This document shows, piece by piece, positions 1 through 55,532 of a stretch of 55,532 bases of DNA (positions are counted from its first letter, which is position 1; every line of letters begins with the position of its first letter). Made by a program: the position numbers and the translations under genes. Origin of the DNA: an uncultured Clostridia bacterium (lineage in GTDB: Bacteria > Bacillota > Clostridia > Oscillospirales > Acutalibacteraceae); NCBI GenBank assembly GCA_947624835.1, contig CANQLX010000004.1, positions 1-55,532 on the forward strand, given 5' to 3'. The notes under the pieces were generated by a model that made no database searches, was not told where the DNA came from, and was given only the letters and a program-made list of their open reading frames with translations.

Positions 1-76
1 TTTTGAATTGAACCGCCGTATGCCGAACGGCACGTACGGTGGTGTGAGAGGAGGGAGAAAATCCCTCCTACTCAAT
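1..76 (+). mobile_element. Group II intron, 3' end only (domains V and VI)
   Basis: Positions 10-36 form a hairpin (CGCCGTATGCC / GGCACGTACGGTGG) with the look of group II intron domain V. It is followed by a second hairpin, GGAGGGA-GAAAA-TCCCTCC (about 51-69), and then CTACTCAAT, which fits domain VI. The A at 70 would be the branch-point adenosine, so the intron should end near 76 with the usual AY. The rest of the intron and any reverse transcriptase lie outside the window. The intron lies on the plus strand, downstream of and opposite to cotJC. Basis: seen hairpins plus knowledge of the family. Confidence 0.75.
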
Positions 77-220
77 TTTCGATATCTATAACGAATAAAA
101 AATTAATGATTAAAATAATTGAGATGCTTTCGTATGTATTTACGCCTATGGAGTTAGAAAGTATAAATCCAATGATAGTTTCAAAGTGGCACCTCCTTCA
201 CCTGTTGAAGTGTGGACTGC
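77..220. other. AT-rich spacer between intron end and cotJC
   Basis: No gene is supported here. On the minus strand there is a Shine-Dalgarno-like AAGGAGGTG (about 189-197) followed by a TTG and only 12 codons before a stop. This could be the remnant start of a gene cut off by the intron insertion, but nothing identifies it. Confidence 0.4.
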
Positions 221-269
221 TTACCCATTAGGTTCAAATTTGCGTTTATTTTCTAATAAAATTGAATCA

Positions 270-764
270 TTACCAACAACTGCATTTTGTACGTTTTGCC
301 TCACCGAACCTCTGATAGTGAACTACTTCACGTGCACGAAGAAACCTTATTGGGTCAATCACATCAGGATCATCACAAAAACGCAGGATATTGTCATAGG
401 TTACTCTTGCTTTCTGCTCTGCTGCAAGATCCTCATGAATATCGGTTATAGCATCACCCTTGACCTGCATAGAGGCTGCACTATATGGAACTCCTGCTGC
501 CGAGGACGGGTATACTCCGGCAGTATGGTCCACAAAATACTGATCAAAGCCTGCAGCCTTAACCTCTTCAATAGTCATATTCTTCGTAAGCTGATATACT
601 ATTGCTCCGACCATTTCAAGATGACTTAGCTCCTCTGTTCCTATATCCGTCAAAATAGCCTTGACTTCCGGATACGGTACGGTAAAGCGTTGACTTAGAT
701 AACGGAGTGATGCTCCGAGTTCTCCATCGGGACCGCCGTATTGCAAAAAGATATAATAACACAC
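270..764 (-). CDS. cotJC: CotJC spore-coat manganese catalase, 3' fragment (split gene)
   Basis: From codon QYGGPDGELG onward this is a recognisable CotJC: a ferritin-like manganese-catalase fold with the metal-ligand motifs GTEELSHLEM and EDLAAEQKAR, and near the end the conserved REVVHYQRFGEA. It lacks the first about 32 residues, which sit at 6382-6477 on the same strand beyond a 5.65-kb insertion. Only a GTG without a ribosome site opens this fragment, so it is not expected to be translated alone. Joined at the 15-bp repeat the two parts give one 184-aa frame, close to the Bacillus protein. The C-terminus KRTKCSCW looks foreign. One indel in the A-run at 294-297 would instead lead into another frame ending at 221. 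Translation from 764 to 745 is element sequence, not CotJC. Confidence 0.9.
   Translation of the reverse strand: MCYYIFLQYGGPDGELGASLRYLSQRFTVPYPEVKAILTDIGTEELSHLEMVGAIVYQLTKNMTIEEVKAAGFDQYFVDHTAGVYPSSAAGVPYSAASMQVKGDAITDIHEDLAAEQKARVTYDNILRFCDDPDVIDPIRFLRAREVVHYQRFGEAKRTKCSCW
730..744 (+). repeat. Left attachment-site core, 15-bp direct repeat
   Basis: GGGACCGCCGTATTG is repeated exactly at 6382-6396. The flanking bases differ at once on both sides (c...c here, a...a at the other copy). Read on the minus strand it encodes the conserved QYGGP of CotJC. Host sequence lies to the left and element sequence to the right. The predicted empty site is ttctccatc-core-agaaattat, and the predicted circle junction is tttacagta-core-caaaaagat. 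Confidence 0.9.
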
Positions 765-771
765 AAAAGGA

Positions 772-806
772 ATCGGACAATACAGTAAAGCTGTATTATC
801 CGATTC
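772..806 (-). terminator. Terminator after the element lipoprotein gene
   Basis: A near-perfect stem AATCGGA-n-AATACAG / CTGTATT-n-TCCGATT is followed on the minus strand by CCTTTTGTG. It separates the element genes from the attachment core and would stop read-through into the cotJC 3' fragment. Confidence 0.65.
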
Positions 807-818
807 ACATAATATCTG

Positions 819-2192
819 TCAGAATTTAAAAAGTATATTAACCTTTCCTGTTGTCAAATCCTTTTCGAGAAACGCCGAGTTCACCCTACTGTACCCGGTT
901 CTCCAACCAACAGTATAGGATTCATCCATTTCGCCGTAATGCACAAGACAATAAACCTTATCCCCCACCTGTTCAACATTATTTATGTAATACCTGTTTG
1001 AACCATTTTTGTCAGGCAGTGCATTGCCAACTATTGAATAATCACTTTCTGAAATTACTGCTTTTCTTTCACCGTTACTGCGGTCTATCAGACATACATT
1101 ATTAGCAACCATACAGTAATCATTCATAGGTGAATATGGCATATCTTCCTGATACTCTGTTATCCTGCCGTCACTGTCGACAGAAAATTCCGCACGTTTT
1201 GCTCCCTCTATCTGTTTTGCATCGCTTCCGTCATATTTCATTTTTACTATTCTTCCGCCCTGATAAACGACTAATGTACCTCCCAGGCCTCCGTATGAAA
1301 AATAGATACAGTCATCACCAAAATACATTTGCCCCACCATAGCCGAACTCACATCCGAATAATCGTATAACTTCTCATAGTCTGTATACAAATCCTTCTG
1401 ACCGGTTCCGTCAGCTCTAACACATGAAATTCTAATTATTCCGCCATTATCATAAAATTCATTATTACCCGAACTATAGTAAACAATATTGTCATGATGT
1501 GCAATATAGCTTCCATGCTCTGCCAATACTGTTGCCTTTTCTGTACCAATATCAACGGAATAGATTTTTTGAGAATCGGTACAAATCAAATATTTGCCGT
1601 CCTCACTCATTCCGACCAATTTATAACCTTCTCCAATAACTTTTTCATTTTTTCCGTCCATATCACAGACATAAAGTGTATCATCGCTTGAATTATAAAA
1701 AACTCTTCCGTTTACAACAGCTAACAGACCATTACCGTCCGATTTAAACAATGTATTTTCGTTACCACCCGAATCCCGGCATACAAATTCATTTGCTATT
1801 CCCTGTTCAAATCCAAAATAACCGGAACCACCGTCTTTAAATGTATTTTTGTTATACTTCCAATAGTATGTGTTATCATCAACTTTAGCCACATATCCGA
1901 ATTGGTCTTTTGATATCACTTTATTCGTAACGGGGCTTTCCTCGGATTGCTGAGATACAGCCTCCCGGCTTTGTTCAACGCTTTCCTCCGCTTCAGTACT
2001 GTTTACAGATACCTTCCCGGAAACCTCACTGATTCCATCAGCAGAAGCCGTTGTTGTTTCACTTACATACGACACCCTTGACACAGAATCCACATTATCC
2101 GAATCACCGGATTTACCTGCACATCCTGCGTAATTTGCGACTGCCACAGTTAAAATTAAGGATAATACAATTAATCTCATATTTTTTTTCAA
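819..2192 (-). CDS. Element-borne lipoprotein with beta-propeller-like repeats
   Basis: The protein begins with a basic start and a hydrophobic stretch ending in the lipobox NYAGC (about residues 17-21), so it should be exported and lipid-anchored. A Ser/Thr/Glu-rich linker (about 25-85) follows. After that come repeated units of the type DGKNEKVI, DGTGQKDL and DGSDAKQI, resembling DUF5050/TolB-like propeller blades that display values to the outside. The chosen TTG start follows GGTGTGATGAC; ATG or GTG codons 6 and 9 bp upstream (2198 and 2201) are alternatives. A TTGATA-N17-TATAAT promoter lies just upstream, which implies expression in growing cells. The ligand is unknown. It is the last gene before the left repeat and has its own terminator. 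Confidence 0.75.
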   Translation of the reverse strand: MKKNMRLIVLSLILTVAVANYAGCAGKSGDSDNVDSVSRVSYVSETTTASADGISEVSGKVSVNSTEAEESVEQSREAVSQQSEESPVTNKVISKDQFGYVAKVDDNTYYWKYNKNTFKDGGSGYFGFEQGIANEFVCRDSGGNENTLFKSDGNGLLAVVNGRVFYNSSDDTLYVCDMDGKNEKVIGEGYKLVGMSEDGKYLICTDSQKIYSVDIGTEKATVLAEHGSYIAHHDNIVYYSSGNNEFYDNGGIIRISCVRADGTGQKDLYTDYEKLYDYSDVSSAMVGQMYFGDDCIYFSYGGLGGTLVVYQGGRIVKMKYDGSDAKQIEGAKRAEFSVDSDGRITEYQEDMPYSPMNDYCMVANNVCLIDRSNGERKAVISESDYSIVGNALPDKNGSNRYYINNVEQVGDKVYCLVHYGEMDESYTVGWRTGYSRVNSAFLEKDLTTGKVNILFKF

Positions 2193-2221
2193 AGTCATCA
2201 CACCTAAATAATTCTTATAAT

Positions 2222-2250
2222 ATTATACTACAGTTTTATATAAATATCAA
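2222..2250 (-). promoter_or_regulatory. Vegetative-type promoter of the lipoprotein gene
   Basis: On the minus strand TTGATA (2250-2245), exactly 17 bp, then TATAAT (2227-2222). The lipoprotein start is about 30 bp downstream. Confidence 0.65.
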
Positions 2251-2314
2251 CAAATTTCCGTCAAAATGATAAAGCTTTATAGTTTTAGTATTTCATATTA
2301 AGCTTTTCCCGCAG

Positions 2315-4480
2315 TTATTCTTTATCATTTATACCAATCAACTGAATTTTGAATGATATTTTCCTTGGTGTCCTAAGCCCATCGAATCTTATAAGATATG
2401 CAAGCTTATCCATATCAAGAGCTTCTATTGTTCCCGACCCAAGCACATTGTGTCTGATACGCTGACCTACGGAAAATAACTCATCCTCAGATCCGTCAAG
2501 CAAAAATTTCTCCGTCAGCTTAACATACTCTTTTGTTTCGCTTATAAGTCCCTCCTTCGGCTTTTGAGTGTAATCAAGAAGTGACTGATCTATATCAAGA
2601 ATAAATCTTGAGGGATACCTCGGAGAACCATCAAGATTCCTTCCTTCGGCTTCCGTAATATACAGTTTTCTTTTTGCCCTTGTCATCGCGACAAAAGCAA
2701 GCCTCCTCTCTTCCTCCATTTTCTGAACGGTATTTGTTCTCTTTGATGGGAATATTCCCTCATTCATGGCACACATGAATACATAGGGAAATTCAAGTCC
2801 TTTGGCGGCATGAACCGTCATTAGTTTCACCCTGTCGCCCTTGCTGTCAATATCAGCATTTGTGTACAGTGCAATATGAGAAAGATAATTTTCAAGCATA
2901 CCTTCCTCTCCGCAAGTATTTTCAAAATCATAAATTGACTGCTTAAGTTCCGCAAGATTATCCAGCCTCTCCTGACTCCCCTCTGTTCTGAGCATCTTCT
3001 CATATCCGCTCCTGTCAAGCAAATCATTTACCAGCTCGGAAATAAGCCTGTACGAATAATTCTCTGACAGCTTTTCTATCATACCGACAAATTCATATGC
3101 TCCCGTCCCCCTGAATATATCCTCCTCCAGATTCATGCACATTGCCTGATACAGAGTGCAGTTGTTCTTTATTGCATATTGTCCGATAAAATCAATACGT
3201 CTCTCACCAATATTACGCTTCGGAACATTCACAATTCTTCTGAAAGATATGTCATCTTTATATGCAATCATTCTCAGATATGCAAGAATATTTTTTATTT
3301 CCTCCCTTGCATAAAACTGTATCCCGCTATATATGTTATACGGTATTTTTGCCATTCTCAAAGAATTTTCAAGCTCTCTCGTCACAAAATGCGAACGGTA
3401 CAGAACCGTAATATCCCTGTACGGCACTCCGCCATCATTAAGCTCAGTTATCTTCTGTGCTATCCACTTCATTTCAAGCTCGGATGTATCGGCAAAATGA
3501 CATACAACCCTGTCCCCGTCGGGCAATGTCGGAATCAGTTCCTTCTTTATCCTGTACTTATTCTTATCAATAAGGGAATTTACTACAGACAGAATTTGCG
3601 GAGTTGAGCGATAGTTCTCAGTCATCATGACTGTTTCTGTACCCGGGAATTTTTTATCGAAATCCAACAGATATTTTACATCCGCACCTCTCCATGTGTA
3701 TATAGTCTGATCCGGATCTCCTACAACAAAAAGATTTTTATGATATCCGCACAGCACCTCCATAAGCTGGTGCTGCAACGAGTCAATATCCTGAAATTCG
3801 TCAACCATAATATATTCGAGCCGTTTCTGCCATTTCAGTCTTATATCTTTAAATTCCGAAAATATATACAATACAAATTTTATCAGATCGTTATAATCCA
3901 ATCCAAAACATTTCTTTTCCTGATAAAGATAACCGTAGAAAATAATATCCTTTGTATCATTTGCATTTAGATACTTTTCACGAAGATTTTCAAGCGACAT
4001 ATTAATTAAATCCTTATAGTAATCCGGATTTTCAGACAGCTTCCGAATTTCTATCATATCTCTGGCAGCCTTGTAGGTCATATCCCTCAGCGTAAGGCTT
4101 CTTTCCTTATAAATAACCGCAAGCATACCATCAATATCCGAATTATCAAGAACAAGAAAGCTTTTGGGGTAGTTTACCGCATTGCTGTCCTCCTGCAATA
4201 TATTAACACAGAATCCGTGGAATGTACTTATATATCCCGTATCATTATCCCCCGTCAGATTATGTATCCTCTGCCGCATTTCATTTGCGGCTTTATTTGT
4301 AAACGTCACACAAAGTATATTTCCCGGCAATATCCCCACTTCATTTACAAGAAAGGCAAACCTGTGTGTCAGTGCCCTTGTTTTTCCCGAGCCTGCACCT
4401 GCTATAACACGAACATAACCTTCCATTGATGTAACCGCTTGAAGCTGTGATCCATTTAAGTTTTCTAAAATACTTTCCAT
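2315..4480 (-). CDS. UvrD/PcrA-family 3'-5' DNA helicase carried by the element
   Basis: This is a superfamily 1 helicase of 721 aa, the usual size for PcrA/UvrD. Motifs appear in order: Walker A AGAGSGKT (about 28-35), motif II VDEFQDID (about 220), motif III VGDPDQTIYTWRG (about 250), motif IV TENYRS, motif V TVHAAKGLEF (about 555) and motif VI VAMTRAKRKLY (about 610). A C-terminal GQRIRHNVLGSGTI segment resembles the PcrA Tudor-like tail. The start at 4480 follows GGTGGGGATAAT; upstream codons are less likely. Such helicases unwind DNA in repair, plasmid replication and removal of RecA. As cargo it might help element replication or maintenance, but that is a guess. No nuclease domain or partner such as GajA is present. 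Confidence 0.9.
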   Translation of the reverse strand: MESILENLNGSQLQAVTSMEGYVRVIAGAGSGKTRALTHRFAFLVNEVGILPGNILCVTFTNKAANEMRQRIHNLTGDNDTGYISTFHGFCVNILQEDSNAVNYPKSFLVLDNSDIDGMLAVIYKERSLTLRDMTYKAARDMIEIRKLSENPDYYKDLINMSLENLREKYLNANDTKDIIFYGYLYQEKKCFGLDYNDLIKFVLYIFSEFKDIRLKWQKRLEYIMVDEFQDIDSLQHQLMEVLCGYHKNLFVVGDPDQTIYTWRGADVKYLLDFDKKFPGTETVMMTENYRSTPQILSVVNSLIDKNKYRIKKELIPTLPDGDRVVCHFADTSELEMKWIAQKITELNDGGVPYRDITVLYRSHFVTRELENSLRMAKIPYNIYSGIQFYAREEIKNILAYLRMIAYKDDISFRRIVNVPKRNIGERRIDFIGQYAIKNNCTLYQAMCMNLEEDIFRGTGAYEFVGMIEKLSENYSYRLISELVNDLLDRSGYEKMLRTEGSQERLDNLAELKQSIYDFENTCGEEGMLENYLSHIALYTNADIDSKGDRVKLMTVHAAKGLEFPYVFMCAMNEGIFPSKRTNTVQKMEEERRLAFVAMTRAKRKLYITEAEGRNLDGSPRYPSRFILDIDQSLLDYTQKPKEGLISETKEYVKLTEKFLLDGSEDELFSVGQRIRHNVLGSGTIEALDMDKLAYLIRFDGLRTPRKISFKIQLIGINDKE

Positions 4481-4506
4481 ATTATCCCCACCCTTGCCAT
4501 GATATA

Positions 4507-4535
4507 AGTGTAGCAAAAAAATGTATTAATAGCAA
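4507..4535 (-). promoter_or_regulatory. Promoter of the element helicase gene
   Basis: On the minus strand TTGCTA (4535-4530), 17 bp, TACACT (4512-4507). A short perfect hairpin ACCTGA-AAA-TCAGGT lies directly upstream (about 4536-4550) and could be an operator or a weak terminator. Confidence 0.5.
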
Positions 4536-4615
4536 CCTGATTTTCAGGTGTTATCCTTAACTTTACAAATTATTGCCCAATTATAAAATAACGGATGGAA
4601 TTTTTTCTACCGCTA

Positions 4616-4828
4616 TTAAATTTCAGACAGTCCGCATTTATCGTTATTTAACAGTATATCCGTAGCAGCTGCGGCAAGTTTTTCGGATACGGCATTTTTA
4701 ACCTGTCCGTCCAACGAACAATCGTGATATATCTCATTTTCTCCGTCAAACTCATACCACAGCTTACAATTTCCGATTTTATCCTTTACAATTATCCTTC
4801 CCCAAAGCTTTTGATTTCTCTTTGACAT
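4616..4828 (-). CDS. Small 70-aa element protein, candidate directionality factor
   Basis: MSKRNQKLWGR starts after a strong AGGGGGATGATAGTT site. The product is soluble, mixed in charge, with a beta-rich first half (GRIIVKD, CKLWYEF) and a predicted helix near the end (NAVSEKLAAAATDIL). I do not recognise a family. It is divergent from the recombinase and shares its 110-bp promoter region, so it is the obvious candidate for a recombination directionality factor. In SP-beta the small SprB plays that part next to SprA. This is inference from position and size only; it could equally be a repressor or a hypothetical protein. Confidence 0.65.
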   Translation of the reverse strand: MSKRNQKLWGRIIVKDKIGNCKLWYEFDGENEIYHDCSLDGQVKNAVSEKLAAAATDILLNNDKCGLSEI

Positions 4829-4846
4829 AACTATCATCCCCCTATC

Positions 4847-4875
4847 AAATATTATGTAATTTTTTGTCCTACAAT
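4847..4875 (+). promoter_or_regulatory. Candidate sigma-E promoter of the recombinase
   Basis: AAATATT (4847-4853), exactly 14 bp, then CCTACAAT (4868-4875). The Bacillus sigma-E consensus is KMATATT-N14/15-CATACAHT, so this is 6 of 7 and 7 of 8 matches at the right spacing. Transcription would start near 4882, about 57 bp before the recombinase ATG. A weaker overlapping candidate faces the other way (GAATTGT 4877-4871, N14, CATAATAT 4856-4849) toward the 70-aa gene. Confidence 0.65.
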
Positions 4876-4938
4876 TCACGCAAAAATCATAATATTAGTT
4901 GGTATATTTATTGTCGGATCATTGAAGGAGTCGATAGT

Positions 4939-6360
4939 ATGAAAACAGCAGCCGCATATATCAGAGTTTCAACAGAGGATCAAACGGAATATTCTCCCGC
5001 ATCCCAGCTCGAAAAAATAAGAGAATATGCAAAAAGAAACGGATATTTACTTCCCGAGGAATTTATTTATACGGACGAGGGCATATCCGGCAGGCATACT
5101 GCAAACCGTACCGGCTTCAACAAAATGATAGGTATTGCAAAATCAAAGCCTAAACCCTTTGATGCCATCCTTTTATGGAAATTCAGTCGTTTTGCACGCA
5201 ACCGTGAGGACAGCATTGTATATAAGTCCATTCTGCGTAAGCAATGCGGTATAGACGTGATTTCAATATCCGAAAACATAGGCGATGATAAAATGTCCGT
5301 ACTTATTGAAGCACTTATTGAAGCAATGGACGAATATTACAGTATAAATCTTTCGGAGGAAGTACGGCGTGGTATGAATGAAAAAGCAAGACGTGGTCAG
5401 GCCGTTACCGTACCCTCATACGGATATGACATAAAAAACGGAAAATATATAATAAATCCTGAAACGGCCCCTGTTATCCGTAAAATATTTTCCGATTTTG
5501 CAAACGGCAAGGATATGAGAAGAATAGCCGAAGAACTCAACATATGCGGTTACCGCACACGAAGGGGGAATCAATTTGAGAACAGAACCGTAAGGTATAT
5601 TTTGGGTAATCCCGTATATATAGGAAAAATACGTTGGACCCCGGACAGTAAAGCTGCCTGCAATGGGTGCAAACCGGAAAAAATTATAATTGACGGTGAG
5701 CATGAAGCGATTATTGACAGTGATGTTTGGGGCAAAGTTCAAAACAGACTTAATACCGCATCAAAAGTCAAATATATGCATACCGCCTCACCTAAAGTTC
5801 CCTTTATGCTCCGGGGACTTGTGAGGTGCGGATCTTGCGGTGCAACACTTACACGGTCGGCTGCACATACATCGCTGCAGTGTTATTCCTATTCCCACGG
5901 AAAATGCAGGGACTCACACAGCATAAGTATTAAAAAAATAAATTCATCAGTGCTTGATATGATTGATATGGCTGGTCTGAACGTAAGCCTAAATCTAAAC
6001 GACAAGCCTCGTGTATGTTTGGAAAAATCCGCAGATTCATCTGCAATGCTTGAAAGAGAGAGAAAAAAAATTGAACGTATCAAGGATGCTTATGAAAACG
6101 GCAGCTATACGCTTGACGAATTTACAAAAAGTAAAAACCGGATTCTGAGCCGCATAACAGAGCTTAAAAATCTGCAAAAAAAATGCACCTCCGCCGAAAA
6201 TAATAAAAAAAAACTATTGAACAGGCATATTAATCTGTCTGACATCCTTCTATCTGAAAAAATAACGGAGGATATTAAAAATAACCTGTTGAAATCATTT
6301 ATCGTACGCATAATATTTTACCGTGAAAGCGGAGGAATTGAGATCTATCTTGATGTATGA
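4939..6360 (+). CDS. Large serine recombinase, predicted to excise the cotJC element
   Basis: The 473-aa protein has an N-terminal resolvase domain with the nucleophile in YIRVSTEDQ (Ser11), the DEGISGR and RFARN motifs, then the recombinase domain (SYGYDIKNGKY onward). A zinc ribbon follows (CGSCG plus a CYSYSHGKC pair, about residues 300-325), then a Lys/Glu-rich coiled coil (about 370-430) typical of large serine integrases and of SpoIVCA. The ATG follows GAAGGAG. Its stop is 21 bp from the right attachment core, the usual place for an integrase gene. A sigma-E-like promoter precedes it. The predicted role is recombination of the 15-bp cores to excise the element and rejoin cotJC in the mother cell. 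Confidence 0.95.
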   Translation: MKTAAAYIRVSTEDQTEYSPASQLEKIREYAKRNGYLLPEEFIYTDEGISGRHTANRTGFNKMIGIAKSKPKPFDAILLWKFSRFARNREDSIVYKSILRKQCGIDVISISENIGDDKMSVLIEALIEAMDEYYSINLSEEVRRGMNEKARRGQAVTVPSYGYDIKNGKYIINPETAPVIRKIFSDFANGKDMRRIAEELNICGYRTRRGNQFENRTVRYILGNPVYIGKIRWTPDSKAACNGCKPEKIIIDGEHEAIIDSDVWGKVQNRLNTASKVKYMHTASPKVPFMLRGLVRCGSCGATLTRSAAHTSLQCYSYSHGKCRDSHSISIKKINSSVLDMIDMAGLNVSLNLNDKPRVCLEKSADSSAMLERERKKIERIKDAYENGSYTLDEFTKSKNRILSRITELKNLQKKCTSAENNKKKLLNRHINLSDILLSEKITEDIKNNLLKSFIVRIIFYRESGGIEIYLDV

Positions 6361-6363
6361 ATA

Positions 6364-6477
6364 TTATATCCTTTTACAGTAGGGACCGCCGTATTGAGAA
6401 ATTATAATCTGAGCAAGCTTCGGGTTAGTCTGCTTTATATTAATGGGGTATTGAAGTCTTTTTTCATATACAAACAT
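6364..6477 (-). CDS. cotJC: CotJC spore-coat manganese catalase, 5' fragment (split gene)
   Basis: The ATG at 6477 follows TTAGGAGGACC and opens the normal CotJC N-terminus MFVYEKRLQYPINIK...AQIIISQYGGP (32 residues). At the 15-bp core the frame runs into element sequence and stops after five more codons (YCKRI). It lies 11 bp behind cotJB in the usual cotJABC order. In the integrated state only this 37-residue peptide can be made. After excision the frame continues as DGELGASLRYL from position 729 downward. Confidence 0.92.
   Translation of the reverse strand: MFVYEKRLQYPINIKQTNPKLAQIIISQYGGPYCKRI
6382..6396 (+). repeat. Right attachment-site core, 15-bp direct repeat
   Basis: Exact second copy of GGGACCGCCGTATTG, here preceded by element sequence (cttttacagta) and followed by cotJC sequence (agaaattat). 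See the left copy at 730-744. Confidence 0.9.
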
Positions 6478-6488
6478 AATCGGTCCTC

Positions 6489-6728
6489 CTAATTATTCCA
6501 CGGCCACGGGTCTGCGATCCATGCCCAACGATTACCGTCATCACCCGGGGTAAGGGGACCGAATTTTTCCTCAAACTCCTTACGAAGTGCTGCAGCCTGT
6601 TTTTCATATTCGTTAAGTGCAGCTCCGGCGGAGGTATCATTAGGATGTGTGTCCAAATATATATGAAGCTCGTGAGCCGCAAATTCAACCGCCGAAAGTC
6701 GGCGAAGCATACGCTCTCTTTCAGTCAT
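6489..6728 (-). CDS. cotJB: Spore coat protein CotJB
   Basis: A 79-aa protein with the CotJB pattern: MTERERMLRRLSAVEFAAHEL, then LDTHPND, and an aromatic end with WAWIADPWPW. CotJ proteins are made in the mother cell under sigma-E and enter the inner coat. The start at 6728 follows AAAGGGAGGTAAG and overlaps the end of cotJA by 8 bp, so the two are translationally coupled. Another in-frame start 33 bp upstream lies inside cotJA and lacks a ribosome site. Confidence 0.9.
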   Translation of the reverse strand: MTERERMLRRLSAVEFAAHELHIYLDTHPNDTSAGAALNEYEKQAAALRKEFEEKFGPLTPGDDGNRWAWIADPWPWNN

Positions 6729-6927
6729 TTTTCTTACCTCCCTTTCCGCAGTCGGGGTCAAACGGGAAATTAAGCTCCGGGAACAGTGTTCCCATCATAA
6801 TAGCCTGTTCGGGCGAATAAAGTTCGCTCGCATTCTGATAAGGCACATAGGCCATAGCCTCTGAAACCTTTTTCGGAATAGGCTGAATGAAAAATTCCGA
6901 ATTTTGCAGTTTCTTTATAACGTCCAT
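6721..6927 (-). CDS. cotJA: Spore coat associated protein CotJA
   Basis: The 68-aa product has the family pattern: AMAYVPYQNASELYSPEQAIMMGTLFPEL in the middle and a Pro/Asp-rich FPFDPD end. It is the first coat gene of a cotJABC operon whose third gene is interrupted by the element. The ATG follows AAAGGAGATTATT. A hairpin with a T-run immediately upstream (6943-6966) could set the level of transcription entering the operon. Confidence 0.9.
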   Translation of the reverse strand: MDVIKKLQNSEFFIQPIPKKVSEAMAYVPYQNASELYSPEQAIMMGTLFPELNFPFDPDCGKGGKKND

Positions 6928-6942
6928 AATAATCTCCTTTCT

Positions 6943-6966
6943 TAAAAGCCCTGCTTTTAGCAGGCA
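6943..6966 (-). terminator. Hairpin with T-run before cotJA (terminator or attenuator)
   Basis: On the minus strand CCTGCT-AAA-AGCAGG is followed by GCTTTTAAG, then the cotJA ribosome site. It overlaps the stop codon of the upstream small frame (6957-7070), a common layout for a terminator after a leader gene. Confidence 0.5.
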
Positions 6967-7070
6967 GGAGCTTTCACAGCAACCGATCCGGTGGAGATTT
7001 TATTTCCACTGAACCTGAGATATCCGCCTGGGGCATACATCTCTCTGCGGTTATATCTGTACACTTTCAT
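6957..7070 (-). CDS. Possible 37-aa leader/small spore protein upstream of cotJA
   Basis: The frame starts MKVYRYNRREMYAPGGYLRF and ends VAVKAPAC. It is basic and glycine-containing, without a membrane segment. It sits between candidate sigma-E promoter elements and cotJA, and its stop lies in a terminator-like hairpin. There is no clear ribosome site, which weakens the case; it may be a leaderless gene or simply a leader RNA. I know of no family match. Confidence 0.35.
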   Translation of the reverse strand: MKVYRYNRREMYAPGGYLRFSGNKISTGSVAVKAPAC

Positions 7071-7079
7071 AATATGCTC

Positions 7080-7108
7080 AATGTAAGTTGTGAGTGAAAA
7101 TAAGATAT
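7080..7108 (-). promoter_or_regulatory. Candidate sigma-E promoter of the cotJ operon
   Basis: A -10-like CTTACATT (7087-7080; 7 of 8 to CATACAHT) has a weak -35 ATATCTT (7108-7102) at 14 bp. Two GCATATT -35-like boxes lie near 7066-7079 and 7105-7118, so the exact promoter is uncertain. Sigma-E control is known for cotJ in Bacillus. Confidence 0.4.
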
Positions 7109-7173
7109 AATATGCCTTCGGTCGATACGGGAAAATGTACCTTTATCAGAAACATAATTCCGTAAATCAGGTC

Positions 7174-7202
7174 TTGACAAATCATTTTAAAAGTGCGATA
7201 TT
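7174..7202 (+). promoter_or_regulatory. Promoter-like TTGACA-N17-GATATT
   Basis: A perfect -35 TTGACA (7174-7179) and a 4-of-6 -10 GATATT at 17 bp. A ribosome site CAAGGGG and an ATG at 7231 follow, so this may once have driven the broken frame at 7231-7373. Confidence 0.4.
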
Positions 7203-7230
7203 CAAGAAAAAGCAACAAGGGGTTAGTGTT

Positions 7231-7373
7231 ATGAATACCAATTTGGTTTAAAAATTGTTAATAAATTGGGCGATATGATAATCAGTGGTACGTTCAGAAC
7301 AGGTAATACAAAATATGATATTCCGTTATCAAAGGTACAGAAAATCAGGAGCGGCGGAAATATTTCTGAATGA
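7231..7373 (+). pseudogene. Remnant of a small gene, frameshifted
   Basis: An ATG with a ribosome site opens MNTNLV and stops at once. One missing base restores a 44-codon frame beginning FGLKIVNKLGDMIISG and ending GGNISE. The promoter, ribosome site and codon pattern suggest a real gene of about 48 aa that has lost its frame. No family is recognised. The rest of 7081-7412 holds nothing else I can support. Confidence 0.35.
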
Positions 7374-7412
7374 CATATAACTATTTTACAAATACAAAAG
7401 TAAGAAGTGGTA

Positions 7413-7994
7413 TTATGCTCCTGTTAAGTCATTATTTTTATGATCCGCTCGACTTTTCCTTACCTTTCTGTATATAAGTAATGATACAAAATATATAATA
7501 TATCCTATAATTATTCCCATAAAATTTAAAATAACATCATCAATATCCGCCATACGGTAATATGTCCCTAAAAGATACCCGAGCAAAAGCTGAAGGGATT
7601 CTATACAGACAGGTAAAGCCGCGGCGTATAGAATCAGCTGCAACACTTTTTTCCTTTTTAATAAAAGCGGAAGAAGAATACCGAAAGGAATTGTCATTAT
7701 TATATTTCCACCGACCTGTTCAAATGCCATTCGTCTTGGTGCATATCTGAGCATATTTTTTATTGTATGAAACGGTACAATCTGTACAGAGCTTTGTATG
7801 CTCCCGAAATGTGTATATCCCTCGTGAGAATATACTATCGGAAAAAAAGTTATAAGTATAACTGTTGAAATATAAATAATAAATACCGAAATAAGCACAC
7901 TTCTTATTATGGATTTTTTTGTTGCCGCAGAATATATCATATGTACTATAAGTATTATGAACATGGCAATTATCCCATACTCTTCCCCTATCAT
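7413..7994 (-). CDS. VanZ-like membrane protein
   Basis: The 193-aa protein has about five membrane helices and the VanZ-family layout: an N-terminal helix pair, the loop TFFPI...VQIVPFHTIKNML, then GGNIIMTIPFGILLPLL and a C-terminal DIDDVILNFMGIIIGY. VanZ confers low-level teicoplanin resistance in the vanA cluster, but most homologues in Firmicutes are of unknown role. The start follows GAGGTGAAAATACA. It stands alone, divergent from the DUF1015 gene, with no van genes near. Confidence 0.85.
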   Translation of the reverse strand: MIGEEYGIIAMFIILIVHMIYSAATKKSIIRSVLISVFIIYISTVILITFFPIVYSHEGYTHFGSIQSSVQIVPFHTIKNMLRYAPRRMAFEQVGGNIIMTIPFGILLPLLLKRKKVLQLILYAAALPVCIESLQLLLGYLLGTYYRMADIDDVILNFMGIIIGYIIYFVSLLIYRKVRKSRADHKNNDLTGA

Positions 7995-8136
7995 TGTATT
8001 TTCACCTCTGCTGTTGATAACTTAATTATATCACAGTTATTACATACCTTATGTATAATTATGACTTCTCCCTGCTTTCTTCAAATTTCACACAGATGAT
8101 ATGTTATATTTTATTTGCAGTCGTAAGGATTAATCA

Positions 8137-8165
8137 TTGACAAATTTTCCCTGTACATTTAAAAT
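8137..8165 (+). promoter_or_regulatory. Sigma-A promoter of the DUF1015 gene
   Basis: TTGACA (8137-8142), exactly 17 bp, TAAAAT (8160-8165). The AAGGGAG ribosome site and the ATG at 8202 follow at a sensible distance. Confidence 0.75.
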
Positions 8166-8201
8166 AGTATTAATATACTTTAAAAATAAGGGAGATTTAT
8201 T

Positions 8202-9473
8202 ATGGCTGAAATCAAGGCATTCAGGGGACTAAGATTTGACTGCGAAAAAGCAGGGGATATTGATAAGCTGGTCTGTCCTCCTTATGATATCATAAGCGAG
8301 GAGCAAAGACAAGCCTATCTCTCGGAGAATGAACACAATATCATCCGTCTTGAGCTTCCGAAGGGAGATGACTCATACCGAACAGCAGGACAGACGCTCA
8401 GGGAGTGGATGCTCTCCGGAATACTCAAAAAAGAGGATAAGGACTCTGTATATATCTATGAGGAGGAGTTCAACCTAGGCGGAACCATACGCAGCTTCAA
8501 GGGCTGTATCGTGCGTGTTAAGCTTGAGGAATTTTCAAAGGGTATAATACTGCCGCATGAGGAAACTCTTTCCAAGGCGAAAGAGGACAGGTTTAATCTG
8601 ATGAAAGCTACAAACTGTAATTTCAGCCAGATTTATTCCCTTTTCACTGATGAAAGCCATCGCATTACAGAACGTCTTGACAGTCTGAGCAGCGGTAAGC
8701 CCGAATCGGAGCTGACCGATTGCGATAATGTCACACACCGCCTTTGGGTTATAACGGATGAAAATGAAATTTCCGCCCTTTGCAGCGACTTTTCCGACAA
8801 AAAGCTGTATATTGCCGACGGACACCATAGATATGAAACGGCACTCAATTACCGCAATTACTGCCGTGAAAACGGAACAGGAAACGGTGTGGAGGATTAT
8901 GTTATGATGATGCTTGTTGATATGGAGCATCCGGGACTTCTTGTTCTACCCACCCACCGAATTCTTCGTAACCTCAGCATTAATCCCGATGAGGCTATAG
9001 ATAAATGCGGAGAATATTTCGATATAACCGAATACAGCGGCACGGAAACGATTGAGGCTGTTCTCAAAAAACACTATGACAGCGGCGATAAGGCTTTTGT
9101 ATACTACAGCGGCGAAGATAAATATAAGCTGCTTGTTCTCAGGGACAAAATCGCCGTATCAGGGCTTCTCCCCTACAAGAGCGAGGCGTATTGCGGACTG
9201 GATGTATCTGTTCTCCATACTCTCGTGCTTGAACGTATTTTCGGCATAGATGCGGAAAATATGGCAAAACAAATCAATCTGACATATGTAAAGGAATTTA
9301 GTGCGGCAATTTCTGCTGTAGACAGCGGCTCTGCACAATGTGCATTTATTCTTAACCCCACAAAGGTAGAGGAAATAAAGAATGTTGCCGCCGCAGGAGA
9401 AAAAATGCCTCAGAAATCAACCTATTTCTATCCAAAGCTTATAACAGGTCTTGTTATGAATGAGCTTGTATGA
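8202..9473 (+). CDS. DUF1015 family protein
   Basis: The 423-aa product matches DUF1015 over its full length: FRGLRFD near the start, VCPPYDIISEEQR, HNIIRLELPKGD, LPHEETLSKAKEDRFNLMKATNCN, then IADGHHRYETALNY (about 205-218). The family contains an archaeal ADP-dependent free-serine kinase (SerK), and the DGHHRYETA loop is its hallmark. Whether the bacterial members phosphorylate serine is not settled. In many Clostridia the gene lies near serA/serC; no serine genes are seen here. It has its own strong promoter. Confidence 0.88.
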   Translation: MAEIKAFRGLRFDCEKAGDIDKLVCPPYDIISEEQRQAYLSENEHNIIRLELPKGDDSYRTAGQTLREWMLSGILKKEDKDSVYIYEEEFNLGGTIRSFKGCIVRVKLEEFSKGIILPHEETLSKAKEDRFNLMKATNCNFSQIYSLFTDESHRITERLDSLSSGKPESELTDCDNVTHRLWVITDENEISALCSDFSDKKLYIADGHHRYETALNYRNYCRENGTGNGVEDYVMMMLVDMEHPGLLVLPTHRILRNLSINPDEAIDKCGEYFDITEYSGTETIEAVLKKHYDSGDKAFVYYSGEDKYKLLVLRDKIAVSGLLPYKSEAYCGLDVSVLHTLVLERIFGIDAENMAKQINLTYVKEFSAAISAVDSGSAQCAFILNPTKVEEIKNVAAAGEKMPQKSTYFYPKLITGLVMNELV

Positions 9474-9539
9474 TTCCTGTATGTTACCCTTTTCTTTTCC
9501 CACGACTGCAATATGTAAATGTTGAATGGGGGAAATTAT

Positions 9540-10490
9540 GTGCAGTTAAGCAGCGACGAAAATTCTAAAAATTTTCCCGTGGACGGAAGTTCGGCCCTTG
9601 AAGTTGAAACTGTTTCCGAAACCGTCAGATCCGGGAGAAAAAAGAAAAGCCGCAGGAAAAATAAAAAAAATGCCGTTACATACGCTTTGGAAACCGAACC
9701 AACGGAACAAAACGTAAACGGAATAATAAAAACAGACGATAATACTTCTGTAAGTACAGTTGAAGAAAAAATTTCCCGAACAGATAACACCGAGGAAATC
9801 TCTCCAACAGAACCGGACAAGGCTGAACCGGAAATTTCTCCGGAAATAAAAGATAACCCTACAAATTCTCCCGAAGTAAATCCGACAGAGCCTAAGCCTG
9901 AAATAGAAAGAAATTCTGTATCTGAGGCAAAGGCGGTTTTTGGCGGGAGTGTAAGCACAGATATAAAGCTTGATAAGGAAGATCCGGTTGCTGTTCCCGA
10001 TGGTTCGGGAATTGTATATGAGGTTGCTGAGGAGCTTTATCGCAGAGAAAGGACTCAGGCAGAGCTTGAAGCACTTTGTCATCCACCCTTTAAGAAAGTA
10101 TTTACCGAAAACCAAAAGGTAACTCTTGATAAGGAAGCAGAGGACCGCACACGAAGGCTAGTATCGGCAGCTGCTCAAGCACAGGCAAAGGACCCGACCT
10201 ATCTACCCGATGGCTTGTATGAGGAAAGTGATAAACCCATAGGAACAGCAACTGCTTTTCTACTTGAATTTGTAATGCTCATTCCTGTGCTGAATGTCAT
10301 AGCGGCTATTATTTATTCATTTATGAAAAAAACAAATAAGAATATCCGTTCCTTTTCCCGAGGTTTTCTTATATGGTCAGTGCTTTCCATGCTCGCAGTA
10401 TCGGCATATCTCGCCGTATATTTTATCAACTCACAGATACAGACCGGAAATACGGGATTTCTTGAAGTATTCAATCTATTTCAACTATAA
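9540..10490 (+). CDS. Membrane protein with long disordered N-terminus
   Basis: The GTG at 9540 is preferred because GGGGG lies 7 bp upstream; a weaker in-frame ATG is at 9519. The first about 140 residues are low complexity, rich in Glu, Thr, Pro, Ser and Asn, with a basic run SGRKKKSRRKNKKN (about 25-38). A short helical segment with many charged residues follows. Near the C-terminus are two membrane helices (FLLEFVMLIPVLNVIAAIIYSF and FLIWSVLSMLAVSAYLAVYF). No family is recognised. The layout suggests a large cytoplasmic disordered region tethered to the membrane. A terminator follows at 10518. Confidence 0.75.
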   Translation: MQLSSDENSKNFPVDGSSALEVETVSETVRSGRKKKSRRKNKKNAVTYALETEPTEQNVNGIIKTDDNTSVSTVEEKISRTDNTEEISPTEPDKAEPEISPEIKDNPTNSPEVNPTEPKPEIERNSVSEAKAVFGGSVSTDIKLDKEDPVAVPDGSGIVYEVAEELYRRERTQAELEALCHPPFKKVFTENQKVTLDKEAEDRTRRLVSAAAQAQAKDPTYLPDGLYEESDKPIGTATAFLLEFVMLIPVLNVIAAIIYSFMKKTNKNIRSFSRGFLIWSVLSMLAVSAYLAVYFINSQIQTGNTGFLEVFNLFQL

Positions 10491-10517
10491 CAGCAAATAG
10501 GTGCTCCGCAGATAAAT

Positions 10518-10570
10518 ATACCCGACCCTAACATATCAGACAGATTGTTAAGGCCGGGTATTGTTATTAA
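10518..10570 (+). terminator. Terminator after the disordered membrane protein
   Basis: A 16-bp stem ATACCCGACCCTAACA / TGTTAAGGCCGGGTAT, with G-T pairs, encloses a 12-base loop. It is followed by TGTTATTAA; the T-run is weak. Confidence 0.6.
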
Positions 10571-10857
10571 TACTGTAAGGCAGAGTGTATATACCCTCAA
10601 TATTCATAGCAGCCTCCAATTTTTATGTATCTGCATATACATAAGCAATCGAAATTCAAAATAGGTTTTACAATTTTAAAAATTATTTTCTCCGGAAACG
10701 GTGTAAAACACCACTATCTCTACGGTTTTATATGCGGTCAGCATACATGGCAGAGCGGTGTCATGTCCTGCAAGTATTAAAACATCATAAATTGTTGAAA
10801 GTAGTTTTCACTTCATTCCTTTAATAACTAAAAGTACGAAGCCTGATTTAAGGATAA
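10571..10857. other. Intergenic stretch with no supported feature
   Basis: I see no frame with a ribosome site, no terminator for the minus-strand gene ending at 10858, and no recognisable RNA. A short hairpin ACGGTGT-aaa-ACACC occurs near 10698. Confidence 0.4.
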
Positions 10858-11805
10858 TTAAAATATTTTCGCAAACCATACCTCCGGAGCGGTAAATGTT
10901 CTTCCGTTCAGATATTGAAGTACTCCCGAATCCGTTGTAAACCTAAATGTCAGCTTATATGAATAAAGAGCCTGCCACTTAAAGCCCATTTTGCGGTTAA
11001 TTTCATTTTTTCCGTATTTCACGTCACCGAGCAGCGGATGACCGATATAGGCAAAATGTGCCCTTATCTGGTGTGTTCTTCCTGTCAGCAAATCAACCTC
11101 TACAAGGCTGAAATTATCCTTTTCGGCAATCACCCTGTATTTTGTCTTTATTATTTTTGAATCCTTTGACGGTTTTTCGGAAATATATACCCTGTTCTGC
11201 TTTTCATTTTTTTCAAGATAAGCCGTGAGCAGGGCTTCTTTTTTTTTAAAAATACCGACAGACATGCATAAATAAAGCTTTTCAATTTCCCTGTCCCTAA
11301 GCTTCTGATTGAGTATTCTCAAGGCTTCTGCCGTCTTTGCGGCTATTACAATTCCCCCCGTATTTCTGTCTATACGATTGACAAGCGCCGGTGCAAATGA
11401 CTGCTCGTCCTTCGGGTCATATTCACCCTTATCGTAGAGATAGTGCTGCACTCTTGCAATAAGTGAATCGAAATGATAATTTTCATCGGGATGTACTATA
11501 AGTCCGGGCTTTTTATTCAGAAGTATGATATTTTCATCTTCATATATAATATCAATCTTTACGGGTGCTTTCAGAAAATCATACTTATCCTCGGTATGCT
11601 CGAAAAATTCGTCCTTTATGTAGAATGTAAGCACATCACCTGCATTAAGCTTAACGTCTATGTCGCATTTCTTTCCGTTAAGCTTAATGCACTTTTTTCT
11701 TATATATTTATACATAAGTGATTTCGGAAGATTTGTAAATCTCTTTGTAAGAAATTTATCAAGCCTCTGCCCTGAATCATTTTTTCCTATTTCCAGTGTT
11801 CTCAT
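10858..11805 (-). CDS. RluC/RluD-family 23S rRNA pseudouridine synthase
   Basis: The 315-aa enzyme has an N-terminal S4-type RNA-binding domain (GQRLDKFLTKRF, about 10-70). The catalytic motif is LVNRIDRNTGGIVI (Asp about 141), then KLYLCMSVG and the LLTGRTHQIRAHFAYIGHPLLGD signature. Such enzymes isomerise uridines in large-subunit rRNA; the exact target cannot be read from sequence. It is followed 18 bp upstream on the same strand by the end of deoD, so the two may be cotranscribed with the LUD gene. Confidence 0.9.
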   Translation of the reverse strand: MRTLEIGKNDSGQRLDKFLTKRFTNLPKSLMYKYIRKKCIKLNGKKCDIDVKLNAGDVLTFYIKDEFFEHTEDKYDFLKAPVKIDIIYEDENIILLNKKPGLIVHPDENYHFDSLIARVQHYLYDKGEYDPKDEQSFAPALVNRIDRNTGGIVIAAKTAEALRILNQKLRDREIEKLYLCMSVGIFKKKEALLTAYLEKNEKQNRVYISEKPSKDSKIIKTKYRVIAEKDNFSLVEVDLLTGRTHQIRAHFAYIGHPLLGDVKYGKNEINRKMGFKWQALYSYKLTFRFTTDSGVLQYLNGRTFTAPEVWFAKIF

Positions 11806-11823
11806 ACTACCCTCTTACCCTTT

Positions 11824-12522
11824 TCATGCCGTTTCAAGTGCTATCTTTATCATATCATCAAAGCTGCTCTGTCTTTCTTCCGCAGTACACTCCTCACCGG
11901 TGAGGGGACAATCGGATATGGTGCAGATACAAAGTGCATTTTTCCCCAATCTTGCGGCATTATAATACAGTGCGGCACTTTCCATTTCTGTTGCAAGTAC
12001 TCCCATTTTACGCCACTGTGCAAGCGAAGCGGAATCATCATAAAAGGTATCTGTACAAAGCACCGTTCCGACATGAACCCCTTTTCCGAGTGAAGCGGCA
12101 ACCTCATCCGCTCTTTTCAGAAGTGCATATGAAGCAGCGGCAACAGGTCTGCACGGAAGCCTATATTGATCCGCATAGCTTGAGCCTGTGCATGACGCCA
12201 TAGCAAGCACAACATCACGCAGCCTAAGTTTTTCACTTATTGCTCCGGCTGTCCCTATTCTTATTATGTTATCCACACCATAAACTGAAAACAGCTCATA
12301 TGAATATATTCCCATAGACGGCATACCCATTCCGCTTGCCATAACGGAAAGCCTTTTTCCGTTGTGCTTTCCCGTATAGGCATACATTCCCCTTACCTCA
12401 TTTATAAGCTGTACATTTTCAAGAAAATTTTCCGCTATATATTTTGCCCTGAGCGGATCTCCCGGCATCAATACGGTTTTTGCAAAATCTCCGTTTTTTG
12501 CACTGTTATGCGGTGTAGGCAT
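11824..12522 (-). CDS. deoD: Purine-nucleoside phosphorylase DeoD
   Basis: The 232-aa protein is the hexameric DeoD type: MPGDPLRAKYIAE near the N-terminus (phosphate site), ASGMGMPSMGIYSYEL, RIGTAGAI and EMESAALY (nucleoside site). It cleaves purine (deoxy)ribonucleosides with phosphate for salvage. The start MPTPHNSAKNG follows TGGAGGGAGAATA, so a longer frame to 12549 is not needed. The catalytic Asp region reads TISDCPLTGEE. Confidence 0.93.
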   Translation of the reverse strand: MPTPHNSAKNGDFAKTVLMPGDPLRAKYIAENFLENVQLINEVRGMYAYTGKHNGKRLSVMASGMGMPSMGIYSYELFSVYGVDNIIRIGTAGAISEKLRLRDVVLAMASCTGSSYADQYRLPCRPVAAASYALLKRADEVAASLGKGVHVGTVLCTDTFYDDSASLAQWRKMGVLATEMESAALYYNAARLGKNALCICTISDCPLTGEECTAEERQSSFDDMIKIALETA

Positions 12523-12545
12523 TATTCTCCCTCCATTTACAATTA

Positions 12546-13208
12546 TCAATATCCGAGTTCTTCTCCGACTATTATAACCTTTATCCTGTCCTTTTTTCTC
12601 TGCATTGCTGATACAACATAATTACAGCAAATTCTCCCCTCACTTCCGCATCCGTCCGGCATAAGGCTGTCTTTTTTGTTAAGTGATACGCATTTACCCA
12701 TTTTTGCACAATATGTATCACAGCTAAGACGTACCGTGTTCTGTGGAGCTGCCGTACATTTAACCCTTAAAATAGCCTGGTTAATGTCGGGTACTATCTT
12801 ATTGTAGCCTGCAATCACAATGACACTTTCAGGACCGTAAAGTATTGCCGCAACCCTGTTTGAATTTCCATCAACATTATAAAGTTCCCCATTTTCCGTT
12901 ATCGCATTTGCACTTGTAAGATATACATCTGCCGTGAAAGCCTTTCTATATATATCCTCAATCTGTTCTCTTGTAAGTCCGGGGGCACTGCGATCAAGGT
13001 ATTTATAATCACCGTTTGAAATAAGATTTGTTATTCCCGCCTGTGCAAGGGTAACAGAGCCGCCGTGCGTTACCGTATCGTCCTCTTTCATAAGACTGCG
13101 GACAAGCTCACAGGCTTCCTCAGAATTATTACAAAAATAAGCCTGCATATTATTTCTTCTCAATGCCTCCATTGTTTTATTTATTGTCGGCATATGTATT
13201 TCTGACAT
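12546..13208 (-). CDS. LUD-domain protein (LutC/YkgG-like)
   Basis: The 220-aa protein has the LUD fold shared by lactate-utilisation proteins LutB and LutC: DTVTHGGSVTLAQAGI, then DVYLTSANAITENGELYNVDGNSNRVAAILYGPESVIVIAG, and a C-terminal cysteine group (CDTYCAKMGKC). No lutA or lutB is near, so lactate use is unlikely; single LUD proteins like this are common in Clostridia with unknown role. The start at 13208 follows AGAGGTTGATTTT. It ends 23 bp before deoD. Confidence 0.85.
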   Translation of the reverse strand: MSEIHMPTINKTMEALRRNNMQAYFCNNSEEACELVRSLMKEDDTVTHGGSVTLAQAGITNLISNGDYKYLDRSAPGLTREQIEDIYRKAFTADVYLTSANAITENGELYNVDGNSNRVAAILYGPESVIVIAGYNKIVPDINQAILRVKCTAAPQNTVRLSCDTYCAKMGKCVSLNKKDSLMPDGCGSEGRICCNYVVSAMQRKKDRIKVIIVGEELGY

Positions 13209-13328
13209 AAAATCAACCTCTTTCTTCTTTGTATAAATTTGTTTATAAAGCAAATAATAAGCATATGCAAATATTAAAGTCGGTAATTTATTTTTAACCG
13301 CTTTTGCGAAAACGAAAGGAGAATTATT

Positions 13329-13778
13329 ATGAGTAAGGCAAATAAGGAATTGCTTTCAGGCATATACAAGCTTGCCAAAACCGGTATTGAGGCAACAAAG
13401 GCTGTACTCCCAAAAACCGAGGGTGAGGAGCTAAAGCACGAGCTTAACGAGCAGCTCTGCGATTATTCCGATGCGGCAGCATGGGCAGAAAAGGAAATAA
13501 TCAAAGACGGGTCACTGCCAAAGGATCTGAACGTATTTGAAAAGGCAATGATGTGGGGATCCATCCAGCTTCATACGCTGACAGAAGTAAGTCCTGAGCA
13601 TATAGCCGAAATTATGATAAACGGTACGACCATGGGTATAGTAGATCTTTCAAAGCACCTCGGCACCTGCAAGGATGCAGACGAGCACATTTATAAATAT
13701 GCCGAGGACTTTATCAAAAAGGAAGAACACCATATTGAAAATCTCAAGGTATTCTTAAGAACCTTCTCGCCCGCCTGA
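13329..13778 (+). CDS. Helical protein of unknown function
   Basis: The 149-aa protein is almost entirely helical and charged. It has two His/Glu-rich patches: MWGSIQLHTLTEVSPEHIAE and EEHHIENLKVF at the end. It lacks signal or membrane segments. The pattern suggests a small four-helix bundle, possibly ferritin-like and metal binding, but no family is certain. The start follows GAAAGGAGAATT. Its stop codon lies inside the stem of a strong terminator, so it is a single-gene unit. Confidence 0.75.
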   Translation: MSKANKELLSGIYKLAKTGIEATKAVLPKTEGEELKHELNEQLCDYSDAAAWAEKEIIKDGSLPKDLNVFEKAMMWGSIQLHTLTEVSPEHIAEIMINGTTMGIVDLSKHLGTCKDADEHIYKYAEDFIKKEEHHIENLKVFLRTFSPA

Positions 13779-13797
13779 AAAGGCGGGATTTCTTTTT
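13770..13797 (+). terminator. Strong intrinsic terminator
   Basis: CCCGCCT-GAAA-AGGCGGG followed by ATTTCTTTTT. The stop codon of the preceding gene lies in the first arm. Confidence 0.85.
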
Positions 13798-13909
13798 GAC
13801 AGGTACTCCTTATGGAGTAATAACTTACGAGCCTTACGCATTATAATTATAAGGGCTTACCTTATTCTCTTATTATATATTCTTACTATGTCAAAATCAA
13901 GGTTGTGAT

Positions 13910-15175
13910 ATGATGAAAAAAATTTTTTTTCGTGCCATTCCCCTGCTTATTGCAATTATTCTGCTCTGCGGAAGTGTTGCTGCTGTTTCTGTGCTCCAAA
14001 AAAAGGATGATATAACTGCTTCGGTAAATTCCGAAACGGATAACCTCACTGTTTCTCAGGTAAGCAATAAGAGAAAAGATAATACACAGGTGAAAGCTGA
14101 GGAAGAGGAAATGCTTGCCGTGTGGGTCCCGTATATGAGCATAGATATGAGCGGAACAGACAGAAGTGAAAGTGCATACCGTAAAAAGATTGACGGGATA
14201 ATGAAAAATATACATGATATCGGTGCAAATACCGTTATTTTTCAGGTTCGTCCGTTCTGTGATGCACTCTATAAATCGGAGCTTTTCCCTACCTCACATA
14301 TAATATCGGGAAAGCAGGGAGAAGAAATAAATTATGACCCACTTCAGACAGCAATAGAAATTGCACATAAATATAAGCTCTCACTCCATGCATGGATCAA
14401 TCCTTTGAGGATAAAAAGTAAGGAGGTGCCAAATCCGCTTGCGGACAGTAATCCGTATATGATATGGAAAAATGACGATATAAAAGAAAATGATAATTAT
14501 ACATTTTCAAGCGGTGACGGTATATATCTTAACCCTGCGTATTCCGAGGTGCGTAAGCTCATCATTGACGGTGCAAGGGAAATTGCGGAAAATTATGATA
14601 TAGACGGTTTGCAGATAGATGATTATTTCTACCCCGAAAACGGGGGCAATTTTGATAAAGCGGAATATGACGCATATACAAAGGAAAGCGGGAAGGTACA
14701 TCTGAGCCTTGAGGAATGGCGACAGGAAAACATAAATATGTTAATTACAGGAATGTACAGTGCCGTACATGAAAAAAACGGCTGTGTTTTTGGGATATCC
14801 CCCCAATGTAATACAGATAACGATATAAAAATGGGTGCGGATGTATTCAAGTGGTGTTCCTATTTTGGCTATGCAGATTATATATGCCCTCAGCTTTATA
14901 TAAGCGAAAGTCACCCCACTCTGCCGTATAAAACAGCGGCGGAGAAATGGAGAAAGATGACTACGGAGAAAAACATAAAGCTATATTTCGGACTTGCACT
15001 TTATAAAATCGGCACTGATGCCGACAACGGAACATGGCTGCTAAAGGATGATAATATAGTTTCACAGATGAAACTCGGCAGAGAAATAGGAGCGGACGGC
15101 TTTATGCTATATTCATATGACAGTCTGCTTGATGAGAATGCCGCAAAGGAGGTTGATGCCATTGCCGGACAATAG
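13910..15175 (+). CDS. GHL10-family glycosidase-like protein, membrane-anchored
   Basis: An N-terminal hydrophobic stretch (IPLLIAIILLCGSVAAVSVL, about 9-28) should be a signal anchor. The rest is a GHL10/DUF187 TIM barrel: LAVWVPYMSIDM, ANTVIFQVRPFCDALYKSELFP, LHAWINPLRI, YDIDGLQIDDYFYP (about 245-258) and FGISPQ. Relatives include YngK and act on glycans that are often undefined. Its 3' end overlaps the first csp gene by 20 bp, placing it in the germination operon, where it might act on cortex or coat glycans; that role is inferred. Confidence 0.85.
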   Translation: MMKKIFFRAIPLLIAIILLCGSVAAVSVLQKKDDITASVNSETDNLTVSQVSNKRKDNTQVKAEEEEMLAVWVPYMSIDMSGTDRSESAYRKKIDGIMKNIHDIGANTVIFQVRPFCDALYKSELFPTSHIISGKQGEEINYDPLQTAIEIAHKYKLSLHAWINPLRIKSKEVPNPLADSNPYMIWKNDDIKENDNYTFSSGDGIYLNPAYSEVRKLIIDGAREIAENYDIDGLQIDDYFYPENGGNFDKAEYDAYTKESGKVHLSLEEWRQENINMLITGMYSAVHEKNGCVFGISPQCNTDNDIKMGADVFKWCSYFGYADYICPQLYISESHPTLPYKTAAEKWRKMTTEKNIKLYFGLALYKIGTDADNGTWLLKDDNIVSQMKLGREIGADGFMLYSYDSLLDENAAKEVDAIAGQ

Positions 15176-16814
15176 CCCCGTTGAAATAATAATCAAATAC
15201 AACGGAAATATCACGCAGCTGAGGGAACAGCTCATCAATGAATCCTCCGTTACAGCTGTGGAAGATCTCGGACAGGGCTTTGCCGTTGTAACACTGTCTG
15301 ATGATACTGTCGGTTTTCTTTATGAAATAACCGTCATAGAGGATATTGAGCTGCCGAAGGAGCTGTATATCAATAATCTAAACAATATGATCTCCACCTG
15401 TGTCGTCACCGCACAATCCGAAAACGGATATGGTTTTTCGGGTGAGGGTGTCATTGTAGGTATTATAGATACGGGAATTGATTATACCCATCCGGATTTC
15501 CGCACCCCTGATGGACTTACAAGAATACTTTCCTTTTGGGATCAGAGCGGAAGCGGCAAGCCACCCGACGGCTTTACCTTTGGCAGAGAATATACAAGTG
15601 AGGAACTCAACGCCGCTCTCGCCTCCCCGGATCCTATTGCTGTTACGGGTCAGCTTGATATAAAAGGACACGGAACGGCTGTTGCTGGTATTGCCGCAGG
15701 TGGAGGAATTTCCGACCCCTACCAGATAGGAGTTGCACCTAAAGCGGATATTATTGCCGTTCGTGTTCTGCCTGCCGGAAATGATTACTCAAGATCAACC
15801 GAGCTTATGCGTGCATTAAAGTATGTAACGGATAAGGCACGCTCCTTTGCAAAGCCTGTTGCAATAAATATAAGCTACGGAATGAATGAAGGTGCGCATC
15901 TTGGTGATTCGCTTTTCGAGGAATATATCACCGCTATGAGCAATCTGTGGAAAACATCTATAATAATACCGACAGGTAATGAGGGCGGCTCGGGACATCA
16001 TTATTATGGCACAATAAGCAGCGGAGAAACAAAAAATATAGAATTTTTCACTGCTTCCGGACTGAACAGGTTTTATATTTCCTTATGGAAAAATTTTACC
16101 GATAATATCAGTGCGGAATTAATTCTTCCTGACGGTGCAACCACGGGAATCATTACTCAGGAAAACAGGGTGCGTACCCTGAACACAAGGGAACTTAGCA
16201 TAAATATGATTTATAACCAGCCGACCCGATACAGTGTTTCACAGGAGATTTTTTTTGATATAAAAGCCACTGAGGGTAATTTTGTAAAGGCAGGTGTATG
16301 GATCATCCGACTAAGGGCGGAGGCTATTGTTGACGGAAAATTCAATATATGGCTGCCTACCGTTGAGGAGGTCACGACAGGAACATATTTTTCCGCCCCC
16401 GATAACTTCGGTACATTGACTATTCCCTCAACCTCAGCAAAGGTTATACGTGTTGCCGGATATAATGATTCCCTTGACAGTGCGGCGGAATTTTCGGGCA
16501 GAGGGTTTGAAAATCTTGCCCTGCCTATTCCGGACATTACCGCTCCGGCTGTCGGAATATCCGCCCCACGTATAGGAGGCGGATATGACAGCTATACGGG
16601 CACAAGCTTTGCCGCACCCTTTGCAACGGGTACTGCGGCTCTTATGATGGAAACGGGAATTGTCAGGGGTAATGCTCCGTATATGTACGGGGAACGCATA
16701 AAGGCTTATCTCAGGCGTGGAGCAATACGAACTGACGGAGTTAAATATCCTAATCCAACCTCAGGCTACGGACGACTATGTGCGGCGGCATCCATAGCGG
16801 AAATACTGAAATAA
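15156..16814 (+). CDS. Csp-like subtilisin-family germination protease 1
   Basis: The 552-aa S8 protease has a short N-terminal prodomain-like region (about 1-80) and a complete triad: Asp in GIIDTGIDYTHPDF, His in GHGTAVAGIAAG, oxyanion Asn in PTGNEGG and Ser in TGTSFAAPFATG. A beta-rich insert lies between the Asn and Ser motifs, as in Csp proteases, which lack a signal peptide and cut pro-SleC in spores. AAAGGAGG at 15145-15152 serves the ATG at 15156 or a TTG at 15162. It lies inside the end of the GHL10 gene and is followed by a second csp and sleC, which supports the role. Confidence 0.87.
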   Translation: MPLPDNSPVEIIIKYNGNITQLREQLINESSVTAVEDLGQGFAVVTLSDDTVGFLYEITVIEDIELPKELYINNLNNMISTCVVTAQSENGYGFSGEGVIVGIIDTGIDYTHPDFRTPDGLTRILSFWDQSGSGKPPDGFTFGREYTSEELNAALASPDPIAVTGQLDIKGHGTAVAGIAAGGGISDPYQIGVAPKADIIAVRVLPAGNDYSRSTELMRALKYVTDKARSFAKPVAINISYGMNEGAHLGDSLFEEYITAMSNLWKTSIIIPTGNEGGSGHHYYGTISSGETKNIEFFTASGLNRFYISLWKNFTDNISAELILPDGATTGIITQENRVRTLNTRELSINMIYNQPTRYSVSQEIFFDIKATEGNFVKAGVWIIRLRAEAIVDGKFNIWLPTVEEVTTGTYFSAPDNFGTLTIPSTSAKVIRVAGYNDSLDSAAEFSGRGFENLALPIPDITAPAVGISAPRIGGGYDSYTGTSFAAPFATGTAALMMETGIVRGNAPYMYGERIKAYLRRGAIRTDGVKYPNPTSGYGRLCAAASIAEILK

Positions 16815-16836
16815 TAAATATAACGGGGGTGATCTT

Positions 16837-18549
16837 ATACCGGAAATAATAGCTGATGAGGAGGATCTTCTTCCTCTCGACGAATTTGTAAAGCTACCTA
16901 CAACCGTGGATTTTCAGGCGCTTGCAACACCTACCTTTCTTGAATATGCAGAGCAACGACCCTATCTGCACCTTGGAACAAGGCTTGCAAATGACTATAT
17001 TGTCGTATATACGAATGAAAGAAATATACCACAGGTTTACAGAGAGCTTGGAGGAGATTTCATGCTCTTTGCACCGAAAATAATGTCGCCTGTCGATATA
17101 AACAGTAACGACAGTGCCGGTATTACAAGGGTACTCGGACAGCCGTTTCTTGACCTGACGGGTCAGGGAGTTATAATCGGTCTTGTTGATACCGGAATTG
17201 ATTATACCCTTGATGCTTTTAGATATGAGGATGGCTCAACAAAGCTTCTCGGTTTATGGGATCAGACTATAAACGGGGAGCATGACGACAGTGTATATTT
17301 CGGTTCAACCTATGACAGGGATGCAATAAATGCCGCACTTGCCGCCGATGATCCTCTTTCCGTCATACCGAGCATTGATGAGGACGGGCACGGTACATTC
17401 ATGGCGTCGGCGGCAGCCGCCAATACCAATGATAATTATATCGGAGCCGCACCTCTTGCTAATCTTATATGCGTAAAGCTCAAAAGGGCAAGATCTTTCT
17501 ATATAGAAAAATATCTGCTTTCAAACGATATACCTACTCTTTACGAAAGCTCGGATTTTCTCCTCGGAGTTAAATATATTCTTGATAAGGCACTTGAAAT
17601 GCAGATGCCTGCTGTTGTTATGATAGGAATGGGTTCAAATACCTCGGCACATGACGGAAATACTCTTTTCGAGGATTATATTTCCTTTATATCTCAGCGT
17701 ACCGGCTTTGCTTTTGTTACAGCCGCCGGAAATGAATCCAACGCAAGACATCACACTCAGGGAAAAGTACCCGATGATGGAACAGACACTATTAATATAA
17801 AGGTTGGTAAGCAGGGTATTTCCTTTGGGACACTTATAATCAATCCTGCCTTTGACAGAATTTCTGTGAGCGTTACCTCCCCCACGGGCGAAATGCTTGC
17901 ACGCAAACCCTTCCGTGCCGGTGAATCCTATTCAGAAAAGCTTATCCTTGAGGATACGACAATTATAGTCCGTTATACAAGGGATGTTACCGACACAATT
18001 TGGGTCGGACTTAACAAGGCAACTCAGGGCATATGGGAAATAACTCTTCACGGTGACGAGGTTATTGACGGGAGCTACTGGGCATGGCTGCCGATAACAG
18101 GACAGGTCGATCCTTCTGTGGAATTTCTCCGTCCGATACCGGAATATACAATAGTCTATCCGGCTGCGGCAACAAGAACAATCACCTGCGGTGCATATAA
18201 CAGCTTTGACGGAAGTCTGCTTGTATCTTCGTCATGGGGACCGACAAGGCAGCCGAAAATTGCACCCGATTTTGTTGCACCGGGTGTCCGCGTTGGAGGA
18301 ATATATCCCGAGGGCACGGGTACTATGACAGGGACAAGCGTATCAGCTGCCGTTACCGCCGGGGCGGCTGCACTCCTGCTTGAATGGGGTATAGTCAAGG
18401 GGAATATTCCGGGTATGAACGGCGATATCATACGGAACCTTTTCATAGGCGGTGCAATACGTGAACAAAATCTTGAATACCCCAACAATAAATGGGGCTA
18501 TGGCAAGCTTAATCTTTACAATACCTTTAATTTTCTTAGAGAGGGATAG
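16837..18549 (+). CDS. Csp-like subtilisin-family germination protease 2, AUA start likely
   Basis: The second S8 protease (570 aa) is related to the first. Its triad is complete: Asp in GLVDTGIDYTLDAF, His in DGHGTFMASAAA, Asn in TAAGNESNARHH, Ser in MTGTSVSAAVTAG. In-frame codons from 16810 to 16905 contain no ATG, GTG or TTG, yet GGGGGTGAT at 16825-16833 is well placed for ATA at 16837. That gives an N-terminus MPEIIADEEDLLPLDEF. A GTG at 16906 is the first ordinary start but has no ribosome site. So AUA initiation is the better reading. In C. difficile one Csp is a pseudoprotease; here neither is. Confidence 0.85.
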   Translation: MPEIIADEEDLLPLDEFVKLPTTVDFQALATPTFLEYAEQRPYLHLGTRLANDYIVVYTNERNIPQVYRELGGDFMLFAPKIMSPVDINSNDSAGITRVLGQPFLDLTGQGVIIGLVDTGIDYTLDAFRYEDGSTKLLGLWDQTINGEHDDSVYFGSTYDRDAINAALAADDPLSVIPSIDEDGHGTFMASAAAANTNDNYIGAAPLANLICVKLKRARSFYIEKYLLSNDIPTLYESSDFLLGVKYILDKALEMQMPAVVMIGMGSNTSAHDGNTLFEDYISFISQRTGFAFVTAAGNESNARHHTQGKVPDDGTDTINIKVGKQGISFGTLIINPAFDRISVSVTSPTGEMLARKPFRAGESYSEKLILEDTTIIVRYTRDVTDTIWVGLNKATQGIWEITLHGDEVIDGSYWAWLPITGQVDPSVEFLRPIPEYTIVYPAAATRTITCGAYNSFDGSLLVSSSWGPTRQPKIAPDFVAPGVRVGGIYPEGTGTMTGTSVSAAVTAGAAALLLEWGIVKGNIPGMNGDIIRNLFIGGAIREQNLEYPNNKWGYGKLNLYNTFNFLREG

Positions 18550-18560
18550 GAGGAAATAAA

Positions 18561-19826
18561 TTGCCTATAGGTACACTTGTTGTTTCAGCCTTTAATAATT
18601 CGGAGGGCAGACCCGCACCGAATGTACAGGTCACGATAAGAAGTGCAGTCAGCGGAGATGTTATTTCTCAAGGTGTAACGGACAGTGACGGAAAGCTTTC
18701 GCCCGTTCTGCTTAATACGCCTCCGGAAGCATTATCAACTACACCTCCCGACACCGTATCAGACCCTGAAAGTGAAATATCTCCCGACACAGAGGACAGC
18801 ACACAGGAAAGGGAACTTCCGTTCGGGTCATATGATATTACTGCACAGAATCCGAACGGCGATACAACCCGGATTGACAATGTGCAGGTATATGAGGACA
18901 CAACATCACTTCAAAATATTATTTTCCCGGGTCAGAGCAATGATATAAATATCCCGAATCCGGCTATTATGGGAGGTATGCCGGAAAAAATACCGGAATC
19001 GGAAACAAAGAAGCTGCCCGATGCCGGAGGAACCGTTGTTCTTGCACGACCTGTTGTGCCGAGTCTTATTGTTGTTCATGCCGGTGTGCCGAGTGACAGC
19101 TCTGCACCGGATTATACTGTAAGCTTTACCGATTATATCAAGAATGTTGCAAGCTCAGAAATTTTTGCAACATGGCCACGTGAGGCCATTAAGGCAAATG
19201 TTATTGCTATTGTTTCCTTTACTCTTAACCGTGTATATACCGAATGGTACCGTGGAAAGGGCTATGATTTCACTGTGACAAATACTACCTCCTATGATCA
19301 GGCGTTCACCTACGGAAGAAATTTCTTTTCCGAAATTTCGGATGTGGTTGACGAGGTTTTCACAATGTATATCACAAGGGAAAGTATATCTCAGCCCTTG
19401 CTTGCTCAGTACAGTGACGGAGTTAATGTTGTCCGTGACGGGTGGCTCAGTCAGTGGGGTTCAAAGGAGCTTGCGGATCAGGGGTATTCTGCACTGAGGA
19501 TTTTACAGACCTACTACGGCAGAGATATTGTTCTAAGGCAGGCTGAAAGAGTTGAGGGAATACCGTTGTCATTTCCCGGAGTGCTGAGTGTAGGCTCAAG
19601 CGGAAGCAATGTCCGTGCCCTGCAAAATCAGCTTAATGCAATTTCCAATAACTATCCGCTTATACCGAAGCTTGCTGTTGATGGTATATATGGTCAGAAT
19701 ACCGAAGAGGCTGTACGGGTTTTTCAGCAGATCTTTAACCTACCCGTTACGGGTACTGTCAATTTCCCTGCGTGGTACAGAATTTCAGATATATATGTTG
19801 CTGTGCGTAAGCTTGCCGAATTATAG
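18561..19826 (+). CDS. sleC: SleC-type spore cortex-lytic enzyme
   Basis: The 421-aa protein matches clostridial SleC over its length. It has a beta-sandwich pre/pro region (GTLVVSAFNNSEGRPAPNVQV), an added Pro/Glu/Thr linker (about 60-90) and the segment VVPSLIVVHAGVPSDSSAPDY. The catalytic region is IKNVASSEIFATWP...FTLNRVYTEWYRGKGYDF, and a C-terminal peptidoglycan-binding domain reads SGSNVRALQNQLNAISNNY...VFQQIFNLPVTG. SleC is a zymogen that Csp proteases activate to degrade cortex at germination. The TTG start follows AGGAGGAAATAAA. It sits 11 bp after the second csp, so protease and substrate are co-made. Confidence 0.93.
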   Translation: MPIGTLVVSAFNNSEGRPAPNVQVTIRSAVSGDVISQGVTDSDGKLSPVLLNTPPEALSTTPPDTVSDPESEISPDTEDSTQERELPFGSYDITAQNPNGDTTRIDNVQVYEDTTSLQNIIFPGQSNDINIPNPAIMGGMPEKIPESETKKLPDAGGTVVLARPVVPSLIVVHAGVPSDSSAPDYTVSFTDYIKNVASSEIFATWPREAIKANVIAIVSFTLNRVYTEWYRGKGYDFTVTNTTSYDQAFTYGRNFFSEISDVVDEVFTMYITRESISQPLLAQYSDGVNVVRDGWLSQWGSKELADQGYSALRILQTYYGRDIVLRQAERVEGIPLSFPGVLSVGSSGSNVRALQNQLNAISNNYPLIPKLAVDGIYGQNTEEAVRVFQQIFNLPVTGTVNFPAWYRISDIYVAVRKLAEL

Positions 19827-19854
19827 GTGAAGTGCCTGTCAATATAATTTTACC

Positions 19855-19873
19855 TCGCCGCCTATGGCGGCGA
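19855..19873 (+). terminator. Hairpin after sleC
   Basis: TCGCCGCC-TAT-GGCGGCGA is a perfect stem followed by CAACATTTTAG. The T-run is weak but the position at the operon end fits a terminator. Confidence 0.55.
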
Positions 19874-19983
19874 CAACATTTTAGTACAATATCCACGACC
19901 CATACTTAATATAATAGGGAAATTCCATCAAGTTTATTAAAATTTAATACGACAGACCACACACTTGCTTTCCTATGTGATTA

Positions 19984-20553
19984 TCAGAGAAATTTCACAC
20001 GTCCGTCCTCTATGTAATATAGGGCACCAACAACAGATAAACCATGTTCTTCCTCACGCTTTATATCAAAGCTTTCCTCAATAATAGAAACCGAACGCTG
20101 AATATTTAGCAGGCAAGCCTTATGCTCGTCCGTTTCTTCTCCTATGGCAAGACGTATCTCATCAGTGATGAATTTTATATATCCCTCCGGATCATGATGT
20201 ACCGCTGCCTCAACTGCTCCGCAATGTGTATGTCCCAATACAACAATAAGCTTGCAGCCAAGGTGTGATGCTGCATATTCTATACTTCCCAACTGATGGT
20301 CATCCATTACATTACCGGCAACACGGATAACAAACAACTCCCCTATTCCGGCAGAAAATATGCTCTCCGGAATTACCCTCGAATCCGAGCAGGTTACTAT
20401 TATCGCATAGGGTTTTTGCCCCTCACTATATGTTTTCTTACGTACCTCACGGGATATATCACCGCTTGAATATTCTGCATTGATATATTTCGCATTACCC
20501 TCCTTTAATCGGGTGATTGCCTGTTTTGCCGAAATATAATCAGTTACATTCAT
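19984..20553 (-). CDS. Beta-class carbonic anhydrase
   Basis: The 189-aa protein has the zinc ligands of beta carbonic anhydrases: CSDSRVIPE (Cys and the Asp-Arg pair) and HTHCGA (His and Cys), with VIRVAGNVMDDHQLGSIEYA between. It interconverts CO2 and bicarbonate. Bicarbonate is the substrate of the CarAB reaction encoded at 26-31 kb, though the genes are not in one operon. The start follows AGGAGAGG. It lies 33 bp downstream of the transporter gene on the same strand. Confidence 0.93.
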   Translation of the reverse strand: MNVTDYISAKQAITRLKEGNAKYINAEYSSGDISREVRKKTYSEGQKPYAIIVTCSDSRVIPESIFSAGIGELFVIRVAGNVMDDHQLGSIEYAASHLGCKLIVVLGHTHCGAVEAAVHHDPEGYIKFITDEIRLAIGEETDEHKACLLNIQRSVSIIEESFDIKREEEHGLSVVGALYYIEDGRVKFL

Positions 20554-20586
20554 TTTTAACCTCTCCTCTGATTTTATATTATTTCT

Positions 20587-21528
20587 CTATTTCAAATTCA
20601 AAGATTTCTTTGAAGCAGAATTAACAAGAAAAATTCCCGAACATACAAGCATAAGTGCAGACAGGTTACGCAGGGTAAATATATTCTCTTTAAGGAAAAT
20701 CCCCGACCACATTGTTCCGAATATGGGAATAAGAAGATTATAGACAGCAACCTTACTTACCGGATTATGGAAAAGGAGCAGCGTCCACAGCATAAATGCA
20801 CTTCCTGCCATAACTCCAAGGTATATCAGTATTTCCACACAGCTTTCATTGTAGAATGTAATACTTCCGCCAAAAATAAAGCCTGTCAGCATAAGAGCCG
20901 CACCGCCTATAAAAAGTTGCCAGCCCGATACCTGTATCGGTGTTCTTCCCTTATCAATTTTTTTGCTTATGACATTTCCTATTCCGCCGAATATATTTGA
21001 CAGAATAACAAGACCGTCACCAACCAAGCTGAATTTTCCCATTTCTCCCCCGAATACCATCACAACTATTCCCAAAATTCCTATTATGCATCCGAACATT
21101 TTTTTCAGTGTCAGATTATCTCCCCTGAATACAAATGCGGAAGCAATAACGGATGTAAAGGCTGCGGCTGATGTATAGAGTGAGGACTTTGTACCTGTAA
21201 TATAAACTATTCCTACATACAAAAGCAAATATTGTCCGTATGTTTGAAAAAGACTTAATAATGATATCGGCAAAATGTCATGTCTGCTTATTGTCGGTTT
21301 AGGCTTACTGCCGAGAAAGCCTATCAGAAGTACTATCGCTCCTGCAATAAAAAATCTTGCCCCTGCAAATACAAGCTTTGACGGGATATCATTTTCCTCT
21401 ATTTTGAAAAACTCATAGCCTATTTTTATTGCCGGGAATGCTGTTCCCCAAAGAAGAGTACAGAGAACCGCAATACACGCAACAAATATACTGTTTGAAA
21501 GATATTCGTAATTTTTTTCCTTAAACAT
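20587..21528 (-). CDS. EamA/DMT-family transporter
   Basis: The 313-aa membrane protein has about ten helices in two EamA repeats. The first starts LCTLLWGTAFPAIKIG, and the second includes LSNIFGGIGNVISKKI and LLIPIFGTMWSGIFLKE. Drug/metabolite transporters of this kind export amino acids or small metabolites. The substrate cannot be told from sequence. It is in the same direction as the genes on either side. Confidence 0.87.
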   Translation of the reverse strand: MFKEKNYEYLSNSIFVACIAVLCTLLWGTAFPAIKIGYEFFKIEENDIPSKLVFAGARFFIAGAIVLLIGFLGSKPKPTISRHDILPISLLSLFQTYGQYLLLYVGIVYITGTKSSLYTSAAAFTSVIASAFVFRGDNLTLKKMFGCIIGILGIVVMVFGGEMGKFSLVGDGLVILSNIFGGIGNVISKKIDKGRTPIQVSGWQLFIGGAALMLTGFIFGGSITFYNESCVEILIYLGVMAGSAFMLWTLLLFHNPVSKVAVYNLLIPIFGTMWSGIFLKENIFTLRNLSALMLVCSGIFLVNSASKKSLNLK

Positions 21529-21591
21529 TCATATTTTCCTTTTCTGAAATATCATTACCGCCGGATATAATATCAGGCGGTAATACAAAGC

Positions 21592-23016
21592 TTATTTCGG
21601 CCGGAATTTCATGGGACGGAATTCACCTGATTTATTCCTGTAAAATGCTGATCCTATGGGACTTTCAAGATATTCTATTATCTCAGGATCGTAATTGCAT
21701 ATTGTGTTAAGGTTAAATATTTCAGCATTTTCAATATCATTCATATATTCCTCATTCTCGTCCCCAGCAAGAAATCTCCAACCACTGTCGAACTTGCTTT
21801 CGGGTTTTTCACGGTACATAATTCCTATTTTACAGTTATCCACTGTTATTCTGTCCGTGGCATAGCATCCGTCCGGTCCGTTCCAGTCGAGTATATTCTC
21901 TATAACACTTCTCGGCAATGCCCATTTTTTCCTAATACTGCCCTCAAAAATATTTTTACGTTTTTTAGAGATATACCAAAAATCATTCCCGATTACTTTT
22001 TCAGCCTGCTCAAACAGTTCCATAAACCCGTTAGTGATTTTAAAGAGCATTTCCTCCTCATACAGCGGAATCATAAGTAAAAATTCAACCTCTTCACCAC
22101 TTGGAAGAACACAGTTTTTTTCACCCACCGAACTCGAAGCAAATATAACACCGTTATAATCGACACTTTCATCAAGTCTGTCACCATATGAAACTGTATG
22201 CCCACAATCAAGCCATGAATTTTCAAGCTGTACCATTTCTCCGAACTGCCTCATTATTTTTGATACCCATATGTGAATATCGACATCCGCATCATATTCA
22301 CCGCTTGGTTGTATAAGCGAAACAATCTCAATTCTATGAATATTTTCCTCTCCGGAATCGGTAATTTCAATTCCTCTGTAGGCACCTATTCCTATTGATA
22401 CAATTTTAAAAAAAGGACATTCTTCGTTTGGCGGTATGACAGCTATTTTTATCGGGTGGTTATAATTAATCCCATCATCCCTGAAATCAGGCAGCAGTAC
22501 TCCTATTTCACCGTAGTAATCGTTAATATATCCTGCAACAATGTCAGCCTCTTTTTCACCATATACTGCAAGCTCGTTTGTTTTATCGCCGAAAATATTA
22601 TCCCATGCATCCTCGTCAATTTCTTTTGCAATATATGAAGCCTTTTCAAACTCTACAGACCTGCCCATTTCCTGATAAATGAGGCAAAGTAAAAGCCATG
22701 CCTCGACGCAGTTTTCATCTATTTCAATACATCTGTCAGCTTCCTTTATAGCTGTACGATATTTATGCAATCCATAATTTGCTCCTGCTATTTCAAGATG
22801 ATATGAAAGGTCATCCTCAGAAATATCATCCTCTATTTTCTTGAGTACCCTAAGGGTTTCACGATATCTTTGGCATTGTGAAAAACAATGTGCAAGCATA
22901 AATATAAGCTCTCCGCTGAGTTCATCCTCGTCAAACTCCTGGATTCTATTTATTGCCTCTTCAAATCTTCCCTCATTCATCAGCTCATCTATATCGAAAA
23001 TAAAATCGTTATCCAC
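21592..23016 (-). CDS. TPR + SUFU-like + DUF2185 immunity-type protein
   Basis: The 474-aa protein has three parts. Residues 1-150 are acidic TPR-like helices (MNEGRFEEAINRIQEFDED, YRTAIKEADRCIEIDENCVEAWLLL). The middle (about 190-340) resembles SUFU/DUF4026-type domains: HIWVSKIMRQFGEMVQLENSWLDCGHTV then GVIFASSS. The end (about 385-465) is a DUF2185-like domain with CKIGIMYREKP, DSGWRFLAGDE and FNLNTICNYDPEIIEYL. SUFU and DUF2185 domains are known in immunity proteins against polymorphic toxins. No toxin gene lies beside it, so it could be an orphan or poly-immunity protein. The GTG start follows GGAGGTGGAAAT. Confidence 0.75.
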   Translation of the reverse strand: MDNDFIFDIDELMNEGRFEEAINRIQEFDEDELSGELIFMLAHCFSQCQRYRETLRVLKKIEDDISEDDLSYHLEIAGANYGLHKYRTAIKEADRCIEIDENCVEAWLLLCLIYQEMGRSVEFEKASYIAKEIDEDAWDNIFGDKTNELAVYGEKEADIVAGYINDYYGEIGVLLPDFRDDGINYNHPIKIAVIPPNEECPFFKIVSIGIGAYRGIEITDSGEENIHRIEIVSLIQPSGEYDADVDIHIWVSKIMRQFGEMVQLENSWLDCGHTVSYGDRLDESVDYNGVIFASSSVGEKNCVLPSGEEVEFLLMIPLYEEEMLFKITNGFMELFEQAEKVIGNDFWYISKKRKNIFEGSIRKKWALPRSVIENILDWNGPDGCYATDRITVDNCKIGIMYREKPESKFDSGWRFLAGDENEEYMNDIENAEIFNLNTICNYDPEIIEYLESPIGSAFYRNKSGEFRPMKFRPK

Positions 23017-23174
23017 ATTTCCACCTCCGATAACAGTATTTTATTTATTATATCACCACTGACATATACAGTCAAGAAGTGAAGATACACTTATTTGTCG
23101 GTTGTTAAAATATATTGAAAGATAATTACTGTAAATTCATTATATACTTCAAAGTATGTTATAATAAATATAAA

Positions 23175-23196
23175 GCGTCCGGAAATCTCCGGACGC
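23175..23196 (-). terminator. Terminator after dapL
   Basis: GCGTCCGG-AGATTT-CCGGACGC on the minus strand is followed by TTTATATTTATT. It ends the car/pyrG/dapL unit. Confidence 0.75.
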
Positions 23197-23291
23197 AAGC
23201 AACGCATAACCGCTAAACTCCACCATGCAGTAAATTCTGCTGATAAAGCTGTCATGCAATTACATATATAGAATGGTACGAATAAATCGCA

Positions 23292-24500
23292 TTATTTCAG
23301 AAGTTTCTTAATTCTGTCAACTGCTTCGATTGTCTTATCTCTGTCGCCAAAAGACGTCAAACGGAAAAAGCCCTCACCGTTTTTGCCAAAGCCTGCCCCG
23401 GGTGTTCCCACAACATTAGCCTCGTTGAGGAGATAATCGAAAAACTCCCATGACTCCATACCCTTCGGACACTCAAACCATATATATGGAGAATTTTTTC
23501 CGCCGGTATAGTAAATACCCAATTCATCGAGAGCATCGGCTATTATCCTTGCGTTCTCCTTATAATATTCAAGATTCACCTTGATCTGTTCCCTGCCCTC
23601 GTCACTGAATACGGCAGCAGCTCCGCACTGTACGGGATAAGATACTCCGTTGAATTTTGAACCCTGTCTTCTTCCCCATATCTGAGAAATACTTACCTTT
23701 GTTCCGTCAGATGCTTCAGCCTCAAGCTCATCGGGAATAACCGTATATCCGCATCTCATACCGGTAAAACCTGCTGTTTTTGAAAGTGAGCAAATTTCTA
23801 TCGCACACTGTCTTGAGCCTTCAACCTCAAAAATACTTCTCGGAATATCCGGCTCGGTTATAAATGCTTCATATGCAGCATCATAAATTATTATTGCCTT
23901 ATTGTCTATTGCATAATCAATCCATGCTTTAAGCTGTTCCTTTGTAAATGCTGCACCCGTAGGATTATTCGGTGAGCAAAGATAAATAAGATCCGCATGA
24001 ACATTTTTGTCGGGGACAGGGCAAAAACCGTTTTCCTTTGTACAATCGGCATATACAATCTTTCTTCCGCTCATAACATTGGAATCAACATATACCGGAT
24101 ATGCAGGGTCGGTTATTATTACGGTATTATCCTCACTGAATATATCAACTATATTACCGCAATCCGATTTTGCACCATCGCTTATGCGTATTTCTGACGG
24201 CTTTATATCTGCTCCGAAGCTTGCGTAATATTTTGCAACAGCTTCCTTGAGAAAATCATATCCTGTGCCACTGTCCTCATAACCCTTAAAGGTTTCCTTG
24301 ACGCCCATTTCCTCTGCACCCTTTTTGACTGCTTCTACAACACACGGTGCTATCGGGAGGGTTACATCACCTATACCCATACGGATAATATTATCCTTTT
24401 TATCGGGATTTGCCTCAATAAAGGCATTTATCCTCTTAGCAATGTTTATGAAAAGATAATTCTTCTCAAGCTTCATAAAATTCTCATTAAGCTTTGGCAT
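23292..24500 (-). CDS. dapL: LL-diaminopimelate aminotransferase DapL
   Basis: The 402-aa class I/II aminotransferase begins MPKLNENFMKLEKNYLF and has IIRMGIGDVTLP, then KGYEDSGTGYDFLKEAV and YLCSPNNPTGAAFT. The PLP-lysine motif is EICSLSKTAGFTGMRCGY, all typical of DapL. It converts tetrahydrodipicolinate to LL-diaminopimelate in one step for lysine and cell-wall DAP. The next enzyme, DapF, is encoded as the second half of the carB fusion in the same operon. It starts 21 bp after pyrG, behind AAAGGAGAAAG. Confidence 0.95.
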   Translation of the reverse strand: MPKLNENFMKLEKNYLFINIAKRINAFIEANPDKKDNIIRMGIGDVTLPIAPCVVEAVKKGAEEMGVKETFKGYEDSGTGYDFLKEAVAKYYASFGADIKPSEIRISDGAKSDCGNIVDIFSEDNTVIITDPAYPVYVDSNVMSGRKIVYADCTKENGFCPVPDKNVHADLIYLCSPNNPTGAAFTKEQLKAWIDYAIDNKAIIIYDAAYEAFITEPDIPRSIFEVEGSRQCAIEICSLSKTAGFTGMRCGYTVIPDELEAEASDGTKVSISQIWGRRQGSKFNGVSYPVQCGAAAVFSDEGREQIKVNLEYYKENARIIADALDELGIYYTGGKNSPYIWFECPKGMESWEFFDYLLNEANVVGTPGAGFGKNGEGFFRLTSFGDRDKTIEAVDRIKKLLK

Positions 24501-24521
24501 ATTTCTTTCTCCTTTACTGTA

Positions 24522-30182
<5,661 letters not shown>

Positions 30183-30190
<8 letters not shown>

Positions 30191-31268
30191 TGTTTTTATC
30201 CTCCTGTATCATTTTTATAAATCTATCGAATAAAAACGAGGTATCAAGCGGTCCTCCGCACGCCTCCGGGTGAAACTGAACCGTGAAGCACGGCATATCC
30301 GTATATGTCACTCCCTCACAGGTTCCGTCATTTGCATTAACAAAGCTTTCATATGCATTATCAGGCAATGTGGAAGCTACAACCGCATAGCCATGATTTT
30401 GACTTGTTATGTATACTCTGCCTGTCTTAATGTCCGTTGCAGGCTGATTTGCCCCTCTGTGTCCGTATTTGAGTTTTTCCGTCTTTGCACCTTGTGAAAG
30501 TGCCATAAGCTGATGACCCAGACATATTCCGAAGGTCGGTATTTTATACTGACAAAGCTTTCTTATTTCATCTATTATCCCTGAATTTTCCGCCGGATCT
30601 CCCGGACCGTTTGAAAGCATTATTCCATCGGGATTCATTCCCTTTATTTCCTCTGCCGTTGTGTTTCCGGGCACCACCGTAACATTACAGCCCCTCTTTA
30701 CAAGTTCTCTCCTTATATTATTCTTCGCTCCAAGATCCATAAGAACCACATTATATTTTCCGTCCTCAGTCCCAAAGCTTTCCGCCTTATCTATCGTAAC
30801 GGAGCTTACTGCCCTTTCCACTCTGTATCGTTTAAGTGCCTCTGCATCTCCGCTTTTCGGCTCACTGTATCTTATCGCAGCATTCATAACACCGTATTCA
30901 CGCACCGTCTTTGTAAGACAGCGTGTATCTATTCCGCAGATTCCGGGAATACCGTTTTCCTTTAAAAAAGTGTCAAGCACACCGTCACACCTGAAATTGG
31001 ACGGCTGTTGACACAGTTCTCTTACAATATAAGCAGTCAATGCGGGCTTTCTGCTCTCAAAATCATTTGATATCACACCGTAGTTACCGATAAGCGGAAA
31101 GGTCTGACAAACAATCTGTCCATAATAGCTGGGGTCGGTAAGTGTTTCAAGATAGCCTGTCATAGCAGTTGTAAACACTAATTCGCCCACGGCTTCCTTT
31201 TCCGAACCGAAGGCTGTTCCCTCATATACATCCCCGTTTTCCAATAAAAGATATGCTTTTTTCTCCAT
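30183..31268 (-). CDS. carA: Carbamoyl-phosphate synthase small chain
   Basis: The 361-aa glutaminase subunit has YLLLENGDVYEGTAFG at the N-terminus and TAMTGYLETLTDPSYYGQIV. The amidotransferase domain has SNGPGDP and the catalytic Cys in FGICLGHQLMAL, with HGYAV and VQFHPEACGGPLD. It supplies ammonia from glutamine to CarB. It overlaps carB by 8 bp. The start follows GAAAGGATGGTTACATT. The 129-bp gap to the ANTAR gene contains hairpins and a tandem near-repeat TTTATTGAACGC/TTTATTGAAAGC that may be regulatory. Confidence 0.96.
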
Positions 31269-31397
31269 AATGTAACCATCCTTTCAGCGGTGATCTCTTA
31301 TTTTCAGTGCTTTCAATAAAAGCGTTCAATAAACCAGATATTAATGCCCATCCTACACATCCTGATGCGGCAATATCATTCAAAGTTATTTGACAGC

Positions 31398-31967
31398 CTA
31401 ACCATCATAGGTACTGAGCAGGTTCTTCGCCACCTCCAACTTTGTAAGGCGTAAATCCATTGCCTGCTTTTCAAGATACCTATGTGCCTGCGGCTCTGTC
31501 ATAGACAAATATTCCATAAGAATATACTTTGCCCTGTTTATAATTCTTATATCCTCAATCTTTTTCTGAAGCTTAATGTTCTCCTTCCTTATACCGCTCA
31601 TTCTTCTCTGAGTTGCTTCAATAAGCCGCACTGCTTTTGAGAAAAGCTGTCTGCTAAGCGGCTTTGCTATAACAAACGCACCGTATTCGGAGGTCTTGCT
31701 TTCAGCCATAGCCTCAAACTCGGACTTCACAACAAGAATCACCCCAGCTGTTTTATATTTCAGCAAATCGACTGCAAGTCCGTCCCCAAATTCATCGGAA
31801 AGAGGTGAATTTATCACAACAAGTCCGTATTCCTTTTCGTCGCAGAGCCTTCTTGCCTCGGCTCCGCTTTTTGCCGAATCAGAATTATTATATTTCTCGG
31901 CACGGAGAAGCAATTCAAAAGAAGTAACGGCCTGTTCCTTTGAGGATACTATCAGTACACTATCCAA
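31398..31967 (-). CDS. ANTAR-domain response regulator, glnA-linked
   Basis: The 189-aa protein has an N-terminal receiver-like domain (about 1-120) in which the usual Asp pair is degenerate (DSVLIVSSKEQA; VVINSPLSD). A coiled coil follows (RRMSGIRKENIKLQKKI), then a C-terminal ANTAR domain with AKYILMEYLSMTEPQAHRYLEKQAM (about 145-185). ANTAR proteins bind paired RNA hairpins and block terminators, often in nitrogen control. It lies 85 bp after glnA and 129 bp before carA, all one strand. A TTG start is likely, after AAGGGTG. A hairpin GCCGT-n7-ACGGC lies in the gap behind glnA. Confidence 0.88.
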   Translation of the reverse strand: MDSVLIVSSKEQAVTSFELLLRAEKYNNSDSAKSGAEARRLCDEKEYGLVVINSPLSDEFGDGLAVDLLKYKTAGVILVVKSEFEAMAESKTSEYGAFVIAKPLSRQLFSKAVRLIEATQRRMSGIRKENIKLQKKIEDIRIINRAKYILMEYLSMTEPQAHRYLEKQAMDLRLTKLEVAKNLLSTYDG

Positions 31968-32052
31968 AAGCCAAACACCCTTCTTTTTATTTTACAAAAT
32001 TTTCTCCTATTAATCAAGTGAAAATTTAATACTGCCGTCAAAAATACGGCTG

Positions 32053-33354
32053 TCAAATTATTTCAAAATATCTCTCGTCCTGTGCCTGCTTATATTCTGC
32101 ACTTTCGATAGATTTTTTCATTTCTTCCGTTTTGAGAGCTATAAAATTTTCAAATATTTGACCCGGAATGTACTTCTTTATAAACTCACTTTTCCGTGCA
32201 AGCTCTATCGCATCCGCAAGCGACTGCGGAAGCTTTTCGGTTGCAGCATTTCCCTGTTCATCAGGCTCACAAAGTTCAAGTCCGTCCTCTATCCCTTCAA
32301 GACCTGCATATACAAGCAGAGCAAAGCACAGATATGGATTACATGACGGGTCGGGGCTGCGGTAATCCACCCTCGCTCTGTCAGTTTTAGGCATAAGAAC
32401 GCGTATAAGTGTATTTATATTTCCGTATGACCAGTCAATTCCGCTTGGAGCCTCATATGCTCCGAACCGTGTATAGGAATTTGACAGGGGGTTGAAGAAC
32501 AGTGTCATTTCGGCAGAACGTCTTAATATCCCCGCAATAAAGCTTTTTGCCTTTTTGCTCATTCCATAGCCTTTGTCTGTAAATATATTTTCATCATATT
32601 CCTTAAGAACAACATTTATATGCATACCGCTTCCGCTTCTATCAATTATAGGCTTAGGCATAAACGACGCATATAATCCGCTCATCGAGGCGGCTGCCTT
32701 AACAACCGATTTGAAGGTTGAATAATCATCCGCTGCGGAAAGCAGCTCGGAATGTTTGAAATCAATTTCATTCTGCCCGGGACCGCTCTCGTGGTGTGAG
32801 GACAGCGGTATTATATCCATATCCTCAAGCGTAAGACATATATTTCTCCTTACATTCTCACCCTTATCAAGCGGTGCAACATCAAGATACCCGGCATTGT
32901 CATGAGGGATACGGGTCGGGTTTCCGTCATCATCCATTTTAAAAAGATAAAATTCACACGCAAGCCCTACTGTACAGCTGAATCCCGACTTTTTGATTTT
33001 TTCCACCGCTCTTTTAAGCACCATACGCACATCAGCCTCAAACGGGCTTCCATCCTGATGACGTATATCACACAGCAACCTTACAACAGCTCCCTGCTGC
33101 GGACGCCATGTCAATACCTTAAGTGTAGTCGGGTCGGGAAACAGTAAAAGATCACTGCTGTCTTTTCCCGCAAAGCCGCATACATTCGCCGAGGATACAA
33201 GTGCTCCGTTTTTAAATACACTCTTCAGTTCCGACGACATAATTGATATATTCTTTTTTACTCCGAAAATATCAAAAAACACAAGTCTTACGAATTTTAC
33301 ATCATTGCTTTCAACAAACTGCAAAACCTCTTTTACGGTATAGTTCACAGTCAT
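32053..33354 (-). CDS. glnA: Type I glutamine synthetase
   Basis: The 433-aa enzyme is a GSI without the adenylylation insert: FVRLVFFDIFGVKKN, SGPGQNEIDFKH (metal ligands), GSGMHINVVL and the ATP-site region FNPLSNSYTRFG, then RVDYRSPDPSCNPYL. It makes glutamine from glutamate and ammonia. Downstream on the same strand are two glutamine-using enzymes, CarA and PyrG. The ATG at 33354 lies 2-4 bp after AAAGGGG, so the GTG 6 bp inside could be the real start. Confidence 0.94.
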   Translation of the reverse strand: MTVNYTVKEVLQFVESNDVKFVRLVFFDIFGVKKNISIMSSELKSVFKNGALVSSANVCGFAGKDSSDLLLFPDPTTLKVLTWRPQQGAVVRLLCDIRHQDGSPFEADVRMVLKRAVEKIKKSGFSCTVGLACEFYLFKMDDDGNPTRIPHDNAGYLDVAPLDKGENVRRNICLTLEDMDIIPLSSHHESGPGQNEIDFKHSELLSAADDYSTFKSVVKAAASMSGLYASFMPKPIIDRSGSGMHINVVLKEYDENIFTDKGYGMSKKAKSFIAGILRRSAEMTLFFNPLSNSYTRFGAYEAPSGIDWSYGNINTLIRVLMPKTDRARVDYRSPDPSCNPYLCFALLVYAGLEGIEDGLELCEPDEQGNAATEKLPQSLADAIELARKSEFIKKYIPGQIFENFIALKTEEMKKSIESAEYKQAQDERYFEII

Positions 33355-33389
33355 AACCCCTTTAATATATTATTAATGTTCAATTTATT

Positions 33390-33418
33390 ATAATAGCAGA
33401 TTTTTCGATTTTTGTCTA
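33390..33418 (-). promoter_or_regulatory. Promoter of glnA
   Basis: On the minus strand TAGACA (33418-33413), 17 bp, TATTAT (33395-33390), about 40 bp before the glnA start. Confidence 0.55.
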
Positions 33419-33513
33419 CAAATAAACCTCAACAAAAGAGTGGAAATATTATTTTATATATCTTGCATAGTATTCCGTAAAAAAAATCAAGTTATTTATT
33501 ATTTTTGATATAT

Positions 33514-33566
33514 AAAAAACAGGATGCAATACAACCTCCGGTTATATAAACATTCCTGTTTTTTAA
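33514..33566 (-). terminator. Terminator of the large subtilase gene
   Basis: AACAGGAATG ... CATCCTGTT with a T-run (TTTTTTATA) on the minus strand. The A/T tracts on both sides would let it work in both directions. Confidence 0.65.
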
Positions 33567-33569
33567 GAT

Positions 33570-36500
33570 TTAATTTTCCCGTTTTGTCCGTTTACGCCTT
33601 ATTGTCAGCGTTGCCATTGATATTATAAGAAGTATTCCTACAAAAACAAGCGCAAAAGAGGAATTATCGCTTTCAAAGCTTATGTCAGGCTCATCGGCCT
33701 TTTTTGAAACTTTCTTTTCTTCGGGTACGGATTCCTTTTTGTCCTCCGATACTTCTTTATCCGGATATTCCCCACTGAAATTAAAGCTTATCCTTTCCGT
33801 ATATTCAGTATCACCCTTTGTGAGAAATATTGCACTGTTCACATATTTCACCGTATAATTCTCCGGTATTTCGACAATGCTGAAGCCGTAATAATCAGGA
33901 ATAACCTTATCAAATACAGCAACTCCGTCAGCGTTGCTAACCGCCGTCATTCCGTCAAGGGCAATCTTTACTCCTTCAACAGGCATTCCGTTCTGGTCGG
34001 AAAGTCTATAAATCACTTTGGTGTTAACCGTAGAATCCGCTGTCACGGGATCCGAAAGATTATATGCATTGTCCACGGCACGCACGACAAGCTTAGACTG
34101 GTCAATCTTCTCATTGTCCGTGAAATCAGAGTGGGATTTTACCCTTACAAGCTGTGTATACAGCTGTGTTATATCATATATAAACCTGGCCTTTTCACCG
34201 TCATATTCCGTCCTCACAAGTGAATATGAATCCTCATCCATAAATTCATCTCTTATAAGATCGTCAATTTTATCCGTATAGGTATATCTGTCCCCTGCTT
34301 TTGCCGCTGTATACAAAACAAAACCCTGTATGCCATTTATATCATAGGACTGTGTTTCAAGGTATATTTTTCCGTTTTCGTAATATGTCCTTGTCTGCGG
34401 CTTATCGGGCACTGTATTATCCACCTTGAATGGGTATGAAACATACTGAGGTTCAGCTGTATCCCCTTCAGTAGGCAAGGCACAGGCGGAAACCGTATAT
34501 AAATATTCTCCCTCGGGTATTGTTGAAAACAGGTTTTTAAGACCATCAGAATTGAAGCTGCTCAGAAGCTCGGCATATGGCTCATATCCTCCGCTTGAGA
34601 ATGACGAAACTATACCGATATTCTGTGAAAATATTGTTTTTCCCGATTTATCGCTTATACCGATACTGTAATCAGATGCATCTCTCAAAAGATAAATGTT
34701 CGGCACAATAAAGGATGTACCGGCTGTCTGTGAGTCATAAGCATTCTTTACTGTATCCTTTCCTATACAGATATTTTTCTCATCACAATTTCCCGAGGTC
34801 ATATTTTTACCGAGAACAGTCTCCGGATATGAACTTCCGTCTGCGGCTACAGCCATAAGCGAATTACGGTTTATGACAGTTTCTTCAGACTCGTCATATA
34901 CCGAAGAGTCAAATATGTCTGCAAGCTCCCAGCTTCCGCAATAGCCTGTCATGGGAACACTGATAGCTGCCGAATCATCCGTTGGTGTAAACTCTATAAA
35001 GCCGTCGATATAAAATCCGTTTTCCGCTTTTTTCATATATGCAAGAACGGCAGCAGGTGAAAGCTTAATATTTATATTTAATTCAATACTTTCATATGCT
35101 GGCAATGTTATACTATTTAATTTCTTATCTTCAACAGAAAAACTCACATCCGCATATTTACCTATATCCTCAGGAATAAGTGTATTATAAAAATCCCTGT
35201 TTCTGTATATAATTCTATCAGTCTGCAAAACAGAACTAAGATTATATGTCGTATCCTTATCGGAAAGACTCGTCAGAATCAGCTTAAAGGAATATTCCCC
35301 AATCTCACTGTCACCCATACTGACTCCTCCGCAGCCGTTTTCGGAGAGAACATATGCCGAGCAGCTAACTGAATTTCCAACATTTATACAGCCTGCCCCC
35401 TGAAGCCTCGGTGTATAATAAAGCGTATCCGAATATTTTATTCTGTCAGCAGTATTCATCATAAGTGCATTGTATGCAAGCTTTAAATTTTTTCCCGATA
35501 TTCCCGAAACACGGTTTTGAACATATTCCGAAACAAGTGCAGCTGCACCCGATGTAACGGCAGCGGATACCGAGGTTCCGCTTAATGCCCCATAGCTGCC
35601 GTACAATGCGGAATATATATCTGTTCCCGGTGCAAGAAAATCAGGCTTAAGCAAAAGATCCGAGGTCACTCCGTATGATGTAAAAGCAGACGGTTTTCCG
35701 CCGTTTTCCGATGTAAATATTGATTTGTTTTTTGAAGCCCTTATCATTCCATTGGGGTTTTCCGAAAAATATTTTTCGGACTCTGAGGGCACTGCCACTG
35801 CCGGGATAGCAGCCTCATCAGAAGTAAACCGAATATACAGCGGTTCATCACTTATTATTATCACACCTGCAGCACCCATTTTCACAGCGGACTCAATCTT
35901 TTCCGTAACGGAAATCTCTCCACGCTTTACAACGGCTATCTTGCCCGCAATATCAAGAACTCTCATCTCATCCTCGCTGCCAAAGGAATCCGTATATATA
36001 TACTCCACATATTCCTCCTGGGAAAAGCCGGTGGGCTGTGAATGTTCATCAGTATAAACCTCTCTGTATTCTATCCTCTCATCTAAATTTGTGATAAGAT
36101 AATCGGAAATATGTGTATTGCTGTTAACAGAGCCTACAGCGGCAACACTTTGTGATACGGCAGGATATGACATTGTTCCATAGTCCATATACTTTGAGTT
36201 AATACCCTCTCCGTCCTTAACAGTTATATTCTGTGCATTATTTCCCGCCGAGGAAATAACGGATATACCCAGATCGGACAGAGAATCGGTTATTCTTGTG
36301 AAGATATCGGCCGTCGTACTTATTCTCGGTACTCCAAGGCTTATATTTATGATATCGGGTGACAGCTTAGCTGCATCATCAAGTGCGGCAAGAAAAACAT
36401 CATCCCCTACTTTTTTACTGTTATCGGAACAAACCTTCATAAGAATAAGCTGTGCATCATACGCTCCGCTCCTAAAGGAGTTCTCACCCTCGCCCCCGTT

Positions 36501-37463
36501 ATTTCCGGCAATAAGTGCCGCAGTATATGTTCCGTGTGAGGAATCCTCACGGTAGGTATTGCTGTCCCTGTCGGCATAATCATAGGAATAAACAAGCTTA
36601 TTGCTGATTGTAGGAAATGTGTTTTCGGGTATATTAAACGAAACAGAGGAGACAAGCTTATCAATAAATTCCTTATTATATTTGCAGGACGGTGGCTGAA
36701 CGGAAAATGCTTCATGCTGATAGTCAAAACCGTCATCAATTACAGCAATAGTCTTACCTTTTCCGGTATAATCCATATCATAGGCATTGTCAATTCCCGT
36801 CATACTGTTTTGAGGGACGGTATAATCAGATATTTTTGCATTATCGAGAATTGAAGTTTTATCATCGGGGTTACTGTCCGTATCAGCTCTTTCCGAAGTA
36901 TTTGAGGTATCCGTATCGGTTGTTGTTCCATCCTCAAAATCATTCTCCGAAATACTCATCATATGTGAGGATGCGAGCGTCACAGACTTGACACCGGAAA
37001 TTTTCTTCAGCTTTTCAAGACTGCTGTACGGTGCCGTCACGCTGAAACCATTTATTACCGTATTGTAATTATAGCAGTTGTCAAGGCTTATGCCCGGAAT
37101 GATTTTGCGTATACCTGCCTTTACCACTGCCTGTGATTTCTTTATTGCATCACTGTACTGTCTTATATCATCTGAATTTATAAACGCTGAAGCACTTTGA
37201 TATTTTCCCGCCGAAGCAAGTACTGTGTCACAGAGAGACGCTCCGTCCACCTCGACAATAAACGTAACTGTTTCATCACTCTTTGGGATATTTATTTCGG
37301 GTGCCGGTGTTGTTTTTTTATCATCAGTTATTTTATTTGGAGATTTTTCAACTAAATCTGTTTTATCTACCTGCCACGCAGTTCCTGGATTCAGTATAGG
37401 AAGCACAAATATTGCAGCACAAAGCAATACTGCCAACAATGTGCAATATATTCCTTTCCTCAT
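33570..37463 (-). CDS. Large cell-surface subtilase (S8) with PA domain and membrane anchor
   Basis: A 1,297-aa exported protease. It has a signal peptide (MRKGIYCTLLAVLLCAAIF), a prodomain (about 60-170), then S8 motifs: Asp in IAVIDDGFDYQHEAF, His in SSHGTYTAALIAGN and Ser in GTSVSAAVTSGAAAL. A PA domain (GKIAVVKRGEISVTEKI) is inserted between His and Ser as in C5a peptidase and lactocepin. Beta-sandwich domains follow, one of transthyretin/SpaA type (GMPVEGVKIALDGMTAVSN). An acidic Lys-rich stalk leads to a C-terminal helix and basic tail. No LPXTG motif is seen, so it is likely held by the helix alone. It probably digests extracellular proteins. Confidence 0.9.
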   Translation of the reverse strand: MRKGIYCTLLAVLLCAAIFVLPILNPGTAWQVDKTDLVEKSPNKITDDKKTTPAPEINIPKSDETVTFIVEVDGASLCDTVLASAGKYQSASAFINSDDIRQYSDAIKKSQAVVKAGIRKIIPGISLDNCYNYNTVINGFSVTAPYSSLEKLKKISGVKSVTLASSHMMSISENDFEDGTTTDTDTSNTSERADTDSNPDDKTSILDNAKISDYTVPQNSMTGIDNAYDMDYTGKGKTIAVIDDGFDYQHEAFSVQPPSCKYNKEFIDKLVSSVSFNIPENTFPTISNKLVYSYDYADRDSNTYREDSSHGTYTAALIAGNNGGEGENSFRSGAYDAQLILMKVCSDNSKKVGDDVFLAALDDAAKLSPDIINISLGVPRISTTADIFTRITDSLSDLGISVISSAGNNAQNITVKDGEGINSKYMDYGTMSYPAVSQSVAAVGSVNSNTHISDYLITNLDERIEYREVYTDEHSQPTGFSQEEYVEYIYTDSFGSEDEMRVLDIAGKIAVVKRGEISVTEKIESAVKMGAAGVIIISDEPLYIRFTSDEAAIPAVAVPSESEKYFSENPNGMIRASKNKSIFTSENGGKPSAFTSYGVTSDLLLKPDFLAPGTDIYSALYGSYGALSGTSVSAAVTSGAAALVSEYVQNRVSGISGKNLKLAYNALMMNTADRIKYSDTLYYTPRLQGAGCINVGNSVSCSAYVLSENGCGGVSMGDSEIGEYSFKLILTSLSDKDTTYNLSSVLQTDRIIYRNRDFYNTLIPEDIGKYADVSFSVEDKKLNSITLPAYESIELNINIKLSPAAVLAYMKKAENGFYIDGFIEFTPTDDSAAISVPMTGYCGSWELADIFDSSVYDESEETVINRNSLMAVAADGSSYPETVLGKNMTSGNCDEKNICIGKDTVKNAYDSQTAGTSFIVPNIYLLRDASDYSIGISDKSGKTIFSQNIGIVSSFSSGGYEPYAELLSSFNSDGLKNLFSTIPEGEYLYTVSACALPTEGDTAEPQYVSYPFKVDNTVPDKPQTRTYYENGKIYLETQSYDINGIQGFVLYTAAKAGDRYTYTDKIDDLIRDEFMDEDSYSLVRTEYDGEKARFIYDITQLYTQLVRVKSHSDFTDNEKIDQSKLVVRAVDNAYNLSDPVTADSTVNTKVIYRLSDQNGMPVEGVKIALDGMTAVSNADGVAVFDKVIPDYYGFSIVEIPENYTVKYVNSAIFLTKGDTEYTERISFNFSGEYPDKEVSEDKKESVPEEKKVSKKADEPDISFESDNSSFALVFVGILLIISMATLTIRRKRTKREN

Positions 37464-37628
37464 AAACGTCACCTTTTTTCAATAAGGACTTTATAAAACC
37501 TGATACATATTTCATATAATAAAATGCATAATTATAAACAAATATGAAATATAACTAATATATTATTATCTCACATTATCACTTATTTTTCAAGTGGTAA
37601 TATATTGAATATTACGGAGTGTGAATTT

Positions 37629-38474
37629 ATGGCAAAAATTACAAAAAAAACTGTAAAAAGGACGGCTGTTGATATCCTTTACGGTGTTGTCATAGGTGCA
37701 TCAATGCTTATTCCAGGTGTAAGCGGAGGGACAATGGCAATAATACTCGGCATATATGACAGACTTATTTCTTCTGTGAGCGGTATAACAAGAAAGCCGA
37801 AGGAAAATCTGCCCTTTCTTGCATTTGTTTTCCTCGGCGGTTTATTTGGCATTTTGCTGTTTTCACAGGCTGTACTCAGAATGATTGAAACCTATACAAC
37901 CGAATGTATGTTCTTTTTCATAGGCACTATTTTAGGAAGTATTCCCCTGCTTGTAAGAAAATCAGGAATAAAAACATCAAATATGTATAATATCATATTT
38001 TCACTTATAGGTATAACCGCAGTATTCGTTCTAAGACTCATACCTACAGCAAATTACTCAGGCGGCGGATTTATGCTAATAATATGCGGAATTATCATTG
38101 CGGCTGCCATGGTTCTTCCAGGAATAAGCACATCACACATACTCCTTATTCTCGGTATGTACGAAAGCTTCTGGGGGGGACTAGGCAAAGGGAATATTGA
38201 CTTCTTTATCCTTCTCGGTGTCGGCGGGATTATTGGCACTCTGCTTACCGCAAAGCTTACGGATATTGCGGAAAAGCGTTTTCCCTGCCAGACCTATATG
38301 GTTATAATCGGATTTATCATGACATCCGTATATGATATATTCCCAAAAGAAATACCGACCGATCATTTACCTTTATGTATAATCCTTTGTACATTGGGAT
38401 TTGCGGCAGCCTGCATAATTTCAAATATCGGTAATCATAGCAATAGAGCTGAAAAAATATATTCCAAGGCTTAA
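37629..38474 (+). CDS. DUF368 membrane protein, PopT-like undecaprenyl-phosphate translocase
   Basis: The 281-aa protein has about eight helices and the DUF368 hallmarks: GASMLIPGVSGGTMAIILGIYDRLI (first repeat) and AAAMVLPGISTSHILLILGMYE (second repeat). DUF368 members (PopT) were recently shown to recycle undecaprenyl phosphate across the membrane for wall synthesis. The start at 37629 follows ACGGAGTGTGAATTT; an in-frame ATG 24 bp upstream has no ribosome site. It stands alone and is convergent with the methyltransferase gene by 4 bp. Confidence 0.88.
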   Translation: MAKITKKTVKRTAVDILYGVVIGASMLIPGVSGGTMAIILGIYDRLISSVSGITRKPKENLPFLAFVFLGGLFGILLFSQAVLRMIETYTTECMFFFIGTILGSIPLLVRKSGIKTSNMYNIIFSLIGITAVFVLRLIPTANYSGGGFMLIICGIIIAAAMVLPGISTSHILLILGMYESFWGGLGKGNIDFFILLGVGGIIGTLLTAKLTDIAEKRFPCQTYMVIIGFIMTSVYDIFPKEIPTDHLPLCIILCTLGFAAACIISNIGNHSNRAEKIYSKA

Positions 38475-39802
38475 ATCCTCAGACCTTTCGGATATTTATT
38501 TTTCAGTCTTGCTCCGGAGCATTTTCCAAAACCAACCGTCATACCCTCAATCGCAACGGCAGTATAACCTTTTTCACTATCACAATCTATTTCCATACCG
38601 CTTAAAAATTCTCCAATCCTAGGGTCGTTTTTTTCAAGTCTTAGTACTCTTCTGAGGTTATCCGGCTTTGCCGAGGTAAAAAGTGCATGGGCAGGCTCAA
38701 TCCGATTTTTCATTATCTCCCCAACAAAAACTCCTGCACGGATAATCCCTGTTCCTTCAAGAGGCGGAATATCCTCCGGCAAGAGATATATTCTGTTTCC
38801 GATAATTGTATATATCAGTCCGGGTCTTTCTGTGAATATACTGTCAAGAAATTCCTCCGTGAGCTTTTTGTTTTCCTTTTTTATATTATTCTTAGTCCTA
38901 AATATATTTTTTATCCTGTTCATATTACCCTTTTTTTTGAATCGGGCGGCAAAATGCCCCTCGCCGCCCTCAATAGGTGTAATCCTCACCGCATTGCTGC
39001 ACCTTGTTTTCCTTCCGAACGGCTCATCAATGTCATAAGGCTCAAAATCAGGACAGGCACGCAGGAAATTCTCAACTACCTCCTCGTTTTCCTTTTCGGA
39101 AAAAGTACAGGTGGAATAAACAAGAATACCTCCCTCTCTTACACATACGGCAGCGGATTTGAGAATACTAAGCTGCCTGTGTGAGCATGATACGGTATGC
39201 TCCAAACTCCACTCGTTTATTGCCTCCGGATTTTTACGGAACATTCCCTCGCCCGAACACGGTGCGTCAACGAGTACCTTATCAAAATAACCGCTCAGTT
39301 TTTCGCAAAGAATTTCGGGACTGCACGAAGATACCACGCCTCTCGATATCCCCATTCTTTCAAAATTAGACAAAAGGATATTTGCTCGGCTTTTTATAAT
39401 TTCATTCGACCATACAAGACCGCTGTCCCCAAGAAGCGAAGCCATCTGTGCCGTTTTTCCTCCGGGAGCGGCACATAAATCCAATACATAATCCCCTCTT
39501 TCAATCCCAAGCAGCGGTACGGCAGAGGTTGCGGAGGGCTCCTGTACATAATATGCTCCGGCATGGTGGAGCCATAAATTACCCACTCCCTCGTAATTAG
39601 AGGGAAAATAATATCCGTCATGACAGAACGGCGTCTTTTTCGCATCAAATGGTAAAAGCGGAATAATCCTTTCCGGTGCTGCTTTGAGTCGGTTAATGCT
39701 TATTCCACGGTAATACGGTTTATCAAATAAAGAAATATATTTCCCGGTATCATCACCGAGAATTTTTTTTATTTCATTTAAAAATTCCTTCGGTAAATTC
39801 AT
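38471..39802 (-). CDS. RsmF/RsmB-like rRNA m5C methyltransferase
   Basis: The 443-aa protein is a NOL1/NOP2/sun-family enzyme with SAM motif VLDLCAAPGGKTAQMASLLG (about 105), the two catalytic cysteines in VDAPCSGEGMFRKNP and LVYSTCTFSEKENEE, and an RsmF-type C-terminal domain ending GFGKCSGARLKNKYPKGLRI. It methylates cytosine in 16S rRNA; the exact base is not readable. It is a single gene. Confidence 0.92.
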   Translation of the reverse strand: MNLPKEFLNEIKKILGDDTGKYISLFDKPYYRGISINRLKAAPERIIPLLPFDAKKTPFCHDGYYFPSNYEGVGNLWLHHAGAYYVQEPSATSAVPLLGIERGDYVLDLCAAPGGKTAQMASLLGDSGLVWSNEIIKSRANILLSNFERMGISRGVVSSCSPEILCEKLSGYFDKVLVDAPCSGEGMFRKNPEAINEWSLEHTVSCSHRQLSILKSAAVCVREGGILVYSTCTFSEKENEEVVENFLRACPDFEPYDIDEPFGRKTRCSNAVRITPIEGGEGHFAARFKKKGNMNRIKNIFRTKNNIKKENKKLTEEFLDSIFTERPGLIYTIIGNRIYLLPEDIPPLEGTGIIRAGVFVGEIMKNRIEPAHALFTSAKPDNLRRVLRLEKNDPRIGEFLSGMEIDCDSEKGYTAVAIEGMTVGFGKCSGARLKNKYPKGLRI

Positions 39803-40031
39803 TTTATTCTCCGTTCAGCTTAATATAAGTTGACAAGCTGTTTATATATTTAATAATAATTTTTTATAAATACATCATATGCGGTCCTATCGGCGTTTAC
39901 TGTATACAGACAATAACGCTCACAGTAATGGCTAAAGATACGGTTTTCTTTGTTCCGCTGTCTTTACTGTACGATTTCCCATATTCCGCCGAATTTTTAT
40001 AAACAAAAGATAAAGCATAATATCACTTCAT

Positions 40032-40062
40032 TGTATAAAACGAAAAATATATGATAATACTA
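40032..40062 (+). promoter_or_regulatory. Candidate forespore (sigma-G/F) promoter
   Basis: TGTATA (40032-40037), 18 bp, AATACTA (40056-40062). The sigma-G pattern is roughly TGnATA-N17/18-CATACTA, so the -10 has one mismatch. It lies 24 bp before the start of the Asn/Ser-rich gene, leaving room for its ribosome site. Confidence 0.45.
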
Positions 40063-40085
40063 AATTCGGAAGGCGGTGATTTTAA

Positions 40086-40238
40086 ATGAGTAAATCAAAG
40101 AACAGCAATTCTTCACAGAACAATACAAACAGCACCAACAGCAAGAACAGCTCTAACAGCAAGAGCAACAGCACAAATTCCAAGAGCTACAACTCTGATG
40201 AGTTTGAAAATGAATCTCAGGAAAGCTATAACGACTAA
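40086..40238 (+). CDS. 50-aa Asn/Ser-rich low-complexity protein
   Basis: A short gene with a strong ribosome site (AAGGCGGTGATTTTAA before ATG) and its own terminator. The first 35 residues are almost only Asn, Ser, Thr and Lys (MSKSKNSNSSQNN and so on), followed by an acidic tail SDEFENESQESYND. It should be fully disordered. Codon usage alternates AAC/AGC heavily, giving near-repeats in DNA. A sigma-G-like promoter suggests a forespore product, as with other small spore proteins, but it does not show the SASP motif. I know no family for it. Confidence 0.75.
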   Translation: MSKSKNSNSSQNNTNSTNSKNSSNSKSNSTNSKSYNSDEFENESQESYND

Positions 40239-40256
40239 CACCTGAAAAACAAAGTC

Positions 40257-40309
40257 AAAGGGGCTGTCACACTAAGCTTTTTATATGCTTACGGTGACAG
40301 TTCCTTTTT
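40257..40309 (+). terminator. Terminator after the Asn/Ser-rich gene
   Basis: AAAGGGGCTGTCAC / GTGACAGTTCCTTT is a 14-bp stem with one mismatch, followed by TTTA. The loop contains a second small stem AAGC/GCTT. Confidence 0.8.
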
Positions 40310-40339
40310 AAATTACATTATTGTACTCGAAATAAGGCT

Positions 40340-40750
40340 TTACACATCCAAATCAAAACCTTTTGGCAGAAGCTCACCTAAAGTATATATCTCATACTTA
40401 TTTTCTGATTTTGCCGATATTATTTTGAAATCGGATTTGCAGAATTCAGACATAAACTGTCTGCACATTCCACAAGGATAGCAGAATTTCTCTGCCTTTC
40501 GGCTGTTTTTTCCTCCTGTAAGTGCTATTGCAATAAAATTTCTTTCACCTGCACTCAAGGCAGCGGAAAATGCACTTCTTTCCGCACATATTCCTGAGGG
40601 ATATGAAGCATTTTCCACATTGCTGCCCGTATATATTTTACCCGAAACCGTAAGGAGTGCTGCACCCACATAAAAATTTGAATACGGTGCATAAGCATTT
40701 TTCCTTGTTTCCAAAGCAGACCCTATTAATTTATTTACATCAATTTCCAT
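40340..40750 (-). CDS. cdd: Cytidine deaminase
   Basis: The 136-aa enzyme has the zinc site of the tetrameric form: NVENASYPSGICAERSAFSAAL (Cys and Glu) and CYPCGMCRQFMSEF (two Cys). It deaminates cytidine and deoxycytidine in salvage. It begins 9 bp after cysS and is probably read from the same T-box-controlled transcript. Confidence 0.94.
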   Translation of the reverse strand: MEIDVNKLIGSALETRKNAYAPYSNFYVGAALLTVSGKIYTGSNVENASYPSGICAERSAFSAALSAGERNFIAIALTGGKNSRKAEKFCYPCGMCRQFMSEFCKSDFKIISAKSENKYEIYTLGELLPKGFDLDV

Positions 40751-40759
40751 AATGTCCTC

Positions 40760-42163
40760 TTATTCTGTTACTACTATTGTACCGTTCGGTGTGTCCTTTA
40801 TTGTTATTCCCATTTCTGCAAGCTCATTACGTATTTTGTCTGCCTCTGCCCAGTTTTTATCCTTTCTTGCCTGTGTACGCCTGTCAATAAGCTCCTGAAC
40901 ACTGTCCTTAACTTCACTGTCTTTTTGCTCATAAAGAAGTCCCAAAACACCGGAAAGTTCGTCATAAAGATTAAGTGCGAAATCACAAAGTTCCTTTGAA
41001 GGCTTTGTCTGTGCATTAATACTGCTGTTGATATCCCTTGCGAGCTCAAACAATGCGGAGATTGCATCCGCTGTATTGAGGTCATCCTCCATTGAGGAAA
41101 TAAAATCATCCTTATGTGTAAGGAGCTTATCCTTAATTTCTTGCTCTCCCTCTTTAAACTCACCTGTGCTGCTGTCTGCAAGGAAGGCTAAATCCTGACG
41201 GCAGTTATAAAGCCTGTCAAGGGCACTTTTGCATTGCTTTATTATATCTATGGAATAATTTATCGGACTTCTGTAATGTGAAGAAATCATAAGATATCTT
41301 ATAGGCTCATATCCAAATTGCTCCGCAACATCACGGACAGTAAAGAAATTTCCGAGTGACTTTGACATTTTTTTGTTATCGACATTTATATAACCGTTAT
41401 GCATCCAGTAATTAGCAAAAGTCACGCCGTTGCTACATTCACTCTGTGCAATTTCATTTTCATGGTGGGGGAATATAAGATCCTGACCTCCACAATGGAT
41501 ATCTATAGTATCCCCGAGATACCTTTTTGCCATGCATGAACATTCGATATGCCAGCCGGGTCTTCCCTTACCCCAAGGCGATTCCCAATAAGGCTCTCCT
41601 TCCTTTGCACCCTTCCACAGTGCAAAGTCCATAGGATTTTCTTTTGTATCACCGATTTGTATACGGGCACCTGCCTCAAGATCCTCAAGCGGCTGATGTG
41701 AAAGCTTACCGTATTCCCTAAATTTATTTGTACGGAAATATACATCCCCATATTCCGTGGAGTACGCATAGCCTTTTTCCTCAAGTTTTTTTACCATATC
41801 TATCATTTGCTGTATATTTTCCGTTGCCTTCGGGTGTATTGTAGCTTCACGCACATTAAGACCTTTCGAATCGGTCTTATATTCCTCTATAAATTTTTCG
41901 GACACAGTTTTATAGTCGCTGTTTTCCTCATTTGCCTTTTTAATTATTTTATCATCTATATCTGTAAAATTCTGAACATAGGTTACTTTATATCCTCTGT
42001 ATTCAAGATATCTTCTGAGAATATCGAATACACATATAGGACGTGCATTACCTATATGTATATAATTATAAACCGTAGGACCACAGGCATAAATCTTCAC
42101 CTCTCCCTCGTTTATAGTCTTAAGCTCTTCTTTCTTACCTGACATAGTATTGTAAATTTTCAT
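40760..42163 (-). CDS. cysS: Cysteinyl-tRNA synthetase
   Basis: The 467-aa class I synthetase has [18 protein letters not shown] (HIGH motif and zinc Cys), [32 protein letters not shown] (zinc ligands), KMSKSLGN and a C-terminal anticodon region. It charges tRNA-Cys. It is the second gene behind a cysteine T-box, after cysE, with 232 bp between them. The start follows AAGGATAAGGATAAT. Confidence 0.96.
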
Positions 42164-42199
42164 ATTATCCTTATCCTTCCATAGATTAATTTATTGGGA

Positions 42200-42395
42200 T
42201 TAAGTTACACATAATTAATTCTTGCGAAGTTTTTCTAATGCTAAAGATTTCGCCGTATGCGGAGCGGCTCGCAGAGCCACTCCAAATACATACTTACCGC
42301 ACACCGACAGGTAAACTACCACCGCATGAACGCACTTACCTCCAAACAACAGAGCGAAAATGCGGATTGCCTGCGGGGGTGTTCTCCAGCGCCGC
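42200..42395. repeat. Structured, possibly dispersed intergenic element between cysE and cysS
   Basis: This stretch is richer in GC than its neighbours and full of short hairpins, for example GGAGCGGCTC-GCA-GAGCCACTCC at 42261-42283 and GCGG/CCGC arms at both ends. It separates two genes that would normally be adjacent. The plus-strand frame across it (42257-42472) runs into cysE antisense and has no ribosome site, so I read it as non-coding. It looks like an inserted repeat, but one copy only is present in the window. Confidence 0.4.
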
Positions 42396-43055
42396 TTAGA
42401 TTCCTAAACCGTTTTCAAATACCTCCTCTATGGCGGACTTCAGGTTGCGTACCTGACTGTCAAGATCGGTAAGATGCTCTTCAACAGGGTCAATATAGTG
42501 AATTTGGTCAAGATTCCTGCTCGAACATCCGACCCTCTCACCGTTCAACCTCACTACCTTCGCCGGAACTCCTACCGCCGTAGCATTCTCCGGTACCTCT
42601 GTTAAAACTACCGCTCCTGCCGCAATTCGAGCATTGTCACCAACCTTAAACGGTCCGAGTACCTTTGCTCCCGAACCTACAAGTACATTATTCCCTAATG
42701 TCGGATGACGCTTTCCCTGATCCTTTCCTGTTCCTCCGAGCGTGACTCCCTGATATATCGTACAGTTGTTACCAATCTCCGCCGTTTCTCCTATGACAAC
42801 CCCCATACCGTGATCAATAAACAAACCCTTTCCTATTGTTGCTCCAGGATGAATCTCAATTCCTGTCTTGTGTCTTGAATGTTGGGATATCATCCTAGCT
42901 ATAAATTTCATATTGTGCCTAAAAAACCAGTTAGCCTTGCGATATGACCTGACAGCCTTGAATCCGGAATACAGAAGATATACCTCAAGTCTGCTCCTAG
43001 CCGCAGGATCCCTCTCCATTATGGAATCAATCTCTTCTTTTAACTTTTTGAACAT
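42396..43055 (-). CDS. cysE: Serine O-acetyltransferase
   Basis: The 219-aa protein has a helical N-terminus (ERDPAARSRLEVYLLYSGFKA) and a left-handed beta-helix of hexapeptide repeats: IHPGATIGKGLFIDHGMGVVIGETAEIG, then GVTLGGTGKDQGKRHPTLG. It makes O-acetylserine for cysteine synthesis. It is first behind a T-box with a UGC specifier, so transcription should rise when tRNA-Cys is uncharged. The start follows GGGGGGAGATT. Confidence 0.95.
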   Translation of the reverse strand: MFKKLKEEIDSIMERDPAARSRLEVYLLYSGFKAVRSYRKANWFFRHNMKFIARMISQHSRHKTGIEIHPGATIGKGLFIDHGMGVVIGETAEIGNNCTIYQGVTLGGTGKDQGKRHPTLGNNVLVGSGAKVLGPFKVGDNARIAAGAVVLTEVPENATAVGVPAKVVRLNGERVGCSSRNLDQIHYIDPVEEHLTDLDSQVRNLKSAIEEVFENGLGI

Positions 43056-43080
43056 AATCTCCCCCCTTTATCTGTGAATA

Positions 43081-43326
43081 AAAAAACAGCCCCCGCAATG
43101 CCATAAAACACAACGGGACGCTGATGCGTGGTTCCACCCTCATTTGGCAGCATAGGCCGCCCTCATTACTTTATAACGGAAGTACCCGTATGAAGCTACT
43201 GAAATTTCACCTCATAAGCTGATAGAGTGCATTCACAGGGATCTTTACAATATCTCGCACCGACCGATATTTCTCTGAAATAAAGACTCTCCCGCTACTA
43301 ATCTCCGTCATAGCCTTATCCACTAT
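43081..43326 (-). ncRNA. T-box riboswitch, cysteine specifier
   Basis: The leader of cysE has all T-box parts on the minus strand: stem I with AGTAGCGGGAGAGTC and the specifier loop GTGAATGCACTC (UGC for Cys at 43231-43229). The T-box AGGGTGGAACCACG (43140-43127) follows. The terminator is CCCGTTGTG / CATTGCGGG with TTTTTT (43106-43081). Uncharged tRNA-Cys would favour the antiterminator and expression of cysE-cysS-cdd. Confidence 0.93.
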
Positions 43327-43332
43327 AATATC

Positions 43333-43361
43333 ATTATACACCATAACAAACAAATTGTTAA
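43333..43361 (-). promoter_or_regulatory. Promoter of the T-box/cysE transcript
   Basis: On the minus strand TTAACA (43361-43356), 17 bp, TATAAT (43338-43333). Transcription would start near 43326. Confidence 0.75.
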
Positions 43362-43389
43362 TACCTTTTTTTAAATAATTTCAGTTTGT

Positions 43390-43983
43390 TTATTTTGCGT
43401 TTCTAATAAATTCAAAATTCTGTACGATATATATTACTCCTGAAACTATCGTAAGTACTGCACTTATCCAGACAGCACACTCTCCAACTATCGAAAATAT
43501 GTTTGTAAGCTGCTGTGCATTTTCGATACTAATAACATTGAGTGTATTAAGCTCAAGGATATACTGTAAAATCATAACAAGCAGAACCGCTGTTATTTGA
43601 CTTATTGTTTTCGCTTTTCCCCAGTTGTTTGCGGCAACAATCTTTCCCTTTGATGATGCCACAAGCCGCATAGCCGTAACCATAAATTCCCTTGAAACAA
43701 TAATTGTAAGTACTACCGCATTTGTAAGACCAAGCTGTACAAAACACGCAAGAGCCGCAAGTATCATTATTTTATCAGCAAGGGGATCGGCAAACTTTCC
43801 GAAATCCGTTATCATATTGTATTTTCTGGCGATTTTTCCGTCAAGATGATCCGTATATGACGCTATACCGAATATTATAAGTGCAATAAGATAATGATGC
43901 GGTATAACAGGCATAAGCAAAAAGAATATATAAAACGGTACAAGTATTATCCTCAGAACCGTAAGCTTATTCGGCAGATTCAT
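43390..43983 (-). CDS. pgsA: Phosphatidylglycerophosphate synthase
   Basis: The 197-aa membrane protein carries the CDP-alcohol phosphotransferase signature with its Asp ligands in SYTDHLDGKIARKYNMITDFGKFADPLADK. It begins MNLPNKLTVLRIILVPFYIF. It makes phosphatidylglycerophosphate from CDP-diacylglycerol. It follows rimO by 39 bp, an arrangement (rimO-pgsA near recA) common in Firmicutes. Confidence 0.94.
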   Translation of the reverse strand: MNLPNKLTVLRIILVPFYIFFLLMPVIPHHYLIALIIFGIASYTDHLDGKIARKYNMITDFGKFADPLADKIMILAALACFVQLGLTNAVVLTIIVSREFMVTAMRLVASSKGKIVAANNWGKAKTISQITAVLLVMILQYILELNTLNVISIENAQQLTNIFSIVGECAVWISAVLTIVSGVIYIVQNFEFIRNAK

Positions 43984-44022
43984 ATTGTCCTCCTTAATAA
44001 AAACTTATTTATAAAGATATAA

Positions 44023-45348
44023 TTATGCTTCTCCCATAAGGTCACAGTCGAGAGAATCTGTTATAGTAACATCGACTACATCCCCTATACGTGGAGCTGC
44101 CCCGTTTGCAACAAAATATACCTTGCAGTCAACCTCCGGGGCATCTGCTGCTGATCTTCCATAAAAGCATCTGTTATCCCTGCTATATCCTTCAACAAGT
44201 ACTTTTATTTTTTTATTTATATACCTGTGGGTATTTTCCGCCATAATTCTGCCCTGCTGCTCCATAATTATCTCCTGCCGCCTGCGTTTTATATCCTCGT
44301 CTATCTGCTCCTTCATTTTTGCGGCAGGTGTGTCCTCCTCAACGGAATATGCAAAGCAGCCCATTCTCTCAAAACGCATTTCACCGATAAATTCGGAAAG
44401 TTCTTCAAACTCTTCCTCGGTTTCAGACGGGAAGCCTGTCATAAAGGTAGTACGGATCGTTATTCCCGGTATTCTTTCACGCAGCTTGCTCACAAGCTCG
44501 GTTAAGGATTTTCGGTCACCTTTTCTGTTCATAAGTTTAAGTATTCTTCCGTTACAATGCTGCATCGGGATATCTATGTACTTGAGTATTTTCGGCTCGT
44601 TTGCAAAAACATCAATAAGCTCATCGGTTATTCTTTCTGGGTAGCAATACAATACCCTGATATATTGCAGATTTTCTATCGCACACAGCCTCCTCAGAAG
44701 CTCCGGCAGCATTGATTTTCCGCAAAAATCCTCTCCGTAGCGTGAGGTATCCTGTGCAATAATAATAAATTCCTTAACTCCCTTTTCGCTCAGTTCTCCT
44801 GCTTCACTCAGTATATCCTCCATAGGTCTGCTTCTGAATTTTCCCCTTATCATTGGAATAGCACAATATGTACAGCGATTATCGCAGCCCTCGGCTATTT
44901 TAAGATACGAATAATAGAACGGCGTCGAACGCACCCTGCCGCCGCACAGTGGCAACTTATCCTTTTCGGGGAAAAGCTCGGTTTTTATCTTCTCGGATGC
45001 CTTTGAAACCACTTCAACAATATCAACATTTCCGCCTATACCGACAACTGCATCCACCTCATATAATTCCTTCATTACCTCGGATTTATACCTTTCCGCA
45101 AGACAGCCTGTCACCACAATAGCCTTGATTATCCCGTCCTTTTTCATCCGGACAAGATTTAGTATCTCATCAATGCTTTCCTGCTTTGCATCCTCAATAA
45201 ATCCACAGGTATTGATAATCGCAACATCGCTGTGTTCCACATTCCGAACCAATTCAAAACCTGCTTCACGCAATGTATAAAGCATCATTTCGCCGTCCAC
45301 CCTGTTTTTGGCACAGCCCAAACTTACCATTCCTACCCTTATTGACAT
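44023..45348 (-). CDS. rimO: Ribosomal protein S12 methylthiotransferase
   Basis: The 441-aa radical-SAM enzyme begins RVGMVSLGCAKNRVDGE, with the three N-terminal cluster Cys (GCAKN, NTCGFI, TGCLAERY). The radical SAM motif is CDNRCTYCAIPMIRGKFRSRP, and a C-terminal TRAM domain ends in TDSLDCDLMGEA. It adds methylthio to Asp of ribosomal protein S12. It differs from MtaB at the right end of the window by the SLGC start and the TRAM end. Confidence 0.94.
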   Translation of the reverse strand: MSIRVGMVSLGCAKNRVDGEMMLYTLREAGFELVRNVEHSDVAIINTCGFIEDAKQESIDEILNLVRMKKDGIIKAIVVTGCLAERYKSEVMKELYEVDAVVGIGGNVDIVEVVSKASEKIKTELFPEKDKLPLCGGRVRSTPFYYSYLKIAEGCDNRCTYCAIPMIRGKFRSRPMEDILSEAGELSEKGVKEFIIIAQDTSRYGEDFCGKSMLPELLRRLCAIENLQYIRVLYCYPERITDELIDVFANEPKILKYIDIPMQHCNGRILKLMNRKGDRKSLTELVSKLRERIPGITIRTTFMTGFPSETEEEFEELSEFIGEMRFERMGCFAYSVEEDTPAAKMKEQIDEDIKRRRQEIIMEQQGRIMAENTHRYINKKIKVLVEGYSRDNRCFYGRSAADAPEVDCKVYFVANGAAPRIGDVVDVTITDSLDCDLMGEA

Positions 45349-45384
45349 TTAATTCTTCATTCCCTTCAAAATACTTCCCTATTA

Positions 45385-45996
45385 TCAATCCGCATATTCC
45401 TCAAAATTTCTCATAGCTTCCTTAATATCGTCCCATCTGTAACCCATTGCTCTGAGTCCGTTTATAGCTCTGTTTCTTCCCTTTTCATCTCCGAGCGAAC
45501 GGTAGTATTTCCTTTCTATAACCGACACTATCTGTTCCACAGGGTCTACCTCAAATTCCTCAAGGATTTCATCTATCAGGCCACGTTCGATTCCCTTTTT
45601 TAACAGCTCAAAGGCAGCTCTCTCAGCGGAAAATTTTTTCCGCATAAGGAGCTGCTCGGCATATTCTCTTGCAAATCCTTTATCATCAATAAGTCCTAAT
45701 TCCTCCAGACGATCTATTGCCGCTTCCGCAGCTGTCTCTCCGTAGAGAGGGACAAGCTTGTCAGCAATTTCCTTACGGCTTCTCGCCCTGTATTCAATAA
45801 GGTATAGAGCCTTTTCCTTTGCTCTGCTTATTTTAGACTTTTCTATCAACTCGTATAATTCCTCATCTGTTATTTCACTTCCGGTACGCTTGCCGGAGGA
45901 TACCAATGTAACAGTATCTATACTTACGGCATATTCCCCGTCAATAAACAAGGCCGACATTCCCTTTTTACGTTCTTCAACAGCCGTTATAAGCAT
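45385..45996 (-). CDS. recX: RecA regulator RecX
   Basis: The 203-aa helical protein has RecX repeats: ALYLIEYRARSRKEIADKL, IDRLEELGLIDDKGFAREYAEQ and LRAMGYRWDDIKEAM. RecX limits RecA filament growth. The start MLITAVEERKKG at 45996 lies one base beyond the recA stop, so the two are translationally coupled; the ribosome site would lie within the end of recA. Confidence 0.92.
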   Translation of the reverse strand: MLITAVEERKKGMSALFIDGEYAVSIDTVTLVSSGKRTGSEITDEELYELIEKSKISRAKEKALYLIEYRARSRKEIADKLVPLYGETAAEAAIDRLEELGLIDDKGFAREYAEQLLMRKKFSAERAAFELLKKGIERGLIDEILEEFEVDPVEQIVSVIERKYYRSLGDEKGRNRAINGLRAMGYRWDDIKEAMRNFEEYAD

Positions 45997-45997
45997 A

Positions 45998-47146
45998 TTA
46001 TTCCACCAACACATCTATATCAACATCCGAGGTACGTGAACCTCCTGCTTTTTCCACGACTGACGTTTCGGCAGAGTCACTGCCGGCTGCATCTGTACTG
46101 TCCGCAGTTGTGTCATCAGCCTTTGCCTTTACTTTTTTTGAGGACTGTCTTGTAAATGTGAGCTTATCCCTGTTCTCCATCAATTCTTTTTCGACCTTTT
46201 GGGCAATATCGGGATTGTTTTTAAGAAATTCCTTTGCATTATCTCTTCCCTGACCTATTCTTGTACCGTCATAAGAGAACCATGCACCGCTCTTTTTGAT
46301 AATATCAAGCTGGACAGCCATATCCAAAAGCTCACCTATTCTTGAAATGCCCTGACCGTACATTATATCAAATTCAGCCTCCCTGAACGGCGGAGCTATC
46401 TTATTCTTTACAACCTTAGCCCTCGTTCTTGAGCCTATTACCTCTCCTCCCACCTTAAGCGTGTCTATCTTTCTTATATCTATACGAACCGAAGCATAAA
46501 ACTTAAGTGCTCTTCCTCCGGGTGTTGTTTCCGGGTTTCCGAACATTACACCCACTTTTTCACGGAGCTGATTTATAAATATTGCAACACAGTTAAGCTT
46601 TGATATTGATCCTGCAAGCTTTCTGAGTGCCTGAGACATAAGTCTTGCCTGAAGTCCCACATGGGCGGCACCCATATCTCCCTCTATTTCTGCCTTAGGT
46701 GCAAGTGCGGCAACAGAGTCTACCACTATTATATCAATGGCGCCCGAACGTACAAGTGCCTCGGCAATTTCAAGAGCGTCCTCACCCGTGTCAGGCTGAG
46801 ATACAAGAAGCTCGTCAATATCGACTCCGAGTGCTTTCGCATAAATCGGGTCAAGAGCGTGTTCAACATCAATAAATGCCGCATATCCGCCCTTTTTCTG
46901 AGCCTCTGCTATACAGTGAAGCGCAAGTGTGGTTTTACCGGATGATTCCGGGCCGTATATCTCGATAATCCTTCCCTTCGGCACACCGCCTATCCCAAGT
47001 GCCATATCAAGTGAAAGTGAGCCTGTCGGTATTGCGTCAACCTGCATTGCTGCATTCTGACCAAGACGCATTATTGCTCCCTTGCCGAACTGCTTTTCTA
47101 TCTGATGAAGTGCTGTTTCAAGTGCTTTCTGTTTATCTACTGCCAT
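45998..47146 (-). CDS. recA: Recombinase RecA
   Basis: The 382-aa protein is a normal Rec[28 protein letters not shown] (Walker A), [27 protein letters not shown] and [22 protein letters not shown]. Its C-terminal tail (about 335-382) is long, Ser/Thr/Asp-rich and less conserved. The ATG follows AAGAAAGGAATGATTC. No CGAAC-type LexA site is visible between the promoter and the gene. Confidence 0.97.
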
Positions 47147-47183
47147 GATGAATCATTCCTTTCTTGTGTTTCATTGCTCTATG

Positions 47184-47212
47184 ATTATACAATTTTTTGT
47201 TCCTGATTTCAA
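47184..47212 (-). promoter_or_regulatory. Sigma-A promoter of recA
   Basis: On the minus strand TTGAAA (47212-47207), 17 bp, TATAAT (47189-47184), about 40 bp before the recA ATG. Confidence 0.8.
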
Positions 47213-47248
47213 GTACCTTAAAATCTGAAATACAGTAAATGATACAAT

Positions 47249-48112
47249 TTATTGTACAATGCGGTATATTCCCGACACAGTTCTGTCAAGTCCCGAAATA
47301 TCCTGCAATATCCTCACATCTGAAACACCCGATAACCTCAACATTCCGGATACTGCCTCACCTTGTTCCTCTCCTATTTCAAGAGAGATGAACCCACCGT
47401 TTCTAAGCTTAGTTATCCACTTTTCACAAATCGCACGGTAGAACATAAGACCGTCCTCTCCGCCGTCGAGGGCCATGACAGGTTCACAACGTACCTCCTG
47501 TTGAAGTAATGCTATCTCCCGAGTTTTAATATACGGCGGATTTGAAATTACCGCATCAAAATAACCGTCTCTAAAATTCCGGTAATATTCAAATAAATCT
47601 CCCTTGAGAGGTCGGACATTCTCTGTTTTATTCCTTTGTATATTCATACACAGATATGTATAAGCATCATCCGAAAGTTCAAGAGAAAGAATTTTTGCCT
47701 TTGGATATTTTTTAGCAAGGGCTATGGAAATTGCTCCGCTGCCCCCGCACAGGTCGATAATAACCGGTGAATCAAGTACTCTGCTGTCAATAAGCCTCAT
47801 ACATTCCCGAACGCAGACCTCGGTATCATCATTAGGAATAAGAACACCCTCACCGAGGGATAATTCGCAGTCCATAAAGCTCCATGACTTTATAATGTAT
47901 TGCAGTGGATAGCCTCCCGATCTTCTGTCTATAGACCGGAAGAAATCTGCCAGAGTGCCGTTCTTTTCCGATAATTCTATTATCCTGCCGTAATCGAACC
48001 TGTCAATACCGAAATAATATTTTATCAAGCAGCGTGCATCGTACTCCGGGGTGTCCATGCCGCCTTTCCTCAGAATCTCAACTGCCTCTCTGTATATATC
48101 GGTGTATGTCAT
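47249..48112 (-). CDS. prmC: Peptide-chain release factor glutamine methyltransferase
   Basis: The 287-aa enzyme has an N-terminal helical domain (EYDARCLIKYYFGIDRF) and a SAM fold with IIDLCGGSGAISIALAKKYP. The NPPY signature is VISNPPYIKTREI (about 190), which holds the glutamine substrate. It methylates the GGQ glutamine of RF1 and RF2. It overlaps the DUF1385 gene by 4 bp, the conserved pairing seen in Clostridia. Confidence 0.93.
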   Translation of the reverse strand: MTYTDIYREAVEILRKGGMDTPEYDARCLIKYYFGIDRFDYGRIIELSEKNGTLADFFRSIDRRSGGYPLQYIIKSWSFMDCELSLGEGVLIPNDDTEVCVRECMRLIDSRVLDSPVIIDLCGGSGAISIALAKKYPKAKILSLELSDDAYTYLCMNIQRNKTENVRPLKGDLFEYYRNFRDGYFDAVISNPPYIKTREIALLQQEVRCEPVMALDGGEDGLMFYRAICEKWITKLRNGGFISLEIGEEQGEAVSGMLRLSGVSDVRILQDISGLDRTVSGIYRIVQ

Positions 48113-49071
48113 CTTAATATATCTTCTCCGTTTTCAGGGATAACGTCCTTCATTGCACTGATTGCAACCTCTATCATATCATCCTCAGGTTCCTTTGTGG
48201 TTATATGCTGCATCCAAACCCCCGGAGCAGCTATTATCCTTGTAATTGCATTATCGTGCTTTCCGCAGATTTTTATAAGTTCATAGCCGATACCAACAGT
48301 TACAGGGAGAAGCAGAATTTTTACCGAGGAGCGGAGCCACACATCGGTGAATGGTATAAATAAACCTATAAGTATTCCGACAATAAGCATAAGTATAAGA
48401 AAGCTTGTCCCACAGCGTGGGTGGAACCGTCTTTGCTTGCGTACGTTTTCAACATTAAGTTCAAGACCGTGTTCATAGCAAAAAATAGTCTTATGCTCCG
48501 CACCGTGATATTGAAAAACTCTTTTCATTTCCTTATTCATCGTACAAAGACTCATGTATATGAGAAAAAGTATTATTCTTAAAATACCCTCAAATGCTGA
48601 ACGCCATATTAAAGCACTGTTAAGAAATGGTACTGCACTCGCTGTAAGATTAAAAAGCCATGTGGGAACAAAGAAAAAAACCGCAACACAAAAAACAATG
48701 GCGATAACCGTAGAAACAGTCATAATAATGCTTATAAACTTATCTCCCAAATGCTTATCCACCCACATATCAAGCTTTGACGGATTTTCTGTTTCTTCCT
48801 CTTCACCGTCCAACGCCCTATCCGCAGAAATCATAAGAGCCCTCTGACCTGTCACAAGGGAGTCTATCATATTTGCAACACCTCTGATTATGGGTATTCT
48901 GAGTATCTTATGTTTCTTTGCAAGATTAAGAGGTTGAATTTCCTGGAGCTCTATGGTTCCATCGCTTTTTCTCACTGCAACAGTAGATTTCTTTGGTCCT
49001 CTCATCATAATTCCCTCAAGCAGTGCCTGTCCTCCGATAGAGGTAACTATCTTTGTTTTTTCCCTTTTCAT
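48109..49071 (-). CDS. DUF1385 membrane protein
   Basis: The 320-aa protein matches DUF1385: SIGGQALLEGIMMRGP near the N-terminus, IPIIRGVANMIDSLVTGQRAL, then FQYHGAEHKTIFCYEHG and RFHPRCGTSFLILM, with about four membrane helices. The role is unknown. It lies between the histidine kinase and prmC. The start follows AGAAAGGATATGAATAGTT. Confidence 0.9.
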   Translation of the reverse strand: MKREKTKIVTSIGGQALLEGIMMRGPKKSTVAVRKSDGTIELQEIQPLNLAKKHKILRIPIIRGVANMIDSLVTGQRALMISADRALDGEEEETENPSKLDMWVDKHLGDKFISIIMTVSTVIAIVFCVAVFFFVPTWLFNLTASAVPFLNSALIWRSAFEGILRIILFLIYMSLCTMNKEMKRVFQYHGAEHKTIFCYEHGLELNVENVRKQRRFHPRCGTSFLILMLIVGILIGLFIPFTDVWLRSSVKILLLPVTVGIGYELIKICGKHDNAITRIIAAPGVWMQHITTKEPEDDMIEVAISAMKDVIPENGEDILR

Positions 49072-49110
49072 AACTATTCATATCCTTTCTGCAATACCGT
49101 GCCGCCAAGC

Positions 49111-50532
49111 TCAGGCTGTTTCAGACTCCTTAGCCGGATTCTCCGGAATTACGGGAATCGTAATAGACACGGTTGTTCCCACTCCTTCGGTACTGTCTAT
49201 ATCAAGTTCACCTCGGTGAAGCTTTACTATTTCATCAGCTACAGCAAGACCTATTCCGGATCCCCTGACAGTTTGATTTGCCTTATAGAATTTCTGCTTC
49301 ACCTTCGGCAGATCTGCCGCAGCTATACCGCAGCCATTATCGGCTATGGTTATAATTATCTTGTCAGCAATATTTTCTACAGTTATATTAACAACACCAT
49401 CTGAACTGCTGTATTTCAGTGCATTATCAATTATATTAATGAAAACCTGTCTTAAACGGTTCCTGTCACCGATAACAGGTGGAAGCATCTCAGGTGCTTC
49501 ATAAATAATATGTTTATTCTCCTTTGAGGCCCTTTCCTTTTGCATATATATGGATTCATCAAGCTCCGCAAGTATATCGACCCTATCCATAATAAGAACC
49601 ATTCTGTCCTGCTGTATTCTTGAAAAATCAAGAACCTCCTCTACTATTCCTCCTAGTCTTTCGGTTTCCTTTATTATTATACCTATTCCCTTTTCAAGAG
49701 TACGCTTATCATTAAAGCCGTCCATCTGCATTGTTTCCGCCCAACCCTTAATCGCTGTCAGCGGTGTACGCAGCTCATGTGACACAGAGGATATAAACTC
49801 ATTTTTCATCTTATCTGCTGTACCCAGTTCTCCTGCCATATAATTTATGGTATCGCAGAGATCTCCTATTTCATCGTCATAAAACTTATTTATCCTTGCG
49901 TTAAAATCTCCCCTTGCAATTTTTCTTGCAGTATCACCGATTTCACGGACGGGACGTACAATAGATCGCAGAAAATATGTGCTTGATATAAATATAAAAA
50001 ACATTATCAGTATTCCGGCAAGGCACACAAAGGATATTGCAACAAATATCTTTCTGTCAGCCTCCTCAAGTGAAACGATATATCTTATCGCACCTAAAGG
50101 CTGACCGTCATTATCGGTTACAACTCGTGTAAGCGACATCACCTTTTCTCCGGAGTTCAGACGTCCGCACCAATCCGCACAATGATTTTCATTGTCAAGA
50201 GCCTCCTGATAATCAGGCATATACTGCTCCCTGTCAGGTGTAAAACCGGTAGAATTTATTACTGGCACGCCGTTGCTGTTTATAACCACAAGCTCCATCA
50301 ATTCCTTATCAGGAAAAGACTCCACATACTGCCTTGCGGTTTCCATAAAACCAGTACTGTATCCGAAGATTCCTGTAAGTTCTCCCGATCTTCCACTGAG
50401 TGTCTGTTTTATGCCATTATAATACAGACTTTGTACAACCATTGAAAATGCTATCAGAAGCACCAACAGTATCAATAGTATCACGCCAAAAGTATTAATA
50501 ACCCAACGCTTTGTTATACCCTTCAAAAGCAT
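49111..50532 (-). CDS. Sensor histidine kinase with HAMP domain
   Basis: The 473-aa kinase has an N-terminal helix (about 13-35), an extracellular sensor region (about 40-165) with a Cys pair NHCADWCG, a second helix, and HAMP (RPVREIGDTARKIARGDF). The H-box is SSVSHELRTPLTAIKGWAE, then N, G1 and G2 boxes (VFINIIDNALKYSS, ADNGCGI, GSGIGLAV). It is paired with the OmpR-type regulator upstream. The signal is unknown. The ATG follows AAAGGAGTCT. Confidence 0.92.
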   Translation of the reverse strand: MLLKGITKRWVINTFGVILLILLVLLIAFSMVVQSLYYNGIKQTLSGRSGELTGIFGYSTGFMETARQYVESFPDKELMELVVINSNGVPVINSTGFTPDREQYMPDYQEALDNENHCADWCGRLNSGEKVMSLTRVVTDNDGQPLGAIRYIVSLEEADRKIFVAISFVCLAGILIMFFIFISSTYFLRSIVRPVREIGDTARKIARGDFNARINKFYDDEIGDLCDTINYMAGELGTADKMKNEFISSVSHELRTPLTAIKGWAETMQMDGFNDKRTLEKGIGIIIKETERLGGIVEEVLDFSRIQQDRMVLIMDRVDILAELDESIYMQKERASKENKHIIYEAPEMLPPVIGDRNRLRQVFINIIDNALKYSSSDGVVNITVENIADKIIITIADNGCGIAAADLPKVKQKFYKANQTVRGSGIGLAVADEIVKLHRGELDIDSTEGVGTTVSITIPVIPENPAKESETA

Positions 50533-50570
50533 AGACTCCTTTCATAACGGTTCCCGGGGAGATAATTTTT

Positions 50571-51275
50571 TCATGAACATTCCCACTTATATCCAAGACC
50601 CCATACCGTTACAATATACTGAGGTGCAGAGGGGTTATCCTCTATCTTCATTCTGAGTCTGCGTATATTAACATCAACTATTTTTTCTTCTCCGACATAC
50701 TGCTCTCCCCATACATATTTCAGAATTGCACTTCTGTCGAGTGCCGCACCGGGATTTGAAAAGAAATACTCCATAATCTGAAATTCCACCTGAGTAAGCT
50801 CAATAAGTCTGCCCTTTTTCTTGAGTGAATGATTTTTAAGATTCAGAGTAAAATCTCCTGATTTTATTTCCTCCTTAAAATTATTTTCACTTCGCAGTTC
50901 AGCTATAGCTATTCTTCTGTAAAGTGCATCCACTCTTGCAACAAGCTCCATGGGACTGAATGGTTTTGTAACATAATCATCAGCACCGTGCATAAGTCCC
51001 GATACCTTATCCATCTCCTGAGTTTTTGCCGTAAGCATTATTATACCCAGATTGCCGTTACGCTTTCTTAGCTCCTTACAAACCGTAAGACCATCAGTTT
51101 CCGGCATCATAATATCCAGCACGGCTATATCAAAATCCCCGTTTGCCTCATCATATTTCTGCAATGCAACCGTTCCGTTTTCGGCCTCTGTAACATTATA
51201 GCCCGCTCTTTCAAGGTTAATAACGACAAATTCACGAATTGCGGTTTCATCCTCTGCAACAAGTATGTTTTTCAT
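50571..51275 (-). CDS. OmpR/PhoB-family response regulator
   Basis: The 234-aa protein has a receiver domain (ILVAEDETAIREFV; phospho-Asp in IAVLDIMMPETDG; Lys in YVTKPFSPMEL). A C-terminal winged helix follows (ALDRSAILKYVWGEQYVGEEKIVDVNIRRLRMKI). The ATG at 51275 follows GGGAGTGTTATTAGA. It precedes the histidine kinase by 38 bp and follows the lipoprotein gene. Confidence 0.94.
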   Translation of the reverse strand: MKNILVAEDETAIREFVVINLERAGYNVTEAENGTVALQKYDEANGDFDIAVLDIMMPETDGLTVCKELRKRNGNLGIIMLTAKTQEMDKVSGLMHGADDYVTKPFSPMELVARVDALYRRIAIAELRSENNFKEEIKSGDFTLNLKNHSLKKKGRLIELTQVEFQIMEYFFSNPGAALDRSAILKYVWGEQYVGEEKIVDVNIRRLRMKIEDNPSAPQYIVTVWGLGYKWECS

Positions 51276-51300
51276 TCTAATAACACTCCCGTAAATAAAT

Positions 51301-52662
51301 TTATACAATTAACTTGATCCGTTTCGTAATTTCAGATTCGCTCAGCCCCGGCTTACCGTCACCTGTATTATACACCTGTGCCGCTATAACCGATTCCGTA
51401 CCGTTTGATTTCACACTGTCAACCATAATATATTTGTCTTTATCTGCATTATCCCAATCCGAACGTGTAAATCGGAATATTGTAAGAACCTTATCAGAAA
51501 GCGAGGAATTTTGGCTGTCCCAAATATAAAAATTCATTTCCCTGTTTTCCGCATCACTTATACAGGTAACTTCACTGCCCCAATCCTCAGGCATAATCAT
51601 ATAATATCCGTCCGTATAATTCATAACGGTGTTAAGTTCGGTCTTTAGGGAGCCGTCATCTGTATTCAACTGTTTCCATGATGTTATACTGCATATTGAG
51701 CCTGCGTCCGTATCGGAGGGTGCAGACATCTGTGCCACAACAGGAACCTCGATAATTCCGTCATAATTAATATCTCTTGATGCAGTTGCATTCTTTCTTG
51801 TTGTACTGTTCGTTGTAGTATGGTTTTCATTTTGAAGAACAAGCGGATTAAGCAAAAGCTGTTTCTGTGAATCAAAATACAAAACCTGTGTTGTAAGCTG
51901 TCCGTTATTTTTACTGCCGTCTATAACTATACCCTGAGTTTTATCATTGACTTTTCCGCATTGTACATCTGCAAAAGCCACTACATCCGAATCAAGTTCA
52001 ACGGAAAATTTCACTATCGGACGTTTTTCCTGCTCGGAGTACTGTAGAACCCTTGCCGATGACGGGGTCTGATCGTTTCTGAGTGACAAAAGTACTAAGT
52101 CATCCGATTTATCCTGTGTTATATCGAATATGAGAATTTCAGTATAAATCTCATCTATAGCCATTTCCCTGACAGTGCCGTTCTCTATGGAATATGCACT
52201 AAGTGTATTCTGTCCGGTATTATAAGTACTCCATCCGACAAGTATCTCATCACTTCCGTCATTATTGAGATCCTCAAAAATAATACGGTCAACGCCGGTT
52301 CCGGAATTATTATAGCTGCCAAGACATTTCCACTTTTCGTCCTCATGGGATATTATTGAAATATTAAGCTTTGTATTATTTTCTGTCGAATAAAATGCAA
52401 CTGCATATTCACTGTTTTGCTGACCTGTTTCAAACAGCGTTACAGCAGAGCGGAAATCACCTGTCTGCGGATATTTAAGCATATAGTCGCTGCCTGCCTG
52501 CTCCTTTATCACAGTTTGTATCTCCGCTTTATCTCCTGTTGCCCTCGGCGGTCTGAGCAGTGTCTGCTCACCGAAGCTTATATCCGAGCATCCTGCAAGC
52601 AAAAAAGCCGTAAGTACAGCACAGACAGCAGATCTTATTATTCTATTCATTTTCAAGTTCAT
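51301..52662 (-). CDS. Lipoprotein in a two-component operon, FG-GAP-like repeats
   Basis: The 453-aa protein has a lipobox LLAGC about 20 residues in. The rest is beta-rich with repeats such as [35 protein letters not shown] and [16 protein letters not shown], which resemble FG-GAP/VCBS calcium-binding blades. ATG codons at 52662 and 52650 and a TTG at 52653 are all possible starts. It overlaps trmB by 20 bp and runs just ahead of the response regulator, so it may feed a signal to the kinase. That link is inferred from position. Confidence 0.8.
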
Positions 52663-53335
52663 CACTCTCCAATACATCTCTCATTTTCGCAATAAGAAAT
52701 TTTATCTTAATTCCCTCCTCCGAAAACATCCTCTCGTGCTCGGTCATTATATTAGGTTCATATACTGATGCATGAAGATCATACGTCTTATATGTTATAT
52801 CAAAAGAACATTCCTCAAAATAGGATATACTTTCCTCAAATAATCCGTCATCATCAGTTTTAAAATGTATCTCCCCTCCGTCCTTCAAAAGTTTCCTGTA
52901 TTGCACAAGCTGCCTTGGGTGAGTAAGTCTGTGCTTTTTATGCTTCTTTCTCGGCCACGGGTTACAGAAATTAATATATATCCTGTCTGCAATCACCTCT
53001 CCGTCTGCAAAAAACGATCCGATTTTTTCTATATTGCAGGCAACAAGAAGTATATTATCCGTCTGAAGCCCTTTTTCCTCATACATTTTTGAAATCTTGC
53101 GTCTTGCAACTCCCAGCATTTTATACTCAAGATCTATTGCAATATAATTAATACCATTATTTTCAGTAGCAGCTACTGCGGCAAAGCCGCCCTTTCCGCA
53201 GCCGAGCTCCATATACACGGGATTTTTTCTCTTGAAAGCCTCCTGCCAATGTCCGCACATTGCTGCCGGATCGGCTATAAAATAATCGCAAGCTTCAAGT
53301 TCGGGCTTTGCCCATGGTTTATTTCTCATTCTCAT
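52643..53335 (-). CDS. trmB: tRNA (guanine-N7)-methyltransferase
   Basis: The 230-aa enzyme begins [13 protein letters not shown] and has the SAM motif [20 protein letters not shown] and the TrmB signature [21 protein letters not shown]. It makes m7G46 in tRNA. The start at 53335 is the third in-frame ATG; ATG codons at 53341 and 53344 are alternatives. Confidence 0.94.
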
Positions 53336-53448
53336 CATGATCACCTGTATTCCAAACTACATAAACATCCACTCCGCTATATTATAACAAAATGCACACC
53401 CCGTTTATTTCTAAAAAAGAAATATTAACGAGTATGTGCATAAAAACC

Positions 53449-53477
53449 AAATATTTTTAATAAACACAGCATATATA
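53449..53477 (+). promoter_or_regulatory. Candidate sigma-E promoter of the ferritin-like gene
   Basis: AAATATT (53449-53455), exactly 14 bp, CATATATA (53470-53477; 6 of 8 to CATACAHT). The -35 is identical to the one before the cotJC-element recombinase. The GAGAGGTGAT ribosome site follows. Confidence 0.45.
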
Positions 53478-53494
53478 TTTGAGAGGTGATTAAT

Positions 53495-53899
53495 ATGAAT
53501 AACGTAAGCAATATGCCACGCAAGCTTCGTGAATATATTAACAGTGAGCTTTATAATGCTGAGTTGTACAGAATACTTGCGAAATCCGCACCGACCGAAC
53601 GTGACAAGAACACCCTTGAAAAATTTGCTGACGAAAACAATCAGACAGCAAACACATTTATGGCAATATACCACTCCATGACAGGTTATTCATGCGAGCC
53701 TGAGCCTGCACCTATCAAGGAAAGCGGTTCATTCAAAACAGTTCTGCGTTCAAGGATAAAAATCGAAATTACAGACAGTCAATGCTACCGACAGGAATAT
53801 CTGAACGTAAGCGACAATTTCAGGCTTAAGCGTGCATTTTTTTCTGCTTACAATGAAGCATTGTGCCGCTGTATTATGATTATAGATCTTATTATATAA
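53495..53899 (+). CDS. Small ferritin-like protein, possibly spore-associated
   Basis: The 134-aa helical protein has Glu/His-containing helices (LREYINSELYNAELYRILAKSA; LEKFADENNQTANTFMAIYHSM) that fit a ferritin-like bundle. A Cys/Pro-rich turn CEPEPAP and a second helix pair follow. It is related in style to small ferritin-like coat proteins such as YhjR, but I cannot assign it. The ATG at 53495 follows GAGAGGTGATTAAT. The end overlaps the convergent mtaB by 8 bp. A sigma-E-like promoter suggests mother-cell expression. Confidence 0.75.
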   Translation: MNNVSNMPRKLREYINSELYNAELYRILAKSAPTERDKNTLEKFADENNQTANTFMAIYHSMTGYSCEPEPAPIKESGSFKTVLRSRIKIEITDSQCYRQEYLNVSDNFRLKRAFFSAYNEALCRCIMIIDLII

Positions 53900-55178
53900 T
53901 ATCACCGAAACAGACGTAACCATCAGTACCCTCTATTTTAACTTTTACAACCGTATTGACAAGACTTTCGTCAGCGGTAACCAAAACAGGTGTATAGTTA
54001 GGTGTATAGCCCTCGTATTTTCCGTCCTTCCTTCGTGTTTCAAGCAATACCTTTTCTGTTCTGCCGACCTGATTTTTTAAAAAATCCCTTCTTGACTCTT
54101 CAGCAACTTCTGACATAAGCTCCGCTCTCCGTTTTTTTACTTCGTTTGAAAGATGTCCCACTGCCCTGTCTGCGGCGGTACCCGGACGCCGGGAATAAGG
54201 AAATACATGAACCTTTGCAAAGCCTGTTTTTTTCACGAACCCTACGGATTTTTCAAACTCCTCTTCTGTTTCCCCGCAAAATCCTACCATAACATCGGTT
54301 GTTATTGATGGATTGTCAAATGTATTGCGTATATCGGAAACAATTTTTGAATATTCCGCCGTTGTATAATGACGATTCATTCTTTTAAGCGTTTCATCAC
54401 ATCCGCTTTGCAGAGAAAGGTGAAATTGGGGACAGAAATTTTCATAGGACGAAAATACACTGAGCGTATCCGGATCCATTGATTCAGGTTCGAGTGAGCC
54501 AAGCCTTATACGGATATCGGCCGCCTCACAGGCGGTTTTTATCGCATCGGAAAATGTACAGCCAATATCGCTGCCATAGCTTGAAAGATTAATTCCCACC
54601 ACGACAACTTCCTTATAACCCTTAGCGGCAAATGCCTTTATCTGTTTATCAATATATTCAAGTGAACACGAGCGTACTCTTCCCCTTGCATAGGGAATTA
54701 TGCAATAGGAACAAAAACGATTGCAGCCGTCCTCTATCTTCAGGAATGCTCTTGTCCTGTCCGAGAAATTATCCGCAATAAGATTTTCATATTGGTCACA
54801 ACGCTGATATGGTTCTATGCGGATAATTTTTTCCTTTCGGGCAAAATAATCCTCAAGTACCCGGATTATATCACCCCTCCTCTTATTTCCAACGATTATA
54901 TCAACACTATCCGAAAGCTTACTATCCTCATTCACAAGCTGTGCCATGCAGCCTGTGAACAGTATCACTGTATCAGGCTCCTCACGTCTTATACGACGTA
55001 TAAGCTTATATGCCTTCTGTTCACTTGCCGCTGTTACGGCACAGGAATTAATTATCGTAATATCGGCTTTTTCATTTTCCTCTGCAGCTTCATATCCTTT
55101 TTCCGTAAGCTGTTTTATAATAGCCCCCGATTCAAACTGATTCACCTTACAGCCGAGTGTATATATTCTTACCTTCAT
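53892..55178 (-). CDS. mtaB: tRNA t6A37 methylthiotransferase
   Basis: The 428-aa radical-SAM enzyme begins KVRIYTLGCKVNQFESG with cluster Cys in TLGCKVNQ, NSCAVT and TGCMAQL. The radical SAM motif is CNRFCSYCIIPYARGRVRS, and the TRAM-like end is VKVKIEGTDGYVCFGDII. The CKVNQ start distinguishes MtaB from MiaB and RimO. It converts t6A37 to ms2t6A37 in tRNA. It starts 4 bp after the ABC-F gene. Confidence 0.94.
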   Translation of the reverse strand: MKVRIYTLGCKVNQFESGAIIKQLTEKGYEAAEENEKADITIINSCAVTAASEQKAYKLIRRIRREEPDTVILFTGCMAQLVNEDSKLSDSVDIIVGNKRRGDIIRVLEDYFARKEKIIRIEPYQRCDQYENLIADNFSDRTRAFLKIEDGCNRFCSYCIIPYARGRVRSCSLEYIDKQIKAFAAKGYKEVVVVGINLSSYGSDIGCTFSDAIKTACEAADIRIRLGSLEPESMDPDTLSVFSSYENFCPQFHLSLQSGCDETLKRMNRHYTTAEYSKIVSDIRNTFDNPSITTDVMVGFCGETEEEFEKSVGFVKKTGFAKVHVFPYSRRPGTAADRAVGHLSNEVKKRRAELMSEVAEESRRDFLKNQVGRTEKVLLETRRKDGKYEGYTPNYTPVLVTADESLVNTVVKVKIEGTDGYVCFGDII

Positions 55179-55182
55179 AGTA

Positions 55183-55532
55183 TTAATTCACTTCATTCCT
55201 TTCGGAAATTTCCTCCCATTCCTCATAAAGCAGCTCAATAGCTGTTTCTGCTGTGGAAATCTCCTCTGTTATTTTAAGCAGATTTTCATAATCAGATGCA
55301 TTATCAGGATTACTTAACTCATCATTCAATAGCTTAAGCCTTTCCTCGGCACCCGCAATTTCTGCCTCAAGTCTGTTCAGCCTCGCTTTATCCTTTCGCC
55401 GCCTTGCATCCTGCTCCTTCTTATTCTTATATTCGCTCTGCTTTTCTGTTTTTTCTGTCTTGGACTTTTCTTCCATTTTAGTTTCAAACGGTTTTTCCTT
55501 TTTCAGAAAATCCTCATAGCTGCCCTCAAATT
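55183..55532 (-). CDS. ABC-F family ATPase, C-terminal end only
   Basis: The window holds the last 115 codons. They open with FEGSYEDFLKKKE-type sequence, as found just after the second ATPase domain of ABC-F proteins. A highly charged coiled coil follows (KKEQDARRRKDKARLNRLEAE, then ERLKLLNDELS), ending EEISERNEVN. The ATP-binding domains lie outside. ABC-F proteins act on the ribosome; which paralogue this is cannot be said. Confidence 0.8.
   Translation of the reverse strand, partial: FEGSYEDFLKKEKPFETKMEEKSKTEKTEKQSEYKNKKEQDARRRKDKARLNRLEAEIAGAEERLKLLNDELSNPDNASDYENLLKITEEISTAETAIELLYEEWEEISERNEVN

Follow-up and report, generated by a model that had tools for sequence, protein, structure and literature searches.

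Intervening elements with a large serine recombinase (LSR) are known from several sporulation genes. In the retrieved passages of PMC5025042, skinCd of Clostridioides difficile, which lies in sigK, is described as carrying an LSR and a 72-aa recombination directionality factor (RDF), CD1234, that controls the direction of recombination, under sigma-E and SpoIIID. The SPbeta prophage of Bacillus subtilis occupies one site in spsM, a spore-envelope gene that is rejoined in sporulation (retrieved part of PMC4191935), and gin, a non-phage element of 28.6 kb with three recombinases, resides in gerE of Bacillus cereus ATCC10987 (retrieved part of PMC5595907). The coat-processing gene yabG of Clostridium botulinum carries the prophage-like yin, for which an excised circle was detected and which is called unique in the text available from PMC10747680. 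That text and PMC5595907 also name vfbin, an intervening element in spoVFB of Bacillus weihenstephanensis.

Judged from its sequence, the spore-coat gene cotJC of an uncultured gut bacterium of the Acutalibacteraceae is in three pieces, split by two putatively removable elements, and would work like skin, SPbeta/spsM, gin and yin. As with skinCd and the skin element of B. subtilis, an LSR-coding element sits in a sporulation gene that can be rejoined exactly; unlike skin, the target is a coat gene and not a sigma factor, and there are four sites, four LSR clades and elements of 2.3-38 kb. The resemblance to gin, so far as its description was retrieved, lies in the presence of an LSR-bearing intervening element in a sporulation gene, whereas the cotJC sites are each owned by a different LSR clade, with up to three filled in one genome of the genus. 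SPbeta differs in having one site, in the text retrieved, and its recombinase YokA/SprA matches our LSR weakly (E 2.9e-7). In contrast to the single case described for yin, elements in cotJC occur widely across the sampled family; vfbin, as named in those sources, concerns another gene and another genus. The literature search, within the text retrieved, found no intervening element in cotJC: the passage from PMC11222575 names cotJC only for a gene adjoining a prophage deletion in C. difficile, and PMC10083194 gave no match for cotJC.

Two breaks in one coat gene

The window is the whole stretch analysed, 55,532 nucleotides of contig CANQLX010000004.1 (assembly GCA_947624835.1). It contains the gene order cotJA-cotJB-cotJC, with cotJB and cotJA upstream of cotJC, and the cotJC product has an Mn_catalase domain (PF05067, 1e-40, Pfam), which places it in the CotJC family. 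The features of the locus are as follows.

1..296, no strand: visible end of the site-4 element, which runs off the contig; the other end is on G000:C81
11..76, plus: 3' end of a group II intron (RF00029, 49 bits), on the element side of site 4
283..293, no strand: site-4 element arm, CGTACAAAATG in cotJC sense
297..302, no strand: site-4 break, core GAGGCA, codons 175-176, common to the window and contig C81
297..743, minus: cotJC exon 2, codons 28-176
729..743, no strand: attachment core copy beside exon 2
744..6381, no strand: site-1 intervening element, repeats excluded (5,653 bp if one is counted)
819..2201, minus: cargo, ORF that looks lipoprotein-like by eye, without a significant Pfam family
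2315..4495, minus: cargo, UvrD/REP-type helicase (Pfam)
4616..4828, minus: small ORF of about 70 aa, divergent from the LSR gene, candidate RDF
4939..6360, plus: LSR of 473 aa (Pfam Resolvase/Recombinase/Zn_ribbon_recom), site-1 clade by tree
6361..6381, no strand: arm of the element next to exon 1, TACTGTAAAAGGATATA in cotJC sense, one half of an inverted-repeat attP
6382..6396, no strand: attachment core copy beside exon 1, GGGACCGCCGTATTG
6382..6477, minus: cotJC exon 1, codons 1-32, including the core repeat
6489..6728, minus: cotJB (PF12652)
6721..6927, minus: cotJA (PF11007)

A preliminary description of this locus held that cotJC is interrupted after its 32nd codon by one exactly removable 5.65-kb element, bounded by a perfect 15-bp repeat. 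Its account of the borders stands. Exon 1 comprises codons 1-32 (6477..6382, minus strand), both parts keep the same orientation around the insertion, and GGGACCGCCGTATTG has exactly two copies in the window (729-743 and 6382-6396), in the same orientation, with no exact copy on the opposite strand. By simple arithmetic about 0.02 exact 15-bp repeats are expected in 6 kb by chance, even before the rebuilding of a reading frame is demanded. Fusion at the repeat in silico gives ...IIISQYGGPDGELGASLRYL... in frame, which rebuilds the conserved QYGGP-DGELG sequence as claimed, and the LSR gene does end 21 bp from the repeat, its stop codon lying at 6358-6360. The rest of the gene had been placed 5,652 bp away on the same strand; a second part is indeed there, but the repeat-to-repeat spacing is 5,653 bp and the tail exon lies elsewhere, on contig C81. 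Removal of the 5.65-kb element would thus join the frame exactly without yielding full CotJC by itself, as the second break remains. The ORF joined at site 1 has 184 aa and ends in RFGEAKRTKCSCW; among the relatives listed, most CotJC proteins extend past this end, like LRIVTDKLDSKNFYAFNPEFD.

The site-1 LSR (coding part 4939-6357, plus strand) is full length with all domains present. The small divergent ORF has no Pfam match above cut-off; ORFs of similar size and placement occur in several compact elements, with sequences barely alike between genera. None of the four larger ORFs of the element matches a phage structural family in Pfam. The cargo was not found in the other loci compared, bar a weak 28-30% UvrD match in L132, and an Rfam search of seven element loci gave no matches.

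The second break, at 297-302, follows from the position of the tail exon on C81. CotJC in the window stops at RFGEA, and the conserved tail (C81:3388-3474) lies beside a different LSR, whose ORF (C81 1753-3357) adjoins it; the inverse arm CTTTGTACG precedes the tail exon. The site-4 element of this genome is known as two ends on two contigs. In silico the three pieces join to 205 aa, with all three exons open, and since there are two breaks, full-length CotJC needs both to be closed. Sites 1 and 4 each have an insertion inside a sporulation gene, a frame-restoring border repeat and an LSR near a border. The claim of one element was therefore right as to the split and too narrow, since this genome has a second break and the genus up to four sites.

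Integration sites across the genus and family

Four fixed integration sites were found in cotJC of the genus, at codons ~31, ~64, ~135 and ~175, and each has arms and an LSR clade to itself. In a survey of 64 genomes, most of them drafts and many of them MAGs, 41 have a break, 9 have an uninterrupted cotJC and 14 are not scorable. The uninterrupted genes that the preliminary description proposed to seek in relatives thus exist in nine congeners; three further candidates (G336, G314 and G331) were rejected as broken at site 4, which lowered the number from 12. Up to three sites are filled in one genome (sites 1, 2 and 4 in G334 and G344). A further cotJC break is present in G247 and G127; a 31-kb gap in G247 was rejected as a site-2 element, having no clean arms and a single weak LSR-profile match (147 bits, in a frame entering exon 3). 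Spo0A is encoded by 59 of the 64 genomes, and by all 26 of those that are at least 90% complete and at most 5% contaminated.

Site-1 elements in the family range from 2.3 kb up to 38-kb prophages, and three that were examined (G340, G293 and G003) are prophages with structural/packaging genes. By hand count, 35 of 42 other family genomes carry their site-1-clade LSR no more than 150 bp from a cotJC exon; these 42 have the best matches to that clade (E ≤ 5.3e-84) among 300 sampled genomes, the genome of the window excluded. In 17 single-contig elements, as in the window, repeats and exons have the orientation that leads to deletion, and other single-contig elements also rejoin in silico. The shared border run is down to 2-5 nt in some relatives, and the automatic join drops GG (G125 and G230) or one codon (a trio of g120 species), a register artefact of the script.

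The site-1 arms are attP-like inverted repeats, ATATCTTTTTGCA...TGYAAAAAGATAT, at borders across species. A rejoined attP lies directly beside the LSR in two IMG/VR viral contigs (LSR 60-61% identical to that of the window), and in a 32-kb circular phage record a 47% LSR is followed by a similar palindrome; the site-2 and site-3 attP patterns each had 0 matches in viral contigs. In MAG G201 site 1 is closed on one contig, and on another exon 2 is preceded by the arm of the element and an LSR; over the 111 nt that both contigs cover after the core they are identical. G344 has closed and split forms of site 1 one SNP apart, and was rejected as proof of excision on account of that SNP. Both forms within one MAG (G201, G344) may reflect a mixture of strains.

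Selection on the exons and competing explanations

Split and uninterrupted cotJC have almost the same pN/pS (0.1445 over 432 pairs vs 0.1397 over 36 pairs, and 0.148 for the window against uninterrupted congeners), and as pairwise pS is near saturation, recent insertions would show low pN/pS too. Long residence is argued for only by the g120, g127 and g55 pairs (for this comparison G279 was joined at the wrong core, with 190 codons used). The three g120 species have in common a 2.3-kb LSR element, with pS of 0.50-0.62 for the LSR, 0.59-0.67 for cotJC and 0.41-0.61 for cotJB, and with cotJC pN/pS of 0.07-0.08; these values fit a long, vertically inherited stay in a gene on which purifying selection still acts. 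Independent disabling mutations, named in the preliminary description as a refutation, were looked for: there are no stop codons up to codon 172 in 32 sequences compared, nor up to the exon borders in further exons read, but exon 2 of G347 has an in-frame 14-residue duplication and the LSR of G284 is spread over three frames, either as a pseudogene or through sequencing error. Stop codons were also reported inside family exon matches, among them those of G034, G090, G099 and others; in the two genomes followed up, G223 and G201, they precede the border or are absent.

It could be argued that cotJC is simply a convenient, conserved attB, and that ordinary phages or islands knock out a dispensable coat gene and leave it by phage induction only. 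The prophages at site 1 and the free attP in viral contigs fit this account, as do sporulation-type promoters not above chance in bipartite scans and a distant open cotJC-like paralogue (34%, contig C59) in the genome of the window. We nevertheless consider it unlikely, as the 32 exon sets are stop-free and conserved like uninterrupted genes, and the 2.3-kb g120 elements, too small for phages, persist in three species at pS ~0.6, which would be improbable if cotJC were never rebuilt. That the insertion is dead, with a pseudogenized cotJC and a relic element, seems very improbable: no same-cargo copy of the window element was seen among the loci compared, and the G284 LSR lies in three frames, but the window LSR is full length with all domains, the repeats are perfect, the three cotJC exons of this genome are open and the pN/pS of its cotJC is low. 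We give equally little credence to a switch in which the LSRs rearrange the chromosome through cotJC sites (phase variation) by inversion or shuffling. It would accommodate G353, where two exons are mutually inverted on one contig so that deletion cannot repair the gene, and the apparent housekeeping genes between the exons of G106 and G353; against it, the G106 exons are collinear, and deletion orientation prevails in the window and the 17 single-contig elements.

We therefore favour, with good confidence, the reading of cotJC as a developmentally split gene, from which two LSR elements would be excised in the sporulating mother cell, both excisions being needed. The skin-like logic first proposed is backed by the nine uninterrupted congeners, the attP-like arms, the rejoined viral attP, purifying selection and the in-silico joins. 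The two elements, each with its border-adjacent LSR gene, occupy conserved coding sequence at codons ~31 and ~175, and in growing cells the ORF would be a truncated one of 37 aa, counted from the start codon. On sporulation each LSR in the mother cell, with a directionality factor (the small divergent ORF is a candidate), would recombine attL with attR; crossover inside the shared core would yield a circle with an inverted-repeat attP and a closed gene, and both excisions would be required for the 205-aa CotJC. The spore would retain the elements because the mother cell dies, so that the elements would be housed without harm and the host would still have its CotJC.

In 23 LSR upstreams scanned for sigma-E/sigma-K promoters, AC-N14-17-CATANNNT occurs in 2 vs 1.2 expected, which is not above chance, and the bare -10 box CATANNNT in 10 vs 4.7 expected (sd 1.9); a bipartite consensus scan of 11 RDF-candidate upstreams was not above shuffles. 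AC-N15-CATAATAT before the window LSR is a lead at most. The motif ATA[GA]GAC-N13/14-nATA, defined post hoc, precedes the RDF candidate in 8 of 11 cases and is absent before that of the window. GTCCTA, also post hoc, lies within 160 nt of 8 of 40 LSR starts (G000, G279, G119, G213, G219, G127, G103 and G152), which is not significant with lineages counted once; none of these eight elements was found to be prophage, and G054, G173 and G028, all of them compact elements, lack the motif. The complement of GTCCTA is similar to a SpoIIID box.

In relatives, cotJC is interrupted at as many as four fixed positions, every one with a recombinase of its own, apparently for rejoining at spore formation. 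We lean, with less assurance, towards a wider view in which cotJC is routinely split in the family: four fixed DNA 'splice' sites in a gene of 200 codons would each belong to a distinct LSR clade with its own palindromic attP, several independent site-specific excisions would have to finish in one mother cell before one protein is made, and the sites would safely house phages, islands and even a CRISPR-Cas type I-C-like locus. The sporulation splits found in the retrieved literature have one element at one site per gene, in contrast to four conserved motifs, four LSR clades and 41 of 64 genomes for cotJC, with compact elements retained across species. Genome annotations probably read CotJC as truncated, and the sites offer natural LSR/attB pairs with a single gene as their common target. 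It becomes testable why sporulation genes draw elements, be it harmless lysogeny or timing control, how several excisions per cell are coordinated, and by what steps prophages may become small, domesticated switches.

Two breaks in the cotJC gene of the window

The split of cotJC in the window (contig C4 of an assembly that is 85% complete) is real and beyond chance. As the preliminary description had it, codon 32 is the last before the inserted DNA, a perfect 15-bp repeat marks the borders, and the insertion encodes a large serine recombinase (LSR). The features are:

6927-270, minus strand: cotJA-cotJB-cotJC
729-743 and 6382-6396: the only two copies in the window of the 15-bp repeat (core)
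4939-6357: LSR of the element
within the element: UvrD-type helicase, lipoprotein-like ORF, and small ORF divergent from the LSR gene

Written in the direction of cotJC, the two borders at this position (site 1) are CAATACGGCGGTCCC followed by TACTGTAAAAGGATATA, and TATATCTTTTTG followed by CAATACGGCGGTCCC. The element-side sequences (arms) are two halves of one inverted repeat, as expected for the rejoined element junction (attP) of an LSR. The element works like skin, and would be excised during sporulation.

The claim that the rest of cotJC lies across the element holds in part: exon 2 joins in frame, but the resulting ORF has only 184 aa and ends in RFGEAKRTKCSCW, while CotJC of most relatives compared extends beyond that end, like LRIVTDKLDSKNFYAFNPEFD. 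A tail search located the missing tail elsewhere in this genome, on contig C81 (3382-3474). In front of it stands CTTTGTACG, which is the inverse of CGTACAAAATG, the arm at window 283-293. The tail lies 30 bp past an LSR ORF (1753-3357) that has Resolvase, Recombinase and Zn-ribbon domains and, where the two proteins align, is only 22% identical to the LSR of the window. We therefore interpret the first 296 bp of the window as the end of a further element, at site 4, and joining the three pieces (two from the window, one from C81) gives a CotJC of 205 aa. In genome G315 a single contig holds both site-4 borders, separated by 5,498 bp, and their fusion keeps the reading frame. The site-4 element end in the window includes, at the contig edge, the 3′ end of a group II intron (11-76, plus strand). 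The genome also carries an open full-length cotJC-like paralogue, 34% identical (C59:1019-1549, locus L002).

Break sites across the genus and family

Open-access literature describes elements in the sporulation genes sigK, spsM, gerE and yabG, with spoVFB also named there; none in cotJC is among the open-access matches listed. Against these, both the target and the multi-site architecture are new.

The 64 genomes of the genus were surveyed by CotJC search and a scripted tally of the regions round the fragments. With breaks at sites 1-3 scored only where at least 25 nt past the border were present, site 1 (codon ~31) is broken in 18 genomes, site 2 (codon ~64) in 14 and site 3 (codon ~135) in 8, together 32 of 64, 8 of them with two of the three broken. 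G312 (L051) has a site-3 arm that differs in look from the others. Site 4 was scored from the tail search and fetched borders: isolated tails preceded by CTTTGTA variants occur in 15 genomes, and for 8 of them the fetched sequence contains an LSR of the site-4 clade (some stretches being short). G331 shows the site-4 5′ side alone, with the usual arm; past RFGEA there (L027), a repeated unit, GTAGAAATTTAAAGGTTGATATAAACT, is seen twice. G354, already counted under site 2, has a deviant site-4 5′ side, and a search for its site-4 tail found none. Over all four sites, at least one break is present in 41 of 64 genomes, 13 of them being broken at two or more sites, and G334 and G344 at sites 1, 2 and 4. 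Uninterrupted cotJC, which the preliminary description proposed seeking in related genomes, is found with its tail in nine (G214, G280, G301, G303, G309, G310, G318, G329 and G338); 14 are unscorable. Every site lies within a conserved CotJC motif (QYGGPDGE, DIGTEELGH, AAEQKAR, QRFGEA). Site-2 and site-3 LSRs form separate clades with full support, and site-4 LSRs, aligned locally with a single representative from each of the remaining three clades, are 20-25% identical to them.

In a family sample of 300 genomes, 42 outside the window's own have the best site-1 LSR matches, and in 35, by hand count, no more than 150 bp separates the LSR from a cotJC exon (exceptions: G100, G125, G255, G002, G137, G090 and G284). 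The 17 single-contig site-1 elements, including the window's, span 2.3 to 38 kb; with registers rechecked, one join yields a CotJC-length protein (184-247 aa) in 15, and G247 and G127 require a further join. The joined CotJC of G125 ends RFGEANHTD..., and so may have a site-4 break as well. In G340, G293 and G003 the element is a prophage, as judged from capsid, portal, terminase or tape-measure matches among ten chosen ORFs, and small elements carry, besides the LSR, an amidase (genus g120) or a superoxide dismutase (g127). By eye, a hairpin, CCCTGCCGG...CCGACAGGG, precedes the LSR start by ~20 nt in many elements of the genus (L063, L066, L074 and other site-1 loci) and is missing from the compact g120 and g127 elements; it has no Rfam match at the seven loci tried.

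Constraint on split genes and a possible excised form

The preliminary description set independent disabling mutations in both cotJC parts against its reading. Across 32 rows representing 30 split genomes (two of the rows being second contigs, and G300 stopping at its contig end), codons through 172 include no stop, with the gapped matches L046, L058 and L066 excluded. Read separately, the L058 exon is clean and the L046 stop falls before its border; in L066 (G347), GELGASLRYLSQRY, 14 residues of exon 2, is duplicated in frame, which reflects either an error of assembly or mild damage to the gene. Over codons 34-172, pN/pS is 0.1397 among the nine uninterrupted genes versus 0.1445 among split ones. 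Better evidence comes from G279, G119 and G213, which have a 2.3-kb element in common. Their pS for the LSR (0.50-0.62), cotJC (0.59-0.67) and cotJB (0.41-0.61, 48 codons) fits inheritance of the element along with the gene, while pN/pS is 0.07-0.08 for cotJC and 0.27-0.32 for the LSR. Such a pattern should not be expected of a gene that is never rebuilt.

The site-1 attP predicted from the arms was matched in two IMG/VR contigs, in both of which the palindrome adjoins an LSR 60-61% identical to that of the window over its length; relatives carrying the cotJC core inside an intact attP therefore exist. The circular 32-kb phage record PQ006094.1 has a 47% LSR followed by a similar palindrome. 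In the metagenome-assembled genome G201, site 1 is closed on one contig, while on another exon 2 is preceded by the LSR and the arm of the element, and the 111 nt past the core are identical between the two; G344 likewise has closed and split forms, one SNP apart. The closed sites represent either excised DNA or an element-free strain, which look alike here.

Proposed excision and its cargo

In skinCd, excision is confined to the mother cell by a 72-aa recombination directionality factor (RDF) under sigma-E and SpoIIID, the LSR itself being made constitutively (PMC5025042). By analogy, an LSR with a small RDF is the likeliest design for the cotJC elements. Candidate RDFs of 70-85 aa lie divergent from the LSR in compact elements. 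A post hoc motif, ATA[GA]GAC-N13/14-nATA, precedes 8 of 11 examined, the window's not among them, and scans for consensus promoters before the candidates gave no support. Upstream of cotJ genes, AC-N15-18-CATAnTAT, which we take to be sigma-K-like, occurs in 7 of 9 contexts tried (raw count), including the window.

Some arrangements are unusual. In G336 (L261 on C20; L024/L262 on C4), a type I-C-like set (Cas3, Cas5, Csd1, Cas7, Cas4) adjoins the site-4 LSR and cotJC tail, and a CRISPR-like array of 23 repeats of ~36 bp lies directly at the 5′ side of the break; we read this CRISPR-Cas system as cargo of an excisable element, whose two sides are on different contigs. In G353 (L062, C8), cotJC exons 1 (44-139) and 3 (9766-10116) are mutually inverted, through either inversion or misassembly, and between them lie a site-2 LSR and what look like housekeeping genes. 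In G106, a single contig carries four collinear cotJC pieces on the same strand, which rejoin into a 205-aa protein. Their gaps hold LSRs of the site-1, -2 and -3 clades respectively, and the second gap contains an additional weak LSR match; site 2 has no clean arms there. By eye, the last gap is packed with housekeeping-like genes, among them priA-, rsmB-, Ser/Thr kinase- and ackA-like genes between pieces 3 and 4 (L237-L239, C23). If this interval is excised, the mother cell would lose its priA-, rsmB-, kinase- and ackA-like genes.
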